Source: an uncultured Lachnospiraceae bacterium
GTDB taxonomy: Bacteria; Bacillota; Clostridia; Lachnospirales; Lachnospiraceae
Reading direction: 5' to 3'
NCBI GenBank assembly: GCA_947053345.1
Contig: CAMRSM010000017.1
Location: 24,001 to 88,000, forward strand
Length of the DNA: 64,000 nt
Both the position numbers and the translations under genes were made by a program. Below the pieces are notes generated by a model that was not told the DNA's origin, did no database searches, and worked only from the letters and a program-made list of their open reading frames with translations. How positions within the stretch are numbered: position 1 is the first letter of the stretch; each line of letters opens with the position of its first letter. Positions 1-64,000 of this stretch are shown here, piece by piece.

Positions 1-790
1 TTCCCTTTGCTGCCGGATTGAAAGCGGAAATCCGTTTCTCGCCATCCAACAGGATCACGCTGTCACCAATCTCCGCGAGCACCACATTCGCCGCGACACG
101 GCTCAGGTCATAGTTCTGCCTGCCCCAAACACAGATCACCACAATCGACAAAATGATCGCCAAAGTCACCGGGCAGGGGTCATAGCCCTTGATCACCTTG
201 CAGCTATATAGGGTCAGCACCAACGAAGGAATTATACAAAGCACGATAAACGTGCGGTAATACATCGTATTTTTACGGTATGGCTGTTTATGTATCGCAT
301 ACAGCAATGCACAGATTGCCATAATGCATGGAATAGCGCAGCAAAAAACCACGAAAGCATAATATACCGGACCATATTCAAAGACATAATGGCTATAACC
401 GTCTTTCTCCGTAACAAACTCTTTCGCACTATAGAATAGTGTATGGTGGTTGTTTGTCCAAGCAAATCCAAAAACAACCATATTGATCACAGCCAGCCCG
501 CTTATCAGCCATTTGGGCGGTATCAGACCACAATAAGAAAAAACAAATTTTGCAAAAAATAAAACAACCCAGCAGGAACCCAGATACTGGAACTTAACCG
601 CCCAGAGGGATGCCTGCGGTTCACTTGCCCCGAGTTCCAGCAGGTAACCGGAACTTTGTACGATGATGCAGATCAGAAAAAATACCATCATCTGCTGTAC
701 ATTGGTCACATCCGTATGTAAGATCAAAATCAACGCGGAAAACGCCAATGCCAACCCTAAGATTTGTATAACAATCATAAATGAATGCAT
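1..790 (-). CDS. Membrane sensor with N-terminal 7TM domain (3' end cut by window)
   Basis: This reading frame is open from an ATG at 790 to the window edge, about 263 codons. A GGAGGAGG ribosome site lies just upstream. The translation has about seven hydrophobic segments in the first 210 residues, then begins a soluble stretch reading roughly NVVLAEIGDSVILLDGEKRI, which looks like the start of a PAS-type domain. The 7TM-plus-PAS layout is known from Clostridia histidine kinases and diguanylate cyclases. The output domain lies outside the window, so I cannot choose between them. A second ATG four codons in is an alternative start. Confidence 0.75.
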   Translation of the reverse strand, partial: MHSFMIVIQILGLALAFSALILILHTDVTNVQQMMVFFLICIIVQSSGYLLELGASEPQASLWAVKFQYLGSCWVVLFFAKFVFSYCGLIPPKWLISGLAVINMVVFGFAWTNNHHTLFYSAKEFVTEKDGYSHYVFEYGPVYYAFVVFCCAIPCIMAICALLYAIHKQPYRKNTMYYRTFIVLCIIPSLVLTLYSCKVIKGYDPCPVTLAIILSIVVICVWGRQNYDLSRVAANVVLAEIGDSVILLDGEKRISAFNPAAKG

Positions 791-880
791 AAGTTCTCCT
801 CCTCCGCCTCCCCATATACCAAAACCTTACGATTTGCCAGGGTCTGTGTCCTCCCTTCGGTCGGACTGCAAATCCGCGCC

Positions 881-906
881 GGTATAATGTCTTACGACAT
901 TATACC
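881..906. promoter_or_regulatory. Perfect 11-bp dyad containing TATAAT
   Basis: GGTATAATGTC and GACATTATACC flank a 4-nt loop. The dyad lies 90 bp upstream of the 7TM sensor gene and holds a TATAAT on each strand, so it may combine a promoter -10 element with an operator. No T-run makes it a convincing terminator. Confidence 0.4.
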
Positions 907-1010
907 ATAACTACCATTAAAATTGCGACCCTTTTTTCATCTTTTATGGAAATTCTTTAAACTTATACTGATGTTTCCCCGAAACCAACCTGATTTAAAA
1001 CATTTTTTAT

Positions 1011-1256
1011 TCAACACAGCAAAAACCGGGGACAAACCTCCACAGGTTCGTCCCCGGCTCTGACCCGCCATGTTATTTCATTTACAAATGTAAACATACC
1101 GGCAAGGTTTGACGCAAGTTCAACAAAATCATCCTGCCGCCTTGTAAAATACATGACAAAAGCCACCACCCCGCCCGGGCTCATCATCCCCCCAACTGCG
1201 CGTACAACCGCAAAACCGTATAATAGAACCTGGGTAACCAGTTCCAGGGTATGCAT
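1011..1256 (-). pseudogene. Remnant of an ABC exporter transmembrane domain
   Basis: The 81-residue frame resembles the last transmembrane helices of an ABC exporter permease domain, with a hydrophobic stretch followed by a VVAFVMYFTRRQDDFVELAS-like segment. There is no ATPase domain, no N-terminal membrane domain and no neighbouring ABC gene. The C-terminus drifts into unrelated sequence. I read it as a decayed fragment rather than a working small protein. No clear ribosome site was seen. The family call rests on pattern recognition alone. Confidence 0.45.
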
Positions 1257-1325
1257 GAAAATTTCTCCAAAATCTTAATAAACACCGTGATTTAAAATAG
1301 TTATACTGGGATTGGTACTCCTATT

Positions 1326-1973
1326 CTAATCCCGTATTATTGAATGACTGTGGATATAGAACTCCTCCTGACTTGGGCGGAATTCTTTTTTCATCGGTTC
1401 AAAATATCCATCAAATTTTTCTGCATCTGATTTTTCGAACCTATATGCCAAACTCTCCTGATACAACCATTTTTTCCCGTCAAGTGTTCCCGGAACCAAT
1501 TCTTTAACAAGCATTGCCGCAGGGCAGCTTCCATCTGCCGCACATATATTATATTTTTTGCAGCTTTTAAACCCACGGGATACATAATTAGCCGGATTTC
1601 CAAATATTACAATCGCTTTATATCCCAATTTAACTGCCCTGTCAAAACTAAATTCCAACAGCTTTCTGCTAATTCCCATACGCTGATAATCAGGATGTAC
1701 ACTAATTGGCCCGAAAGTAAGGATTGATAACTCATTCCTGTTTTCATCAACAAGCCTTGCCTTCGTATACATAACATTGCCAACAATTTCCCCATCCTCT
1801 GTTTCTGCAACAAAATCAAGTTCCGGAATAAAATCTTCGTGCCCACGCAAAACATGGGCTAAATAGTGTTCGTCGCAGCCGGGAACATGTACATTCCAAA
1901 ATGCTTTTCGTGTTAATATCTCAACTTCCCTGAAATCGCTCTCTCTTTCATTCCGTACGGTTATATTAAGCAT
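1326..1973 (-). CDS. GNAT family N-acetyltransferase
   Basis: A 215-residue protein of the GCN5-related acetyltransferase fold. The acetyl-CoA-binding region is visible around residues 85-115: a beta strand ending FGPISVHPDYQRMGISRKLL matches motif A (V-x-P-x-x-Q-R-x-G-I-x-x-x-L). It belongs with the YhbS-like group (COG3153 type), whose substrates are mostly unknown. The start at 1973 has an AGAGGAAA ribosome site. It appears monocistronic, with only the ABC remnant downstream. Confidence 0.85.
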   Translation of the reverse strand: MLNITVRNERESDFREVEILTRKAFWNVHVPGCDEHYLAHVLRGHEDFIPELDFVAETEDGEIVGNVMYTKARLVDENRNELSILTFGPISVHPDYQRMGISRKLLEFSFDRAVKLGYKAIVIFGNPANYVSRGFKSCKKYNICAADGSCPAAMLVKELVPGTLDGKKWLYQESLAYRFEKSDAEKFDGYFEPMKKEFRPSQEEFYIHSHSIIRD

Positions 1974-2048
1974 CCGCTGTTTCCTCTCAAAATTCCCGGT
2001 TTATAGACCCAACCAAAAATATTCGCCTGCTTCCCGCAGCCGCTTTCC

Positions 2049-3128
2049 CTACTTCACGGTTACTTTGCTGTATTTCCCCTGATTCAGCGCCTTATCCATC
2101 ACCCATACATAAACCACATCACCCTTTACAAGCTTTGCAGTCTTTACAGAAAACGTACCCTTGCTGCTGATCTTCCCGGTATAAATCTTATCCCCGACGC
2201 GGACAAATACCGTCGCGTTCTTCTCGCCGTTTCCGGTTACCTTCGTCGTTCCCGCCTTATAGACAAGCTTCGTCGGTTTTGCCGGCGGGGTGTTGTCCGT
2301 CTCCTTTAAAATCTCGGTGCGGAACGTGAAATCCGAGGAAGGCATCTGCCCCCTCCAGTTTACACCGAGAAAATAAGTCCCGGCCTTTAACGTGACCTTG
2401 TACACCTCCGACCATTCACCCGGCTTTGCAAGCTTTAACTCGGACACTCCTGCCGCCTTTGAGGTAATGTTCGTGCCTTTCGCGTCGTATACCCGCATGG
2501 AGCCTCCCGCGTAGCTCTCCGCCATATTCCCCTGCACGGCGAGTACCGTATCGTTCTCCAGGGTAAATTTTGTGTAGCGGGCAGCATACTTTTCATTGAG
2601 GTTGATCTTACAGTCCTTGCCGACCGTCAATGGAATCGGGTTGTCCATCGTTTTACCGTCCACGCCTTTGCCAAAGCCCCATGAAGTTGCCTGAAATGAG
2701 ATGGTCAGCACCTGGTCGCTGCTTAAGCGGTTCGGCGTACAGGTAAACATGACATAGTACGTTCCCGCGTCCACTGCGTCAAGTTCCCCTACTTTTTTCG
2801 AGCAGAGCTTGTCAGAATATACACCAAAAAATGCCCAGCTCAGGTTCGAATTTGTTCCTCCCTCCACATGGCCCGTGATCTCAACCTTGCTCGTCTCCTC
2901 CAGTGTAAAGGTAAAATAGCAATTTTTGTTTTTAACCTCTTCCACCTGAAACGAAACCTCACCCGGCACAAGCTCCACCGGCTTATCAACATTGTAGGAC
3001 AGCTTTTTGTACTGACCTTCTTCCTGTGCCCCGAAAACCGGTACGCTTCCCTGTGCCCCCGTGGACACTGCCATCACCGCAGCCAGCATCACCGCAGCCA
3101 GCTTTGAAAGTCTTGATACTTTCCTCAT
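2049..3128 (-). CDS. Secreted protein with C-terminal Ig-like domain
   Basis: About 359 residues. The start is set at the ATG at 3128, five bases after AAGGAGG; a TTG further upstream is in frame but overlaps that site. An N-terminal signal peptide (MRKVSRLSKLAAVMLAAVMA) ends near a VFGA-Q cleavage site. The middle is beta-rich with no family I recognise. The last 80 residues look like a bacterial Ig-like module opening with TPPAKPTKLVYKAGTTKVTG. No cell-wall sorting signal is present, so it is probably released or held by non-covalent contacts. Function unknown. Confidence 0.75.
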   Translation of the reverse strand: MRKVSRLSKLAAVMLAAVMAVSTGAQGSVPVFGAQEEGQYKKLSYNVDKPVELVPGEVSFQVEEVKNKNCYFTFTLEETSKVEITGHVEGGTNSNLSWAFFGVYSDKLCSKKVGELDAVDAGTYYVMFTCTPNRLSSDQVLTISFQATSWGFGKGVDGKTMDNPIPLTVGKDCKINLNEKYAARYTKFTLENDTVLAVQGNMAESYAGGSMRVYDAKGTNITSKAAGVSELKLAKPGEWSEVYKVTLKAGTYFLGVNWRGQMPSSDFTFRTEILKETDNTPPAKPTKLVYKAGTTKVTGNGEKNATVFVRVGDKIYTGKISSKGTFSVKTAKLVKGDVVYVWVMDKALNQGKYSKVTVK

Positions 3129-3342
3129 CACAACCTCCTTCTTCAAATACCCCTTGGTTCCATATCCCCTTTATGGCAGCATGCCCATACACTCCTGCCA
3201 TCATAACCATTATACAGGAAACTTAGAAATTTGTAAATATAGTTTTTCCAGCCATAATCTGGTAAACACATAAATACTCATTTTCTCCGGAATGCATCAC
3301 TCCATAAGAGAAACCGCTGTTTACCAAGAAAAAATCCCCTTC

Positions 3343-4719
3343 CTAATCCACCGCATTCCCTTCCTGCCTGCGCAACTTTTCCATCGTCTCCCACACCACC
3401 CCAAGCAGCCGGAAATCCTCCGTGTCCTGCGAAAGTTCCCACAGCCCCGCACCGGCAAGCCCATAGCGCCCGATAAGCCCGCATTTTACCCGGATGGAAC
3501 GCTCGTCCTCATAGCTGATAAATTTCCCCTCCCCATCCAGATAGGGCGACTGTGCGGTCTCGTCCCAGCCCGCCGTATATGCGGGGTTACCGAGATATTT
3601 CTCAAAAACCGTGCGGCAGTCCACATAGGTTTCCTCCGTACTGCTCTTGTCGATGGCTTTTCCCGGTCCTACATTTCCCGCCTCCACGACCGGCATCACA
3701 TATCCGTAAAACGGCAGCCCAAGCACCAGCTGGTTTGCCGCAAGCCCTCCCCCCAGATAAGTCTTTACAATGGCATTGAGGGAATATACCCTGCCCGGCG
3801 CAGCACCGCTGTTGCCATAATCCCCGATCTCCTGTTCCCCCGGTGCGTACAGCGGCGCGTTAAAGCCCGCCGTCTCGTTCCACGGACCGTAAAGGTTATA
3901 ACCCATAATAAACACATAATCGAGGTAAGGTCCCACTGCGGCATAATCAATCCCCCTCAGCGTCCCCACATCCGCCGCGCCGGCAAGCGAAAGGCTGTAA
4001 TGTTTCCCCGTCCTCTCCCCAAGTGCATCCAGATGATAGCGCAGGCAGTATATCAGCCTTGTAAAACCCGCCGTTTCCTGTTCCGTCTGCGGAAATTCCC
4101 AATCCAGGTCAATACCGTCAAAATCGTATTCTTCCAAAAAGTCGGCACATCCCCCGGCAAAAACCGCAATCCCCTCATCCTGCGCGCACATCGGGGCGAA
4201 ATACCGGTCTCCTCCCGCACCGCCAACCGAGAGTACCAGTTTCAGACCGGGATTTTGCTGCCGCAGCCGGACGAGCGCACGCAGATTATCCTCGTGTGCC
4301 GCAATATCGTCCGCGAACGGCACGTAGTTCTCCGTCGTCTCAGCAAAAGCGTAATGGATATGGGTCAGCATGGACGCGTCAATTCCGTCCACCTGTAATT
4401 TACTGCTGTCATACTGCGCCCATGACGGATAATAAGCAATCACATACTCCCCGGCCTGCTTCGCAAAATATTCCTCCGCCACCGGGGTTGCCTGCACACT
4501 CGTGACATTCTGCGGTCCCGTGATGCTTTCCATCGCCACCTCCCACTCCCTGACACTATCTGCGGCTTTCTCCCCAAGCGCTGTCCCCTGCCGCAGGGCG
4601 GCCGCATTTTCCGCACCGGGCAACAGGGCAGGATCTTCGTTTCCTGCTTTGCCGCAGGAGGCAGTACAGGAAATAGCTGCCGCCAGTAAAACGGTCTTTC
4701 CTATCACACCTCGTCCCAT
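3343..4719 (-). CDS. GH18 glycoside hydrolase lipoprotein (chitinase-like)
   Basis: A 458-residue protein with a lipoprotein-type leader ending TASC near residue 22, followed by a GH18 TIM barrel. The catalytic signature DGIDLDWEFP carries the DxxDxDxE acid, and the upstream SVGGAGG strand is also typical. The family cleaves beta-1,4-N-acetylglucosamine links in chitin, chitooligosaccharides or peptidoglycan-like glycans through substrate-assisted catalysis. It ends 17 bp before the MATE gene region begins on the same strand. A second GH18 protein with a binding module lies at 41996-43624. Substrate is inferred only. Confidence 0.88.
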   Translation of the reverse strand: MGRGVIGKTVLLAAAISCTASCGKAGNEDPALLPGAENAAALRQGTALGEKAADSVREWEVAMESITGPQNVTSVQATPVAEEYFAKQAGEYVIAYYPSWAQYDSSKLQVDGIDASMLTHIHYAFAETTENYVPFADDIAAHEDNLRALVRLRQQNPGLKLVLSVGGAGGDRYFAPMCAQDEGIAVFAGGCADFLEEYDFDGIDLDWEFPQTEQETAGFTRLIYCLRYHLDALGERTGKHYSLSLAGAADVGTLRGIDYAAVGPYLDYVFIMGYNLYGPWNETAGFNAPLYAPGEQEIGDYGNSGAAPGRVYSLNAIVKTYLGGGLAANQLVLGLPFYGYVMPVVEAGNVGPGKAIDKSSTEETYVDCRTVFEKYLGNPAYTAGWDETAQSPYLDGEGKFISYEDERSIRVKCGLIGRYGLAGAGLWELSQDTEDFRLLGVVWETMEKLRRQEGNAVD

Positions 4720-4736
4720 TCTTCACGCCCCTTTCC

Positions 4737-6065
4737 TCAATAGTGATATTTCTTTCTCAGCCCTGCCAAAAATGCGGCTGTCACAAGCACTGACAAAACT
4801 TCCGCCGCCACCACTGACAGCCAGATGCCGTCAAGCTTTAGGAATACCGGGAAGATGAGAACCGCTGCGACCTGAAATACCAGCGTCCGCAAAAACGAGA
4901 TCAGCGCGGAAACCAACCCGTTGTTTAACGCCGTAAAAAACGCCGAACCATAAATATTGATGCCTGCGAGCAGAAACATAAAAGAGCAGATACGGAATGC
5001 CCGGCAAGTCATTTCCAAAAGCCCCTCGTCATAACCGACAAAAACTTTTGAAAGCGGCAGGGCAAGTAACTGCGCCAGCGTAAACATCACAGCCGAAAAC
5101 GCCAGGATGACCACCGTGCTCTTCCTTCTCAGGCTCTTTAACTCCGCATGGTTTTCCGCCCCATAATGGTAGCTGACAATCGGCGCGCTGCCAATCCCGA
5201 TGCCGATAAAAATTGCAAGAAAAACGAAATTGACATACATCAGCACCCCATAAGCCGCCACACCGTCCTCCCCCGCAAATTTCATTAACTGCGCATTGTA
5301 GAGCATGCTCACGAGCGACATGGAGAGGTTCGACATCATTTCCGAGGAGCCGTTGGTGCACGCCCGCAGCAGAACCCTGCCCTTGATCCTGCTTTTGACC
5401 AGGCGCAGGATACTTCCGTTTGGACGCAGGAAATAAAAGAACGGTATCAGGCCCCCAAGCATCTGGCTGGCAGCCGTCGCAAGCGCAGCCCCGGCAATGC
5501 CCCACCGAAACACGGCGACAAAAAGCGCGTCCAGCGCCATGTTTGCAACCCCGGCAACTACCGTGACCAAAAGCCCCAGCTGCGGCTTCTCCGCCGCCAC
5601 GAAAAAGCTCTGGAATTCATTTTGCAGGATGAACGCCGTCAGCGCAGCCAGGATGATCCGCCCGTAAAGAACACAGTCCTCGATCATTTCCCCTTCCGCG
5701 CCAAGCGCCGCCGCGACCGGACGCAGGAATACAATACCCAGCGCACTGAACAGGATACCCAATCCAATGGAAGAATAAATCAGCTGGGAGAAAATCTTTT
5801 GTGCTTTCTCCTTCTTCCCCTCCCCCATCGTTTTTGATACAAGTGCACTCCCGCCCGTGCCAAACATAAAGCCGATCGTCCCGAGGATCATCAGGAACGG
5901 CATAATTAAATTGACCGCCGCAAACTGCGTTTTCCCCGCATAGTTTGAGACAAAAAAGCCGTCCACCACACCGTAGATGGATGTGAACACCATCATCACG
6001 ATGGATGGCATGGTAAACCGCAGCAGCTTGCGGTACGAAAAATGTTCCGATAATTGAATATTCAT
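4737..6065 (-). CDS. MATE family efflux transporter
   Basis: About 442 residues with around twelve hydrophobic helices in the two-half arrangement of the multidrug and toxin extrusion family, opening YRKLLRFTMPSIVMMVFTSI. MATE proteins expel cationic compounds using a sodium or proton gradient. The start at 6065 follows GAGGTGCAAGT; the frame extends further upstream without a better site. It lies 73 bp after the marR gene on the same strand, so the two are probably co-transcribed, with MarR repressing both. Confidence 0.9.
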   Translation of the reverse strand: MNIQLSEHFSYRKLLRFTMPSIVMMVFTSIYGVVDGFFVSNYAGKTQFAAVNLIMPFLMILGTIGFMFGTGGSALVSKTMGEGKKEKAQKIFSQLIYSSIGLGILFSALGIVFLRPVAAALGAEGEMIEDCVLYGRIILAALTAFILQNEFQSFFVAAEKPQLGLLVTVVAGVANMALDALFVAVFRWGIAGAALATAASQMLGGLIPFFYFLRPNGSILRLVKSRIKGRVLLRACTNGSSEMMSNLSMSLVSMLYNAQLMKFAGEDGVAAYGVLMYVNFVFLAIFIGIGIGSAPIVSYHYGAENHAELKSLRRKSTVVILAFSAVMFTLAQLLALPLSKVFVGYDEGLLEMTCRAFRICSFMFLLAGINIYGSAFFTALNNGLVSALISFLRTLVFQVAAVLIFPVFLKLDGIWLSVVAAEVLSVLVTAAFLAGLRKKYHY

Positions 6066-6138
6066 ACTTGCACCTCTTCCCTGCATAGTTACAGTTCTTC
6101 CCATGATTTCGCAAAAAATTCGGGAAATACCTGTTAAC

Positions 6139-6576
6139 TCAAAGCCTTTTTACCTTTTCTTTTAAATCATTTAAGTATTTTGACAGCAGGCGCAGGTACT
6201 GCTCGCGCTCCTCCCTCTCCCAGCCGTCAAAAATCGCATTTTCCATCTCGATCACCCTCTGCGCGGTCGCCTCCGTAAGCGCCCTGCCATCCCTGGTCAG
6301 GCAGACCAGCTTATCCCTGCCGTTTTTTGCCTCAAGAAAAACAATCCCATCCTCCACCAGCTTTTTTACCGCCGAGTGAATGGTCTGCCTGCTGCTCCCC
6401 GATAACCTTGCCACATCACAAAGCGGGCAGCGGTCGCCCGCCACACACAGCGTATACAGTATTTTCATGGCTCCGTCCGAAACCCCAAGCCGGACAGCCG
6501 CATCGTGGTATACCTCGTCGATCTCGCTTGTAAGGTAATTTAACCGTTCCATGTCCTCACTAAAATAATCGCCCAT
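6139..6576 (-). CDS. MarR family transcriptional regulator
   Basis: A 145-residue winged-helix protein. The recognition region reads LCDVARLSGSSRQTIHSAVK, followed by a wing around GIVFLEAKNGRDKLVCLT, as in MarR dimers that leave DNA when a ligand binds. The ATG at 6576 follows GAGGAGG. It is first in an operon with the MATE pump. Two related 16-bp sites flank its predicted -10 element just upstream, which supports autorepression. Confidence 0.9.
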   Translation of the reverse strand: MGDYFSEDMERLNYLTSEIDEVYHDAAVRLGVSDGAMKILYTLCVAGDRCPLCDVARLSGSSRQTIHSAVKKLVEDGIVFLEAKNGRDKLVCLTRDGRALTEATAQRVIEMENAIFDGWEREEREQYLRLLSKYLNDLKEKVKRL

Positions 6577-6623
6577 CGCTTCCTCCTCTTAAGCCTGTCT
6601 GCATAATCTGGCTGCCGCCAAAT

Positions 6624-6665
6624 GTCCGAAATCAGACAATTGGATTATAGTCCGATTTCAGACAA
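6624..6665 (-). promoter_or_regulatory. Probable MarR operator pair around the marR promoter
   Basis: GTCCGAAATCAGACAA (6624-6639) and GTCCGATTTCAGACAA (6650-6665) are two near-identical, partly palindromic sites 26 bp apart. The minus-strand -10 element CTATAATCC lies between them. The placement would let the upstream MarR protein block its own promoter. The rest of 6577-6947 is AT-rich and leads into the DUF1538 gene. Confidence 0.6.
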
Positions 6666-6947
6666 ATGTCAATTCGATATTCCTTAAGAATTTCCAATTA
6701 TTTTCTTAATTTTTTCGTTTTTCTAAAATTTTTCTTGTGTTCCGACCATAGTTTCCTGTATGATATTATCAAATCCTTTCCATTTTGCCCCGACATTCCA
6801 TGCACGGATTTGGCCGGGAACAAATGGATTTCTGCATATCACACTTGCAGTCATGGCGGAGTACTTCGCTTCCGTTCCGTTTTCACACTCTATATATTTA
6901 CATATACGGCATTTTGGTAACCGAACATATAACAGGAGGTTTTGCCT

Positions 6948-8471
6948 ATGAATCCAAAACTAAAAGAAAAAATCCTTGAATCACTCTCGGCAGTCCTTCC
7001 AATCACCGGGATTGTCCTGCTTTTAAGCATCTTTCTGGTGCCGCTTGGCACCGGGGCCATCGTGATGTTTTTTGTCGGAGCAGTTTTATTGATCGTCGGG
7101 ATGGGAATGTTCCAGCTCGGCGCGGAAATGGCGATGAGCCCGCTCGGCGAAGGTATCGGCGTACAGATCTCAAAGTCAAAACACCTGATTTTTGTCGCGC
7201 TTATCAGCCTGTTGATGGGCGTGTTAATCACCATGGCGGAACCCGACCTGCAGGTACTCTCCGACCAGGTGCCTGCCGTCCCGAACGCCACCCTGATTTT
7301 TACCGTCGCACTCGGTGTCGGGATTTTCCTGGCATTCGCCGTACTGCGTATTATTTTAAAAATCAACCTCGCCTATCTTTTGATGGGGTTATATCTGGTT
7401 CTGATCGTCCTGTCCTTTTTCGTGCCGAAAGATTTCCTCGCCGTCGCCTTCGATTCCGGCGGTGTTACCACGGGTCCCATCACCGTCCCGTTTATTATGG
7501 CGATGGGTGTCGGCCTGTCCTCCGTGCGCGCGGATAAGGATGCGGCAAACGACAGCTTCGGTCTGGTAGCGCTCTCGAGCATCGGCCCGATCCTTTCCGT
7601 CCTGCTGCTCGGCTGCTTTTTCCACCCGCAGGATGCCGCCTATTCCGAAACGGCCGTCCCGGATGTTGCCACAATGCAGGATGTAATGGTTTCCTTTGCG
7701 GCACAGCTCCCGCACTACGCGAGGGAAGTGCTGATATCCATCGTGCCGATCGCCGCAATGTTCTTAGTATTCCAGCTTGTCAGCCGCCGCTACCAGCACC
7801 GCCAGAAACTGCGTATCGCTGTGGGCTTTGGCTATACTTACACGGGCCTGGTACTCTTTTTGTGCGGCGTTAACGTTGGTTTCGCCCCGGTCGGGAGCCT
7901 GATCGGCCATGACCTCGCCGGCACGAGCCAAAAATGGCTGCTCGTCCCGATCGGCATGCTGATCGGTTACTATATCGTCAAAGCCGAGCCTGCCATCCAG
8001 ATTTTAAACCGCCAGGTACAGTCCGTGACAAACGGCATGGTATCCGCAAAGGCGATGAACCACTGCCTTTCCATCGGCGTATCCGTTTCCGTCGGGCTCT
8101 CGATGCTTCGGGTGTTGACCGGAATCTCCATCGCATTCATTGTGATTCCCGGGTATGTCCTGGCACTTGCAATGTCGAAATTCGTCCCGAAAATCTTTGT
8201 CGGTATTGCTTTCGACTCCGGCGGTGTGGCGAGCGGCCCGATGACTTCCACCTTCCTGCTGCCGCTGTGCATCGGCGCTTGTGAAATGCTCGGGGGCAAT
8301 ATTATGACGGACGCGTTCGGCGTGGTCGCCTTAGTTGCCTTAACCCCGCTAATTGCCGTGCAGATCATGGGTCTGCAATACCAGTTCAAGCTCGCAAAGC
8401 GCCAGAAGAACATGGCTCCGGAATATCTGTTGCCGGAGGACAGCGACGAGATCATCGAGCTCGAAGGTTAA
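6948..8471 (+). CDS. DUF1538 family integral membrane protein
   Basis: A 507-residue hydrophobic protein with two homologous halves, as is usual for DUF1538. The repeated signature appears as GIGVQISKSKH plus AFDSGGVTTGPITVPF in the first half and AFDSGGVASGPMTSTFLLPL in the second. A transporter role is suspected for the family, but the substrate is not known. The start is the ATG at 6948, eight bases after AGGAGG; a TTG two codons earlier lacks spacing. It is followed at 53 bp by a PII-like gene, which suggests regulation by nucleotide or nitrogen status. Confidence 0.85.
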   Translation: MNPKLKEKILESLSAVLPITGIVLLLSIFLVPLGTGAIVMFFVGAVLLIVGMGMFQLGAEMAMSPLGEGIGVQISKSKHLIFVALISLLMGVLITMAEPDLQVLSDQVPAVPNATLIFTVALGVGIFLAFAVLRIILKINLAYLLMGLYLVLIVLSFFVPKDFLAVAFDSGGVTTGPITVPFIMAMGVGLSSVRADKDAANDSFGLVALSSIGPILSVLLLGCFFHPQDAAYSETAVPDVATMQDVMVSFAAQLPHYAREVLISIVPIAAMFLVFQLVSRRYQHRQKLRIAVGFGYTYTGLVLFLCGVNVGFAPVGSLIGHDLAGTSQKWLLVPIGMLIGYYIVKAEPAIQILNRQVQSVTNGMVSAKAMNHCLSIGVSVSVGLSMLRVLTGISIAFIVIPGYVLALAMSKFVPKIFVGIAFDSGGVASGPMTSTFLLPLCIGACEMLGGNIMTDAFGVVALVALTPLIAVQIMGLQYQFKLAKRQKNMAPEYLLPEDSDEIIELEG

Positions 8472-8481
8472 AATATTTTGA

Positions 8482-8497
8482 TGCCGCCAGGGCGGCA
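8482..8497 (+). other. Small intercistronic hairpin before the PII-like gene
   Basis: TGCCGCC and GGCGGCA pair across a two-base gap, followed by AGAATAAAAG and the next ribosome site. A similar short GC hairpin followed by AGAATAAGAG occurs at 31846-31860. It may stabilise mRNA or weaken transcription between cistrons. Confidence 0.35.
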
Positions 8498-8524
8498 GAA
8501 TAAAAGGGAAGAGAGGCAAACATC

Positions 8525-9232
8525 ATGGAACCGGAAAAACGAAATTATTCATTTCGCATTTTAATGCTGATCACCAACCCACAACTTGCCAAAAAGGCCG
8601 CCAAGCTCTTTGCGGACGGTGCCATGCCAATGCATTACAAACTCCACGCAATGGGGACGGCATCCAGCGAGATGATGGATATTCTTGGGCTTGGGAGCAT
8701 TGGCAAACATCTTTTAGTCAGCATCCTGCCGAAACCTTTTGCCGACGAAATGCTGCGCAAACTGCGCAAAGCACTAAAAATCGGAACCCTGGACAGCGGG
8801 ATCGCATTTACAATGCCGATCTCCGGGGCAAACAATTATATTGTCCGGATGCTTGGGCAGATTGGCGGGAAAGAAAAAGAGGCTGCGGAAAGAAAGGAAA
8901 AAACAACCATGGCAGAATTAAAACATGTGATGATCGCTTCGATCGTAAACCAGGGATACAGCGAGGAAGTTATGAACGCGGCGAGAGCCGCCGGCGCGGC
9001 GGGCGGCTCCGTCCTTCACAGCAGGCTTGTCGAAAATGAGCAGGCAACGGAATTCTGGGGGCTTAGTGTGCAGGAGGAAAAGGAAATCATCCTGATTCTT
9101 GCCAACGCGGAAAATAAGCTTGCCATCATGCAGGCAATCAGCGATTCCTGCGGGATACGCAGCGACGCGAAGGGAATTGTTGTTTCCCTGCCGATCGACG
9201 CGGTGATCGGGTTAAACGATGAGGAAATCTGA
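8525..9232 (+). CDS. PII-like nitrogen-regulator-family protein, tandem domain
   Basis: A 235-residue protein with two related alpha/beta halves joined by a charged linker (EKEAAERKEKTTMAELKH). The second half reads like a PII signal protein: MIASIVNQGYSEEVMNAARA, then AAGAAGGSVLHSR, ending GIVVSLPIDAVIGL. The classical PII T-loop tyrosine is not evident. Canonical PII proteins are about 112 residues, so this is a double-length version. It follows the DUF1538 gene closely and probably senses an adenylyl-nucleotide-type ligand and gates that protein. Confidence 0.7.
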   Translation: MEPEKRNYSFRILMLITNPQLAKKAAKLFADGAMPMHYKLHAMGTASSEMMDILGLGSIGKHLLVSILPKPFADEMLRKLRKALKIGTLDSGIAFTMPISGANNYIVRMLGQIGGKEKEAAERKEKTTMAELKHVMIASIVNQGYSEEVMNAARAAGAAGGSVLHSRLVENEQATEFWGLSVQEEKEIILILANAENKLAIMQAISDSCGIRSDAKGIVVSLPIDAVIGLNDEEI

Positions 9233-9243
9233 AACCGCAGCTT

Positions 9244-10068
9244 TTACGGAACATCATTTTGGGGTGAATGGCCGAAGTATTTGACATACGCGCGGTAAAA
9301 CGCCGAATAATCCCCAAAACCGCAACTCTCCGCCGCACTCTGCGCCTTAGCCCCGGCACGCATTTTCTCCCGCGCCGCGCTAAGGCGCTTTGCGGTAATA
9401 TATTCCCAGGGGGCTGCCCCGGTTGCCTGCTTAAATATTTTCCCAAACTGCGAAACGCTTAGCAAAAACTGCTTTGCAAGGGCGGGCACGGACAGCTCGG
9501 TGTACAGATGCGCATTCACATAGGCAACCATCTGTTCCGCCAAGCTTTCCGGGGGACGGTATTTTGCTGCCCCGCGGCGCATATATGCTTCAAACAGGCA
9601 TTCCAACAGGAAAAACAGGTACGATGAAACCCTGATTCTTCTTTCATATTCATCGGGCACTTCCTCATATATGGCGCGGAAAATCCTCTCCGTTGGCACG
9701 GCAGGAAGCTCCGAGGGCAGATACAAATTCCCCCTGCCCGCCGGGCGGTCAAAAAACGGTTTGAGCAGACGGTGCTCGGGGTCAACCGCGTCCACCGCGG
9801 CAACGGAAAAATTCAGCACAAAACGCTCATAGCGGCTGCCGTCCAAAATCCTTGTCCGGTGCGATTCGAGCGGGCTCATAATCATCAGACTTCCCGGCTC
9901 TAACGGATAGCGCGCCCCCTCAACCAGATATTCCGCCCTCCCCGCTACAAAATAGAAAATTTCACAGCGCTCATGGATATGCATAAAAAAATATTTGTCG
10001 TCCGGGTGCACATCTATGGCATGCCGCACAAAATATTCACCAAACTCATATTCTTTCTGTTCGTTCAT
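9244..10068 (-). CDS. AraC family transcriptional regulator
   Basis: About 274 residues. The N-terminal cupin-type sensing domain has HIHERCEIFYFVAGRAEYLV and PGSLMIMSPLESHR. The C-terminal double HTH reads LSVPALAKQFLLSVSQFGKI then SAAESCGFGDYSAFYRAYVK. Such proteins bind a sugar and activate catabolic genes. The start at 10068 follows a GAGG site. It is divergent from the sugar isomerase/epimerase gene, its likely target, across a 211-bp region. Confidence 0.88.
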   Translation of the reverse strand: MNEQKEYEFGEYFVRHAIDVHPDDKYFFMHIHERCEIFYFVAGRAEYLVEGARYPLEPGSLMIMSPLESHRTRILDGSRYERFVLNFSVAAVDAVDPEHRLLKPFFDRPAGRGNLYLPSELPAVPTERIFRAIYEEVPDEYERRIRVSSYLFFLLECLFEAYMRRGAAKYRPPESLAEQMVAYVNAHLYTELSVPALAKQFLLSVSQFGKIFKQATGAAPWEYITAKRLSAAREKMRAGAKAQSAAESCGFGDYSAFYRAYVKYFGHSPQNDVP

Positions 10069-10279
10069 CGTTTCCTCTTCCCCCAAAGCCGTTTTTATAT
10101 TCCGGATACCTCTTAATACCCGGAATCCTGCCCCAGTTAAAACATATCATATCATAACCGAATTTGCAATATTAAATTCCCAAATCAACAATTGTAATGC
10201 AAATTCATTTCCATTATACTGGAGGCAAGATTGGATATTAACCATCCTACTATATTTCTTCCAACAAGGAGGACGCGAT

Positions 10280-11104
10280 ATGGAATTTCAACTTTGTGCC
10301 TTTGCTGATGAGGCGGGCAGCAAATTATCGGAACAGATTGCCGCAATGAAAGAAAATCAGATCCCATACCTTGAGATCCGCGGCGTGGACGGCGTAAACA
10401 TTGCCGACCTTACAAAAGAAAAGGCGCGGGAAATCCGGCAGCGGCTTGATGCGGAAGGGCTTTCTGTCTGGTCGCTCGGCTCACCTTACGGCAAAATCTC
10501 CATCACGGAGGATTTCGCACCACACCTTGATTTGTTTAAGCGCGGTCTGGAACTTGCGGATATCCTTAATGCAAAGCATATCCGCCTGTTTAGCTTCTAT
10601 GTCCCTGCGGGGGAGGCATCCGCTTACCGTAACGCGGTGATGGAGCGCCTTTTTGCCTTCCTTGATACGGCTGCGGGAAGCGGCATCCTGCTCTGCCATG
10701 AAAACGAAAAGGGAATCTACGGCGATACCGCGCCGCGCTGTGCCGAAATCCACCGGGAATTTCCGGATATCAGGGCAGTCTTTGACCCCGCCAATTTCGT
10801 CCAGTGCGGCCAGGATACCAAAGAGGCATGGGAACTGCTCTCCCCTTATGTGGAATACATGCATATCAAGGACGCGTTAGCGGACGGCTTTGTTGTCCCG
10901 GCAGGAAAAGGAATCGGCAATATCCCGTTCCTTCTTTCTAATTACCGTGGCAAGGTGCTGACACTCGAGCCGCATCTGTCCGTATTTTCCGGATTTGAGA
11001 AACTGGAAGGGGAGCAGGCAAGCAAGATGGGAAAATATACCTACCCTTCCTCCCGCGCGGCATTTGATGCAGCGGCAGAGGCGCTGCGGGAATGTATAAA
11101 ATAA
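10280..11104 (+). CDS. Sugar phosphate isomerase/epimerase family protein
   Basis: A 274-residue TIM-barrel protein of the xylose-isomerase-like superfamily (IolE/IolI type). Metal-ligand-like residues occur in ILLCHENEKGIYG, AVFDPANFVQCG and EYMHIKDAL. The start is the ATG at 10280 after AAGGAGGACGCGAT; the frame is open further upstream but lacks a site there. The divergent AraC gene and the Gfo/Idh/MocA dehydrogenase downstream suggest a polyol, inositol or unusual-sugar pathway. The actual substrate cannot be read from sequence. Confidence 0.82.
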   Translation: MEFQLCAFADEAGSKLSEQIAAMKENQIPYLEIRGVDGVNIADLTKEKAREIRQRLDAEGLSVWSLGSPYGKISITEDFAPHLDLFKRGLELADILNAKHIRLFSFYVPAGEASAYRNAVMERLFAFLDTAAGSGILLCHENEKGIYGDTAPRCAEIHREFPDIRAVFDPANFVQCGQDTKEAWELLSPYVEYMHIKDALADGFVVPAGKGIGNIPFLLSNYRGKVLTLEPHLSVFSGFEKLEGEQASKMGKYTYPSSRAAFDAAAEALRECIK

Positions 11105-11138
11105 AATCTGTGAAAGTTTAAGGAAATTATATCCCTGT

Positions 11139-11250
11139 GCTGCTAATGCAGCTTATCCGATGGGGCTTGCACCCCAACTGACACAAAGAATCCTTCTTAC
11201 CCGCCGCTTTCATTTTTTTACGACTTAAAAGCGGAGGATTTCTTTCATAA
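11139..11250 (+). other. Cluster of short hairpins in an intergenic leader
   Basis: The 219-bp gap between the isomerase and dehydrogenase genes holds GCTGCTAATGCAGC, GGGGCTTGCACCCC and a larger imperfect foldback (about 11185-11245) pairing AAGAATCCT/CCGCTTT with AAAGCGG/AGGATTTCTTT. It could be a terminator plus leader structure. I recognise no known riboswitch in it. Confidence 0.3.
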
Positions 11251-11323
11251 CTTAAATTTTTAGAATAAATCCGGCGAAAAGAATAAGGAAACCGCACGGA
11301 ATCAGAAAGAGAGGTGTATCATT

Positions 11324-12439
11324 ATGGAAAAACTACGTCTTGGGATCATCGGTATGGGAAATATGGGAAGCGGTCATCTTCAAAATATTTTGGACGGGCA
11401 TTGCCCAAACATCACCGTGACAGCGTTTGCCGATATCAACCCGGAAAAACGAAAACGCGCGAAAGAAAAACTCTCCTCCTCCGCATGCTTTGATAATGCC
11501 TGTGCAATGCTTGACAGCGGTTTGGTGGACGCTGCTTTGGTTGCCGTCCCGCACTACGACCATCCGACCTGCGCGCTCGAATGTTTTAAGCGCGGCATCC
11601 ATGTTATAATCGAAAAACCTGCGGGTGTTTATGTAAGGCAGGTTCGCGAGATGAACGAGGCTGCAAAAAAATCCGGCGTTGTCTTCGCGACTATGTTTAA
11701 CCAGCGCACCAACCCACTTTTTATCCGGGCAAAGGAAATCGTTCAGGGCGGCCTGCTTGGCGCACCGAAACGCTTTGTCTGGATTGTCACAAACTGGTAC
11801 CGAACCCAGTCCTACTATGATTCGGGCGACTGGCGCGCAACCTGGGGCGGCGAGGGCGGCGGCGTGCTGTTAAACCAGGCACCGCACAATCTCGACCTGT
11901 GGCAGTGGATCTTCGGCATGCCGGAAAAAATCCGCGCATTTTGCAGCTTTGGCAAATACCATAAGATCGACGTGGAAGATGATGTCACAATCTACGGCGA
12001 ATACGAAAACGGCGCGACGGCGGTTTTCATTTCCACAACGGGCGAAGCACCCGGCACGAACCGCCTTGAAATTTCCGGCGACCTTGGCAAACTGGTTCTT
12101 GAGGACGGCAAACTGAAATGGTGGAAGCTTGACACTCCGGAGCGCGAATTCTGTTTTACAACAAAGGAGGGCTTTTACGAAGCGCCAACCACCTACGAGG
12201 AATATTCCGCCCCTGCACCGAACGGCCACGCCGTTGTGTTAAACCACTTTGCGGATGCCATTTTAAATGGTGGCAAGCTGGTTGCCGGCGGTGAGGAGGG
12301 CATCCGCTCCCTCTCCATATCAAACGCCGCCTACCTCTCGGCATGGACCAATGACTGGGTGAAACTTCCGGGCGACGAAGCGCTGTTTGAGAAATATTTG
12401 AAGGAACTGTGCGCGAAAGAAGAACGTAAAAAAAAATAA
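11324..12439 (+). CDS. Gfo/Idh/MocA family oxidoreductase
   Basis: A 371-residue NAD(P)-dependent dehydrogenase. The N-terminal Rossmann fold begins LGIIGMGNMGSGHLQNIL, and the family's EKP motif is present in HVIIEKPAGVYV. The C-terminal beta-sheet domain has GGGVLLNQAPHNLDLWQWIF, with the histidine and aspartate usually near the substrate. Members oxidise sugars, inositols or glycosides. The ATG at 11324 follows AGAGAGGTG. It probably acts with the upstream isomerase, although the 219-bp gap may hold a separate promoter. Confidence 0.88.
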   Translation: MEKLRLGIIGMGNMGSGHLQNILDGHCPNITVTAFADINPEKRKRAKEKLSSSACFDNACAMLDSGLVDAALVAVPHYDHPTCALECFKRGIHVIIEKPAGVYVRQVREMNEAAKKSGVVFATMFNQRTNPLFIRAKEIVQGGLLGAPKRFVWIVTNWYRTQSYYDSGDWRATWGGEGGGVLLNQAPHNLDLWQWIFGMPEKIRAFCSFGKYHKIDVEDDVTIYGEYENGATAVFISTTGEAPGTNRLEISGDLGKLVLEDGKLKWWKLDTPEREFCFTTKEGFYEAPTTYEEYSAPAPNGHAVVLNHFADAILNGGKLVAGGEEGIRSLSISNAAYLSAWTNDWVKLPGDEALFEKYLKELCAKEERKKK

Positions 12440-12516
12440 GTACCGGGAACTCCGACACTTTAGGCTTGTTAAGGGCACGTTGGCAGGTGCGGTGGTAGGT
12501 AGAGTGACCAGGCAAT

Positions 12517-12562
12517 GTAAGGGCGGGAACTTCCCTCAGAAAAGGAAAGTTCCCGCCCTTAC
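12517..12562. terminator. Bidirectional terminator hairpin
   Basis: A perfect 16-bp stem, GTAAGGGCGGGAACTT pairing with AAGTTCCCGCCCTTAC, around a 14-nt loop. It sits between the convergent dehydrogenase (ending 12439) and XRE gene (ending 12708), so it can stop transcription from both sides. Confidence 0.7.
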
Positions 12563-12707
12563 ACGAAGTTCTTTCTTTTGAATGGGCTTCTGCAAAATGG
12601 CATATTCACACAATACATAATCTGGATATCCAGGGAATCTTTTGCCCCTTTATAATATTTTTATCAATCTTCGTGAAGCAGTCCCAAAACCATATCTTTT
12701 CATAGTT

Positions 12708-13664
12708 TCACATCTGGATATTGCGGAAGAGTTCGAGCACCCTCTCCTGCGCTTTGGCCATCTCCTCCTCCCCACCCTTAAAATTCTCCATATCCTCGCA
12801 GATAAATACCAGTACACGGTCGGCAAGATTTGCAAAAAATTTCGTTACCACCGCACCGGACGCGCCGCAAAGTGCCGCGGTCAATGTCGCGTTATCAAGG
12901 TTTTTAAGCAGTACCTGAACCTCGAAATCCCCCGCCCCGATAAGTTCCTCAAGAAGGGCTGTCTTCTGTGTGGCAACCGTCTTTTCCCGGTATTTTGCAA
13001 GCAGTTCCTCCCGCTTCAGTTCCCGGTTTAATATCAGATGTCCCCCGCCGATTTTCTCGCGGTACCCAACCCCGATATAGGAAGCCATAAGCTCCACAAT
13101 CAGTTCCTTCCTCTCGCCGGACACAATCATGCCGAGCACCTCGGCGATCATCCTGCCCTCCGCCTGTTCCATAGCAGGAAGCGTCGCCGCATAATTATTT
13201 AGCAGCCCCACAATCTGCCCCGGTACAAGCTTCTCCATCATCGCATTCAGGAAATAACCCACGGCAAATTTGAGAAAGCTGCATTCCCCCCGGTACTGCT
13301 TCATTTCTTCTTCCATCGAAAGCAGCCCCTTTTTCCTGCTGACCTCGGAGAGCAATAGCAGTTCCTCCGCCGTTTCCGCCATGCGAATGCGATTTTTATC
13401 GTACTTTCCCGCGCGCTCCAATTCCTTTGTCGTGCGCCCTAAAAGCTCATCAACGCTGCAATCAAAGAAATCCGCCAGCGCACAGAGCATCTCGATATTC
13501 GGGTTTGCCAGGTTGCGCTCCCATTTTGATACTGCCGCCGGGCTGACGCAGAGCACGCCTGCAAGCTGTTCCTGTGTCATCTCTTTTGCCATGCGCAGGG
13601 AATAAATCTTACCGCCCATTGCAACCGTGCGGTTTTCGGTATGTTCTTCCGGTTGATATTCCAT
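12708..13664 (-). CDS. XRE family regulator with large C-terminal domain
   Basis: A 318-residue protein with an XRE helix-turn-helix at about residues 20-75 (MTQEQLAGVLCVSPAAVSKW then ERNLANPNIEMLCALADFFD). The body is helical and unassigned. The ATG at 13664 follows AAGGAGG. No partner gene is in an obvious operon. The ligand and targets are unknown. Confidence 0.8.
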   Translation of the reverse strand: MEYQPEEHTENRTVAMGGKIYSLRMAKEMTQEQLAGVLCVSPAAVSKWERNLANPNIEMLCALADFFDCSVDELLGRTTKELERAGKYDKNRIRMAETAEELLLLSEVSRKKGLLSMEEEMKQYRGECSFLKFAVGYFLNAMMEKLVPGQIVGLLNNYAATLPAMEQAEGRMIAEVLGMIVSGERKELIVELMASYIGVGYREKIGGGHLILNRELKREELLAKYREKTVATQKTALLEELIGAGDFEVQVLLKNLDNATLTAALCGASGAVVTKFFANLADRVLVFICEDMENFKGGEEEMAKAQERVLELFRNIQM

Positions 13665-13943
13665 GTTATCCTCCTTGACTGTCCTTGCCAGACCGCGCCG
13701 CGTCCGGTAGGTAGTGTGCGCACCATAGGACTACCTGCCTGACACAGGGCGGTACATTTTAAATGTTTATCTCAGCCTGCTACTATCATAGCAGACCGCG
13801 CATGGATAAGTCAAAGGATAAACTGTCGTATTTCTTTCCCCGTGGTAGAGAAGACGGCTATCAAGCACCCCTTCCGGATCCGGACAGCCTCCGGGCGCTT
13901 TTTACTGTTATAAGCCGGAAACTGCCACGTAGGTCAAAAAAGG

Positions 13944-16900
13944 TCAAAAAGGCTCCACATAAAAATCTTTCACATACACCTTCCCATTTTCGTCCCAGTC
14001 AAACAGTACACACGCAAACCCGATCTGCCCGTACCCCGCCCTTGGCAGAAGGTACTCTTTTGCAAGCAGGTATTCCTTTCCGTCCTCCGGGACGGTTTCA
14101 AAGCCCGCATAACCGTAGCCTGCCCCGCCAAACGGCTCTTTCCCGTCCCGCCAGCCCGGCAGCTCTTCATCCAGAAAAGGGGCATACTCCCGGCTGCCTG
14201 TTATCGTAAAGTACACTTCCCTTCCGTCCTGCTCCAATACCGCACGGCATTTTTTTCTTTCTTCCGTTTCATAGACGGAAGCACCGAAGCCGCCCCGGTA
14301 CGTAAACTGACCGTTCCAGTCTTCCGGAAGCGGAAACTCCAAAAGCTTTCCTTCACGGTACTGCAGCATCCGGTGGATGACATTTCCTCCCCTGCCAATG
14401 CTTCCGGTATCCCCGCTCAAGATAAGCTCCGCAAACCCGTCATGGTTAAAATCGCCCGCCACCACGGACAATCCAATAAGGGACTCCTCCGAAATCCTCT
14501 CTTTATAAAAACTTTTCCCATTCATACAGCCATAAAATATGCTATCACAGATGTCCCACGGGCGGTCGGTCAATTCCGTTCTTTTTGTCATAACAAAAAA
14601 GCAGTCCTTGCTCCCGTTATTGTCAAAATCCCCGATGCAGACATCTACAAGGGAATCACCGGATTCCACCCGAAAACCGTCCCGCACAAAGGTTTCATAC
14701 CAAGCCATCGCTTCCGCTTCATCCCAAAAGCCATTCCCTGCCGTTTTCTGTTTCCACTGTTCAAGGAATGTTTCCGCCGCCTGCTTGTCCCTGGTTTCTT
14801 GATCGGAAACAGGGGACATCTGCGGCAGGACGAATGAAAACCCGGCATAAGACTGCTCCAAATTTTGATACCAATCCCCGCTGTTAAAATCTTCATCCAC
14901 AGGAATCCAGTGAATTGATATCATTCCTTTTACCCTGTCCGGGAATGCCACATCCGCCGCCCCTTCATACTCCGCCCCGCTCGTCACCGCCACCCGGTCC
15001 AATTGCCCGGAACGATATGTGGTGGTCTTTGTAAAACCGTCATATTCTGCCTCACGCGATGCCAATACCTGCTCTGTCAGATGGCCGTCCCCAAAGCTTA
15101 ACATCCATTTGCTTTCGTAAACATACCCCGCGTCCCCCCTTATGATATCCGGATAAATAAAACAGGTTTTTCCGTCCGTCAGATCCAGATACATCGGCGC
15201 GAACCCCCGAATGATATCCGGGCAGGAAGCATATTCCCCGGACAATGTCCGGGTACAGGCAGCCAGAGAGTTTTTGTCCTCTGATACTTCGTAAATGCAG
15301 GAATTAGTATAGCTCCCGCTCCCCCCGTAATAAGCGGCAACCAACTCAAGCCGCCCGTTTCGGTCCAGGTCGGTAATGGCATACCACGTCAGATCCGTTC
15401 CGGTATCCGTCAGTTCCCACATCGGTCTTTCACTTAGGATCAGGTTTAACTGATCCTCCAAGTCCTTCCCGCTTTTTTTCCATCCGCCCGCCGAAATAAA
15501 TTCTGCCATCTTTTCAGGGTTTGCCTTTGTTTTGGAATTGTCCTTATCCGTTGCCTTGTCCGAAGAAACCTCCACTACCGAAAAGCTTTGGTAGGATGTT
15601 TCCAGCTGCTCATACCATGAACTTCTTACATCGTCCTTTTGCTGCGGCGCTGCAAACCACAGAAAATATGCCATTCCCTTCTCCCAGCCTTCAAACACTT
15701 GATCCGCTGCGCCCTGATACTCCTGTTCATTTGTCACACGCAGCCCGTTTTCGCCTCCGTAAGCCACAACCGGCGCACCGTCTATATATTCCGTGATACG
15801 GTAAGCCAGTGTGGTTTCTAAAACCTGCTCTTCCTTTAATTCCAGACTCTTTTTACCCTCGTAGTAATACGCCGCCCCATTGCGGATCAGGTCGTCAAAC
15901 ACATAGCGATACACATTTTCCTTCCTGTTATAATAGACAGGTGCAACACCCCAAATAATATCCGCCTGGGAATCCCCCTCAGGAACCGTTTGCTTATAAT
16001 GCACCAATGAATTCCCGTCCGCAGACACCTCATAAATATCTGCATAAGTGTAATGTCCGGTTCCCTGGCAGGAAGCAGCGATGATCTCAAGTCTTCCGTT
16101 GCCATTTAAATCCGTCACGGTATACTTTGTTCCTTCCGCCACAAAATCCGTCCGTTCCCAGACTTCTTTCTGGTCTAAAATAAGGTTTAGCTGGTTTTCC
16201 AGATATTTTCCGCTTGCCTTCTTTCCCATATTCCCGTCTTCCCATGACCCGGTTTTTGTGGTCTGGAGATCGGAGAACGGAACATACTCCGGCACTATGC
16301 GGTATTCCTCGTAAGCTCTTATGACCGCCTGTGCATCTTCTTCCTCTGCTTCCATCCGGCTGCCCCAAACTGCATCCTCCCCGGACGCACCCTCCCCCGG
16401 ATGCTCCGGATCAGCCAAGCCGCCATACATAATGGTCTCACCCGAACCATCATAAACAATGGTCTGGACCGGAAAAAGTTTTCCTTCCCGTACCACATTG
16501 CAGCTCCACTTGCCGTCGGATGCACTTGATGAACTTTCATTTACAAGGATATAGCGGCTATTCTCCCGGCAAAGATAATAGCGGTTGCGCTCCCACGCTT
16601 CAATAACCCGTGCCGGCACACCGTCTTTTAAACAATACAGTTCAAAAATCTGCTGGCGGATAAAATCATCACCCCCGATCGCCCCGATCAAGAGCTCCTC
16701 GGTTCCGTCACCGTCCAGATCCAAAAATGCATATCCGATTTTATCCAATGTATCCTCACCGTAGCAATACGCGGCGATGGAGCTAAAACCTTCCTCGACA
16801 AGCTTTCCCGGCTTCCACTCTTCTTTTAACGCAGTGTGGTATGAAGTAAGAACGGAAGCATACTTCTCCGCCACATCCTTCCCGCCGGAATCCTCCTTCC

Positions 16901-18401
16901 CGGAAAGTCCGTTCCCGCCCGAACCGTTTCCGCCCTCCGGTGTATTTTGTTCACCGGAATTTCCCTTTCCTGTCAGATTTTTTCCGTCCGGGCTATTTTC
17001 CCCCTCCGGTGCGCCTGCGCCGTCTGGCTCCGTCTGCCCCTCCGGATTTCCACCTGCCGCCGACGCGCCCGCACCGCCCGGATTTAATCCGAGCCCGACC
17101 CCGACTGCCAGTACAACAAACAGCAGCAAAACGGCAAGCCATGTCTTTGGCTTTCGATATGATAATACATTTTTCACTCTGCTCTTCACCTCATTCCCAC
17201 CAAACGACGCAAACAGGCTGACTTCGTTTGTCCCCTGCGCCATACACAATAATAAACCGGAATACTCCTTTTTAATCTCTGCGCCCATCCGCTCCACAAC
17301 CTGCTCGTCGCAGGACATCTCCATATCTTCGCACATTTTCTTAAATGCCAGCCAGATCAGCGGATGGAACCAGTAAATACTTACCAAAAACAGCCCCAGT
17401 GCCTTGATAAGCGGATCCTTCCTGCGGATATGTACGCGCTCATGACAAAGCACATATTCCCGCACCGTTCCCGTAAGACCCGTGGCAAGGTAAATGACCG
17501 GGCGGAAAATCCCGTCCACGAACGATGTCGCCACCTGTCTGGTTTCATATACGCCTTGTTCCACGCGGACCGCACCGAGCAGCTTTTTCTTAAAGCGGCG
17601 TATCGTGTATGCCCACACGAACCAGAATACCAGTACCCCGACAATCCAAACGCCGCAGAGCACCGGCACAACCCCGGTACGCAGAAATGCGCCGCCTGTA
17701 TTGCCGGTTCCGTCCGGGGGATTTTTTAGAAGAACACCGCCGTCCGGGTTCTCCGTGCGTCCGGCAATATATGGCATGGAAGGATTTTGATCCGAACCGC
17801 CCGTCCGGTTGTTTTCGTACTTATTCCCGTCTGCGGCAGGGCTGCCCTGCCCGTCGGTAAGATTTCCGCCTGTTTTATCTGTGCCGCCATCCTTCCCAGC
17901 CTGCGTATTTCCGCCTGTTTTGCCCGCATCGCCTTCCTGCCCGGCCTGCGGACGGTTCCCGGATACCCCGGCATTGTTTCCGGACACTACACTTTCAAAC
18001 TCCCCAAATCCTTCCGTTCCATTGCCCGCAATGCCGGAATCTCCACCATCCCCCCCGTTATGGCGGTCCGCGTTGCTGTCTTCACCCGCATCACCACCCT
18101 GTCCGCCCATAAAAACGCTTCCCAAACGCCGCGCGGACAAAGCCGCTGTCCGGTATATCCGTACCCCGGCAGCTGTTCCTCCCGCCGTGGCATCCGGCTG
18201 CGCATACAGGGCATCGGGAATCAGGCTGAACGGGCTTTCAATCCCCACCGGGCAGACCAGGCGGAGCAGCACAACACTCCACAGCAGATAACTGTAACGT
18301 TTCGGAAATCGGCGCAGCAACAGCCGAACCAACAAAACAACCAGAACCGTGTAACCCGAAACAAGCCCCATCCGCAATATTGTTAAAAATACTTCACTCA
18401 T
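13944..18401 (-). CDS. Giant BlaR1/M56-type sensor protease with FG-GAP/VCBS-like ectodomain
   Basis: A 1485-residue membrane protein, far longer than BlaR1 (about 600). The first 60 residues hold two helices, followed by a Gly/Asn/Asp-rich linker (about 70-235). A helix precedes the zinc-protease motif HERVH, with CEDMEMSCDEQV downstream as the M56 glutamate region. After a further helix (KTWLAVLLLFVVLAVGVGLG) comes a long ectodomain. It has at least five acidic loops of the form DLDGDGTEELLIG, DLNGNGRLEIIAA, DLDRNGRLELVAA, DFDNNGSKDCFF and DFNHDGFAELILS, typical of calcium-binding propeller-like repeats. Two units share the pattern [EQ]NLIL...W followed by DLxxNGRLE. It pairs with the BlaI gene upstream. 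The ligand is unlikely to be only a beta-lactam. Confidence 0.82.
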   Translation of the reverse strand: MSEVFLTILRMGLVSGYTVLVVLLVRLLLRRFPKRYSYLLWSVVLLRLVCPVGIESPFSLIPDALYAQPDATAGGTAAGVRIYRTAALSARRLGSVFMGGQGGDAGEDSNADRHNGGDGGDSGIAGNGTEGFGEFESVVSGNNAGVSGNRPQAGQEGDAGKTGGNTQAGKDGGTDKTGGNLTDGQGSPAADGNKYENNRTGGSDQNPSMPYIAGRTENPDGGVLLKNPPDGTGNTGGAFLRTGVVPVLCGVWIVGVLVFWFVWAYTIRRFKKKLLGAVRVEQGVYETRQVATSFVDGIFRPVIYLATGLTGTVREYVLCHERVHIRRKDPLIKALGLFLVSIYWFHPLIWLAFKKMCEDMEMSCDEQVVERMGAEIKKEYSGLLLCMAQGTNEVSLFASFGGNEVKSRVKNVLSYRKPKTWLAVLLLFVVLAVGVGLGLNPGGAGASAAGGNPEGQTEPDGAGAPEGENSPDGKNLTGKGNSGEQNTPEGGNGSGGNGLSGKEDSGGKDVAEKYASVLTSYHTALKEEWKPGKLVEEGFSSIAAYCYGEDTLDKIGYAFLDLDGDGTEELLIGAIGGDDFIRQQIFELYCLKDGVPARVIEAWERNRYYLCRENSRYILVNESSSSASDGKWSCNVVREGKLFPVQTIVYDGSGETIMYGGLADPEHPGEGASGEDAVWGSRMEAEEEDAQAVIRAYEEYRIVPEYVPFSDLQTTKTGSWEDGNMGKKASGKYLENQLNLILDQKEVWERTDFVAEGTKYTVTDLNGNGRLEIIAASCQGTGHYTYADIYEVSADGNSLVHYKQTVPEGDSQADIIWGVAPVYYNRKENVYRYVFDDLIRNGAAYYYEGKKSLELKEEQVLETTLAYRITEYIDGAPVVAYGGENGLRVTNEQEYQGAADQVFEGWEKGMAYFLWFAAPQQKDDVRSSWYEQLETSYQSFSVVEVSSDKATDKDNSKTKANPEKMAEFISAGGWKKSGKDLEDQLNLILSERPMWELTDTGTDLTWYAITDLDRNGRLELVAAYYGGSGSYTNSCIYEVSEDKNSLAACTRTLSGEYASCPDIIRGFAPMYLDLTDGKTCFIYPDIIRGDAGYVYESKWMLSFGDGHLTEQVLASREAEYDGFTKTTTYRSGQLDRVAVTSGAEYEGAADVAFPDRVKGMISIHWIPVDEDFNSGDWYQNLEQSYAGFSFVLPQMSPVSDQETRDKQAAETFLEQWKQKTAGNGFWDEAEAMAWYETFVRDGFRVESGDSLVDVCIGDFDNNGSKDCFFVMTKRTELTDRPWDICDSIFYGCMNGKSFYKERISEESLIGLSVVAGDFNHDGFAELILSGDTGSIGRGGNVIHRMLQYREGKLLEFPLPEDWNGQFTYRGGFGASVYETEERKKCRAVLEQDGREVYFTITGSREYAPFLDEELPGWRDGKEPFGGAGYGYAGFETVPEDGKEYLLAKEYLLPRAGYGQIGFACVLFDWDENGKVYVKDFYVEPF

Positions 18402-18471
18402 CCCAACACCCCCATGCAGGTAAACGCCCTGACCTTACCATTTCCCGTTCCTTATGTATCCTGCCGCACGA

Positions 18472-18846
18472 TCACTCCTCATAATCGTCGATCATCTTCC
18501 GTATTTCATCCACCTGTTGCCTTGAGAGCTTTTTCCGGCTCATAAATGCCGCGATCATCTTCGGCAGGGAACCGCCGTAAGTTTCCTGCACAAATTGTTC
18601 CCCCATGCTCTGGTCATAGCTCTCACGGTCAATTCTGGCACTCACCCGAGAATCCTGATTCTCAAATAAACCCTGCCCGCAAAGTTTCTTCAGAAAGGTA
18701 TATGTCGTTGACTTTTTCCACCCGAAGCACTCCTCGCAGAGCTTTACCAATTCCCCCGAACTGATCGGCTCGTTCTCCCAGATCACATCGGCGAACTTGC
18801 GCTCTGCCTCCGTCATGCGATACCATTCCCTTTTCTCTTCCGCCAT
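18472..18846 (-). CDS. BlaI/MecI/CopY family repressor
   Basis: A 124-residue winged-helix protein. The ATG at 18846 follows AAAGGAG; 25 further codons are open upstream but lack a site. The domain reads MTEAERKFADVIWENEPISS, then GWKKSTTYTFLKKLCGQGLF, matching the BlaI DNA-binding region, with a helical dimerisation tail. In known systems the M56 sensor cleaves this repressor at the membrane. It lies 70 bp upstream of the M56 gene on the same strand. The TATAGC-like -10 is about 120 bp upstream, next to a large dyad. Confidence 0.88.
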   Translation of the reverse strand: MAEEKREWYRMTEAERKFADVIWENEPISSGELVKLCEECFGWKKSTTYTFLKKLCGQGLFENQDSRVSARIDRESYDQSMGEQFVQETYGGSLPKMIAAFMSRKKLSRQQVDEIRKMIDDYEE

Positions 18847-18992
18847 CCCGATGCTCCTTTCCCTGCAGTCCCAGCTTCTACCGGAAAACATTTCCCCACG
18901 ATTGAAAAACGCGTGTGGCACAAATGCCTCCGCCCCGGCTTTGACTGTATCTGCACAATCCTGCTATAGCACGTTTCATATTGTTTTCGAAA

Positions 18993-19052
18993 ACAAACAG
19001 GTCGGTAAATCATAGACCTTATAATAAGTCTATAACTTACCGACCTGTTTGT
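18993..19052. promoter_or_regulatory. Long two-tier dyad upstream of blaI
   Basis: Perfect 16-bp arms ACAAACAGGTCGGTAA (18993-19008) and TTACCGACCTGTTTGT (19037-19052) enclose a second inverted pair, ATAGAC and GTCTAT. On the minus strand the dyad abuts the predicted blaI -35 region and follows the DegV gene end. It may be the BlaI operator, the degV terminator, or both. Confidence 0.5.
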
Positions 19053-19144
19053 CAAGAAGAAAATCATTAAATTTATTTTGCATATTGGTTACAAACTTGT
19101 TACCTTGAAACCCACATCCGCAAGCCAAAAAACTATGCCAGCTC

Positions 19145-19978
19145 CTAGTACGCCACAACGATCCCGCCGTCGTTTGCGTACATGCTGCTCACACCCGCCG
19201 CATCCAAGATCACCACATCGCGAAACGGAACACGCTTTAACACTTCATCGCGCACAAACTCCGCGCGCTCTTTGCAGTTGCAGTGCGTGATCGCAAATAT
19301 GCGGTTCTTTGCGTCCGTGATGTCCTCCTCAATATAGCGGATCATCTTCATCAGCGCTTTCGTCATGCCGCGCGCCTGGTCAAGCTTCTCAATCCGCCCC
19401 TCCACACCGCACATGACCGGCTTGATATTCAGCACACTGCAAAGTGCCGCCGTGATATTGCTCAGGCGGCCGTTTTTCCGGAGATTGTCAAGGGATTCCA
19501 GAACAAACTTGGTCTTAAGCCTGTCGCGGAACTTGCGGATGCGCTCCGCCACCTCCTCAAAGCTCGCCCCCGCCTCCTTTTCCTCGATCAACTTCATGGC
19601 GATCAACGTCTGTCCCGCCGCCGCGGAATGGGAGTCAATCACCTCGATCTTTTTGTTCGGGTGCTTCTCAAGGTAGAGCATCTTCGCAAGTTCCGCCGCG
19701 TTGTAGGAACCGCTCAGATGCGAGGAGAGCGTCACTACATACACCTCCTCCGCCCCCTCGAACGCTTCCATATATGCCTCCGGGGAAGGGCATGCCGACT
19801 TCGGGCATTCACTGCAGGCCTTCATCTTTTTCAAAAAACTTGCCTGGTCAAAACTCTCATCATCTACAACCGCCTCCGCGCCCAGCTGGAGCACCAGCGG
19901 AACCGTCTGGATGCGCTCATCCTTTTTCATATCTTCCGTCAGGTCGGTGCAACTGTCACCTATAATTTTATACGACAT
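19145..19978 (-). CDS. DegV family fatty-acid-binding protein
   Basis: A 277-residue protein beginning MSYKIIGDSCTDLTEDMKK, the usual DegV N-terminus. The fatty-acid pocket region includes VVTLSSHLSGSYNAAE and the downstream RKNGRLSNITAALCSVLNIK segment. In Gram-positives, DegV/FakB proteins present acyl chains to FakA kinase, although no FakA is in this window. The ATG at 19978 follows GGAGGAAAT. A second, diverged DegV gene is at 43695-44537. Confidence 0.9.
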   Translation of the reverse strand: MSYKIIGDSCTDLTEDMKKDERIQTVPLVLQLGAEAVVDDESFDQASFLKKMKACSECPKSACPSPEAYMEAFEGAEEVYVVTLSSHLSGSYNAAELAKMLYLEKHPNKKIEVIDSHSAAAGQTLIAMKLIEEKEAGASFEEVAERIRKFRDRLKTKFVLESLDNLRKNGRLSNITAALCSVLNIKPVMCGVEGRIEKLDQARGMTKALMKMIRYIEEDITDAKNRIFAITHCNCKERAEFVRDEVLKRVPFRDVVILDAAGVSSMYANDGGIVVAY

Positions 19979-20060
19979 ATTTCCTCCAGTCCCACATCCC
20001 GGTTTGCCCGGATTCATCACATGGTATCCGCTCACCATTTCATGTGGTTTTCAATACTAT

Positions 20061-20069
20061 ATTATAGCA
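20061..20069 (-). promoter_or_regulatory. Extended -10 element upstream of degV
   Basis: On the minus strand the sequence TGCTATAAT forms an extended -10 about 85 bp before the DegV start. The -35 region is weak. The call is from motif only. Confidence 0.35.
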
Positions 20070-20141
20070 TACCACACTTCACGAGATTTGAAAAGGATAA
20101 ATTGATAAAGAATTATAAAATTTTCCCAAACATACAGGTTT

Positions 20142-21083
20142 TTACCGACCCGCGCCAAACAAAGGCGTGGACAGATAACGGTCGCCGGAGTCCGGAAGCA
20201 GAACCACGATCCTTTTTCCCCTGTTTTCCTGCCGTTTTGCCAAGATCACTGCCGCTTTCAGCGCCGCACCGGAAGAAATACCGACCAGAATGCCCTCGCT
20301 GACCGCGAAAGACTTTCCCTCCGCATACGCATCCTCGTTTTTGACGGTGATGACCTCATCGTATATCCCCGTATTCAGAACCTCAGGCACAAAACCCGCA
20401 CCGATTCCCTGAATCCCGTGCGCGCCGGCCACACCCCCGGAAAGCACCGGGCTGTCCTCCGGCTCGACCGCCACCACGCGGATATCCGGGTTCTTTTCCT
20501 TCAAATATTCGCCGATCCCGGTGATCGTCCCACCGGTCCCGACACCTGCAACAAAAATATCCACCTTCCCGTCCGTCTGCTCCCATATCTCCGGCCCGGT
20601 CGTCCTATAGTGCACTGCCGCGTTTGCCGGGTTCACAAACTGCCCCAGGATCAGGGAACCCGGAATTTCATCGGCGAGTTCCTCCGCCCTCTCAATGGCA
20701 CCTTCCATCCCCTTTGCCCCGTCCGTCAGCACAAGTTTCGCCCCGTATGCGGAAAGAAGGGTTCTCCGCTCCACACTCATCGTGTCCGGCAGTGTCAATA
20801 TCGCCTGATATCCCTTTGCCGCCGCAACGGCGGCAATCCCGATGCCCGTGTTGCCGCTCGTCGGCTCTATGATAGTCGCCCCCGTTTTTAACAATCCCTT
20901 TTCCTCGGCATCCTTGATCATCGCGAGCGCCACCCTGTCCTTTACGGAGCCCGCCGGATTCAGGTATTCCAATTTCGCAAGAATATCCGCGCCTGCCAGC
21001 CCCGCCCGCGCCGCGTATCCGTTTAACCGCAGCATCGGCGTTTTCCCGATCAATTCCGCCGCACTTTCTTTTATCTGTCCCAT
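20142..21083 (-). CDS. cysK: Cysteine synthase A (O-acetylserine sulfhydrylase)
   Basis: A 313-residue fold-type II PLP enzyme making cysteine from O-acetylserine and sulfide. The PLP lysine lies in [12 protein letters not shown], the substrate loop in [12 protein letters not shown], and the phosphate-binding loop in [11 protein letters not shown]. The length is normal for CysK. The ATG at 21083 follows AAAGGAGG. A consensus promoter is 227 bp upstream, giving a long leader that contains a foldback repeat. No SAM riboswitch or T-box motif was seen in that leader. Confidence 0.93.
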
Positions 21084-21190
21084 ACATACCCTCCTTTGGG
21101 GATCAACACAGACCACACGCAGCCCGAATGCCGCCCGCTGTCCGAAATCCCAGATCTGATAATGGAAAATCCTATCCTCTTTGAAATCCT

Positions 21191-21281
21191 AAGGCGTGTC
21201 TGAAAAACCACTCCATTGATCCGCACGTACTGCGCTGTGTGGGATCGGTATCTGACAGAAAGTATTTTTCAAACACGCCTT
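21191..21281. repeat. 91-bp foldback element in the cysK leader
   Basis: The ends AAGGCGTGTCTGAAAAA and TTTTTCAAACACGCCTT are inverted repeats with one mismatch in 17. Internal GATCC...CAC and GTGTGGGATC also pair, so nearly the whole element folds. It resembles a MITE in size and layout. No clear target duplication is visible. Confidence 0.5.
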
Positions 21282-21309
21282 CGTTTTTTGATAGTTAAAT
21301 TTATGTACG

Positions 21310-21338
21310 ATTATATCGTCCGAATGCGTCCATGTCAA
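21310..21338 (-). promoter_or_regulatory. Consensus sigma-A promoter for cysK
   Basis: On the minus strand TTGACA and TATAAT are separated by 17 bp, a perfect vegetative promoter. Transcription would start near 21303 and run through the foldback element before reaching cysK. Confidence 0.75.
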
Positions 21339-21493
21339 TCTTTTTTCCGTATTTCCGAAAAGAACCGGACGTTGCCACCATATCACAACAGGGGTACGGA
21401 CGTTTCCCCAACCTGACCGATCAAACGGCCAAAGGGAACATCCATACCCCTGTTTTCTCTTGACTATGTAATTACTTTTGCAACAGGATATCT

Positions 21494-21919
21494 TTATACC
21501 CGAATTTCCTTCAGTACAATGTCTCCCATTGGCTTATCCTCGGTTTCTTTCTTTTCCATTGCCTCTTTCTTTTCCTCTTTTTCTTTCGCTTCTGCCCGCA
21601 ATATATCCTTTAGGCTGCGAATCAGGGGCAGGAGCATTTTTATCTCATCCGCGCTGCATTCCTTCACCTCATGCAGAAGCACAGCTTTCTCCTCGAAATT
21701 CTCCGGCACATCCGGATAGAATATCTGGTAGAGCGGCAGATCCAATTCTCTGGTCAGCCGGAACAGTACCTCGAATTTCGGATTTCCGATATTGGTCTCA
21801 ATATCAATGATCGTTCTCTTGCATACGCCAACCTTATCCGCCAATAACTTTTGCGACATATGCTTGCTTTTTCTCGTTTCCCGTACAATGTCCCCTAGTG
21901 CGATAATAGAAGATGTCAC
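21494..21919 (-). CDS. Small XRE family regulator with coiled-coil tail
   Basis: About 141 residues from a GTG at 21919, which follows AGAGGTG. The frame stays open to an ATG at 21997 and a TTG at 22021 without a good site. The HTH reads SQKLLADKVGVCKRTIIDIE and is followed by FEVLFRLTRELDLPLYQIF. The tail is a lysine/glutamate-rich coiled coil (KEKEEKKEAMEKKETEDK). The gene is divergent from a secreted-peptide gene, across a region carrying repeated half-sites. By position it may be a target of the tandem-HTH regulator at 22346-24274. Confidence 0.75.
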   Translation of the reverse strand: MTSSIIALGDIVRETRKSKHMSQKLLADKVGVCKRTIIDIETNIGNPKFEVLFRLTRELDLPLYQIFYPDVPENFEEKAVLLHEVKECSADEIKMLLPLIRSLKDILRAEAKEKEEKKEAMEKKETEDKPMGDIVLKEIRV

Positions 21920-22025
21920 GTAATTCACCTCTTTTTCAATAATATGCTGTGCTCCATAAACCTTTGTATGCTCCAATCTGTTACCTTCTTTTGCCATTTT
22001 TATTTTACGCCGTTTCGACAAAATA

Positions 22026-22193
22026 ATCTATGCTGTTTCAGGAATATTGACAATATCTATGTCCATTCCTATCCGGTCGTCGTCCATTCATGCCATTTAA
22101 GTAAAACATTGGATACATCATTTTACTTTTATCGCCGGAAAAAGTCTATGCCGTTTGGGGAATAATTTTGGATATTCCTCAAACGGCATAGAC
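22026..22193. promoter_or_regulatory. Divergent control region with long dyad and extra half-site
   Basis: Arms 22144-22164 and 22173-22193 form a 21-bp inverted repeat with one mismatch; the arm begins GTCTATGCCGTTTG. A related copy, ATCTATGCTGTTTCAGGAAT, lies at 22026-22045 beside the XRE gene. A smaller dyad AAAGGTA/TACCTTT is at 22228-22243 near the peptide gene. The set suggests a DNA-binding site for a dimeric regulator. Confidence 0.55.
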
Positions 22194-22278
22194 GGAATTG
22201 GTCTTCCACTTTAAAATGCATACTTGTAAAGGTACTTACCTTTATACATACAAAATCATTATGAAAGAGGTGTCTGTT

Positions 22279-22443
22279 ATGAAAAAATTTAAAAAAGCAA
22301 TGCTCTCGGTACTCATCCTGTTCTATCTTGGCACTATGATCACCATCACGATTCCGGATGAGCCTTCGGTTCAGACGTGCAATGCTGACCCGGGGATGGT
22401 TCAGGTTGGGCCATTTGATGAAGGCGCAGGGGATGAGCATTAA
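22279..22443 (+). CDS. Putative secreted signalling pre-peptide (locus 1)
   Basis: A 54-residue gene starting at the ATG at 22279 after AGAGGTG. It begins MKKFKKAM, continues with a hydrophobic stretch (LSVLILFYLGTMITITI), then an acidic C-terminal part centred on QTCNADPGMVQVGPFDE. It runs convergently into the tandem-HTH regulator and overlaps its last 98 bp. The peptide at 39676 shares the layout and the KFKK, Cys-x-x-Asp and Pro-Phe positions. I infer an exported pheromone precursor. It could instead be a small membrane peptide. Confidence 0.6.
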   Translation: MKKFKKAMLSVLILFYLGTMITITIPDEPSVQTCNADPGMVQVGPFDEGAGDEH

Positions 22444-24274
22444 TATCCTCGCCAAACAATGATACATAGCTTTTTCCTACAATCTTAGCAGGTATTTCTT
22501 GCTTCATCAACAAACATATCTGATATGAATGCCAGAGGCAGGCTCGCTGTAACGCACTTTTTTCCGGTGACTCACTTTTATGATATACAAAGGCAAGGTT
22601 CGCTAAAATTTTTCCCGTTATCTTTCCTTTTCCACACCATATATCCATCCGGATACCCTTATGATCCATTTCTTCTGCCTGTTCAAGCTGTCCGTCTGTC
22701 TCTAGCATTTCTCCATAGCACATATAAAGTAGAAGAATTGAATTCGTATGGTATTCCACTTCAACGCGGCTATCCTTAAAGGTCTGCAACATGCGCTGAC
22801 GTAATTCCAAACCATCCTCCATTCTTCCAGCTTTTCTCATTAAACCTGCCATTAAATTTAATATAACAAACTCCTCTCGCGACGGTATACGCATTTTACC
22901 ATCCTCATAATCAGGCATAGTATAACGCAGAATCTTCTCCAGTTCTTTCAGCGCTTCCTCTGGATCAATTTTTCCACGAACTTTCTTATCACCAATCCTA
23001 CAAGTTTCTACATACTGCAAGTTCAATGGAATACTCATATCTAATGCCTCTTCCAGCCTATTGACGATTGCCTCTGCTTTATCACATTCACAGCCGAAAC
23101 TTGCCTGATTCCTCCAATGGCACAACTCATACAAATCATAATTCTCCGACTGTACCCTGCTGATGTAATAACTCTTATTCACACCAAGTTCTCTCGCAAT
23201 CCTCATAACACGCCTTTTTGACGGAGCTTGCTTCCCATTCTCAATCCTAGACAAATTTCCTTGTGTACAACTTTGTACATCACTCTGCGAGATTCCCTTA
23301 TTTCTTCGAATGTCACGAAGCATCTCATAATCCAACGATACTTCATCCTGATGGTAAAAATAATGCAACTTCGACAACTCATCCATCTCAAGCACCCAAG
23401 GCGCATAACAGCGCAGCACGGCTTTAAGGCTCTCAAGCTGATTCGAAAGAGCCGTCACCTCCTCTTCCGAACCCGCCGCAAGAACCTCCGCCTTGTTTAT
23501 GCTTTCAATCCGCAATTCCAACAATTCCGCAAGCAGGGGGATCGCACCGTTTTTCGTCAGGCATTCCACCCCTCGGCGGCTGTAATCCGCAACCCGGTTC
23601 CATTCCCCATCCCGCTTGCTTTTGAGGGCAAGCAGCCACATACATTGCGGGTAAAGTTTTACTTTTTCTTCCTCGTAATACTTCACTTCCAGATATTCCG
23701 CCACTTCCTCAAGGATCAGCTCGGACTTCTGCGGCTCTTCCGGCATCATAAAATATGCGATCAGGATCAACAAGTGGAGTTCCTGATTGCACAGCCAGTA
23801 ATCCATCAGCTTCAACTGCTCCCATGCCCAGAAGGTGATCGCCAATGTATCCTCCAGGGCTTTGCGGCAGCCGGCTGCATCTTTGTCTTTGCGGTACTGG
23901 CTCACGGCGCTGTATTTACAAAAAAATTGTCGGTGCAGCGGCTGCTCAAGCGCCCTATGTCTGGCATACTTCTCAAGCAGGATACAGTTGCGCTCATAAT
24001 TATTCTCATAAAAATGGCGCTGCAACGTTTCCCGCATGTCAAACAGGATGTACTCTTCCACCGACATGATCGCCTCAAGCGTATCCGTACACCTGCCCAG
24101 ACGCTGCATCAGGGCATCCGCCAGCATTTTTTCCGGCACCCTCTCACCGCTCTCAATTTTTGTCAGCTCACCCTGTGTGCAAATCCCCCGGTACAGTTCA
24201 TCCTGTGTCAGCCCTCTGCGCAGGCGCTCCAGATAAATGATCTTCCCTAAATTTGTCGCACGTTCATCCCACAT
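22346..24274 (-). CDS. Tandem-HTH (XRE) regulator with helical repeat body, locus 1
   Basis: A 642-residue cytosolic protein. The first XRE domain is near residues 8-50 (LRRGLTQDELYRGICTQGEL, then TKIESGERVP). A second complete XRE-like domain is near 310-360 (IRRNKGISQSDVQSC, then GNLSRIENGKQAP). Both are followed by helix pairs rich in Leu, Tyr and Glu, resembling the TPR bodies of RRNPP peptide receptors. The ATG follows CAGGAGG. The C-terminal 33 residues are encoded antisense to the peptide gene. A paralogue with the same order is at 39827-41833. The ligand is inferred to be the overlapping peptide. Confidence 0.8.
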   Translation of the reverse strand: MWDERATNLGKIIYLERLRRGLTQDELYRGICTQGELTKIESGERVPEKMLADALMQRLGRCTDTLEAIMSVEEYILFDMRETLQRHFYENNYERNCILLEKYARHRALEQPLHRQFFCKYSAVSQYRKDKDAAGCRKALEDTLAITFWAWEQLKLMDYWLCNQELHLLILIAYFMMPEEPQKSELILEEVAEYLEVKYYEEEKVKLYPQCMWLLALKSKRDGEWNRVADYSRRGVECLTKNGAIPLLAELLELRIESINKAEVLAAGSEEEVTALSNQLESLKAVLRCYAPWVLEMDELSKLHYFYHQDEVSLDYEMLRDIRRNKGISQSDVQSCTQGNLSRIENGKQAPSKRRVMRIARELGVNKSYYISRVQSENYDLYELCHWRNQASFGCECDKAEAIVNRLEEALDMSIPLNLQYVETCRIGDKKVRGKIDPEEALKELEKILRYTMPDYEDGKMRIPSREEFVILNLMAGLMRKAGRMEDGLELRQRMLQTFKDSRVEVEYHTNSILLLYMCYGEMLETDGQLEQAEEMDHKGIRMDIWCGKGKITGKILANLAFVYHKSESPEKSALQRACLWHSYQICLLMKQEIPAKIVGKSYVSLFGEDINAHPLRLHQMAQPEPSPGQHCTSEPKAHPES

Positions 24275-24494
24275 CGCTTGTTCCTCCTGATTTCATAATC
24301 CACCAGAATTTGTCGTATTTTCCCCTTGATCATCATTATACTCGTCAACTTATTCCCGGTCAATATTCTCAACCAAAAAGACATCCTCCCTGCAGTGCAC
24401 CTCCACCGCAAAAAGGATGCCCTTCTTCCACCTATTTCCGTCTTTTTCCCCGGGCACTTTCGTTCCTGTTTAAGTAGCAGTGAAAAAACATTCC

Positions 24495-25697
24495 CTAGAA
24501 AAACTTATTGTGAACTGCATTGACCGCTTTCTCCGTCTGCTGCGCATCGATCAATACCGTCACGCGGATCTCCGAAGTCGAGATCATCTTGATATTTACA
24601 CCGGCATCATAAAGAGCCTCGAACATCTTTGCCGCAACACCCGGATTTGACATCATGCCTGCACCGACGATGGAAACCTTCGCAACATTTTCCTCCACAT
24701 CAATCTTCGAATATTTCAGTGACGTGTTCCTGTGGCGCTCCACGGTAGCCACCGCCTCCTTCAGATCATCCTTCGCCACCGTAAAGCTGATATCCTTTGT
24801 ACCGTCACGGCCGACAGACTGCAAAATGATATCAACATTGATATTGTGGTTTGCGAGATGGTTAAAGAGCTTGAATGCCACGCCCGGCTGATCCTCCAAT
24901 CCGATCACGGCGACGCGCGCCGTATTTTTGTCATTTGCTACCCCGCTGATAAGCATCCCTTCCATATTCACTGCCTCCTTGACTATTGTTCCTTCTGCTA
25001 AATTTAAACTCGAACGCACGACGAGCTGTACCCCATACCTCTTTGCCATCTCCACCGAGCGGTTATGCAATACGCCGGAACCAAGCGAGGACAGATCAAG
25101 CATTTCGTCGTAGGTAATTTCCTGCAACTTCTTTGCACCCGGCACAATGCGCGGGTCAGCGGTGTACACACCCTCTACGTCCGTATAAATCTCACACGCA
25201 TCCGCATGCAGGGCAGCTGCCAGCGCCACTGCGGTCGTATCCGAACCGCCCCTTCCAAGCGTCGTGTAATTCTCCATTCCGTCAATCCCCTGGAATCCGG
25301 TGATCAGCACGATCTTATGGCTCTCCAGTTCGTTTTTAATGCGGTCTGTCTCAATTTTGATCAGGCGCGCATTCCCGAAGGTCGGGGTCGTGCGCATTTT
25401 TACCTGAAATGCGTTCAGCGACACCGCAGGAACTCCAAGAGAATCCATTGCCATCGCCATGAGCGCGACAGACTGCTGCTCACCGATCGTGTAGAGCATA
25501 TCCATCTCGCGCTTCGGCGGGTTCGGGTTGATATCCCTCGCCTGCTGTACAAGCACATCCGTGAACTTTCCCATTGCCGAAAGGACAACGACGATGTCGT
25601 TCCCTTTCTTATAATCTTCAATACAGCGCCTTGCCACATTGAAGATCCTCTCCTTGTCAGCGACCGACGTACCGCCGAACTTTTTTACGATTAACAT
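24495..25697 (-). CDS. lysC: Aspartate kinase
   Basis: A 400-residue enzyme that phosphorylates aspartate, the first step to lysine, threonine and methionine. The N-terminus MLIVKKFGGTSVADKERIF carries the KFGGTSV motif. TLGRGGSDTTAVALAAAL lies in the kinase domain, and two ACT domains follow from about residue 265. The ATG at 25697 follows AGGAGG. It lies 147 bp downstream of hom on the same strand. No lysine riboswitch was found ahead of it. Confidence 0.95.
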   Translation of the reverse strand: MLIVKKFGGTSVADKERIFNVARRCIEDYKKGNDIVVVLSAMGKFTDVLVQQARDINPNPPKREMDMLYTIGEQQSVALMAMAMDSLGVPAVSLNAFQVKMRTTPTFGNARLIKIETDRIKNELESHKIVLITGFQGIDGMENYTTLGRGGSDTTAVALAAALHADACEIYTDVEGVYTADPRIVPGAKKLQEITYDEMLDLSSLGSGVLHNRSVEMAKRYGVQLVVRSSLNLAEGTIVKEAVNMEGMLISGVANDKNTARVAVIGLEDQPGVAFKLFNHLANHNINVDIILQSVGRDGTKDISFTVAKDDLKEAVATVERHRNTSLKYSKIDVEENVAKVSIVGAGMMSNPGVAAKMFEALYDAGVNIKMISTSEIRVTVLIDAQQTEKAVNAVHNKFF

Positions 25698-25844
25698 AGC
25701 TGCCTCCTAAAAAACACGTATTTTTCTGCATCTATCGTCCAATTTATCTCACGATAAACTGTTTTCCGTTTATAATATCATATTCCGCTCCGTTTTTGTT
25801 TGTGCCTTGCGGTAACCCTCCTGGAAAAGACCGGGCGAAAAACC

Positions 25845-27071
25845 TCACATCGGCTCCCCTGCCCCTTTCACATTCTCCACACGTATCCGGCTAAGAACCT
25901 TTGCCTTTGATGCCGCCTTTTTAAAGCTGCCCTCCGTCATCGGCTTTGTCAGGAATGCATACTCGCCGGAAATTTCCTGTACTTTTACTTCGCAGTCCAC
26001 CTCGAACAGGCTTTGTGCCTTTTCCCTTTCATGCTCCGGGACGCGCACAAAAAAGCAGTTCTTTAAAGTATTGATATCCGCAAGCTCGAGTTTCCTGCTG
26101 TTCCAGATGGTCATGACATTCACACCCTGATGCTTGACCGCATCCACCACATCCGAGACAACGGCGCTCGCGGTCGGGAGCTTGCCCGCACCCTTTCCGT
26201 AAAACATAATATCGCCGAGGAAATTGCCGCGCACAAGAACTGCATTAAACACATCGTCCACCACATACAGCGGATGCTCCTTGCCGACCATACGCGGGGC
26301 TACCATCGCATAGACCTTGCCCTCTACGGTCTTGCTCGTGCCAAACAGCTTAATGCCCGCACCCAGCGCCCCCGCGTAGGCAATATCTTCCCGCGTGATC
26401 TTCGCGATGCCCTCGGTATAGATGTCCTCATAATCCACCTGCATGCCGTATGCAAGCGAAGTCAGGATGGCGATCTTCCTGCCCGCGTCATACCCGTCCA
26501 CGTCCGCGGAAGGGTTGCGCTCCGCATAACCTTTCGCCTGCGCATCCGCGAGCGCATCCTTAAAATCCGTGCCCTCATCGCGCATCTGCGTCAGGATATA
26601 GTTCGTCGTGCCGTTTAATATCCCGGTCACCTCCTGGATCTCATCGGCGGTCAGGCTCTGGTTGAGCGGCCGGATGATCGGGATACCCCCGCCCACGCTC
26701 GCCTCAAACAGGAAATTTTCCTTTTTCTGCTTCGCAATCTCAAGCAGCTCCGCACCGTGTTTCGCAACCAGTTCCTTGTTGGAGGTGCACACGCTCTTCC
26801 CCTTTAAAAGCGCTTCCTTCACAAAACTGTACGCCGGCTCGACACCGCCCATGACCTCGATCACAACGCCGATCTCCGGGTCATTGACAACCTGCGCAAA
26901 ATCATGTACCAGAACCTCCTCGACCGGATCCCCGGGAAAATCGCGCAGATCCAAAACATACTTTACCTCGATATCCTCCCCGGCACGGCGGGCAATCCCC
27001 TCCGGGTTGCTCCTCATAACCTCAAACACCCCCGAGCCAACCGTCCCATACCCTAAAATCGCTACCTTCAT
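25845..27071 (-). CDS. hom: Homoserine dehydrogenase
   Basis: A 408-residue NAD(P)H-dependent enzyme converting aspartate semialdehyde to homoserine. The Rossmann motif is VAILGYGTVGSGVFEV. The catalytic region is around NGTTNYILTQMRDEG and GYAERNPSADVDGYDAGRK. A C-terminal ACT domain (about 330-400) allows feedback control. The start at 27071 is preferred over an ATG six bases upstream, since GGAGGG is too close to the latter. It lies between the ACT-protein gene and lysC. Confidence 0.95.
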   Translation of the reverse strand: MKVAILGYGTVGSGVFEVMRSNPEGIARRAGEDIEVKYVLDLRDFPGDPVEEVLVHDFAQVVNDPEIGVVIEVMGGVEPAYSFVKEALLKGKSVCTSNKELVAKHGAELLEIAKQKKENFLFEASVGGGIPIIRPLNQSLTADEIQEVTGILNGTTNYILTQMRDEGTDFKDALADAQAKGYAERNPSADVDGYDAGRKIAILTSLAYGMQVDYEDIYTEGIAKITREDIAYAGALGAGIKLFGTSKTVEGKVYAMVAPRMVGKEHPLYVVDDVFNAVLVRGNFLGDIMFYGKGAGKLPTASAVVSDVVDAVKHQGVNVMTIWNSRKLELADINTLKNCFFVRVPEHEREKAQSLFEVDCEVKVQEISGEYAFLTKPMTEGSFKKAASKAKVLSRIRVENVKGAGEPM

Positions 27072-27258
27072 ATCCATCCCTCCATTTCAAGATCAAATAA
27101 AACTTTTACAGGAAAAGCCCCGTAAGACACGCAGGACAACACACGTGCGCGCGCCAACCCACCAGCCCCAAACCGAGCGCAGCCTCCTGCACAGCCGCTG
27201 CAGCCGCCATGAAGAGGGCACCACCAAAACTCTTCCCCACTCTTTGGCCCCTTTCACA

Positions 27259-27699
27259 TTATTCACGACCCAGTATTTTTATATAATGCACACCTTCCGT
27301 TTCCTCCACCAGCTCGATCAGCTTTGCCACCTCGAGCGTCTGGGGCAGAACCTCCATCCCAAGCGTCAGCGTTGCGATACCTCCAATGGGAATGGACTGG
27401 TGGATCGTAAGGATATTCGCATGTGCCTGTGCAATTTTATTCAGCACATTGGAGAGCAGCCCCGGCACATCATCTACCTGCATCATCAGATTGATTGTTT
27501 TCCCCCGGTTGTCTTCGTGAAACGGAAAGATATCATCCTTATATTTATAGAAGGAGCTGCGGCTGATCTCCACCGCATCCGTCGCTTCCTGGATCGTGAG
27601 CACCCGCTCCGAGTCCAACAGCCGTTTTGCTTCCACAACCTTTAGTAAAACCTCCGGCAGCGCTTTCTTTTTAACAATATAATATTTTTCGTCATCCAT
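27259..27699 (-). CDS. UPF0735/PheB-type ACT domain protein
   Basis: A 146-residue protein with an N-terminal helical part (YYIVKKKALPEVLLKVVEAK, with a short HTH-like IQEATDAVEISRSSFYKYKD). A C-terminal ACT domain follows (INLMMQVDDVPGLLSNVLNK). Such proteins commonly sit upstream of hom in Clostridia and probably sense an amino acid. The start at 27699 follows GGGAGG; 31 upstream codons are open but lack a site. It is first in an operon-like run with hom and lysC. Confidence 0.88.
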   Translation of the reverse strand: MDDEKYYIVKKKALPEVLLKVVEAKRLLDSERVLTIQEATDAVEISRSSFYKYKDDIFPFHEDNRGKTINLMMQVDDVPGLLSNVLNKIAQAHANILTIHQSIPIGGIATLTLGMEVLPQTLEVAKLIELVEETEGVHYIKILGRE

Positions 27700-28006
27700 G
27701 CCTGACAATCCCTCCCGCAAACACTCCTTTCCCAAAGCAGACAACAGCCCATGTACAACACATCTGCCCTGTAAGCGTTTTGTACACTCCACATGAACAA
27801 GTGTCCGTTTCGGAAAGATATCATATCATACTTCCTGACAGATTGCAATACTTTTTTTTCGGCGGGCCACGGCGATCCTGTAAATACGCAAATTCCCGGG
27901 AACCGACCGGAAAAAACTTCTGGTTTCGGTTTATCAAAAAACGGTACTCCAAAACAGAAACTAAGCCAAAAGGAACGTTTACAAACCTTCCCCTCCCGAT
28001 TCCATA
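27700..28006. other. Gene-free divergent promoter region
   Basis: This stretch separates the ACT-hom-lysC genes (minus) from the small membrane protein and CotH genes (plus). Minus-strand TATGAT-like elements near 27825 may serve the ACT gene. I saw no conserved riboswitch and no credible open reading frame. Confidence 0.4.
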
Positions 28007-28035
28007 TTGAAAATCAAATGCCCATATGATAAAAT
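28007..28035 (+). promoter_or_regulatory. Sigma-A promoter for the small membrane protein/CotH operon
   Basis: TTGAAA and TAAAAT are spaced 17 bp apart, about 86 bp before the 40-residue membrane protein start. Confidence 0.6.
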
Positions 28036-28120
28036 AATCATAGGAAAACTCTATAATCCCAGAACCGGCTTTACGGTATCCCGGTTCCATTGTTCCCGCC
28101 AAAAAGAAAGGGTGAATGCC

Positions 28121-28243
28121 ATGGAAAACAAAGACGAAAATCAAGAAAAAGAACAAAACAAGTCGCAAAAAGTCTGGGACATCTGCTGCCTTTTGGCACT
28201 TCTTGTCATCCTGATCGTCTGCTGCTATCTGATGCTGTCATAA
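28121..28243 (+). CDS. 40-residue single-pass membrane protein
   Basis: An ATG at 28121 follows AAAGGGTG and opens a 40-codon gene. The N-terminal 17 residues are charged and polar (MENKDENQEKEQNKSQK). The rest is one transmembrane helix with two cysteine pairs (DICCLLALLVILIVCCYLML). It has no cleavage site. It is 61 bp upstream of the CotH gene and probably co-transcribed. It is too short for standard gene callers and has no family I recognise. Confidence 0.55.
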   Translation: MENKDENQEKEQNKSQKVWDICCLLALLVILIVCCYLMLS

Positions 28244-28304
28244 AAAAATACATAGGCCGCAGGCAGATCTTTGACCAACTTCCGGCCACAGAATGAGAGG
28301 AATC

Positions 28305-30767
28305 ATGAAAAAATTAAAACAATACGGGTATGTGCTTCTTTTGTGCGGCATTTTTGCCTGCGGGAATTTTTCTCCCCACACCGTTTTTGCGGAGGAAACA
28401 GCGGACAGCATCCCTGCCGATGGTACCAACAGCACGGATAACCCGGCAGACACCTCCGGTGATTTTGTTCCAAGCCCCCTGCCATCCCCGGAGTTTTCCG
28501 CCGGGGCAGGTTTTTATGAGGAGGAATTCCTTCTCACACTCACCGTGCCAAAAGGCTGCCGGATCTATGTGACCACAGACGGCTCCCTGCCATCCCCGGA
28601 CAATGAGGCAGCGTTTCTTTATACGGAGCCGCTTATGCTGACCGACCTGCGCGAAGCAAACAATGTTTCCAGGGCGTGGGTAATCCGCGCCGCCACGTTT
28701 TCCCCGGAGGGTGAGGGTGGTGATGTCGTAACGAAAAGCTATTTTATCGGTAAGGGCATGACCACCCGCTACCAGGTTCCTGTTGTCTCCCTTGTGACGG
28801 ATCCGGACAATCTTTATAACGAGGAAGACGGTATCTATGTCCACTATCAGGAGAGCGGCAGAATGTGGGAGCGCCCTTTCCATTTTGAATATTTCACGCC
28901 GGAAGGGGAATGCCCGGTTTCCATAAACTGCGGGGGACGGGTACACGGGGGCGCAAGCCGTGAGATAGAGATGAAATCCCTGCGCCTTTACGCGCGCGCG
29001 GAATATGATACGCAGAAAAATTTCAAGCATGATTTCTTTACCGGTGGTACGCTTCCCGCCCTGGATGTCAACGGAAAAACGATCAAAAAATTTAAGCACT
29101 TGCTCCTGCGCGGCGGCGGCAACGAAGCGACCGCCTGGGAACGTGTCTATTTCCGTGATACCCTGACTGCATGGTGCATGCGGAACACCGGGCTTGACGT
29201 GCAGGCGGCACAGCCCCTCGTCGCCTTTCTGAACGGCAATTATTACGGCATCATGAACCTGCGCGAACGGCAGGACGAGCGCTATATCGAGGAACATTAC
29301 GGGCTCGACAACGAACAGGTCGCCATCTACAGTTTCTGGTATGATGAAAACGGGGATATCCATATTGAGGCGGACGCGGACAGCGATGAGCTTGCATGGC
29401 AGTCCAGGCTGTATTATGAGGAAATTTTCCGTTTTGCCACAACCGCCGACCTGACCGTCGAGGAAAATTACAATAAAGTATGCGAGGCCTTTGACATCAA
29501 TAACTATATCGACTATCTCTGCGTTGAGCTTTTCTGCGGCAATACCGACTGGCCGGGCAACAACTGCAAGGCGTGGCGCTACACAGGCGAAGAAAATGAG
29601 CTCTACGGCAGCGACGGGAAGATCCGCTGGCTTTTGTATGATACGGAATTTGCCTATGGGCTTTATGGCAGGGAGGCATCCGATGACAATATCGCAGCGG
29701 CATTGTCAGACAGCTCAAAGGAATGGCCGAACCAGCATGGTTCCACGCTGCTCTTCCGCAGTCTGCTCGCAAACGAAGATTTTTACGATGCTTTTATCTC
29801 CCGCATGCTCGACCTGCTGAATGAGGAATTTTCCTCGCAGGCCCTGACCGCGCAGGCAGACATCATGGCGGATTACTACACCGGCCTGATTCAGGAAAAC
29901 CGCGATGCCGGGAACTGGTTTGACCGTTATGAAAACAATTTATCCATTGTTAAGAATTATCTCCGGAAGCGCCCGGCATACCTATATACTTTGTTGTTCC
30001 AACATTTTGAGCTCGGTGCACGGTACACGCTGCACGTTGATTTTGATACTGCGGCGGGCTCACTTACCGTCGGGACGATCCAGGCGGCGGAGGGCGCAAA
30101 CTGCATCCGGAATAATGGTTTTTATGGCTACTATTACTGCGGCTACCCGGTAAAAATCACGGCAGTCCCGGCAGAAGGCTACCGCTTCGTCGGTTTTACC
30201 GGCAGGGATGTTTCCGCGCTGGCAGCAAAGGACGGCACATCCCTGAAACCGGATGCGGTTGTGGACGGGCTGCTGCGCTATACGGAAAAAGATGCCGGCA
30301 TCGCCTTGCTGTATACAAAGAATAACGTATTTGTCCAAAACCCTGACGCAAACGGCCAGATTTACCTGACAGCAGTTTTTGAAAAGGAAGGAACTACCCC
30401 GCCGTATATCGAAGCAGTCAGTGCGGTGGCAGATATTTCCGCAAAACCGGAATCCGGGGGCGGAAATTCTTCGGAGAACAGGGAAGAATCCGGAAATCCT
30501 TCCGGTGCAGGCACTGCCGGCGAACAAAATCCTGCCCTGTCCGGTACAAAGCAGCCGGACGGGGCAGACCGTGCGGATTTGTCGGACAGCAATGGAACCG
30601 GTGCGCTGTCTCCTGACCACCCACAAAACCTGCAACCGGCGGGCGGTTCGGACGCAAAAAATGAGGGCAGCACGGAATTTATCCTGCTCTGTGTCCTTCT
30701 TGCCGCAGCACTTGGCTTTGTGACCTTCCTTGGCATCCGTACCTCACGGAAACATTTCCGCCGCTGA
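28305..30767 (+). CDS. CotH kinase-family surface protein
   Basis: About 820 residues. The start is set at the ATG at 28305 (MKKLKQYGYVLLLCGIFACG signal peptide); an ATG four codons upstream is in frame. An N-terminal chitobiase-C-like module (CRIYVTTDGSLPSPDNE) precedes the CotH domain. Its markers are KHLLLRGGGNEATAWERVY, LVAFLNGNYYGIMNLRERQ and RWLLYDTEFAYGLYG. CotH proteins are atypical kinases that phosphorylate spore-coat proteins in Bacillus; related proteins occur on non-spore surfaces. A low-complexity stretch and a C-terminal membrane helix with basic tail (RTSRKHFRR) suggest cell-surface anchoring. Confidence 0.85.
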   Translation: MKKLKQYGYVLLLCGIFACGNFSPHTVFAEETADSIPADGTNSTDNPADTSGDFVPSPLPSPEFSAGAGFYEEEFLLTLTVPKGCRIYVTTDGSLPSPDNEAAFLYTEPLMLTDLREANNVSRAWVIRAATFSPEGEGGDVVTKSYFIGKGMTTRYQVPVVSLVTDPDNLYNEEDGIYVHYQESGRMWERPFHFEYFTPEGECPVSINCGGRVHGGASREIEMKSLRLYARAEYDTQKNFKHDFFTGGTLPALDVNGKTIKKFKHLLLRGGGNEATAWERVYFRDTLTAWCMRNTGLDVQAAQPLVAFLNGNYYGIMNLRERQDERYIEEHYGLDNEQVAIYSFWYDENGDIHIEADADSDELAWQSRLYYEEIFRFATTADLTVEENYNKVCEAFDINNYIDYLCVELFCGNTDWPGNNCKAWRYTGEENELYGSDGKIRWLLYDTEFAYGLYGREASDDNIAAALSDSSKEWPNQHGSTLLFRSLLANEDFYDAFISRMLDLLNEEFSSQALTAQADIMADYYTGLIQENRDAGNWFDRYENNLSIVKNYLRKRPAYLYTLLFQHFELGARYTLHVDFDTAAGSLTVGTIQAAEGANCIRNNGFYGYYYCGYPVKITAVPAEGYRFVGFTGRDVSALAAKDGTSLKPDAVVDGLLRYTEKDAGIALLYTKNNVFVQNPDANGQIYLTAVFEKEGTTPPYIEAVSAVADISAKPESGGGNSSENREESGNPSGAGTAGEQNPALSGTKQPDGADRADLSDSNGTGALSPDHPQNLQPAGGSDAKNEGSTEFILLCVLLAAALGFVTFLGIRTSRKHFRR

Positions 30768-31001
30768 TCTTCCCGGACGGGCATCCGCATAATCCAGGCT
30801 ATGTCCGAAAACCGCTTTTTGACCTTCTGTCCCCCTGGCCCAGCCCTCCCCTGCCATAAGGTCCGTTTCCCAATCTGGCCTTATAAAAAAATATCATTTT
30901 GGTTGTTTCCATAATGCCAATTTTGCGGTATGATATCTGCAATCAAAAAAGGGCACCGCAGGGCATCTGCCCTGCCAAAGCGCCCCGAAACGGAGGGTTT
31001 T

Positions 31002-31844
31002 ATGGAAAAGAAACAAAAACAACGATGGATACTGACGATTGCCGGGCTGGCATCCGCACTAGCCGGCATCCTGACCACCATCATCGGCTACCGGCAAAAC
31101 ACGGACGACAAGATCACCGCGGAAGATAAAGTGCTTTTTGCTGGGTATTTTCTGGTCATCATCGGCATCGTGCTGCTTGCAAACGGCATTCTTGGGCTGC
31201 TTTCCAAAAAAGAAGCCCAAAACTACAGTGCTTCCGACCGCGCCAAACGCCTCGCCTATGCGGCATTGTTTGCGGCGCTTGCCTACATCGGTTTCCAGTT
31301 TTTCCGCTTTGACCTGACCATCGGCAGTGAGAAAACGGCATTCCACCTCGGCAATACCTTTGTCGTGCTCGCGGCATTCTTCCTCGGCGGAACCTGGGGC
31401 GGCATGGCGGGCGCACTGGGGCTGACCATCGCGGATTTTACATCCGGCTATGTAACCAGCGCGCCGAAAACCTTTTTCCTGAAACTCTGCATCGGGCTGA
31501 TCGTCGGACTTGCCGCGCACACAATCCTGCACTTAAGCCGCGCACAGAGTGCCAGAAAAATCACGTACATCACCGTGACCGCCTCTGTCTGCGGGGTTGT
31601 TTTTAACATCATCGCTGACCCGCTCGTTGGGTATTTCTACAAAAAATACCTTTTCGGACTGCCGCAGGACATCGCGGAAACACTCGCCAAACTCAGCCTT
31701 TTGACCACCGGGGTCAATGCGGTGCTCACGGTCATCTGTGCCGTGCTCCTTTACGGCGCACTGCGCCCGGCACTTGAAAAATCCGGACTTTTTTTCCGCC
31801 TCGAACAATCGCAGGATGCGAAAACCACTTCAAAAATGAAATAG
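31002..31844 (+). CDS. ECF transporter S component, probably for vitamin B6
   Basis: A 280-residue protein with about seven or eight helices. The start at 31002 follows CGGAGGG; the frame extends 24 codons further up without a site. It begins with two extra helices, then an S-component core (RAKRLAYAALFAALAYIGFQ and FVVLAAFFLGGTWGGMAGAL), as in the COG4720-like group. S components bind a vitamin and work with a shared EcfA/A'/T module, absent here. The pyridoxal kinase gene follows after 31 bp, so pyridoxine or pyridoxal is the likely cargo. Confidence 0.75.
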   Translation: MEKKQKQRWILTIAGLASALAGILTTIIGYRQNTDDKITAEDKVLFAGYFLVIIGIVLLANGILGLLSKKEAQNYSASDRAKRLAYAALFAALAYIGFQFFRFDLTIGSEKTAFHLGNTFVVLAAFFLGGTWGGMAGALGLTIADFTSGYVTSAPKTFFLKLCIGLIVGLAAHTILHLSRAQSARKITYITVTASVCGVVFNIIADPLVGYFYKKYLFGLPQDIAETLAKLSLLTTGVNAVLTVICAVLLYGALRPALEKSGLFFRLEQSQDAKTTSKMK

Positions 31845-31845
31845 C

Positions 31846-31860
31846 GCCGCTTTTCGCGGC
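31846..31860 (+). other. Small intercistronic hairpin before pdxK
   Basis: GCCGC and GCGGC pair around TTTTC, followed by AGAATAAGAG and the pdxK ribosome site. The layout resembles the hairpin at 8482-8497. Confidence 0.3.
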
Positions 31861-31875
31861 AGAATAAGAGGAATT

Positions 31876-32835
31876 ATGAAGCATCAAAAAAAGCTTGCGG
31901 TGATCAATGATTTATCCGGGTACGGGCGCTGTTCTTTAACGGTCGCCCTTCCCGTCGTTTCGGCGATGGGGGTGCAGTGCTGTCCTGTACCGACCTCCAT
32001 CCTCTCAAACCACACCGGCTACCCGGAATATTTTTTTGACGATTACACAAAAAAGCTCCCTGCCTATATCGGCAAATGGAAGGAGCTCGGATTCTCATTC
32101 GACGGTATCCTGACCGGATTCTTGGGCTCGGCAGGGCAGATTGAAGTCGTGGAGGATTTTATCCGGCATTTCGCAGCGGGCGGGGCAAAATCCGGCATGG
32201 GACATGCATCTCATGCCGCGGCCGGATCCGTGCGCCCTTCCGCTTCCTCCGCGGTTCATGAAAACAGTCCAAAACCTGCCGGGATTCCGGATACCACACA
32301 GAATCCCACGCAGCGCGCCAAGGTCATCATCGACCCCATCATGGGCGACCACGGCAGGATATATTCCACCCTAACGCCCGAACTATGCGACCGCATGAAA
32401 GTTCTTGCCTCCCGCGCGGATATTCTGACCCCGAACCTGACCGAGGCGTGCATTCTGGCAGGAGTCCCTTACCAGCCGCATTTTTCCCGGCGCGGGCTCG
32501 CCGCGCTCTTTGACCGGCTTGCCGCACTCTGTCCCGGATGCATCGTCCTTACCGGGATGGATGCGGGAGCCTATCTTGAAAATATCATTTTTGACCCGGA
32601 AACCGGGGAATACCTCACCCTGCGTAAAAAACGCATCGCGGCGGAGCGCTGCGGCACCGGTGACGTGTTTTCCTCCGTCGTGGCAGCGGGTATTTTACAG
32701 GGAATGTCCCTGACCGCCGCCGTAAAAAAGGCAGCTTCCTTTATCTGCCTCTGCCTGAAGGAAACCGCCGGGTACGATATTTCCGCATCCGACGGTGTTG
32801 TGTTTGAACCACTGTTAAAATATTTGATCCCGTAG
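31876..32835 (+). CDS. pdxK: Pyridoxal/pyridoxamine kinase
   Basis: A 319-residue ribokinase-fold enzyme that phosphorylates B6 vitamers. It opens LAVINDLSGYGRCSLTVALP. The C-terminal anion-hole motif is ERCGTGDVFSSVVAAGIL, with the catalytic aspartate in GTGDVF, and VIIDPIMGDHG is the nucleotide region. Residues 101-149 are a low-complexity Ala/Ser/Pro insert absent from typical family members. The ATG follows AAGAGG. It is coupled to the ECF S-component gene, implying a B6 uptake-and-trapping unit. Confidence 0.9.
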   Translation: MKHQKKLAVINDLSGYGRCSLTVALPVVSAMGVQCCPVPTSILSNHTGYPEYFFDDYTKKLPAYIGKWKELGFSFDGILTGFLGSAGQIEVVEDFIRHFAAGGAKSGMGHASHAAAGSVRPSASSAVHENSPKPAGIPDTTQNPTQRAKVIIDPIMGDHGRIYSTLTPELCDRMKVLASRADILTPNLTEACILAGVPYQPHFSRRGLAALFDRLAALCPGCIVLTGMDAGAYLENIIFDPETGEYLTLRKKRIAAERCGTGDVFSSVVAAGILQGMSLTAAVKKAASFICLCLKETAGYDISASDGVVFEPLLKYLIP

Positions 32836-32954
32836 CCCCCGCATCGCCGTGTACCTGAGATGCCCGCAAGACCTGTTTTTGCGGCTGCCGCCCCTTCCGG
32901 CAAAACCACACCCGTGCTTTGGCCGTTGTAAACCGGTTTTCTGTCCGGCAAAAC

Positions 32955-33401
32955 CTATTTTTTCCGGATTTTCTCCAGGCACTCATTCATCGCTTCCGCA
33001 TCCCTTTTCCCCGTGCGGTATTTCAGATAGGTCGCGAACAGATAGATGGCGGCGGAGGTCAGGCACATGAGAATGATCCCGGAAACACTGACCTCATACC
33101 AGCCATAAAAATATCCACAGATGAGCGCGGTCACCGTGACCACGGTGTAATGCAGCAAGTACCAGCCCCATCCCTTCCCCGGCAGACGGTCGGCATTTGA
33201 TATGATAAGTTCCGATTCCACACCGCACAAAATACCGAGCAGCAAAATCTGCGGCAGCGTCAGATACGGCAGCCCAGCCTCCGTGATGTCCTCCCCTTGT
33301 GCAAGAAGCGTGACCCCATACCAAAATATGCACGCGATGAGCGTTCCGGTCGTCACCGCAGAAATTATATTCAGCATTCTCTTACATCTTTCTTTCCGCA
33401 T
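32955..33401 (-). CDS. DUF3021 family membrane protein
   Basis: About 148 residues with four helices, the usual DUF3021 layout. The start at 33401 is chosen because AAAGGAGG lies ten bases upstream, inside the end of the LytTR gene, giving a 20-bp overlap and likely translational coupling. DUF3021 proteins commonly accompany LytTR regulators and ABC-2 transporters, possibly as membrane controllers of the regulator. It is last in a four-gene operon. Confidence 0.82.
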   Translation of the reverse strand: MRKERCKRMLNIISAVTTGTLIACIFWYGVTLLAQGEDITEAGLPYLTLPQILLLGILCGVESELIISNADRLPGKGWGWYLLHYTVVTVTALICGYFYGWYEVSVSGIILMCLTSAAIYLFATYLKYRTGKRDAEAMNECLEKIRKK

Positions 33402-33840
33402 ACAGGCCAAGCCTCCTTTTTACATCCGGCACATACTGCCTCGAGATCACCACCCGCTCCCCGTTCGCAAGCAGCGCCTCGATGCGCCCGCCAAGCACGG
33501 GCACAAAGCGTTCTACCTTGCCAAGACTTAAGATCATGGATTTGGATATGCGGATGAGATCCGTCCCGGCAAACCGTTCCTCCAGCTCGTAAAGCCGGCA
33601 TTTTAATTCCGTCACATCCCTGACCCCATAGGCAAATACCCGGTTCTCCACCGATTCAAAATAATAAATCCCCTGCAGGTCAAGCGGGCTCATGCTGCCA
33701 TCCGCATGATAACCGAGCAGCGGCTTTCCTTCCTGTGCAATGAGTTCCAGCTGCCTAAGCATCCGGGCATCCGCTCTTCTTGTGCGGACGACGATCTCCT
33801 CCTCCTCGTCCGCACCCACTGTCTCAATCCTCACTTTCAT
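33382..33840 (-). CDS. LytTR-domain DNA-binding regulator
   Basis: A 152-residue protein with a C-terminal LytTR domain (about 55-145). Visible markers are GIYYFESVENRVFAYG, LYELEERFAGTDLIRISKSM and GERVVISRQYVPDVKRRLGL. It lacks a receiver domain. Such stand-alone LytTR proteins usually autoregulate an operon with DUF3021 and ABC genes. It lies 50 bp downstream of the ABC-2 permease gene. Confidence 0.88.
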   Translation of the reverse strand: MKVRIETVGADEEEEIVVRTRRADARMLRQLELIAQEGKPLLGYHADGSMSPLDLQGIYYFESVENRVFAYGVRDVTELKCRLYELEERFAGTDLIRISKSMILSLGKVERFVPVLGGRIEALLANGERVVISRQYVPDVKRRLGLYAERKM

Positions 33841-33890
33841 GTGCTACCCCGTTTCCGGATCATTTTGAATCCGCTTGCATGTACCGTTAT

Positions 33891-34784
33891 CTACTGCCCG
33901 CTTCTCTTTTTCACATGGATCACCACATACGCCGCAATCAGAACAAACACCGTCACTGTCAGGAAAATATACATCGCCGGAATTGTAACTTCATGCCCGG
34001 AAAAATACAGTTTGCAGTCTACAGATTTCTTAATCCCCTCCACAACCTCCGCCGGAAAGCCGTCCGCACGCATCTGCTCAAACACGCCACGCATCGCATG
34101 GTTGCGCAGCAGCGATGTCCCGTAAGTGCCCGGCAGGAAGGAAAGCACCTTCTGCAAACCTTCCCCGAAATTAGAGATTGGCATATACGCGCCGCAGATA
34201 AAACCATAACCCGCACTCACGATCGTCCCGACCGCCGAAATCTGCCCCTGCGTCGAAAGAAATAAATTGATAATGGAGGAGAGTGCCGTTCCAAACAGAA
34301 CGACCAGCAGGATATCCAGCAAAATCCATCCGATATCCGCCGCACTCATATACCATCCGACCGAGCGCACATACAAAAGCCCAGCGCCAAGTGCCGCAAT
34401 ACAGACAAGCAGGGTTGAAAAAACCGTGGCAATATAATAACTCATCGCCATCACGGAACGCTTTACCGGGGCGATCAGAAGGTCATATCTCGCGCCGGTC
34501 ACTTTATCCTGCACCATCAGCATATTCGAGCAGAATGCCACCGTGACACAGCATACGGCAAGGATGGAAGAAATCAGCTCGCCGCCTACCGTCGCCTCAA
34601 TCAGCCCGTCCGTGATGCTAAGCCCCTCGGGCACAGCACTCCGGAAGCTATCGGTATAAGTTTTGCCAAGAAATGTCACATACAGCACGAGAAGGATCAT
34701 CGGCGTGACCATCGAAGTAAAAAACATCCCCTTATCTTTAAAGAACAATTTGACATTCCGCAAGATCAACGCTTTTAGTTTCAT
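33891..34784 (-). CDS. ABC-2 type transporter permease
   Basis: A 297-residue membrane protein with six helices of the ABC-2 class. It opens LILRNVKLFFKDKGMFFTSM, with a conserved stretch near GYGFICGAYMPISNFGEGLQ before the last helices. Its start overlaps the ATPase stop by 4 bp. It forms an exporter with that ATPase, moving a lipid, drug or peptide of unknown identity. Confidence 0.88.
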   Translation of the reverse strand: MKLKALILRNVKLFFKDKGMFFTSMVTPMILLVLYVTFLGKTYTDSFRSAVPEGLSITDGLIEATVGGELISSILAVCCVTVAFCSNMLMVQDKVTGARYDLLIAPVKRSVMAMSYYIATVFSTLLVCIAALGAGLLYVRSVGWYMSAADIGWILLDILLVVLFGTALSSIINLFLSTQGQISAVGTIVSAGYGFICGAYMPISNFGEGLQKVLSFLPGTYGTSLLRNHAMRGVFEQMRADGFPAEVVEGIKKSVDCKLYFSGHEVTIPAMYIFLTVTVFVLIAAYVVIHVKKRSGQ

Positions 34785-35842
34785 TGCGCTTCCTCCCCCT
34801 TCTGCCCGGCTTTCCCGGTGACTGCCAGGAATACATCATCCATTTTTCCCTTGACGATTTCATAATCCCTGAAAACTTCCGGGTGCTTTAAAATCAGTTC
34901 CGTAGCCGCCGCTGTGTTGGGAACCGCAATGTGGTAAGTGGCACATCCAAAAAATTCCCCTGCGTTCTCCGGCTGCACTGACCCATTTTTTCCCTGTGCG
35001 GGTTCCGGCATCTTTTGCACGGATCGTGTTTTTCCCGGCACGGTTTCCGAGTGTTTCTGTGCCGCTTTCGGATTCTTTCCCGCCATTCCGAGTTTCTCAT
35101 ATGCCACGCCGAGGGAAGTGACCTCTTCTTCCCTGGCATGGTAGAGCGTGATAAAATCCCCGGTGTATTTATTTTTCAAATCGAGCGGCGTTCCCTCCGC
35201 CGCAATCTTCCCCGCATCCAGGATGACGACATAATCCGCGTCCGCCGCTTCCTCCATATAGTGGGTTGTCAAAAAAACCGTCATGTTCTCATTTTTGCGC
35301 AGAGACTCCACCACACCCCACACAGTCTGCCTTGTCTGCGGGTCAAGTCCCGTGGTCGGCTCATCAAGGATGAGGATCTTTGGTTTATGCAAAATCGCCC
35401 GCGCGATGTCCACCCTGCGGCGCTGTCCGCCGGAAAGCTTGCCAAGGGCGCGTTTTAACAGGCTTTTTAAACCAAGGAGCGCATCCAGTTCCGCGAGCCT
35501 TTGCGCAAATTCCTTCCCGCAAATGCCATAAAGCGCGGCGCGGCTTTTCAGATTGTCGTACACGGTAAGCTGTTTGTCGAGCACCGAGTTTTGGAAGACT
35601 ACGCCAAGGCTTTCCCGGATGGCATCCATCTCCCTCTCCTGATCCTTCCCATCGATCATGATCTCCCCCGCGTCCTTCTTTAACTGCCCGCAGAGCATGT
35701 TAATTGTCGTGCTCTTGCCTGCGCCGTTGACCCCGAGGAAGGCGAAAAGTTCGCCCTCCTTCACGCGGAAGCTTAAGTCGTCCACCGCGTGCACTTCACC
35801 GAAGCTTTTGTGCAGGTGCCGGATCTCAATAATATTTTCCAT
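34781..35842 (-). CDS. ABC transporter ATP-binding protein (daunorubicin-resistance type)
   Basis: About 353 residues. Walker A is GVNGAGKSTT (about 37-46), the signature is LSGGQRRR (136-143), and Walker B is ILILDEPTTGLD. The ATG at 35842 follows GGGGGA; a frame extension upstream is poorly supported. Residues 254-296 are a Lys/Gln/Pro-rich insert just before the C-terminal domain. First gene of an operon with the permease, LytTR and DUF3021 genes. Confidence 0.9.
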   Translation of the reverse strand: MENIIEIRHLHKSFGEVHAVDDLSFRVKEGELFAFLGVNGAGKSTTINMLCGQLKKDAGEIMIDGKDQEREMDAIRESLGVVFQNSVLDKQLTVYDNLKSRAALYGICGKEFAQRLAELDALLGLKSLLKRALGKLSGGQRRRVDIARAILHKPKILILDEPTTGLDPQTRQTVWGVVESLRKNENMTVFLTTHYMEEAADADYVVILDAGKIAAEGTPLDLKNKYTGDFITLYHAREEEVTSLGVAYEKLGMAGKNPKAAQKHSETVPGKTRSVQKMPEPAQGKNGSVQPENAGEFFGCATYHIAVPNTAAATELILKHPEVFRDYEIVKGKMDDVFLAVTGKAGQKGEEAQ

Positions 35843-36117
35843 ACTTTCCCCCATTTTAGTATTGCTATTTTTCAGACACAACCCGGAAGCCCGCCACCGC
35901 CAGCTTTTTAGACTGCGGCAGACATCCTCTGGTTCCGTCTGCATTTCCCCGCAATTATATTCCTGCGGCTGCAGTCCGTCAAGCCCATATGCGGTAAGTT
36001 GCTAAATTGGGGTGGTAAGATGCATGGAGATTGTTTTTTGTGCAAAAGGGTGAATGGGGAGAAAATTTTGCAGAATAAACTGGCCGAACGAGCATACGTC
36101 CGACGGAATCAAACAAA

Positions 36118-37713
36118 TCACGCTTTCCTTTCGCCCTTCAATTCCAGACGCTTATTGCAAATTTCCAAAATTGCGGGTTGATGCGTAACTACAATCAAAA
36201 TCCCGTTTTCCTTTGCGACAAATTCATCAATCAGGTGAATCATTCTCTGCTCCATTTGCATATCCACTTCCGCAGTCGGTTCATCTAAAATCAGCACATT
36301 TTCAAAATTATACAATGCCCTTGAAAGTCCCACCCTCTTTCTTTCCCCGCCGGATAATTCTGAAATTTCTCTGCCCAAAAAACCATCCAGTTCCATTGTA
36401 TCCTGGATTTCCCTCATATTCTTCCCGTCTTTTTCCCTGCCGAAAACAATATTCTCCATTACAGAATCCTCATATAAAAAAATGCTTTGTGGAAGTACGG
36501 ATAAGTGTTCCAGATACGAATCAAGCAATTCATACCCCAACGTTTCTTTATTCACCAACACCTTTCCCTCTGATGGTTTCAGCTGCCCAAGCAAAAGTTT
36601 CAGGCAGGTACTTTTCCCCGCACCGGATGATCCTGTGATTGCAAGGCGGTCTCCTTTTTCCAATGAAAAATTTATCTTTTCCACTCCCATGCCATTTTCA
36701 TAAAAAAATGAAACATCCTTAAATTCTAACGTTTGAATATCGGACAGTTTTCTTCCTTCTTTCTTTACCGGCTCCGCCGCCAGCAAAATCTCCAGACGTT
36801 CTTCCATTGCTTTCCCATTCTGTACTGCAATATTAAAATCGGTCAGATTCCTAATCGGCTCACTGATATATCTCGTATATGTAAAAATCGAAAAAATTGC
36901 CCCAAACGTACATTCCCCCACTGAAACAAAATAGATGCCAAGGATAATTGCAACCACGGGCAGTAAACCTGTAAGCATCGAGACGAACGACTGTGCAAGC
37001 GATTGCCAGTTACGCATTCCAACGCTTGACTGATAACGTTTCATTGCACATTGTTCAAATTTCATTTCAAAAAAAGCTTCTCTGCGAAATAATTTTATCG
37101 TCGGAATCCCTTCATAAAATCTTGTCGTTTTATGTAACAGTTCCGATGTGTCCTGCCCCGAACGTTTTGCATGCTCCCGCATCTTTTTATTCATAACACG
37201 GTAAGAAATAAAATATAGGATGCTGATGAACAGCAAGGCCAGCGATATATATATCTGGAAGCCTCCAATAATTACAAAAACAACTGCAAGCGTTGTCACA
37301 TTCAACAAAAGCATCGGAATGCTGATCAATACCTTCTCAACATACACTGCGCTGTCGTTCAAAAGCCTGTTTACAATATCCCCGCCCTGCGTCTTTGTAA
37401 TATATTCCACATCCTGTTTCATCACTTCCGAAAACAAACGCACTCTCAGCAGATAGATCCCCCTGAATATCATCTTAAACCATAAAAAATTTTGCATCCA
37501 ATTAATCATGGCATCCATTACAAGCAAGAATAAAACCAAGCACGATAATGTTACCACGATCTCTTTGGACGAATCTGCATTATCTAAAAGTTCCCCCAGA
37601 AAATACGGGCTCAGCATCCCAAATATACTGGAGAACAAACAAGCCCCTACCGCGACGATACGCAAAGACTTCATCGGTTTTAATGCTTCTTTAGTTATTT
37701 TTGATATCCTCAT
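36118..37713 (-). CDS. ABC exporter (fused TMD-NBD) of the RiPP operon
   Basis: A 531-residue half-transporter. Six helices in about 1-300 are followed by an ATPase domain: Walker A GSSGAGKST, signature LSGGERKR and Walker B VLILDEP. No C39 peptidase domain precedes the membrane part, so it cannot itself cut a double-glycine leader. It overlaps the PqqD-like gene by 23 bp and is the last gene of the RiPP operon. It most likely exports the modified peptide or confers self-immunity. Base use is visibly AT-rich against its neighbours. Confidence 0.88.
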   Translation of the reverse strand: MRISKITKEALKPMKSLRIVAVGACLFSSIFGMLSPYFLGELLDNADSSKEIVVTLSCLVLFLLVMDAMINWMQNFLWFKMIFRGIYLLRVRLFSEVMKQDVEYITKTQGGDIVNRLLNDSAVYVEKVLISIPMLLLNVTTLAVVFVIIGGFQIYISLALLFISILYFISYRVMNKKMREHAKRSGQDTSELLHKTTRFYEGIPTIKLFRREAFFEMKFEQCAMKRYQSSVGMRNWQSLAQSFVSMLTGLLPVVAIILGIYFVSVGECTFGAIFSIFTYTRYISEPIRNLTDFNIAVQNGKAMEERLEILLAAEPVKKEGRKLSDIQTLEFKDVSFFYENGMGVEKINFSLEKGDRLAITGSSGAGKSTCLKLLLGQLKPSEGKVLVNKETLGYELLDSYLEHLSVLPQSIFLYEDSVMENIVFGREKDGKNMREIQDTMELDGFLGREISELSGGERKRVGLSRALYNFENVLILDEPTAEVDMQMEQRMIHLIDEFVAKENGILIVVTHQPAILEICNKRLELKGERKA

Positions 37714-37951
37714 ACAGAAATCCTTTCTCCTTTAGACAATCCAAAAACTTATGTAACGATGCCTCGGATACGTTCATGTCCTTTGCAAAATTTTCAAGCT
37801 GCTCTCCTGTCGGAAATTTATTCATAATATATTTTACAATTTTGTATGATCCTTCATCCAATGCTATACAAGTTCCCTTCAAAGAATTAAATATCAATGT
37901 ACGATTTTTTCTTTGTGCGGTACGTAAATATTTTTCCATCCTATAATTCAT
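37691..37951 (-). CDS. PqqD-like RiPP recognition element protein
   Basis: An 86-residue protein whose fold pattern matches PqqD: a strand pair (RTLIFNSLKGTCIALDEGSY), then helices (IVKYIMNKFPTGEQLENFAK) and a winged C-terminal part. Such proteins bind the leader of a precursor and hand it to the radical-SAM enzyme. The ATG overlaps the radical-SAM stop by 11 bp and has GAGGTGG upstream, implying translational coupling. Confidence 0.75.
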   Translation of the reverse strand: MNYRMEKYLRTAQRKNRTLIFNSLKGTCIALDEGSYKIVKYIMNKFPTGEQLENFAKDMNVSEASLHKFLDCLKEKGFLYEDIKNN

Positions 37952-39017
37952 TTCCGTCCACCTCTTTCATCATATTATGAAGCAAGTTGCAATTATGCAT
38001 TACAGCATCCACATCTGCTTCCCGCGATAAATGACACGGAAAACACACATCGCCCAAATATTTGCATCCATTGCAAGGGAACAACTTTCTATACAATTCA
38101 TCTCCATAATAGCGTGAAAAAGGAAGTTTGAAATCCTCACTTTCCCATACACTGAAAAAATCCTCATCCAACAGGCTATATTGCCGATTGCAATACTTTC
38201 TACTGCGATCACAGGGATATACATTTCCCTTATTATCCAAAAATAAAGTAGTAGCGCCTGCCCCGCAACCATGAATCACGAGCGGGAATTTTAGATGCAG
38301 GCATTTTTCTATATAGTCTTTCACAAGCGGCCTGCAAAACTTAGGGACAATCTCCAACCCGTCGCATCCCAGGGTGAATCGTTTTGCAACTGTTGTTATA
38401 GCTTCCATAAACATTTCATCTGTCAAAGAATAGTTTTTTCCCACACCGTTTCCATCCTCAATAAATTCAAGCAATTGAAGAGAATCCACATCTTCTCTGA
38501 CGCATAAATCTATTATGTCTCCAATCGTGCCATAATTCATAGATGTAACAACTGTATTAACTACAATTTTTATTTTGCAATCCGGATTTTCTCGTTTATA
38601 AGCAGAAATCATCCGGATTCTTTTCATTATCACATTAAAAATATTCCTTCCGCGAATGGCATCGTTTACTTCTGCGGTTGGTCCCTCTAAGCTTACAACG
38701 ATGTTTGTCAAACAATTCAGGCTTGCTAAGTATTCAAAATTTTTCTCATTCAGCAACAATCCGTTCGTGTTAAATCCAAATTGGATACCTTGCGTTTCTA
38801 AATATTTAAAAAAAGGAAGAATATCCGGATGTGTCAATGGCTCTCCTCCCAAAAAATGAATATATCCAACAGGAATATTATCATTTATTTTGTTAATAAC
38901 TTTTACCATATCCTCATAAACAATTTCATTGTCTTTGTTTGTTAAATAATTGCCATTGATACAATGGCCGCACATTAAATTGCATTTATATGTAACATCC
39001 CACTTTATTGAAACCAT
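37941..39017 (-). CDS. Radical SAM/SPASM peptide-modifying enzyme
   Basis: A 358-residue enzyme. The [4Fe-4S]-SAM motif is CNLMCGHC (C12, C16, C19), in KWDVTYKCNLMCGHCINGNY. The C-terminal SPASM region has HGCGAGATTLFLDNKG then VYPCD, and later FPCNGCKYLGDVCFPC, providing ligands for auxiliary clusters. These enzymes crosslink RiPP precursors, for instance forming thioether bonds from cysteine. The ATG follows AAAGGAG. It lies 193 bp after a two-cysteine precursor and is followed by an RRE protein and exporter. Confidence 0.88.
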   Translation of the reverse strand: MVSIKWDVTYKCNLMCGHCINGNYLTNKDNEIVYEDMVKVINKINDNIPVGYIHFLGGEPLTHPDILPFFKYLETQGIQFGFNTNGLLLNEKNFEYLASLNCLTNIVVSLEGPTAEVNDAIRGRNIFNVIMKRIRMISAYKRENPDCKIKIVVNTVVTSMNYGTIGDIIDLCVREDVDSLQLLEFIEDGNGVGKNYSLTDEMFMEAITTVAKRFTLGCDGLEIVPKFCRPLVKDYIEKCLHLKFPLVIHGCGAGATTLFLDNKGNVYPCDRSRKYCNRQYSLLDEDFFSVWESEDFKLPFSRYYGDELYRKLFPCNGCKYLGDVCFPCHLSREADVDAVMHNCNLLHNMMKEVDGNEL

Positions 39018-39117
39018 TATTTTCTCCTTTAGATTTGTCGAATATCAATATATTATAATCAATTCTACTTTAATAACGAATTCCATAAATCACAAACCTC
39101 TATATTTTCCTGTGTAA

Positions 39118-39197
39118 GTGTCGCACAGGCAAATATATGCAAAACAAAACCTTTATAAAACCTTTTTATGTTTTACAATTTTTGCTTTGTACGACAC
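39118..39197 (-). terminator. Possible attenuating hairpin between precursor and radical-SAM genes
   Basis: GTGTCGCACAGGCAAA (39118-39133) pairs imperfectly with TTTGCTTTGTACGACAC (39181-39197) across an AT-rich loop. It lies directly downstream of the precursor gene, where partial terminators often favour precursor over enzyme. Stability was not computed. Confidence 0.35.
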
Positions 39198-39210
39198 CAA
39201 CACCTTTCCA

Positions 39211-39321
39211 TTAACCCAAAGGCTTAGGGCATGCATTTGATCCGCCGCCACATGCATTATCTCCTGCCGCTGCGTGTACATCGATTTCCTCAAATTCAAG
39301 TTCCTTCTTCTGGTTTTCCAT
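39211..39321 (-). CDS. RiPP precursor peptide (two-cysteine, GGG core)
   Basis: A 36-residue gene from the ATG at 39321 to TAA at 39211, with GGGAGGGAAG upstream. The N-terminal leader is acidic and polar (MENQKKELEFEEIDVHAAAG). The C-terminal core ends DNACGGGSNACPKPLG, with cysteines at 24 and 31. The likely product is a radical-SAM-modified RiPP, perhaps sactipeptide-like. The GGG motif recalls streptosactin precursors, but that is analogy only. It is first in the operon with the radical-SAM, RRE and exporter genes. Confidence 0.8.
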   Translation of the reverse strand: MENQKKELEFEEIDVHAAAGDNACGGGSNACPKPLG

Positions 39322-39364
39322 CACATCTTCCCTCCCTTCCTACGATAGTACAAATCATCTCGTC

Positions 39365-39518
39365 TTGTATAAATACAATACCCAGCAGATTCTCCATCGT
39401 TTATTTAGTTTCCGAAAACTATCTTTATCATACTTCCATTCTATATTTTTTTAAAGTAGGAAAATCGGTAAACCTTTCCTTCATCCCCATCTTTGTTTAC
39501 CGATTTTCCTACTTTAAA
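39365..39518. promoter_or_regulatory. Divergent control region with 24-bp perfect dyad
   Basis: Between the RiPP precursor (minus) and the peptide gene (plus), arms 39450-39473 and 39495-39518 are perfectly complementary over 24 bp, with a 21-nt loop; the arm begins TTTAAAGTAGGAAAATCGG. Smaller dyads are TTGTAT/ATACAA (39365-39378) and TAGTTT/AAACTA (39406-39421). The long dyad parallels that of locus 1 but differs in sequence. No T-run marks it as a terminator. Confidence 0.55.
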
Positions 39519-39675
39519 CTTACCCCGAACAGTGTTATTCTTTAATTCATAGAATTCAATTCTTCTAAGCTTTCAAAAAATGCATATTGAGCGAACCGAT
39601 GTAAGGCCATACAATAAGAAGCATCCAACTGTGCGCTGGCTTTACATCCCCTGCCAAGGAAAGGGGGGCATATCC

Positions 39676-40044
39676 ATGAGCCGAAAATTCAAAAAAGTAA
39701 CCACTGCATTTCTAACATGCCTAACTGCACTGTTTTTTTTTGTATATCCGATTAAGCTGCCAGAAAAACCTATGGAACCAGGAATCCATGTATGCAGCGG
39801 CGACGATGATCCGGTTGAAATACCTTTTAATCCTTGGCCTCCAAAGCCACACGAATTTTATTTACCGCCAATACTTCATCATAAAATTGCTCTCCTGTAC
39901 GGTTCTGACAGAAGCGGCTCAAAGCAAGGCAGCACTCCAAATCTTTTCTCCAGTCATAACTTGCTTTTTGGGGTTCCGCTTCCTTCTTCTGAATTTTTAC
40001 ATTGCTGCGCATCCATATATACAGCGCCCCATCCAATATATTGA
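39676..40044 (+). CDS. Putative secreted signalling pre-peptide (locus 2)
   Basis: A 122-codon frame from the ATG at 39676 after AAGGGGGG. It begins MSRKFKKVTTAF, then a hydrophobic segment (LTCLTALFFFVYPIKLP). A Cys-Asp stretch follows (HVCSGDDDPVEIPFNPWPPK). The part after about residue 50 lies antisense to the last 218 bp of the regulator gene and may not be functional sequence. Residues 1-50 align by eye with the 54-residue peptide at 22279. Inferred role: pheromone for the convergent tandem-HTH regulator, controlling the RiPP operon. Confidence 0.55.
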   Translation: MSRKFKKVTTAFLTCLTALFFFVYPIKLPEKPMEPGIHVCSGDDDPVEIPFNPWPPKPHEFYLPPILHHKIALLYGSDRSGSKQGSTPNLFSSHNLLFGVPLPSSEFLHCCASIYTAPHPIY

Positions 40045-41833
40045 TCCGCCCTGTACGCAGGCACAGCCGAATTACCTTTTTTGCATACTGTTTCGCCGCC
40101 TCATATTCCCCTATTTCACATAACAAAACTGCCTTATACCCCATATACAACTCATAGGTGCGTATATGTCTCTTTTGTATTCCCTCTGCCTCAAGTTCTT
40201 CCTCCTGACGGAACACAACCTTCATCCGCTCATATGCTTCCTTTGCATTCTTACGACAAACCAACAGGGAATAATGATAAATGCATTCCATCTCCGAATT
40301 CGTAAGATAACATTCCTTTTCATCCGGGTACTCCAGGATTGACATCGGAAGCGTGCATTCCAGTGCCTGCTTCACCATCTCCTCATATTCCGTATCATCC
40401 ATCAACCCCAGTTCATGCCTCGCCATTCCCTCTGTACGCAGCACCCATTGCCGGTTCATCCGGTTCGTCATATCAATCATGCCTTTCAGTTCTTCTAATT
40501 GCTCCAGATTCTTCTGAAATCTTCCGTCGTTTGCCGCATACCGGATCTCCTTTTCCAATTCACGCGCTTTCGGATTTGCCGTCACCAATTCCGTCCGGCT
40601 GCGCAACGGCGGCAGTCCGAGCACTGCACACATTTCCTGCAAATAAAAAGATGACGTACCATGTCTCTTCTTCTCCAGATCACGCAACGTATCTAGGTTG
40701 CAGCCAACCCTTTCGCATAATTCCTTCTGCGTCATTTTTAACATTTTCCTGCGTGTGCGGATAATATCTCCCGCATTACGCCTTTCCTGCCCGTAATATA
40801 AGTACGCATCCGATAATTGCCCTTGTTCCACCCCAAAGCGCCCACACAAATCGCTGAATATTTCGATCCATTTTTCGTTTTCAGCCAGCATTCCTTGAAA
40901 GGCCTCTTTCCCACCCATGTTCTTTGCATTCAATTCTTCCAGCTGCTTTATCGCTATCTTTTTTGCCTCCAACAATTCCAGCAAATAGTATTTTCTTTTT
41001 ACCTTCCTTAACAGCCCAATCCCCAAGTCACACAGCTGAATGATTTCTGCGTATTCTCCTGCCTCTTTCCTTTCCTTTTTTTGCAAAGTCTGACACAGAA
41101 GAAGAAGTACTTTCGGGTAATTTAATACCTTCACGTCATCCTCCATCGGGGTATTTTCCAGATATCCCTTAACTGCCATATACTGTCTTTGTGCGCCGGC
41201 CAGCGGAAAGCATCCCGCATACTCCAGGATTAAATTGATCTCCCTCGCACTAAGTATCCGATCCTGCAACAGTTCACAGTCAATTTCCGGCATGCTCTGG
41301 CGTAGTGCAGCCCGAAAAATCCCCATCCGTTCTTCACTCCTGCCCCCTGCAAGCTTCCGGCACATTCCAAGCATTCCAAGATAGAACTGCCGCCGCAGCC
41401 GCGTTGTCACACTCTCCTTCGCATTTTCCTCCATGTCATATGCGTTTTGCCGAAAATCCAAGCCGACAAACAACACTTTCTCCAAGCCATACCTGTCTGC
41501 ATATCTCTCCAGTGCTGCCTCCATTTGGTTTCTATCGCACATATCCAGATAATCCAGGATTTCCCCCTGCATTCTCCACTCTGCATAATCCTCATTATCC
41601 AAATAATTCTCGTACGCTTCATCCGCTACCCTCCCGCGTTGTAAAAGGGATTCCTGTAGCAGCCATCCTGCGCCCCTGTTTCCGCTCTCTATGTGGCTTA
41701 TCATGCTTTTCGCACATAGTCCCTCTATAAGCTGCCCCGATGTAAGCCCCAAATATTCACGGTTTGCTTTTATATAGCTGCCATCATTTCTTTCAAATGA
41801 AGCCCTGTTTTTTTCTGTTTCTTCTTTCCCCAC
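39827..41833 (-). CDS. Tandem-HTH (XRE) regulator with helical repeat body, locus 2
   Basis: A 668-residue paralogue of the protein at 22346-24274. The first HTH-like domain is near residues 20-55 (REYLGLTSGQLIEGLCAKSM, then ISHIESGNRG). The second is near 360-405 (RRKMLKMTQKELCERVGCNL, then DTLRDLEKKRHG). The bulk is amphipathic helices. It starts with a GTG at 41833 after GAGAGGGG. It follows the terminator of the GH18 gene region and ends inside the convergent peptide gene. Inferred function: peptide-responsive control of the divergent RiPP operon. Confidence 0.78.
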   Translation of the reverse strand: MGKEETEKNRASFERNDGSYIKANREYLGLTSGQLIEGLCAKSMISHIESGNRGAGWLLQESLLQRGRVADEAYENYLDNEDYAEWRMQGEILDYLDMCDRNQMEAALERYADRYGLEKVLFVGLDFRQNAYDMEENAKESVTTRLRRQFYLGMLGMCRKLAGGRSEERMGIFRAALRQSMPEIDCELLQDRILSAREINLILEYAGCFPLAGAQRQYMAVKGYLENTPMEDDVKVLNYPKVLLLLCQTLQKKERKEAGEYAEIIQLCDLGIGLLRKVKRKYYLLELLEAKKIAIKQLEELNAKNMGGKEAFQGMLAENEKWIEIFSDLCGRFGVEQGQLSDAYLYYGQERRNAGDIIRTRRKMLKMTQKELCERVGCNLDTLRDLEKKRHGTSSFYLQEMCAVLGLPPLRSRTELVTANPKARELEKEIRYAANDGRFQKNLEQLEELKGMIDMTNRMNRQWVLRTEGMARHELGLMDDTEYEEMVKQALECTLPMSILEYPDEKECYLTNSEMECIYHYSLLVCRKNAKEAYERMKVVFRQEEELEAEGIQKRHIRTYELYMGYKAVLLCEIGEYEAAKQYAKKVIRLCLRTGRINILDGALYIWMRSNVKIQKKEAEPQKASYDWRKDLECCLALSRFCQNRTGEQFYDEVLAVNKIRVALEAKD

Positions 41834-41945
41834 AACAGTTCCCCTCTCCGTTTTTCAAATTTCCTATTGGTCAAAATGTATTTTCTGTTAAAATCACACC
41901 ATATATATTCCGTTTTTCCAAAATAACATTGTTCCACCTTAGCAT

Positions 41946-41989
41946 GAAAAAACGGGACGACACGGGGCATTGTGCCCCTGCCTCCCGTT
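41946..41989 (-). terminator. Rho-independent terminator of the GH18 chitinase gene
   Basis: On the minus strand AACGGGA...TCCCGTT encloses GGGGCAC...GCCCC and ends in a run of T, 7 bp after the GH18 stop codon. Confidence 0.75.
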
Positions 41990-41995
41990 CTTTTC

Positions 41996-43624
41996 TCACT
42001 GCAAGCATTCCCCGATCGCCTGCAACAGGCTTTTTTTCGCATTTCCCGTATCCTGTGTCAATTCCCAGATCATGATACCGCCCAGATTTTCCTTTGCATA
42101 CTCCGTCTTCTTTTTTATGGTATCCACGCCATTATAATGGACATCCATGCCGTTGTAAGCGGTATGGTCTTTGCTGTAAGCGTCCGGCACACTCTCGACG
42201 ATCATGCCATAATCCGCCCAGCTCGGACGGGCATAAAACGGAACGCCCAGCACGACCTTGTGGGCAGGCAGCCCTCTGGTTTCTTTCCAGTAAGTGCCAC
42301 AGTCCACGGCAAACCGGTACTGGGAATGCCGCTCGCCGTCCCCTCCGTCGTATGCCATGACATTGATGAAATCAACGGCATTGAGCACGGCATTCGTGTG
42401 GGCGGCGGCATCATAATAAATGTTTCCGTCCGCGGTCGCCCCGCTTAATACCGCCGCCGTTAAAAGCTTGCCCTCCCCGTGGAGTTTTTCGGACAAAATC
42501 AGCATCAAAGCCTCGTACTGTTTGGCGCTGGTTCCGTCCACACGCGGATGCTCCCAATCCATGTCCACCCCATCAAAACCGTATTCCGTGCACATGGCAA
42601 CGATATTTTCGGCAAAGCGGGCGGTCTTGGCATCATCCGAGGTTGCTTCCATAAATACATTTTCCAGCGGGGTATCGTTGTAGCTCCAGCCCCCGATGGA
42701 CAGCAGCACCTTTGCCCCGTTTGCGTGGGCTGATTTTATCAGTGCCCTTGCCGTATCCGGATTTTCCAGATCCCGCAGGCCGCCGTCGGATGTCGGGATG
42801 GCAAACGCGTAGCAAACATGGGTCACAATACCAAAATCCACGGCGGAAAGCTTACCCGGCTTCCAGCTTGGGTAATAGCCTACCACCTTAAAATCGGTCA
42901 GCGCGGTGTCCTTTGGAACGGACGCATCAACCGGGGTATTTTCCACCCCTTCCGGTTTTGCCGGCTCACCGTCCACAATGCCGAAATCCTCCCACACATC
43001 ACTGCGGTCCGGCTGTTCGCCCTGCGTCCACCATTTCGCGCGGTATCTGCGCCCCCCATAACTCACCGTGTCACCTCCTGTATAAACAGCGGATTTATCC
43101 CATGTGCCAACCGACGGTTCCGGCACGGCAACACCGCCATCCCCCGCCGAGCCGGTATCCTCCTCCGGCTCTTTTGCCGGAGCTTCGGTCGGGGGTGCCG
43201 GGTCACTTCCGGACGGACTGCCATCCTCCCCCGGCTCTTTTGCCGGAACTTCGGTCGGGGGGATCGGGTCACTTCCGGACGGACTGCCATCCTCCCCCGG
43301 CTCTTTTGCCGGAGCTTCGGTCGGAGTTGCCGGGTCACTTCCGGACGGACTGCCATCTTCCCCCGGCTCTTTTGCCGGAGCTTCGGTCGGAGTTGCCGGG
43401 TCACTTCCGGACGGACTGTCATCTTCCCCCGGCTCTTTGCCCGCTCCGTCCGCCACATCCGTTTCTTCCCTTCCAATGCCATTCTCCTGCCCCAAAACGC
43501 CGTCAGAATCCGCAGGCACATCTGTTCCTATCCCGGAAACCGAGAACATCCATATCACCAGAGTCACCAATACCCCAAGGATAAATCCCCCCAATGCACA
43601 ATATATCCGCTTCCTCGTTTCCAT
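41996..43624 (-). CDS. Membrane-anchored GH18 chitinase with CBM5/12 and repeat linker
   Basis: About 542 residues. The ATG at 43624 follows GAGGTG; a GTG 12 bases earlier is in frame. An N-terminal helix (IYCALGGFILGVLVTLVIWM) anchors it outside. Four 22-residue Pro/Glu/Ser repeats follow. Next is a CBM5/12-type chitin-binding module (WDKSAVYTGGDTVSYGGRRY, then WWTQGEQP). The GH18 barrel has catalytic DGVDMDWEHP and the substrate-cleft MAYDGGDG. It should bind and cut chitin or related GlcNAc polymers at the cell surface. It has its own terminator. Confidence 0.9.
   Translation of the reverse strand: METRKRIYCALGGFILGVLVTLVIWMFSVSGIGTDVPADSDGVLGQENGIGREETDVADGAGKEPGEDDSPSGSDPATPTEAPAKEPGEDGSPSGSDPATPTEAPAKEPGEDGSPSGSDPIPPTEVPAKEPGEDGSPSGSDPAPPTEAPAKEPEEDTGSAGDGGVAVPEPSVGTWDKSAVYTGGDTVSYGGRRYRAKWWTQGEQPDRSDVWEDFGIVDGEPAKPEGVENTPVDASVPKDTALTDFKVVGYYPSWKPGKLSAVDFGIVTHVCYAFAIPTSDGGLRDLENPDTARALIKSAHANGAKVLLSIGGWSYNDTPLENVFMEATSDDAKTARFAENIVAMCTEYGFDGVDMDWEHPRVDGTSAKQYEALMLILSEKLHGEGKLLTAAVLSGATADGNIYYDAAAHTNAVLNAVDFINVMAYDGGDGERHSQYRFAVDCGTYWKETRGLPAHKVVLGVPFYARPSWADYGMIVESVPDAYSKDHTAYNGMDVHYNGVDTIKKKTEYAKENLGGIMIWELTQDTGNAKKSLLQAIGECLQ
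43163..43426 (-). repeat. Four 66-bp in-frame repeats in the GH18 linker
   Basis: Four 22-residue units of the form EDGSPSGSDPATPTEAPAKE followed by PG. The nucleotide copies are nearly identical, so unit number could vary by slippage or recombination. The repeat forms a flexible surface stalk. Confidence 0.85.
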
Positions 43625-43694
43625 AAAATCATCCACCTCACCTAAAACTTATCGGCACGGCAAACCCATTGTAACTTAAAATCACCCTTCTCAA

Positions 43695-44537
43695 TTACCG
43701 CGCGAAAAACGCCACCGCGATCGCCCCCGGACCCGCATGCGTACCGATCGCGCCGCCCACGGAAGTGATCTTAAGTTCCTCCAGTTCCCCTTTCCAGATT
43801 GCCTCACTATCGCGGATATATTTTTGCAGCAGGGCATCGCTCAAACCCGTGTAACCAAGAAAATGAGGCATGGAAAAATCAATCCCGCCCGCTTTTTCAA
43901 TCTCCTGCCCCAAAAGATTGTTGCCCTGTTTCGAACCGCGGGCCTTTCCAAGAATGACCACCTCGCCGTCCTCAACCGCGACCACGGGCTTGATGGAAAG
44001 AAGCCCTCCGGCAAAGGCAGCCGCTTTTGATATCCTGCCGCCCTTTTTCAAATATTCCAGCGTGTCAAGCAGCGCCACGAGCCGGATGCGTTTTTTCGCC
44101 GACTCAAGCTCTTCTGCGATCTCCTTTGCGGTTTTGCCCTGCGACCGCAGGCGAATAGCATATTCCACCAATGCATGCTCCCCCACGGTGACATTCTCGC
44201 TGTCCACAACAAAGACCCGTCCCTCGCAGGAAGCGGCGGCTGCCACCGCGCTCTGCCATGTCCCGGACAGCTTTGCCGACATCGTGACCACCACGACCTC
44301 ATCCCCATCCGCAGCCGCCCTCCCGTACGCCTCCTCAAAAACAAAAGGCGTTGCCTGGCTTGTGTGCGGCAGCTCATTGCTCTCCACCAGCTTCTCGTAA
44401 AATTCCTTATGTGACAGATTCACACCGTCCTGATATTCTTCTTCCCCAAATGTAACCGTCAAAGGAATAAACTCGAAGTTTTCAATGTTTTCATTGATCA
44501 TGTCTGACGCAGAATCTGTAATGATCCGGATGCCCAT
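43695..44537 (-). CDS. DegV family fatty-acid-binding protein (second copy)
   Basis: A 280-residue DegV protein opening MGIRIITDSASDMINENIEN. Typical segments are VVVTMSAKLSGTWQSAVAAA and LEYLKKGGRISKAAAFAGGL, followed by GGAIGTHAGPGAIAVAFF. It is only distantly similar to the copy at 19145-19978, so the two may bind different acyl chains. The ribosome site is weak: AAAGGG lies about 14 bases upstream. It is monocistronic here. Confidence 0.9.
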   Translation of the reverse strand: MGIRIITDSASDMINENIENFEFIPLTVTFGEEEYQDGVNLSHKEFYEKLVESNELPHTSQATPFVFEEAYGRAAADGDEVVVVTMSAKLSGTWQSAVAAAASCEGRVFVVDSENVTVGEHALVEYAIRLRSQGKTAKEIAEELESAKKRIRLVALLDTLEYLKKGGRISKAAAFAGGLLSIKPVVAVEDGEVVILGKARGSKQGNNLLGQEIEKAGGIDFSMPHFLGYTGLSDALLQKYIRDSEAIWKGELEELKITSVGGAIGTHAGPGAIAVAFFAR

Positions 44538-44800
44538 ATATATATACCATACCCTTTCTGTAGGTGCAAAACGTCACCGCTCCGCCCCGCTGCAGCCTGA
44601 CTTCCGCCAGACCGATTCTTTACCGGGCTATGGCAAAAAACTGCCCGCACATGCCCGTAACTACTATGATAGCTTTACCCGCAAAACCAGCGTTTCTTGC
44701 AAAATAGCAATCAAATAACTTTTTTCCTGAAACAGAAAACGAAATAAGAGCATTCTTTTTATGTTATGGATGGTCAATAATGTAGTGGCAAAGCATTGCT

Positions 44801-45847
44801 TTAAACCATCCCCGCGCTCTTTAAAATGTAAATCCACATGGTCAGCGTAAACGCGGAAAACAATGTGGTCAGCACGATGATGCTTGAGGTGATCACCCCA
44901 TCATTGTGCATATTTTTCGCCATGATATAGCAGCTTGGCGTGGTCGGCGAAGCGAGCATAACCAGAAGCGCGATCAGCTTCTCATTGCGGAAGCCGAGCA
45001 GTATGGCAGCAGGCAGGAAAACCGCCGCGATCCCAATCAGTTTTAAAAATGCTGCCGCGCAGGAAGGTTTCAATTTCGCAAGCGCCTTTTTTCCTTCAAA
45101 ACCTGCCCCGATCGCGATCAGAGCCAGCGGGGAAGCCATCGCTGCCAGATTTGCAACCGTTTTGTCTACCACGGCCGGGAAATCAATGCGCAGCAGGGAT
45201 ATTACAATCCCCGCCGCGATTGCTAGGATGATCGGGTTTTTCAGGATGTTGATGCCTGCCTCGCGCAATTTTGCGCGGTCGGCACGGCGCGTGCGGGTCT
45301 GGATATTCTCCGGCACCGCGGGGCTTTCCGTTCTTCCCGACCCGTTTCCCTGCGGTGCATCCCACTCCGGCACCGGCTTCCGCTCATCCTCCGCATTCGC
45401 CTCTAATGTCAGCACAATCACCGAATAAATATTGTACAGCGGCACACTCCCGACGATCATGAGCGGTGCCATGCCGGAATTGCCATACATATTCTGGATG
45501 AACGCAATGCCAAGCACCGCCGCGCTGCTGCGGAACGATGCCTGTACAAAAGCCCCGACGATCGCCGGATCTTTCAGGATGCGCTTTGCCCCAAACCAAA
45601 CCGAAAAAAAACTGACGGTCGTCACTGCCGCACAAAACAGTACATATTTCAGATCAAACATTGCCCGGATATCAACCCCTGCGATGTCGCGCAAAAGCAG
45701 GGCAGGAAGCGTTACCGTAAAATTGAATTTGTTTGCCACACGGACGAACTCTGCGCTAAGCATCCCCGCCCGCGCCAGAACATATCCAAGCACGATGATT
45801 AGGAAAACGGGCACGGTTGCATTGATGCTGTATAAAAAATTTTCCAT
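44801..45847 (-). CDS. AEC (auxin efflux carrier-like) family transporter
   Basis: A 348-residue protein of about ten helices. The start (MENFLYSINATVPVFLIIVL) follows AAGGGGA; 13 upstream codons lack support. Two five-helix halves are joined by a hydrophilic loop at about residues 151-190, unusually Pro/Gly/Arg-rich for the family. AEC proteins move organic anions or amino acids such as malate; the substrate here is unknown. It lies 173 bp downstream of proS on the same strand. Confidence 0.85.
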   Translation of the reverse strand: MENFLYSINATVPVFLIIVLGYVLARAGMLSAEFVRVANKFNFTVTLPALLLRDIAGVDIRAMFDLKYVLFCAAVTTVSFFSVWFGAKRILKDPAIVGAFVQASFRSSAAVLGIAFIQNMYGNSGMAPLMIVGSVPLYNIYSVIVLTLEANAEDERKPVPEWDAPQGNGSGRTESPAVPENIQTRTRRADRAKLREAGINILKNPIILAIAAGIVISLLRIDFPAVVDKTVANLAAMASPLALIAIGAGFEGKKALAKLKPSCAAAFLKLIGIAAVFLPAAILLGFRNEKLIALLVMLASPTTPSCYIMAKNMHNDGVITSSIIVLTTLFSAFTLTMWIYILKSAGMV

Positions 45848-46020
45848 TTTTCCCCTTATCTGCCGCATATGCGGCACTTCGGCCAAGGAATCTTTGTATT
45901 ACAAACAGCCTGGGCATAAGGGTTGCTGCAGAATACAGATTTCTTGTAGCATACAGCAGGTTTCTTTGATGCATACGGTATCTCCCGGAAAAATCAACAA
46001 CCCTTCCTCCGGAGGCAGGC

Positions 46021-47454
46021 TTAATACGCTTTCCCCCAGTATACCAGTTTCTTTGCCGGCTTGCCACAGCATACACAAGTCTGGGCAATACACTCCTGCG
46101 CAAACGGCATACAGCGCGAGGTCGCCCCGGTCTTTTCCTTGATCTCGTCCTCGCAGGCACGCTCACCGCACCACATCGCCTTGACAAAGCCCGGCTTGTT
46201 CGCCACGATATCACGAAATTCCTCTGTCGTGTGTGCCTCGTAGGTGTGCGCGTCGCGGTGGGCAAGTGCGCGGGCAAGCATTTCCCTCTGCATGGTGTCA
46301 AGGATCTCACCCGCCCTCTCGCCGATTTCGTCCAGGGAAACAACGATTTTCTCCCTTGTGTCGCGGCGCACGATCACCGCCTGATTCGCCGCAATATCCT
46401 TCGGACCGATCTCAATGCGGATCGGGATGCCGCGCATTTCCTGCTCCGAGAATTTCCAGCCCGGCGTTTTGTCCGTATCGTCGACCTTCACGCGGAACGC
46501 GGCAAGCTTCCCCTTAATTTCCGCCGCCTTTTCAAGCACCCCTTCCTTCTTCTGCTGGATCGGGATAATCATGATCTGGGTCGGGGCAATCTTCGGCGGC
46601 AGCACCAGCCCGCTGTTGTCACCGTGCACCATGATCACGGCACCGATCAGGCGGGTCGTCATTCCCCACGAAGTCTGATGCACGTATTTTAACGTATTAT
46701 CCTTATCCGTGTACTGGATGCCGAACGCCTTCGCAAAGCCGTCACCGAAATTATGGCTTGTGCCGGACTGTAACGCCTTGCCGTCATGCATCAGCGCCTC
46801 GATGGTATAAGTTGCCTCCGCACCCGCAAATTTTTCCTTATCGGTCTTGCGCCCTTTGACCATCGGGATCGCGAGCACCTGCTCACAGAAATCCGCATAA
46901 AGATTTAACATCTGCTCCGTGCGCTCCTCCGCTTCCTCGGCGGTCGCATGTGCGGTATGCCCCTCCTGCCACAAAAATTCCATCGTCCGAAGGAACGGTC
47001 TTGTCGTCTTCTCCCAACGCACAACCGAGCACCACTGGTTATATACCTTTGGCAGGTCACGGTAGGACTCGATGATCCTCGCATAAAAATCACAGAACAA
47101 AGTCTCCGAGGTAGGACGCACACAAAGCCGCTCCGTAAGCTGCTCCCCGCCGCCGTGTGTCACCCACGCCACCTCCGGCGCAAAGCCCTCAACATGGTCT
47201 TTTTCTTTCTGCAGAAGGCTCTCCGGAATGAACATCGGCATATAGACATTCTCCACGCCGACCTCCTTAAAGCGCGCGTCGAGTTCTTTCTGGATCAATT
47301 CCCAGATCGCGTAACCCACCGGGCGGAAAATCGTACAGCCCCGCACGCCGGAATAATCCACAAGCTCCGCTTTCTTGACCACGTCCGTGTACCACTGGGC
47401 AAAATCCTCCTCCATCGGCGTGATCGCTTCCACTAATTTTTTTTCGTCTGCCAT
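46021..47454 (-). CDS. proS: Prolyl-tRNA synthetase, archaeal/eukaryotic type
   Basis: A 477-residue class II synthetase charging tRNA-Pro. It has the ProS type 3 layout: motif 2 near [20 protein letters not shown], an anticodon-binding domain from about 290, and a C-terminal zinc-binding-like domain with cysteines ([19 protein letters not shown]), ending in tyrosine. There is no bacterial-type editing insertion. The ATG follows AAAGGAG. A proline T-box and a tandem repeat precede it in the transcript. Confidence 0.95.
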
Positions 47455-47481
47455 GTTTCATTTCTCCTTTCTTGATTTTGG

Positions 47482-47650
47482 GTCCCGCATGTCTCCTCCC
47501 ACCCCCCCTGAACACGGAAGGGCTTTCCGTACGCACGACTCCCGCAAATCCCTTCCGGTGCTGTTCCGGAGACATGCTGTTTTTCGAGTCCCGCATGTCT
47601 CCTCCCACCCCCCTGAACGCGGAAGGGCTTTCCGTACGCACGGCTCCCGG
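47482..47650. repeat. 106-bp-period tandem repeat in the proS leader
   Basis: One full unit begins GTCCCGCATGTCTCCTCCCA at 47482 and a second, partial one at 47588, exactly 106 bp apart. Within the unit GCATGTCTCC (47487-47496) pairs with GGAGACATGC (47568-47577), and ACGGAA pairs with TTCCGT. A diverged family with the same period is at 63739-64000. It lies between the T-box terminator and the proS start, so it is transcribed. Confidence 0.75.
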
Positions 47651-47660
47651 ATTCCCACAC

Positions 47661-47978
47661 AAAAAGGTCCCTTATATCGCTATAAGGGACCAAAAATTCG
47701 GCGGTGCCACCCTAATTAACCGCGCTCGCCCGATGCCCTGGCACAGGGGGGGACTGCCACACAGTTCTCTTTCCTTCCGCTAACGCCGGAATACGTCCTG
47801 CTTTCACAGGATAGCTCCAAGGCAGGTTCCGCACTCGCCGCAGGAAAGCTCTCACCAAACGCTCCCTCTCTTTGCTGCCCGCTTTGCGTACTAATCCCCT
47901 TCAACGCCGTTCATCTTTTTAAAGCCATATCCCGGATACCGAACAACTATAAGCCCATCCTCAATGACTTCCTGATGG
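47661..47978 (-). promoter_or_regulatory. T-box leader for proS, proline specifier CCU
   Basis: The minus strand carries the T-box sequence AGGGTGGCACCGCC (47713-47700). It is followed by a terminator, GGTCCCTTATA pairing with TATAAGGGACC and then T5 (47661-47691). Upstream, the specifier-loop pattern GGAACCTGCC gives GAA-CCU, a proline codon at 47826-47824. Uncharged tRNA-Pro should stabilise the antiterminator and allow proS expression. Confidence 0.88.
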
Positions 47979-47984
47979 ATATAA

Positions 47985-48014
47985 ATTGTAAAACAGCGCA
48001 TAGATTTTGTCAAG
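47985..48014 (-). promoter_or_regulatory. Sigma-A promoter of the proS T-box transcript
   Basis: TTGACA and TACAAT are spaced 17 bp apart on the minus strand, immediately upstream of the T-box leader. Confidence 0.7.
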
Positions 48015-48124
48015 AGATTATTTGTTTGATTTCACCTGCCCTTAAAAGATACTACCCACAACTACTTGTTTTCGACAATATCGAAAACCCCATGAAAAGC
48101 GGGATCAAATATATTTTTCTCTTT

Positions 48125-48823
48125 TTATGCCCCCTCCGCCAACAGACAGCGGTTCAGCCGTTCCACAAGCCCTTCCGGCTGAAATGGCTTTGCAATAAAA
48201 CCATCTGCCCCATGCTCCAAAGCCGCCCTGACGTAACATTCCTGGCATCTGGCGGAAAGCATGATAACTTTCATATCCGGATACATTTTCTTAATGTCGT
48301 TTAAGGTATCCAGTCCGTTTTTATTTGGCATGGCAATATCCAGCAGACACAGATCAATATTTCTGCGTTCCAGAATATCCAAAGCCTCCAGCCCATCCTC
48401 TGCCTGCCATACCGTATGCCCGTTTGATGTCAGGATTTTCTCAAGCATCATTCTCATAAAGGCAGAATCATCAATCACGAGAATCTTTTTGCCGGAAGCC
48501 TTATCCGCCCCCGGAAGGTAACCGGTAATAAAGTCAATCTGTTGCTGGCCGAGTACAGGTTCATCCGGGTGTCCCTCTGAAAAATACTTTCCCAGTTCCT
48601 CCTCGCATATTTTCGTTCCATTTCCACCCTGATATCCGAGAAGTCCGTCAATGGAAATGTGCAGAAGATTCGCAAGTTTCGGAAGCACATCGACATCCGG
48701 AATGGAAACTCCGTTTTCCCATCTGGAAACCGCCTGCGGTGTAACACTTAGCCTTTCCGCTAAGTCTTTCTGAGTGATCCCTTTGCGCTCCCGGTACTGT
48801 TTGATCATTTCCCCAATATACAT
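48125..48823 (-). CDS. XRE helix-turn-helix fused to a CheY-like receiver domain
   Basis: About 232 residues. The start at 48823 follows AAGGAGG. The N-terminal XRE domain reads IKQYRERKGITQKDLAERLS, then VTPQAVSRWENGVSIPDVDV. From about residue 112 a receiver domain follows: KKILVIDDSAFMRMMLEKIL, phospho-acceptor Asp in LCLLDIAMPNKNGLD, and conserved Lys in GFIAKPFQPEGL. Response regulators normally have the receiver first and another type of output domain. No histidine kinase is adjacent. Confidence 0.85.
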   Translation of the reverse strand: MYIGEMIKQYRERKGITQKDLAERLSVTPQAVSRWENGVSIPDVDVLPKLANLLHISIDGLLGYQGGNGTKICEEELGKYFSEGHPDEPVLGQQQIDFITGYLPGADKASGKKILVIDDSAFMRMMLEKILTSNGHTVWQAEDGLEALDILERRNIDLCLLDIAMPNKNGLDTLNDIKKMYPDMKVIMLSARCQECYVRAALEHGADGFIAKPFQPEGLVERLNRCLLAEGA

Positions 48824-49051
48824 GTCTGCCTCCTTAAAACCTTTTGTTTCCTTCATTATATCATGGGTTTTCGGCGGCTGTCACTCAATTAGAAATTGTT
48901 TTTCCGTGTACGGACGGCGGTCACACCTTAAATCGCATGTACAGCTTCTGTGGAACCAACTCCAAAGCCGCGCAGAACATTTGACGGAAGAGGCAGGAAA
49001 ACCGCCGGCTCATTCCCGTCTCCTGCCCTTTCCAGACCCCGCGCACGCTTC

Positions 49052-51568
49052 TTAACGGATCATACAGTCCATACCCTCCACCGTCGAAAATTCCAGATGC
49101 TCCGGCAAAAGGATCGTCGGCGCGATCTCCTGCACAAATTCGGCATCCCTCGTCGAATCGATCACGCAGACGCGGAGCTTTTTGCAGGCCGTCAGGTCGA
49201 TCGTCTCCACATTACCGTTAAAGCGCAGATCAAGAATCTCAAGCTCCGGATTGCTTATCACAATTTCCCGCTCCTCCCCGGACAGTTCCATCTCTTTGAG
49301 CTGAAGCCTGTAAAGCTTCGGGAAATGCTCAAACCCCCGCAGCGAAGTGATTCCGTATACATATGGGCTAAAATCATCCTCCACTTTCCACTGAAACTGA
49401 TTTACCTCATCATCCGGCGCATAATCATAATTATATCCGGTATCCACGAAACACGTCAGTTCCTCACGTTCCTGGCGCGTCAGGACATTATCCCGCTCTT
49501 TATCCAGCACGCTATACAGATAACAGCGGAAATTTGTGTCGGCGATATACTCCGTGCCGTTCCAGATACTATCCTCCCCCAGCACCACATCCTCCCCCGG
49601 AGTATCATCAAGATAGATGACTTCACTGCCCTCGGCGCGGCAATGGATGTTCTTGCCCTCCAAAATCACCTGTTTTGCCACGTTTTTCCCAAGCTTTATC
49701 CAATCCCAATTCAGCGGATCCCTGCTGTATATTCCCGTATCCGGAAAATGCATGTACTCAGCCCAGAGAGGCTGCCCCTCCTTCGGGATGATAGTAACAC
49801 TTTGCAGATTGACCAGTCCGGAAAAATCATACTCTTTTACCCCCCTCAGACTGATACAATCCTCCAGCCGGATTTCCTCAAGATATTTATTCTGCGTCAG
49901 GCAGGAAAAATCGGCGGCGACATTGGTAACATAAATCTTTCTCAAAGACTGCATCTGGCTCAGATCAAGCTCCAGCCCCCACCGGCTCTCAAAATGCAAA
50001 GTCTGCAGATTATCCGGGTGTTGGATGGAAAATTCCGTAAGCCCTTCCGGCAGCCTTATTTCCAACAAACTTGGGTTATCAAAATGCAGGGAATTCGCCA
50101 CACTGCCGCCTCCCAGACAAAATTCCCTCAGATCCTCCAGATACTTTATGCCTTCAAAACAGTAAACCGCATTGAGCAGGTTATTCGCCCTTCTCTGTTG
50201 CAATACCGAAAGAGCCGGATTTACATCCCTCGCATTCAGTACCCGGATATTGCTCCGCTCATTTTTTGATAAGATATGATCCTTATCCTGATCCACGAAA
50301 TGATACAGATATTGCCGGAATACTGCGTCCGGGAAGTTTTCCGCCGTCAGCCAGATATCCCCCTCCGGAAGGGGCTTTGTCCGGTCAAGCGTTGTTTCCG
50401 GCATGAAAACCACCTCGCAGCCTTCCCATTCGGCTTCTGTCTTAAAATTGGTATCCATACTCGCAAAGATAATCTTTTCTGCCATCTTCACTGCACCGAG
50501 GGACACTTCCTCCAAATATTCGTTTTCTCCGAAATCAAGCTCCTTTGCCAGCATGGCATCCTGGTCTTTCGCTTCGAAACAACAAAATTTTTTCAGCTTT
50601 GGAATGTTCGAAAAGCTCAATGCCCCAAAGCCCTGGGGCAGCTTTATATCACAGCCCGTCAGCTCCATGACCGTCAGGCACGGGAACGCAAAATCCCCCG
50701 GGTCTTCGGGCATTGTCACCGTACAGCCGGAAAGTGACAGGAAATCAAGTTTTGTGCATTTCGCCAGATCCTCCATCGCAAGCTCCGCGTCGCAGATGCT
50801 AACCCCGACCAGTTCCGGGAATTTTTCCCACGCGATATCCTGCCTGCCGCATACCGCATAGACAAGCGTGCGCAATTTCGGCGCATCCCGGATCGTAAGC
50901 TCTTCCAGTGTATGAATATCCAAGCGCACCCTCTCAAGCTTCGGATTGTCGATCGGCAGCACCTTCAGTTCATATCCGCCCGCAAAGTAGATTTCCTTTA
51001 AATTCGGGAAATAATGAATCCCCGCAAGCGATTCGATCGCCCGCAGCATTTCACCGCGCTTTAAATTGCTGCCCGCAACATTGCTGCCCGGAAAACTCCC
51101 GTTTGAAAGTCCGCCCTCGTATGATACACTGCCAAGCCCTTCGATCATCCCGCGCTCTTCCTCTGACAGTTTTTGATCACTGTTGCGGTCTACATACGCG
51201 AGAAGATACTCCCGGAATGCAGGATCCGGAAAATATGCCTCTTCCACCGGAACCAATCCGTCCGGCGGCACGGCCGGCATGGCATCCGGATTGGCTTGTC
51301 CTTTGTTACCGGCTGCAGCTTCGGTCGGTGTAACACCCGGATCGGCCTGCCCGCTGCTTCCTTCCGCGGCTCCGGTCGGTTTCGGCAGACGTGTTGGTTC
51401 CCCTTCCGGGAACGATACCGTCCCCCCCTGCGCTAAAGACCCGCTCCCCGCCGGTGCACCGGATTCATTATCTACTTCGTCCCCCTGCCCGCACGCCCCA
51501 AACAGCAGCGCACTAACAAGAAATAAACCCGCCAATTTCCCCACATGCTTTTTCTTCAAAATGTCCAT
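49052..51568 (-). CDS. Surface lipoprotein with three EF-hand-like/LRR modules
   Basis: About 838 residues. The signal peptide ends in a lipobox, LFGAC. A Gly/Pro/Thr linker (about 25-105) precedes three modules. Each opens with an F-R-x-Y-L segment and an acidic loop: FREYLLAYVDRNSDQKLSEE, FRQYLYHFVDQDKDHILSKN and FRCYLYSVLDKERDNVLTRQ. Leucine-rich-repeat strands follow (for instance LEILDLRFNGNVETIDLTAC). The set resembles secreted LRR proteins of gut Clostridia thought to bind partners. The ATG at 51568 is preferred over the GTG upstream. Confidence 0.8.
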   Translation of the reverse strand: MDILKKKHVGKLAGLFLVSALLFGACGQGDEVDNESGAPAGSGSLAQGGTVSFPEGEPTRLPKPTGAAEGSSGQADPGVTPTEAAAGNKGQANPDAMPAVPPDGLVPVEEAYFPDPAFREYLLAYVDRNSDQKLSEEERGMIEGLGSVSYEGGLSNGSFPGSNVAGSNLKRGEMLRAIESLAGIHYFPNLKEIYFAGGYELKVLPIDNPKLERVRLDIHTLEELTIRDAPKLRTLVYAVCGRQDIAWEKFPELVGVSICDAELAMEDLAKCTKLDFLSLSGCTVTMPEDPGDFAFPCLTVMELTGCDIKLPQGFGALSFSNIPKLKKFCCFEAKDQDAMLAKELDFGENEYLEEVSLGAVKMAEKIIFASMDTNFKTEAEWEGCEVVFMPETTLDRTKPLPEGDIWLTAENFPDAVFRQYLYHFVDQDKDHILSKNERSNIRVLNARDVNPALSVLQQRRANNLLNAVYCFEGIKYLEDLREFCLGGGSVANSLHFDNPSLLEIRLPEGLTEFSIQHPDNLQTLHFESRWGLELDLSQMQSLRKIYVTNVAADFSCLTQNKYLEEIRLEDCISLRGVKEYDFSGLVNLQSVTIIPKEGQPLWAEYMHFPDTGIYSRDPLNWDWIKLGKNVAKQVILEGKNIHCRAEGSEVIYLDDTPGEDVVLGEDSIWNGTEYIADTNFRCYLYSVLDKERDNVLTRQEREELTCFVDTGYNYDYAPDDEVNQFQWKVEDDFSPYVYGITSLRGFEHFPKLYRLQLKEMELSGEEREIVISNPELEILDLRFNGNVETIDLTACKKLRVCVIDSTRDAEFVQEIAPTILLPEHLEFSTVEGMDCMIR

Positions 51569-51694
51569 TCCCTCCTTATCACTCCTTGTCACTACATATC
51601 AATCATATCATTTTTCACAAGTAATGTAAAGAAGTTTCTCTCCGGTTCAACAATATGCACAAAAGATAATGTTTTTACAAACAGCGGTAACTTG

Positions 51695-51913
51695 TTAGTT
51701 GTTATCGGAAGTTATATCTTTCATATACATAAATATGCAAATTACTGTCAAAACCGTTTCAACCACGGGCTGCGCCGCAATCACACCGTTCAGTTTCCAA
51801 AAGTAATTTAAGATAACCACCCCCGGGATAAAAAGCACCGCATTTCGCAGAACTGTAATAATCAATGATTTTACCGCTTTTCCAGTGACGTTTTGTAAAG
51901 GACCTTTTAATCA
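51695..51913 (-). pseudogene. C-terminal remnant of a MATE transporter
   Basis: A minus-strand frame without start reads LKGPLQNVTGKAVKSLIITV, then LRNAVLFIPGVVILNYFW and GVIAAQPVVETVLTVICIFM. This is the characteristic end of MATE proteins. A TGA lies in frame just upstream of the fragment at about 51917. The intact MATE at 4737-6065 is a different protein. The remaining 51914-52069 is AT-rich promoter sequence for the ATPase gene. Confidence 0.7.
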
Positions 51914-52069
51914 ATTTCAAAAAATTTAGAGAATATTGCATTTTTTCGTCTATATCGGCTTTACTTTCACTCCGGTTTCATGTATAATTATCTATATTTT
52001 AAGATAATCATAATACTTTTCACAAAGCCAAGTGAAAATAGTACACAATAATAAAAGTGAGGATGAATA

Positions 52070-53668
52070 ATGGATAATGCATACAAAACAATTGCAGATA
52101 TAAACTTTGGCGAATACGATGCCACTAATTATCGAGATAGTTCAAGCAGAGACTTATTTAATCGCATTTTTTATCGTGACAATAGATTAGATCAAATTTT
52201 GGAAAATAACAGATATTTTGTTTTGGGAGATAAAGGTACTGGAAAAACAGCTTATAGTGTCTATTTGTCCAATAACGTTATAGATAATACATATTCTTCT
52301 ATTGTTTATATGGGTGAAACAGAATATGGAAAATTTGTTAGATTAAAAGAACAACGAGATTTAATTTTGAGCGATTATACTGATGTTTGGAGAGTGATAT
52401 TACTTCTTCTTATGTCAGATAAGATATATAAAACAGAAGATCGTAGTATTTTCAGTGGTAAGTCATTTAGCAAACTAAAAGATGCAATTGATGATTTCTA
52501 TTATAATGCATTTAAACCAGAAATAAAATCAGCAATTGAGTTTGTAGAGCAAGCAAAAGATTCCGCAGTATTGGTTTTTGAACATTTGCGTGGTGAAATG
52601 GGAAACTCTAAAGAAATTAAATTCAGTGATACTCGATTTCAAAGTAATTTAATGTTTCTTGAAAAACAATTTATTAATGCTTTGGAAGGAATTAAAGTAT
52701 CTAAAAAGTATATAATCTTTATTGATGGTATTGACGTTAGACCAGATAATATAAATTATAATGAATATTTAGAATGCATAAAGGGGTTGGCACAAGCTGT
52801 ATGGGTGCTTAATACTTCTACTTTCCAGAGTAACAAAGCATTAAAAAAATTGAAGATTATGCTATTGATTCGTCCTGATATTTTTGATCAAATGGGACTA
52901 CATAACATGAATAACAAATTAAATGATAATTGCGTTTTATTGGAATGGAGAACCACTTATCAGCATTATAGAACCTCTGGCTTATTTGAAGTTGTTGATA
53001 AATTATTTCGCTCTCAACAAGATGTCCAAGAATTAAAAAATGCCAAAGTAGGAGAAGCGTGGGATTATTATTTTCCATTTAAAGTGTTTAATCATAAGGA
53101 GCGGGCAAACAGCGATTCTTCGTTTATTCCGTTTTTAAGATATTCTTTCTATCGTCCACGTGATATTTTGGCGTATTTATCTATAATGAAAAAATATTGT
53201 AAATCAGACCAATCTGTATTTAGTTGGGAAGATTTTAATCATTCACAAGTGCAGAAAGAGTATTCTCACTATTTGCTAGGCGAAATAAGAGACAATCTTG
53301 CCTTTTATCATCCTGCTTCTGACTTTGATTTGTTTAGAAATTTCTTCCAGTACCTTAAGCCATATGTAGATGTAAAAAGGAGAGAATTTAACTATAGTGA
53401 TTTTGTCCTGGCATACAACGAATTTACAACACATATAGGCAATCAAGGAAATTCTAAACCACTAATTTTTCAATCAGCAGATTATGTATTGCAATTACTG
53501 TTTGAATTGAATATTATAGCCTATATAGAGGATTACAGAGACGATTTTTCTTACCAACGGTGGTATTTTAAAGAGCGCTCTCATGCAAATATTCGACCAA
53601 AAGTAAAAATAAATTCTACATATCGAATGCATAAGGGAATCGCCCAAGCGCTATATGTAGTAATATAA
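52070..53668 (+). CDS. P-loop ATPase of defence-gene type (Sll1717-like)
   Basis: A 532-residue soluble protein with visibly AT-rich codon use. Walker A is GDKGTGKT (residues 53-60). A Walker B-like segment is KYIIFIDGIDVRPD, and a later RPRDILAYL segment resembles the sensor region of STAND/AAA-like ATPases. The N-terminal opening and motif spacing suggest the Sll1717-type P-loop ATPase group. This assignment is tentative. It stands alone among gene remnants, flanked by a MATE fragment and truncated Rpn and Crp genes. Role in phage defence is inference from context. Confidence 0.7.
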   Translation: MDNAYKTIADINFGEYDATNYRDSSSRDLFNRIFYRDNRLDQILENNRYFVLGDKGTGKTAYSVYLSNNVIDNTYSSIVYMGETEYGKFVRLKEQRDLILSDYTDVWRVILLLLMSDKIYKTEDRSIFSGKSFSKLKDAIDDFYYNAFKPEIKSAIEFVEQAKDSAVLVFEHLRGEMGNSKEIKFSDTRFQSNLMFLEKQFINALEGIKVSKKYIIFIDGIDVRPDNINYNEYLECIKGLAQAVWVLNTSTFQSNKALKKLKIMLLIRPDIFDQMGLHNMNNKLNDNCVLLEWRTTYQHYRTSGLFEVVDKLFRSQQDVQELKNAKVGEAWDYYFPFKVFNHKERANSDSSFIPFLRYSFYRPRDILAYLSIMKKYCKSDQSVFSWEDFNHSQVQKEYSHYLLGEIRDNLAFYHPASDFDLFRNFFQYLKPYVDVKRREFNYSDFVLAYNEFTTHIGNQGNSKPLIFQSADYVLQLLFELNIIAYIEDYRDDFSYQRWYFKERSHANIRPKVKINSTYRMHKGIAQALYVVI

Positions 53669-53690
53669 TTTTTTGTATTATAAATCTAAG

Positions 53691-53716
53691 AGAGCCAAGA
53701 ATTTTTTCTTGGCTCT
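53691..53716. terminator. Bidirectional terminator hairpin
   Basis: AGAGCCAAG and CTTGGCTCT form a perfect 9-bp stem around AATTTTTT, between the convergent ATPase and Rpn genes. It touches the Rpn stop codon. Confidence 0.6.
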
Positions 53717-54361
53717 TTACGTTCCCTCTATTTCATTCATACATTCTGCTTTCAATTTTTTCACTTCGTCAAGAGGAAGTCCTGCATATCCCGCAATTTT
53801 TTCAAGTGTCAACATTCCATCTGCCAACATTCTTTTAGCAGTATTTATTGCCCCTTCTTTTATGCCCTCTTTTACACCCTCTTGTAAAGATTCTTTTCTC
53901 ATATCCTCCATGACTTTGCACATGATTAAAATGCCCTCCTTACTTTCCTTGAAAAAACGAACTCTGTCTGCCAGTGTCGTATAATACATATCTGCCGCAT
54001 TAGTACATGAAAAATCATGCATGAGTTTTCCGATTGGTGTATCTCCACGATAAGCACCGTTTACATACAGTATATGTGAACCGTCCTCAAATCTTTCTCC
54101 GGTTCCTAAAAAGCAGCGCTCAACCGGATAGAGTGGCAGCCCTTTTCCTATCACATCATTTTCCGTGATAAACACTACCCATGTTTCTGGAAGATTGTCA
54201 AAATCATCACCTTTCTTCAAAAGAGTTGCGTCCATCATGCTGGAATTATACCTTGCTCTTTTTCTCCCGGCTCCTTTATCGGCTCGTTGGATTTCAACAT
54301 TTATTTTAGCACCGGTACTGTCAGTAGCAAGAATATCAAACCTTACTGAACGATTCAACAA
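53717..54361 (-). pseudogene. 5'-truncated Rpn/PD-(D/E)XK nuclease family transposase
   Basis: 214 codons beginning in mid-domain: NRSVRFDILATDSTGAKINV, then EIQRADKGAGRKRARYNSSM. This holds the D...EIQ nuclease core of the Rpn/PDDEXK transposase group. The N-terminal part that normally precedes it (I estimate about 60 residues) is missing, and a stop codon lies two codons upstream of the TTG. The C-terminal helical end (GYAGLPLDEVKKLKAE) is intact. The 5' end abuts a truncated Crp gene facing away from it. Confidence 0.7.
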
Positions 54362-54370
54362 ATTTTATAG

Positions 54371-54895
54371 GCAAAATATGAAAAAGGCGAATTCGTAAGC
54401 TCGCCGTTCCAGAACGAACTACTATTCCAAATCGTAGAAGAAGGCTCTATCAGCATCTATTTTATCCGTGATGACGGTACACGCTATTCATTGTCAAGCG
54501 GAACAACAGACTACTTTCTGGGCGATATGGACATCTTTTACCCCAAAAACAATAACATCTATGCCGAAGCCGCCGAAAGCCTGACCTGCATTTCATTTTC
54601 GATTGAAGAACACAGGAAAATATTGCTATCCAACAACAAATTTCTACAGCTTATTTGTAACAGCCTTTCCTCTAAAATCGGGGCAATGACGATCATTGAT
54701 GCCGCCCCCGCTTCCCTTACAGAGCGGGTCATGTCCTACATGAAGTATAAATGCAGCGATAAAACGTTAAAAGGGGTCGAACAGGCAGCTTTTCATCTCC
54801 ATTGCAGCGCAAGGCAACTTCAAAGAATCCTCAACCAAAGGGAAGCTTCCGGCTCCGTCAAAAAATTGGGGAAGGGGACATACAGGTTAATATAA
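54371..54895 (+). pseudogene. 5'-truncated Crp/Fnr family regulator
   Basis: The frame opens after a TAG at 54368 with KYEKGEFVSSPFQNELLFQI, in the cyclic-nucleotide-like sensor domain. It continues to a C-terminal HTH (AAFHLHCSARQLQRILNQRE) and a normal end. No ATG, GTG or TTG occurs before about codon 41, so the start has been lost. It is probably not translated as a full protein. Confidence 0.65.
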
Positions 54896-55008
54896 AGCCG
54901 TCCCGTGCAGGGAAAATAATTGTTGCGTCCTGCCAAAAGCTGCGGGAATATGCCCGGGGGATCCATTCCCCCCGGCTTTCATGTAAAATGGGTCTTCCCC
55001 GCACCCTG

Positions 55009-56040
55009 TTACATCTGCTCCATGATCCCCCGCACAAAAAGCAGCCCGATCGGTCCCAAAAACACCCCTGCGACCCCAAACAGCTTCACTCCCGCATAGA
55101 TGGCAAGCATCATGGTCACCGGGCGGATGCCAAGCTTGCCCCCGAGAAGCTTCGGCTCCAAAAACTCGCGCAGCACCTGACAAATCAAAAACATCAAAAA
55201 TAATATGATCGCCTGTGCATAGCTTCCCGCAAACAGCCGGATCAACGCCCAGGGAACCAGAATCAGCCCGCTCCCAAGCACCGGGAAAGCATCAAATACC
55301 GCGATCGCCACACCGAGCAGGAGCGCGTACGGATTGCGCAGGATAAAAAATCCCAAAGAGAGAACCGCCGTGATCATTGCCAGGAGCAAAAGCTGTGTTT
55401 TCAGATATGCCGCCCCGCCGCCCTTTAAGCTGCCCAAAAGCCCGCCAAGATATTTCGACTCACAAAGCCGCCTGTAATCTTTTCGGTATTCCTCCATGTC
55501 CTTTAATACCATGAGGGTCGAGACGATCACAATCAGGATCGTTCCAAGGATTGCCGCCGTTCCTGCCGCGAATTTCAATGTCTTGGCAGTGAGCGCGGGC
55601 AGGATATCGGTCTGGATGCGCTCCATCAGTACGCCCATTGCCTCGGAGAGCATCCCCATGACCGTGCCCTTCTCCAAACGGAACAGCCGGTCACAGCCAA
55701 TACACAGCCCGTCCACCTGCTCGGTCAGATAGCGCTCATACGTCTCAAAGTTCTGGAAAAATGAGATCATCTGCGTCACGAGCATCTGCCCCAGATAAAA
55801 AATCACCATCATGAGCAGGCACAAGAAAACAAGAAGCACAAGCGAGCCCGCCAAGAAAATAGGAAGCCGGAATTTCCGGTGCAAAAACCGGACGACCGGA
55901 TACAAAAGCATTGCAAAAAGCCCTGCCGCCACAAAGGGCAAAACGAGTGGCAGCAAAAAGCGGAATGCCAGATAGACCGCCCCTGCTGCCAATAAAAAAC
56001 ATAGCCCGGATTTTATTTTTTCGTCCTTTAACAAGTCCAT
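55009..56040 (-). CDS. AI-2E/YtvI-type membrane permease
   Basis: About 343 residues with seven or eight helices. Typical family segments are LLPLVLPFVAAGLFAMLLYP near the start and LLLGVAIAVFDAFPVLGSGL plus PVTMMLAIYAGVKLFGVAGV toward the end. The sporulation protein YtvI belongs to this family and is the nearest likely relative in spore-formers; AI-2 export is not implied. The start at 56040 is preferred because CAGGGGG is too near the ATG six bases upstream. Confidence 0.82.
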   Translation of the reverse strand: MDLLKDEKIKSGLCFLLAAGAVYLAFRFLLPLVLPFVAAGLFAMLLYPVVRFLHRKFRLPIFLAGSLVLLVFLCLLMMVIFYLGQMLVTQMISFFQNFETYERYLTEQVDGLCIGCDRLFRLEKGTVMGMLSEAMGVLMERIQTDILPALTAKTLKFAAGTAAILGTILIVIVSTLMVLKDMEEYRKDYRRLCESKYLGGLLGSLKGGGAAYLKTQLLLLAMITAVLSLGFFILRNPYALLLGVAIAVFDAFPVLGSGLILVPWALIRLFAGSYAQAIILFLMFLICQVLREFLEPKLLGGKLGIRPVTMMLAIYAGVKLFGVAGVFLGPIGLLFVRGIMEQM

Positions 56041-56210
56041 ATCCATCCCCCTGCATGCATCCTAAGACGGCCTGCGGCACCGCGGCGGTTTACCACCTTG
56101 TAACTATTTTTTCTCCACTGTGACGGATATAGTATGGACTGTTTTTTTAAGGTTATGCGCGCGGGCACGCTTTGAAAATGATTGGTTTTCCCTCCATTTT
56201 TCCGTCCCGT

Positions 56211-57671
56211 TCAATAAAACAGCGCCCCATGTTCCTTAAAAAATTCATAATAAATGCGCACATTCTCAAGCTCCCACCAATGGCACACCTGTGCCGGGCA
56301 CGCATCCAGATTATACACTTTCGCCCCCTTCATCGCCAGCAAAAACGGCGAGTGCGTCGCCATGATGAGCTGGCATTCCTCCTCGCCCGCCCGCTTTTCC
56401 AAAAGTTTTACCAATTCCAGCTGCATCGAGGGCGAAAGGCTGTTTTCCGGCTCGTCCAGACAGTATAGGGTCTTGCTCTTGATCTTTTTCTCAAAATAGG
56501 CAAGTGCTGTCTCCCCGTTACTTAAAAGCTCCACTTCCTGCCCTGCCGTGCGACGGATGAACTGCCGCCTTGATACGGAGCGCGAGCGCGCCAGAATCTG
56601 CTGGCGCATCGTGTCGTAATCGTCCATGCTTTTGAATTTCACGCTCGCCCCGAATTTTAATTTCGCGTACTCTTCCCGCGCCTCCTGCTTCCCCTCCGTA
56701 ATCTCTTCGTTGCGCGTGCGCATCGCAAGCATATAGTCAAACACGTCGTCGCTCGTAATGATCCGGCTGCCGGATGGGATCCTTAATTCAAATCCTTCCT
56801 CATCATGGCCGAGCACATATTCGCACGCTCCCCGATAGCGGTCAAAAATCTCCCCGGAATTATGCGGCGCGACACGGTTGAGTTTCAAGCGTTCTGCGAT
56901 CAGGTTGAGCAGGGTACTTTTACCGGATCCGTTCCCGCCGTAAAATATCGTAATTTTGTCAAAAACGATCTGCGAGAGCTCCTTGCGGTCAAAAATACCG
57001 CACGGATAGGCATTGTCCACATAGCCGAATTTCCCGCCGTTCTGCCATGCCTGTTCAAGATACATCTCCTCCTCACGGTCAGTTGGTAGCGTAAAACGGT
57101 ACAGGTAGATACCGGTGTCGTCCTCCTGCTTTAACATCTGCTTTTTGATGTTCCGGGTAATCTGCTGTGCCATTCCCTCATTCGCTTCCGGCACGATTTT
57201 CGTTCTCCTCCCGCCTTTCGCCGGATGGTTCTGCGCATCCCCGCCGGCTTCCCCTCGGGTTTTTGGCCGTGTACTTGGCTCATTTTTGCGCGCCGCGGAT
57301 TTCGTGCGGATATTTGGCTGTGTGCCTCCCCCGCGTACATTCTTGCCATCGCTCCCGTATGCCCCGTCCCCATCTTCCTCCTCTTCCCACGAAACCGCCC
57401 CGGAAGCAGTTTTCTTCCCTTCTCCGCCCTCCATCACCGCACTCTCGGAAATCAACTGCACACACAGCTGCATCCGCACCAGCACTTCCTCCTCATCCTC
57501 GCTCGTGCGCAGCACGGGAATCATCTCCTCCGCATAGGAATCCTGCCATTTTTCGTTCATCCCGGCAAGCGGTGCCAGCACGCGCTCCATCGCTGCGCGT
57601 GTAATCAGCCCCTTTCTCTGTGCGCGGTTTAATTCCTGCATCAAAATATATAATTTATCCTCGTTTATCAT
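56211..57671 (-). CDS. AAA/ABC-type ATPase with N-terminal helical domain
   Basis: About 486 residues. An N-terminal helical domain (1-80) is joined by a low-complexity Gly/Lys/Arg linker (81-165) to an ATPase domain. Walker A is FYGGNGSGKSTLL (about 243-255). Walker B is LYCLDEPENSLSP, followed by QLIMATHSPFLL, the histidine switch typical of OLD/RecF-like AAA proteins. The start at 57671 follows AGAGGT. Such ATPases act on DNA or as toxin-like guardians; no nuclease partner is adjacent. Confidence 0.78.
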   Translation of the reverse strand: MINEDKLYILMQELNRAQRKGLITRAAMERVLAPLAGMNEKWQDSYAEEMIPVLRTSEDEEEVLVRMQLCVQLISESAVMEGGEGKKTASGAVSWEEEEDGDGAYGSDGKNVRGGGTQPNIRTKSAARKNEPSTRPKTRGEAGGDAQNHPAKGGRRTKIVPEANEGMAQQITRNIKKQMLKQEDDTGIYLYRFTLPTDREEEMYLEQAWQNGGKFGYVDNAYPCGIFDRKELSQIVFDKITIFYGGNGSGKSTLLNLIAERLKLNRVAPHNSGEIFDRYRGACEYVLGHDEEGFELRIPSGSRIITSDDVFDYMLAMRTRNEEITEGKQEAREEYAKLKFGASVKFKSMDDYDTMRQQILARSRSVSRRQFIRRTAGQEVELLSNGETALAYFEKKIKSKTLYCLDEPENSLSPSMQLELVKLLEKRAGEEECQLIMATHSPFLLAMKGAKVYNLDACPAQVCHWWELENVRIYYEFFKEHGALFY

Positions 57672-57868
57672 CTTCTTACCTCTTCCCGCATACCGCATCT
57701 TCCATCCGCAACATGCTTCCATAACTTCCCGCCACACCCGCATTTCCCTGACTTTCTACAAATTAAATTGTACCAAAAGCATTCATGGAAATCAATCTTT
57801 AAAACCGCCCGATATTTACGTTTTTTCTTTCATCTAACTTTTTTACACATATTCTTCCTTTCTTGTTC
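57672..57868. other. Gene-free divergent intergenic stretch
   Basis: The region between the AAA ATPase (minus) and GH127 (plus) is increasingly AT-rich. I saw no gene, repeat or riboswitch in this part; the GH127 promoter follows it. Confidence 0.4.
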
Positions 57869-57897
57869 TTGAATTTATCAGATTTTCTATTTATAAT
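57869..57897 (+). promoter_or_regulatory. Sigma-A promoter for GH127
   Basis: TTGAAT and TATAAT are spaced 17 bp apart, giving a leader of about 135 nt before the GH127 start. Confidence 0.55.
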
Positions 57898-58039
57898 ATA
57901 TTTATAAAATAACGAATCACCACAAAACCGCAATGTAAAAGGCAGCAAAGGCTCCTTGCGGCGAAACTCGGTTTCCAACGGAATTGGCACCGGAAAAACA
58001 TCCGCCGCATGGCAAAAAATCAAGAAAGGAAAAACTACC

Positions 58040-60139
58040 ATGGACCAAAAAAAATTCAGTGACCCGCTCTCCCTTCGGGCAATCAAAGTAACCGACGATT
58101 TCTGGAAAAAAGAGATGGAGCTCGTGCGCACCGAAGTCATCCCGTACCAGTGGGACGCACTCAACGACAATGTCCCGGGGGCTGCGCCAAGCTTCTGCAT
58201 GAAAAATTACAAACTTGCCGCAGACCTGAACGCACGAAAAAAAGCGGATGCTTCCTACGAACAGCCAATCTGGACGACCTCGATCTTCAACCTCGTACCG
58301 GAGGATATCAACAACCGCGAGGAGCGTTTTTACGGATTTTTATTTCAGGACACAGATTTTACCAAATGGGTGGAGGCAGTGGCATATTCCCTGACCCAGC
58401 ACCCGGATGCCGCCCTGGAGAAGCTTGCCGACGACGCGATTGACGTGGTGTGCGCCGCACAGCTTGACAACGGCTACCTTGACACGTTCTATATCATCAA
58501 CGACCAGAGCAAGATTTTCTCAAACCTGCGCGACCACCACGAGCTTTATTGTTTCGGTCATTTAACGGAAGGCGCGGTGGCGTACTATGAGGCGACCGGG
58601 AAAGATAAACTTTTAAAAGCTGCCTGCCGCTACGCAGATTACATCGACTCCTATTTCGGGCCGCAGGAGGGAAAATGCAAGGGCTATCCGGGTCATGAGA
58701 TTGCCGAGATGGCTCTGGTGCGCCTTTACCGCGCAACCGGGGAGGAGCGCTACTTAAACCTAAGCCGCTTTTTTATTGACGGGCGCGGCAGACAGCCATA
58801 TTATTTTGACGGCGAGGCGGATCATAAATTCACACCAAAGCCGGGAGATACTTCATTGCGCCATTTTTACCATCAGGCGCATCTTCCGGTCCGTGAGCAG
58901 AACGAAGCGACCGGACACGCGGTGCGCGCGGTCTACCTGTATTCCGGCATGGCGGACATCGCCCGCCTGACCGGGGACGAAGCATTGCTTTTAGCGTGCG
59001 CCACCCTCTGGGATAACATCGTCAATAAAAAAATGTACATCACGGGCGGAATCGGCGCGACCCACCTCGGCGAGGCATTTTCTTTCGCCTACGACCTTCC
59101 GAACGACACTGCTTACGCAGAAACCTGCGCCTCCATCGGCATGGTATTTTTTGCGCGCCGCATGCTCCAGTTAAAACCGGATGCCCGCTATGCCAATGTG
59201 ATGGAGCGCGAACTGTTCAACGGCGTTTTAAGCGGAATGGCGCTTGACGGCAAGAGCTTTTTCTATGTGAACCCGCTGGAGGTATTGCCGGAAGCCTGCC
59301 GCAAGGACGAGCGAAAATTCCACGTAAAGCCGATCCGCCAAAAATGGTTTGGCTGTGCGTGCTGCCCTCCGAATATTGCAAGGCTTTTAAGCTCTATTGC
59401 TTCCTATGCCTGCACGGAAAATGAGGATACGCTCTTTGTGCATCTGTACATGGGGTGCGAACTGACAAAACAAGTCGGCGAAAATGAGGTTTCCGTCCGG
59501 ATTACATCCGGTTTCCCTTATGACGGGAAAGCTGCCGTCCGCATCCACGCCGACACACCGACCGAAATGACACTCGCACTGCGCCTGCCGGACTGGGCAG
59601 GGGAATGCACGGTAAACGGCGTGAACACGACCGTCATGGCTCTTTGCGGCAAAACGGACGATGAGGAAAAGCCTGAGACGGCGATTGCCAAAGCAGTCGG
59701 CGTTTCATCCGCCTACGTTTCAGGCGGTTACTTGTACTTATCCGGCACATGGTCGGGCGATGCGGAAATCAGCCTTGATTTCCCGATGGCCGTCCGCATC
59801 ATCGCCGCAAATGGGTCCGTCCGCGAGGATGCCGGAAAAGTCGCCGTGATGCGCGGACCGATGGTCTACTGTCTTGAGGAGGCGGACAACGGCAGCAACC
59901 TGCACCTGCTGCATCTTGACTGCGCACACCCGGATTTTAAGGTTACACCGGACGCGGTTCTCTCCGCACCATCCATCACGGCAAAAGGCTTGCGCGAAAC
60001 CGGGGCGAAGGAGGGCGAGGAGTTATACCATGTTTACCAGGCACCGGAACTTACGGAATGTACGCTTACTTTCCTGCCGTATTATTTGTGGAACAACCGG
60101 GGGGAGGGTGAGATGACGGTTTGGGTGCGAAAAGCGTAA
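58040..60139 (+). CDS. GH127 beta-L-arabinofuranosidase
   Basis: A 699-residue enzyme of the HypBA1 type, which removes beta-L-arabinofuranose from plant hydroxyproline-rich glycoproteins. The zinc/catalytic residues are visible as E361 and C363 in AYAETCAS, and C441-C442 in FGCACCPPN. The N-terminal part is an alpha-barrel and the C-terminal part is beta-sandwich. It has no signal peptide, so it acts in the cytoplasm on imported oligosaccharides. The start is the ATG at 58040 after AGAAAGGA. Confidence 0.9.
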   Translation: MDQKKFSDPLSLRAIKVTDDFWKKEMELVRTEVIPYQWDALNDNVPGAAPSFCMKNYKLAADLNARKKADASYEQPIWTTSIFNLVPEDINNREERFYGFLFQDTDFTKWVEAVAYSLTQHPDAALEKLADDAIDVVCAAQLDNGYLDTFYIINDQSKIFSNLRDHHELYCFGHLTEGAVAYYEATGKDKLLKAACRYADYIDSYFGPQEGKCKGYPGHEIAEMALVRLYRATGEERYLNLSRFFIDGRGRQPYYFDGEADHKFTPKPGDTSLRHFYHQAHLPVREQNEATGHAVRAVYLYSGMADIARLTGDEALLLACATLWDNIVNKKMYITGGIGATHLGEAFSFAYDLPNDTAYAETCASIGMVFFARRMLQLKPDARYANVMERELFNGVLSGMALDGKSFFYVNPLEVLPEACRKDERKFHVKPIRQKWFGCACCPPNIARLLSSIASYACTENEDTLFVHLYMGCELTKQVGENEVSVRITSGFPYDGKAAVRIHADTPTEMTLALRLPDWAGECTVNGVNTTVMALCGKTDDEEKPETAIAKAVGVSSAYVSGGYLYLSGTWSGDAEISLDFPMAVRIIAANGSVREDAGKVAVMRGPMVYCLEEADNGSNLHLLHLDCAHPDFKVTPDAVLSAPSITAKGLRETGAKEGEELYHVYQAPELTECTLTFLPYYLWNNRGEGEMTVWVRKA

Positions 60140-60212
60140 AAACGAAGGGCATCCGCCGGACAAACGCTCCGGAACAGCCGGCCGGGAATATTGTATGACG
60201 ATCTCCCCTGTA

Positions 60213-60260
60213 ACACCAAAACGGATGATACAACTAATCTTTTATCATCCGTTTTGGTGT
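60213..60260. terminator. Bidirectional terminator hairpin
   Basis: ACACCAAAACGGATGATA pairs perfectly with TATCATCCGTTTTGGTGT over 18 bp with a 12-nt loop, between the convergent GH127 and kinase genes. Confidence 0.7.
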
Positions 60261-60270
60261 ACTTCCATTC

Positions 60271-61035
60271 TCACATTGTTGCCATCACAAACGGCATCCC
60301 TGCCTTTACCGCTTCCTCAACAATTTCCTGGCCGGATACCACTTCAAAATCTTCCTTTGTCCTTTTCACGGTCACAATGCCATCCGGATACAGCCGCCCC
60401 TGCGCAAAATCCGCTTCGCCCACCATTTTCCCAAGGCGTTTCGGCGAGATCAATAACCTGACCTTCGGGTTCTTCCCCTCTGCAAGTTCCTTCTCATACG
60501 CCTCCTCCTGTGCCATCAAAAGCTTGGCGAGCACCTCCGGCGCGCAGTACGTGCTGTCCAGCACGAGATTATAATTATTAAAATCAAAATAATCCAGACC
60601 GTAAAGTTCCTTATATCTGACATTTTCCGTATCCGCGCGCAGGCTTAACTGGCGCTTTGCGTCCTCTGCGGATGTATATTTCTCCACATCGCCGCGGTTG
60701 TCATTGTACACCCGTTCCGCCGCCACAGAAAGGTTCACCGACAAAAATACTTTAAAGGATTTCTCCACAAAATTCCATGCAAGCCGCGAATCAAACACGA
60801 TCGGCGCATCCGGGTTTTCCCGCGAAATCTTCGCGGTCGTATCGTCAATCAAGTGGTCATACTTGTGGTCTGAGCACATAAGCTGGTTCATCTCCAGCAC
60901 GCTGATGCCCATTTCCTGCGCAATCGAGCGCTGCACTTTTCCCGTCGAATAAATCTCTTTTCCGTATTCACTCTCCAAAATCCGGCAGATTGTTGATTTC
61001 CCGCTTCCCAGATTTCCCGTTAATGTAATATGCAT
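60271..61035 (-). CDS. Cytidylate kinase-like P-loop kinase
   Basis: About 254 residues. The start MHITLTGNLGSGKSTICRIL contains the P-loop GNLGSGKST. A later FDSRLAWNFVEKSF segment and the lid-like RGDVEKYTSAEDAKRQLSLR resemble the cytidylate-kinase-like group (COG1102 type), which phosphorylates nucleoside monophosphates. A C-terminal extension of about 60 residues has no clear match. The ATG at 61035 follows AAGGG at short spacing. Confidence 0.78.
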   Translation of the reverse strand: MHITLTGNLGSGKSTICRILESEYGKEIYSTGKVQRSIAQEMGISVLEMNQLMCSDHKYDHLIDDTTAKISRENPDAPIVFDSRLAWNFVEKSFKVFLSVNLSVAAERVYNDNRGDVEKYTSAEDAKRQLSLRADTENVRYKELYGLDYFDFNNYNLVLDSTYCAPEVLAKLLMAQEEAYEKELAEGKNPKVRLLISPKRLGKMVGEADFAQGRLYPDGIVTVKRTKEDFEVVSGQEIVEEAVKAGMPFVMATM

Positions 61036-61196
61036 ATCCCTTCGGAACGCGGCATCCGCGCCCCATCCTCCATTCTTTCTGATATTCTTAAAATCCTGCA
61101 CCTATCCGGCTGCCCTGCGATGCCTTCATTATACCGGCAAAGTGCCGCTTTTACAATAGTTCCCCCACCGCCGTCACGAAGATGTCCCGCAAATGA

Positions 61197-63719
61197 TCAC
61201 CACTGGGCAATTCTTTCAAGCATCCCCTCAATATCCAGAATCCCGTACGCAAATCCTTTGCGGACAAGTTCCACCGGCAAAAACTCGTCGTATTTTTCAA
61301 ACAGCGGCTCCTCGTTCGGGTAGACAAGTTCCATCGGGTCGATCGGCTTTTGGGCGGCTTCCTTCACGACCCGGAAAAATTCTTCCCTGCCTGCTTTCAT
61401 CTTGAACTGGATAAAATACGGCCGCGAGGAATCCATGCCGGAAAGCTTTAACTCCTGCGCACACCGGATCTTTAAAAAGCGCTCCAGAGCAAGAAACGCG
61501 TAACTCCCAAGCCACGGGAACAGACACCACATTTCCCCGCCGAGACAGACAAGCGGCTCCTCTGTGATCCCGGAATGAAGCGCGGTATCCCGCGCCTCAC
61601 AAAGCCGTTTTACCGCGTGCTGCATCAGGTAAGGATAAGATTTCTGCTCCGCCAGGACCCCGCGCATCCTCTCCAATACCCTGGTGTGGATATCGCCCGG
61701 ACATTGTCCAAAATACGCCGGGATTTTGCCCTTGACCTGCGTGCAGTACACGAGATGCCTTTTGTGGTCCACCTCGTCAATCACCCAGACATGCCCCGCG
61801 ATCGCGATTTTCTCCCCCGCAGGCGGTGGCTTTACAATGGTTCCGAGTTCCTCGGAGGCAGAGCGCACGGTGTATTCCTCATCCTCCTGGAATACTGCGT
61901 AAAACCTGAAATTATTTGTGATCCGCTCCCCCGTGATCCCGACGATCAAACCGCCGTTTTCTGTCTGTTCGATATGGTTTATATGGATCAGATGGCGCAG
62001 CATCTGCTTGTAATCTTCCTGCGATATACGGTAAAAATAGCTTAGCGGCAGCACACGGGAAGCGAGCGCCGCTGGGGTCATTTCCCCGCAGGAGGCGAGT
62101 GTGCTCATGGTCTGGTGGTAGAGCAGGCTGTACGGAAGCCGGTCAAGCTTCGGCGGCTCCACGAAGCGCTCCTCCATGTAGAGCTGCACGAGCGCGATGC
62201 CCTGCAGCAGGGACCACGGGATAGTCGCCGGGAGCATTGCCCTCGCCTCCGGCACTTCCTCGCGCATGACGAACCACATTTCCGGCGGGAGGTCACGCCG
62301 CCCCGTACGTCCCATGCGCTGCAAAAACGAGGAAACCGTAAACGGCGCGTCAATCTGGAACGCGCGCTCCAGCCTTCCGATGTCAATGCCAAGTTCTAAG
62401 GTCGCGGTGGTCACGGTGGTCTGGAACTGCTCCTCATCCTTCATCACCGACTCCGCAGTTTCGCGGTAGGACGCGGAGAGATTGCCATGATGGATCAAAA
62501 AACGGTCGGGCTCATGTTTCGCCTCACAATATTGGCGAAGGGTCGTCGTGACCACCTCACAGTCCTCGCGTGAATTTACAAAGACGAGGCATTTCTTTCC
62601 GCGCGTATGCTCAAAAATGTAACCGATGCCGGGGTCAGCATCCTTTGGCGCAATGTCCGAGGAATTCTCAGCGGATGGGAGTGATATCCCGGAGGATAAG
62701 GCATCTGCTTTTTTATGGCCTATGGCAGTTCCTTTTGCCGGGGAATCCGCCAAAGCAGCACGGCCGTCATCGTCCGGCGCTTTTTCCGTTACTCCGGTTC
62801 CCTCAGCCTGCTCTCCGGCGGCCATTTTCTCTGTTGCTTGCTCCCCTGCCGTTTCCACATCCTGCACGTCCGGCCACGGTGCATCATCGGCTCCCTTCTC
62901 CAAACGCTGTCCAAATTCCGCTGCCTGCTCCCCTGCTGTTTGAGTCTCCTGCACCGTTTGCTGTCCGTCGTCGTCCTCCGCGTCCGGCATTCCTTCCGAT
63001 ACCTTCGGCACTTTTCCTTCCCCGATATAAAAATGCTCCATCGACAGCCGCCATTTTACGCCCTTCGCGTCAACGCGGGGGATTACCGTCCCCCTGCCCG
63101 TTCCGGAGGCAAGGAAAGCCCCCGTACCCTGCAGGTCACCGATCGTAGCCGACAGCCCGATGCGCCGCGGGTTCACCCCCGCCATGCGCGAGAGCCTCTC
63201 CATCAGACACAGCGTCTGCCCGCCGCGGTCGCCGCGCATCAGCGAGTGCACCTCATCAATCACGATAAAGCGCAGGTCACCAAACAGCCTTGATATATCC
63301 GCATGCTTGTGCAAAAGCATCGCTTCCAGCGATTCCGGCGTGATCTGCAGGATTCCCGACGGATGCTTTAAAAGTTTATTTTTGTGCGACTGCGCCACGT
63401 CACCATGCCAGTGCCAGACGGGGATATGCGCTTCCTCACACAGGTCATTTAAACGTATAAACTGGTCGTTGATCAGCGCCTTCAGCGGTCCAATATAGAT
63501 TGCCCCCACCGAGCGTGGCGCGTCCTCCGAAAAAAGTGTCAGGATCGGGAAAAATGCTGCCTCCGTCTTGCCGGATGCCGTCGATGCCGACAATAGCACA
63601 TTTTCATCCGAATTAAAGATCGCATCCCCTGCCGCCACCTGAACCGCGCGCAGGTTTTCCCAGCGGTTCCGGTATATAAAATCCTGTATAAACGGCGCAT
63701 AGCGCTCAAATACACTCAT
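61197..63719 (-). CDS. Lhr-type DEAD/DEAH superfamily 2 helicase
   Basis: An 840-residue ATP-dependent helicase. Motif I is STASGKTEA (about 46-54), motif II is DEVH (155-158), motif III is SAT, and motif VI is near QRMGRTGRRDLP. The order and the Lhr-like C-terminal part suggest a DNA repair or RNA-processing role. Residues 237-361 are a low-complexity, repeat-containing insert between the two RecA domains (TAGEQA recurs). The ATG follows AAGAGGG. A 106-bp-period repeat array begins 20 bp upstream. Confidence 0.85.
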   Translation of the reverse strand: MSVFERYAPFIQDFIYRNRWENLRAVQVAAGDAIFNSDENVLLSASTASGKTEAAFFPILTLFSEDAPRSVGAIYIGPLKALINDQFIRLNDLCEEAHIPVWHWHGDVAQSHKNKLLKHPSGILQITPESLEAMLLHKHADISRLFGDLRFIVIDEVHSLMRGDRGGQTLCLMERLSRMAGVNPRRIGLSATIGDLQGTGAFLASGTGRGTVIPRVDAKGVKWRLSMEHFYIGEGKVPKVSEGMPDAEDDDGQQTVQETQTAGEQAAEFGQRLEKGADDAPWPDVQDVETAGEQATEKMAAGEQAEGTGVTEKAPDDDGRAALADSPAKGTAIGHKKADALSSGISLPSAENSSDIAPKDADPGIGYIFEHTRGKKCLVFVNSREDCEVVTTTLRQYCEAKHEPDRFLIHHGNLSASYRETAESVMKDEEQFQTTVTTATLELGIDIGRLERAFQIDAPFTVSSFLQRMGRTGRRDLPPEMWFVMREEVPEARAMLPATIPWSLLQGIALVQLYMEERFVEPPKLDRLPYSLLYHQTMSTLASCGEMTPAALASRVLPLSYFYRISQEDYKQMLRHLIHINHIEQTENGGLIVGITGERITNNFRFYAVFQEDEEYTVRSASEELGTIVKPPPAGEKIAIAGHVWVIDEVDHKRHLVYCTQVKGKIPAYFGQCPGDIHTRVLERMRGVLAEQKSYPYLMQHAVKRLCEARDTALHSGITEEPLVCLGGEMWCLFPWLGSYAFLALERFLKIRCAQELKLSGMDSSRPYFIQFKMKAGREEFFRVVKEAAQKPIDPMELVYPNEEPLFEKYDEFLPVELVRKGFAYGILDIEGMLERIAQW

Positions 63720-63738
63720 ATTTGTCCCTCTTATATAA

Positions 63739-64000
63739 GTCCCGCATATGCCCTCCCACCACCCTTCCCGGCAGTGGCATTTCTGGCCGCTTCGCTCCCA
63801 TTAATTCCACTGGGGCGCTGTTCCGGGCACATGCTGTTTTACAAGACCCGCATATGCCCTCTCACCACCCTGCATGGCAATGACATTTCTGGCCGCTTCG
63901 CTCCCATTAATCCCACTGGGGCGCTGTTCCGGGCACATGCTGTTTTATAAGTCCCGCATATGCCCTCCCACCACCCTTCCCGGCAGTGGCATTTCTGGCC
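63739..64000. repeat. 106-bp-period tandem repeat array (continues past window)
   Basis: Units begin at 63739, 63845 and 63951 with G[TA]CCCGCATATGCCCTC. The core GGCGCTGTTCCGGGCACATG recurs in each complete copy. GCATATGCCC (63744-63753) pairs with GGGCACATGC (63825-63834) with one mismatch. The array runs off the right edge. It is the same family as 47482-47650. Confidence 0.85.

Follow-up and report, generated by a model that had tools for sequence, protein, structure and literature searches.

In the 64,000-nt stretch of DNA from an uncultured Lachnospiraceae bacterium analysed here (the window), we find a radical SAM RiPP operon that is probably run by its own autoinducing peptide-pheromone circuit, with a receptor built of two fused RRNPP-type (PlcR/Rgg-like) units. 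Sequence and counts set the gene order, the tandem duplication of the regulator, the recurrence of a convergent peptide gene, the palindrome with its -10 elements and the recurrence of the regulator beside RiPP operons. The minus strand carries, in order of transcription, the 668-aa regulator (39827..41833), a 37-aa RiPP precursor (39211..39324), a radical SAM enzyme with SPASM-like C-terminal cysteines (37941..39017), an 86-aa RiPP recognition element (RRE) protein (37691..37951) and a 531-aa ABC exporter (36118..37713). The precursor, whose core reads ...GDNACGGGSNACPKPLG, with two NxC motifs, forms one operon with the radical SAM enzyme and the exporter, as in RaS-RiPPs of the streptococcal type. 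The radical SAM enzyme matches PF04055 and has conserved cysteines, and the 86-aa protein next to this maturase has the PqqD-type winged fold of an RRE in a structure model and fold search. The exporter combines membrane and ATPase domains (PF00664 and PF00005), with no peptidase domain among its Pfam matches. On the plus strand, a signal-peptide gene of 122 aa (39676..40044), likely encoding the propheromone, points away from the RiPP operon and converges (tail-to-tail) on the regulator gene, with which it has 218 nt in common. The preliminary description of this DNA, which had read an operon of a two-cysteine precursor, a SPASM radical SAM enzyme, a PqqD-like protein and an exporter, and divergent from it a signal-peptide gene running into a tandem-HTH regulator, is confirmed on both points.

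The regulator is a tandem duplication of an RRNPP-type (PlcR/Rgg-like) unit. Its two units, at about residues 15-332 and 350-667, are homologous to each other (hhalign E 6.3e-27), and in both an HTH DNA-binding domain precedes a TPR-like helical domain, which is the RRNPP(A) arrangement. The second HTH (residues 358-409; 40607..40762, minus strand) matches HTH_3 with an E of 9e-8 and HTH_31 with an E of 2.5e-8, and PlcR is matched by the C-terminal half in a profile search (E 1.6e-9). PlcR is also the closest solved structure in a fold search with the structure model of the regulator (pLDDT 88.5, pTM 0.89). An NCBIfam scan of the regulator gave no match to the Rgg family TIGR01716 up to E 1. 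Known RRNPP(A) receptors, as far as the available text of PMC10075063 describes them, consist of one unit, for which RRNPP_detector uses a range of 250-500 aa, whereas the window receptor has two units and 668 aa; its split and single relatives, at 300-350 aa, fall within that range. A search of 196 genomes of the order at E 1e-12 finds relatives of the regulator, in fused, split or single form, in 31. At least eight regulators of the family are encoded in this genome, six of them with a recognisable peptide gene.

To count such partners, we required a peptide gene to start 60-320 nt downstream, to read towards the regulator and to have a ribosome-binding site, a basic n-region and a hydrophobic core, features that the gene at 39676..40044 displays. 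The filter was tuned on a first set of 25 regulators, where it finds a convergent signal-peptide gene at 21 of 25 versus 0 of 152 other genes. It was frozen for a second set of 44, drawn from other genomes of the order with two more regulators of this genome, and there it finds one at 23 of the 44 distinct regulators (one of the 23, L125, is doubtful) versus 0 of 54 other genes. Under this filter, 4 of 25 regulators in the first set and 21 of 44, or about half, in the second have no peptide gene, including the RiPP-linked L011 and two regulators of this genome, C47 (L100) and C19 (L098). Six 5' halves of split regulators were dropped from the first set, as were control genes that lay too close to the end of a contig, which left 152 of 162 for testing, and L094, where the contig ends, was kept as a miss. 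The second set was freed of two 5' halves and two edge cases; L129 and a row of L158 are one regulator, a miss, and are counted once.

A small gene with an export signal adjoining the receptor gene, as found here and recurrently, is what RRNPP(A) pairs have, and the exported peptide next to the regulator is likely its signal. As predicted from its sequence, the window peptide is no SHP but an exported propeptide of greater length and mostly acidic composition. Across the family the peptide tails are about 25-45 aa long, acidic in 33 of 38 cases, and contain Cys in 20 of 38. They vary between paralogues and keep short cores, picked by eye: PGI is present in 6 of the 38 peptides (shuffled mean 0.65) and SI.P in 8 (shuffled mean 0.76), and the window peptide has EPGI..CS in common with the peptides of L091 and L147. 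In all nine alignable peptide pairs, which do not include the window peptide and in which synonymous sites are mostly saturated, pN is below pS. The exported peptide might instead be the regulator's output, a secreted effector or a bacteriocin-like or surface peptide, with the regulator sensing something else; no mature pheromone is known, the tails exceed the 5-10 aa of classical pheromones, and their frequent Cys points the same way. The receptor type is a peptide-sensing one, however, a fixed partnership with a neighbour is a trait of RRNPP pairs, and the tails of paralogues differ yet retain their eye-picked cores, so that we regard an output peptide as unlikely.

Between the peptide gene and the precursor lies an inverted repeat of two perfect 24-bp arms with a 21-nt spacer (39450..39518), likely a bidirectional operator for both divergent promoters. 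On both sides the arm ends in TTTAAA and a -10-like hexamer follows 17 nt on. The site on the precursor side ends in TATGAT (39427..39455, minus strand) and is promoter-like for the RiPP operon by consensus match alone (9/12); its mirror image on the peptide side ends in TATTCT (39513..39541, plus strand; 8/12). The latter is under the threshold of the promoter-consensus scan, which gives 39587-39615 as another candidate for the peptide gene and finds no overall excess of promoter-like sites (19 versus 16.0 expected). In the 4.13-Mb genome we found no further copy of the window repeat at up to 3 mismatches.

Of 40 peptide genes, 25 have an inverted repeat with a score of at least 13 upstream and 15 lack one, versus 7 of 151 other upstream regions; in two of these seven controls, L154 and L097, the match is another copy of the local palindrome, standing in front of a different gene. 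The count takes in 40 of 44 peptides, the other four being L089 (with 31 nt of upstream DNA), L125, L025 (where the region is masked) and the second L014 pair. When the 25 repeats and that of L011 are profiled, 22 of the 26 have a -10-like hexamer on the target side at 18-23 nt from the arm, where shuffled sequences average 7.5 and reach 15 at most; on the peptide side 16 of the 26 have one, against a shuffled average of 7.2 and a maximum of 16. The interval was picked after inspection of the profile, and the shuffles were of single bases. Over 15-23 nt the figures are 25/26 and 20/26, respectively. Because the -35 elements are poor, activation is favoured as the sign of the regulator's control.

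The repeats might instead be terminators or RNA structures, with the overlapping convergent transcripts regulating each other as antisense RNAs; the repeats do lie downstream of the regulator gene, and the 218-nt convergent overlap would give antisense RNA. That run of the peptide frame into the regulator is longer than in other pairs, however, most of which hardly overlap. The window repeat, AT-rich and with 21 nt between its arms, is absent from the scan's terminator-like sites, and -10 elements flank the repeats. Spacers vary from 0 to 26 nt across pairs, and the arms are common to paralogous loci (TTTGACAACTCTG in L086 and L088, a near form in L087) and recur before other genes. We consider this explanation very improbable and retain the operator reading. 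The window also contains a second pair of the same family, a 642-aa double-HTH regulator (22346..24274, minus strand) with a convergent 54-aa signal-peptide gene (22279..22443, plus strand), upstream of which is an inverted repeat with 21-bp arms and 1 mismatch (22144..22193). A third arm of this repeat, with 3 mismatches (22026-22046), lies just upstream of an HTH gene (22021-21494). This arm and the extra palindrome copies before other genes are as a small regulon would give.

The preliminary description had held that the link to RiPPs would be coincidental if homologous operons never occurred beside this regulator type. Among ten related radical SAM loci with enough upstream DNA (L008-L011, L012/L109, L013-L015, L025 and L110; L007, with 178 nt upstream, is outside the ten), such a regulator lies directly upstream on the same strand in three, and this test does not refute the link: L011 in an Eubacteriales MAG, L014 in a Lachnospiraceae MAG and L025 in Butyrivibrio fibrisolvens 16/4. 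A convergent signal-peptide gene is present at L014 and L025 and absent at L011, and a palindrome precedes the precursor in L014 and L011, the region being masked in L025. The window's enzyme is itself rare: at E 1e-40 it occurs in this genome alone of 397 of the family, and at E 1e-80 its relatives occur in two others of 392 genomes in the order and in no other of 391 in the class.

It is conceivable that regulator and peptide form a real circuit that merely happens to lie next to the RiPP operon, seeing that seven of the ten loci have no regulator and that most regulators stand beside other genes, S8 subtilases in L091, L095 and L101 for example. Against this, the three upstream regulators come from independent loci, for which the chance is roughly 8e-6 on the assumption of 8 members in 4,000 genes, and the palindromes that precede the precursors of L011, L014 and the window have a -10 element on the precursor side. 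A chance neighbourhood is thus improbable, and we favour control of the operon by the circuit. The regulator-peptide pair, which the preliminary description proposed to seek near radical SAM genes elsewhere, is also found in split form in the congeneric genome G173, where split regulators and a convergent peptide gene stand beside a different radical SAM RiPP set (L090). The enzyme of that set is closest to PapB, under its cut-off (170.9 of 340 bits), and is accompanied by a 52-aa precursor candidate and an exporter. G173 also has a regulator 43% identical to the window's, with its own peptide (L085), and no related radical SAM gene was found there at E 1e-40; the regulator family is therefore not dedicated to RiPPs. 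Because L090 holds a different radical SAM set and S8 subtilases are among the target-side genes, the predicted peptide circuit is general, with RiPPs as one of its outputs.

Rgg/SHP-controlled RaS-RiPPs are known from streptococci (PMC13361665, available in part). According to the same partial text, the window resembles those clusters in having a peptide gene and an HTH-TPR-type regulator next to precursor, radical SAM, RRE and transporter genes. The streptococcal clusters, as described there, use a single-unit Rgg and a short hydrophobic SHP, whereas the window has a fused double receptor, a longer acidic convergent propeptide and a long paired-arm palindrome. With no TIGR01716 match up to E 1 and a peptide unlike an SHP in length and tail, the window locus would work like an Rgg/SHP RaS-RiPP system and, judged by its regulator, is not one. 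The Rgg/SHP-like logic first proposed for it stands as regards arrangement; the regulator, then taken for a different protein, is of the tandem RRNPP (PlcR/Rgg) type, and the peptide is no SHP. The claim that no system of this exact build had been described holds for the fused receptor variant, which we did not meet in the literature searched, but RaS-RiPPs under Rgg/SHP control were already known (PMC13361665, in the available part). The rule for RaS-RiPPs in the rumen survey and antiSMASH, PF04055 plus TIGR01716 in the accessible text of PMC13289728, would miss the window locus because it has no TIGR01716 match up to E 1. With PlcR-PapR and other RRNPP(A) pairs, as portrayed in the available portions of PMC10075063 and PMC9765709, the locus shares the HTH and TPR-like fold, the adjacent exported propeptide and local targets. 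Lachnospiraceae are absent from the families of the 196 linked gene clusters of RRNPP_detector in the main text of PMC10075063 and find no mention in the main texts of PMC10075063 and PMC12700828, and the available part of PMC9765709 contains neither Lachnospiraceae nor 'fusion'. Among the papers listed by the literature searches, mostly without subscription papers, we met no RRNPP-type pheromone system of Lachnospiraceae.

We propose that the plus-strand propeptide would be exported via its signal peptide and trimmed, and that a fragment would be re-imported by an oligopeptide permease and bind the regulator's TPR-like halves. Carrying two HTHs in each chain, the regulator would bind the long inverted repeat between the peptide and precursor genes and change, probably raise, transcription from both divergent promoters, which would close the autoinduction loop and turn on the RiPP operon. 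The RRE-guided radical SAM enzyme would then form a thioether at each NxC Cys, possibly with the Asn at position -2 as partner, and the finished product would be exported by the ABC protein. More broadly, and here our confidence is evenly divided, the family may represent a distinct intracellular pheromone-receptor branch across Lachnospirales, with two units per chain or in adjacent genes. Such receptors would read asymmetric arms of ~16-28 bp in inverted pairs of variable spacing and fire two divergent promoters, one for the pheromone gene, tail-to-tail with the receptor, and one for a local output (NxC thioether RiPPs, another radical SAM RiPP or secreted subtilases). A fused receptor would amount to a natural pseudo-dimer, and each half could evolve its own preferences for ligand and DNA. 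The Lachnospiraceae are major gut bacteria. If the proposal is true, enzyme-modified peptides of these gut-type bacteria are controlled by a kind of cell-to-cell signalling that has been little studied, candidate signals and operators are readable from sequence, and synthetic peptides might turn on silent RiPP operons.

The thioether chemistry draws on the precursors and on analogy. In the seven precursors (window, L008, L010, L011, L013, L014 and L015), Asn occupies position -2 of all 14 cysteines and also position -3 of 5 of the 14. The N-terminal cysteines C12, C16 and C19 of the radical SAM enzyme (CxxxCxxC-type) and its C-terminal cysteines are conserved in 25 relatives. A radical SAM enzyme paired with an Asn/Cys core recalls the NxxC ranthipeptide of Streptococcus orisratti, in which a beta-thioether connects Cys23 with Asn20 (PMC8326336, available in part). 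In that peptide, on the same partial source, Asn lies three residues before Cys, whereas the window family has Asn two before every Cys; the window precursor has N at -2 of both Cys, with D and S at -3, and so lacks the NxxC pattern. Our guess is an Asn-Cys thioether across one intervening residue, one per NxC, at -2 Da each. A core close to that of the window occurs in L010, SNACGGGSNAC.

At two of the three related radical-SAM RiPP loci with the regulator directly upstream, a strong hairpin lies between the precursor and the radical SAM gene (L014:8905-8996, z -6.1; L011:8940-9000, z -3.7), and the window has no intergenic hairpin of this kind between its own two genes. L109:7152-9483 and L110:449-3233 also encode related radical SAM enzymes; there the precursor-like proteins are Gly-rich, measure 113-162 aa and adjoin genes assigned by eye as glycine hydroxymethyltransferase-like, and the regulator is absent.

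The peptide frame of the main island reaches much deeper into the regulator (window 39827-40044) than do the frames of the other pairs, and nothing in the aligned peptides corresponds to the additional C-terminal stretch that it encodes. Besides this pair, the window holds a second complete one at 22026-24274, consisting of a double-HTH regulator (24274-22346, minus strand) and a convergent peptide gene (22279-22443, plus strand), with a palindrome at 22144-22193 and a third palindrome arm before the HTH gene at 22021-21494. A separate long inverted repeat at ~18998-19052 (25-nt arms, 2 mismatches) lies upstream of a small winged-helix gene, BlaI/MecI-like by eye (18472-18921); neither shows a tie to the double-HTH family.

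Elsewhere, members of the regulator family have other neighbours. In a congeneric genome (L090:143-6992, G173:C32), a different radical-SAM RiPP set, comprising the enzyme (3485-2181), a candidate precursor (2124-1966) and an exporter (1819-143), adjoins split regulators and a convergent peptide. In three loci the target-side gene, as seen from the peptide gene, encodes an S8 subtilase (L091:9223-11475, L095:7892-9631 and L101:3761-6121).
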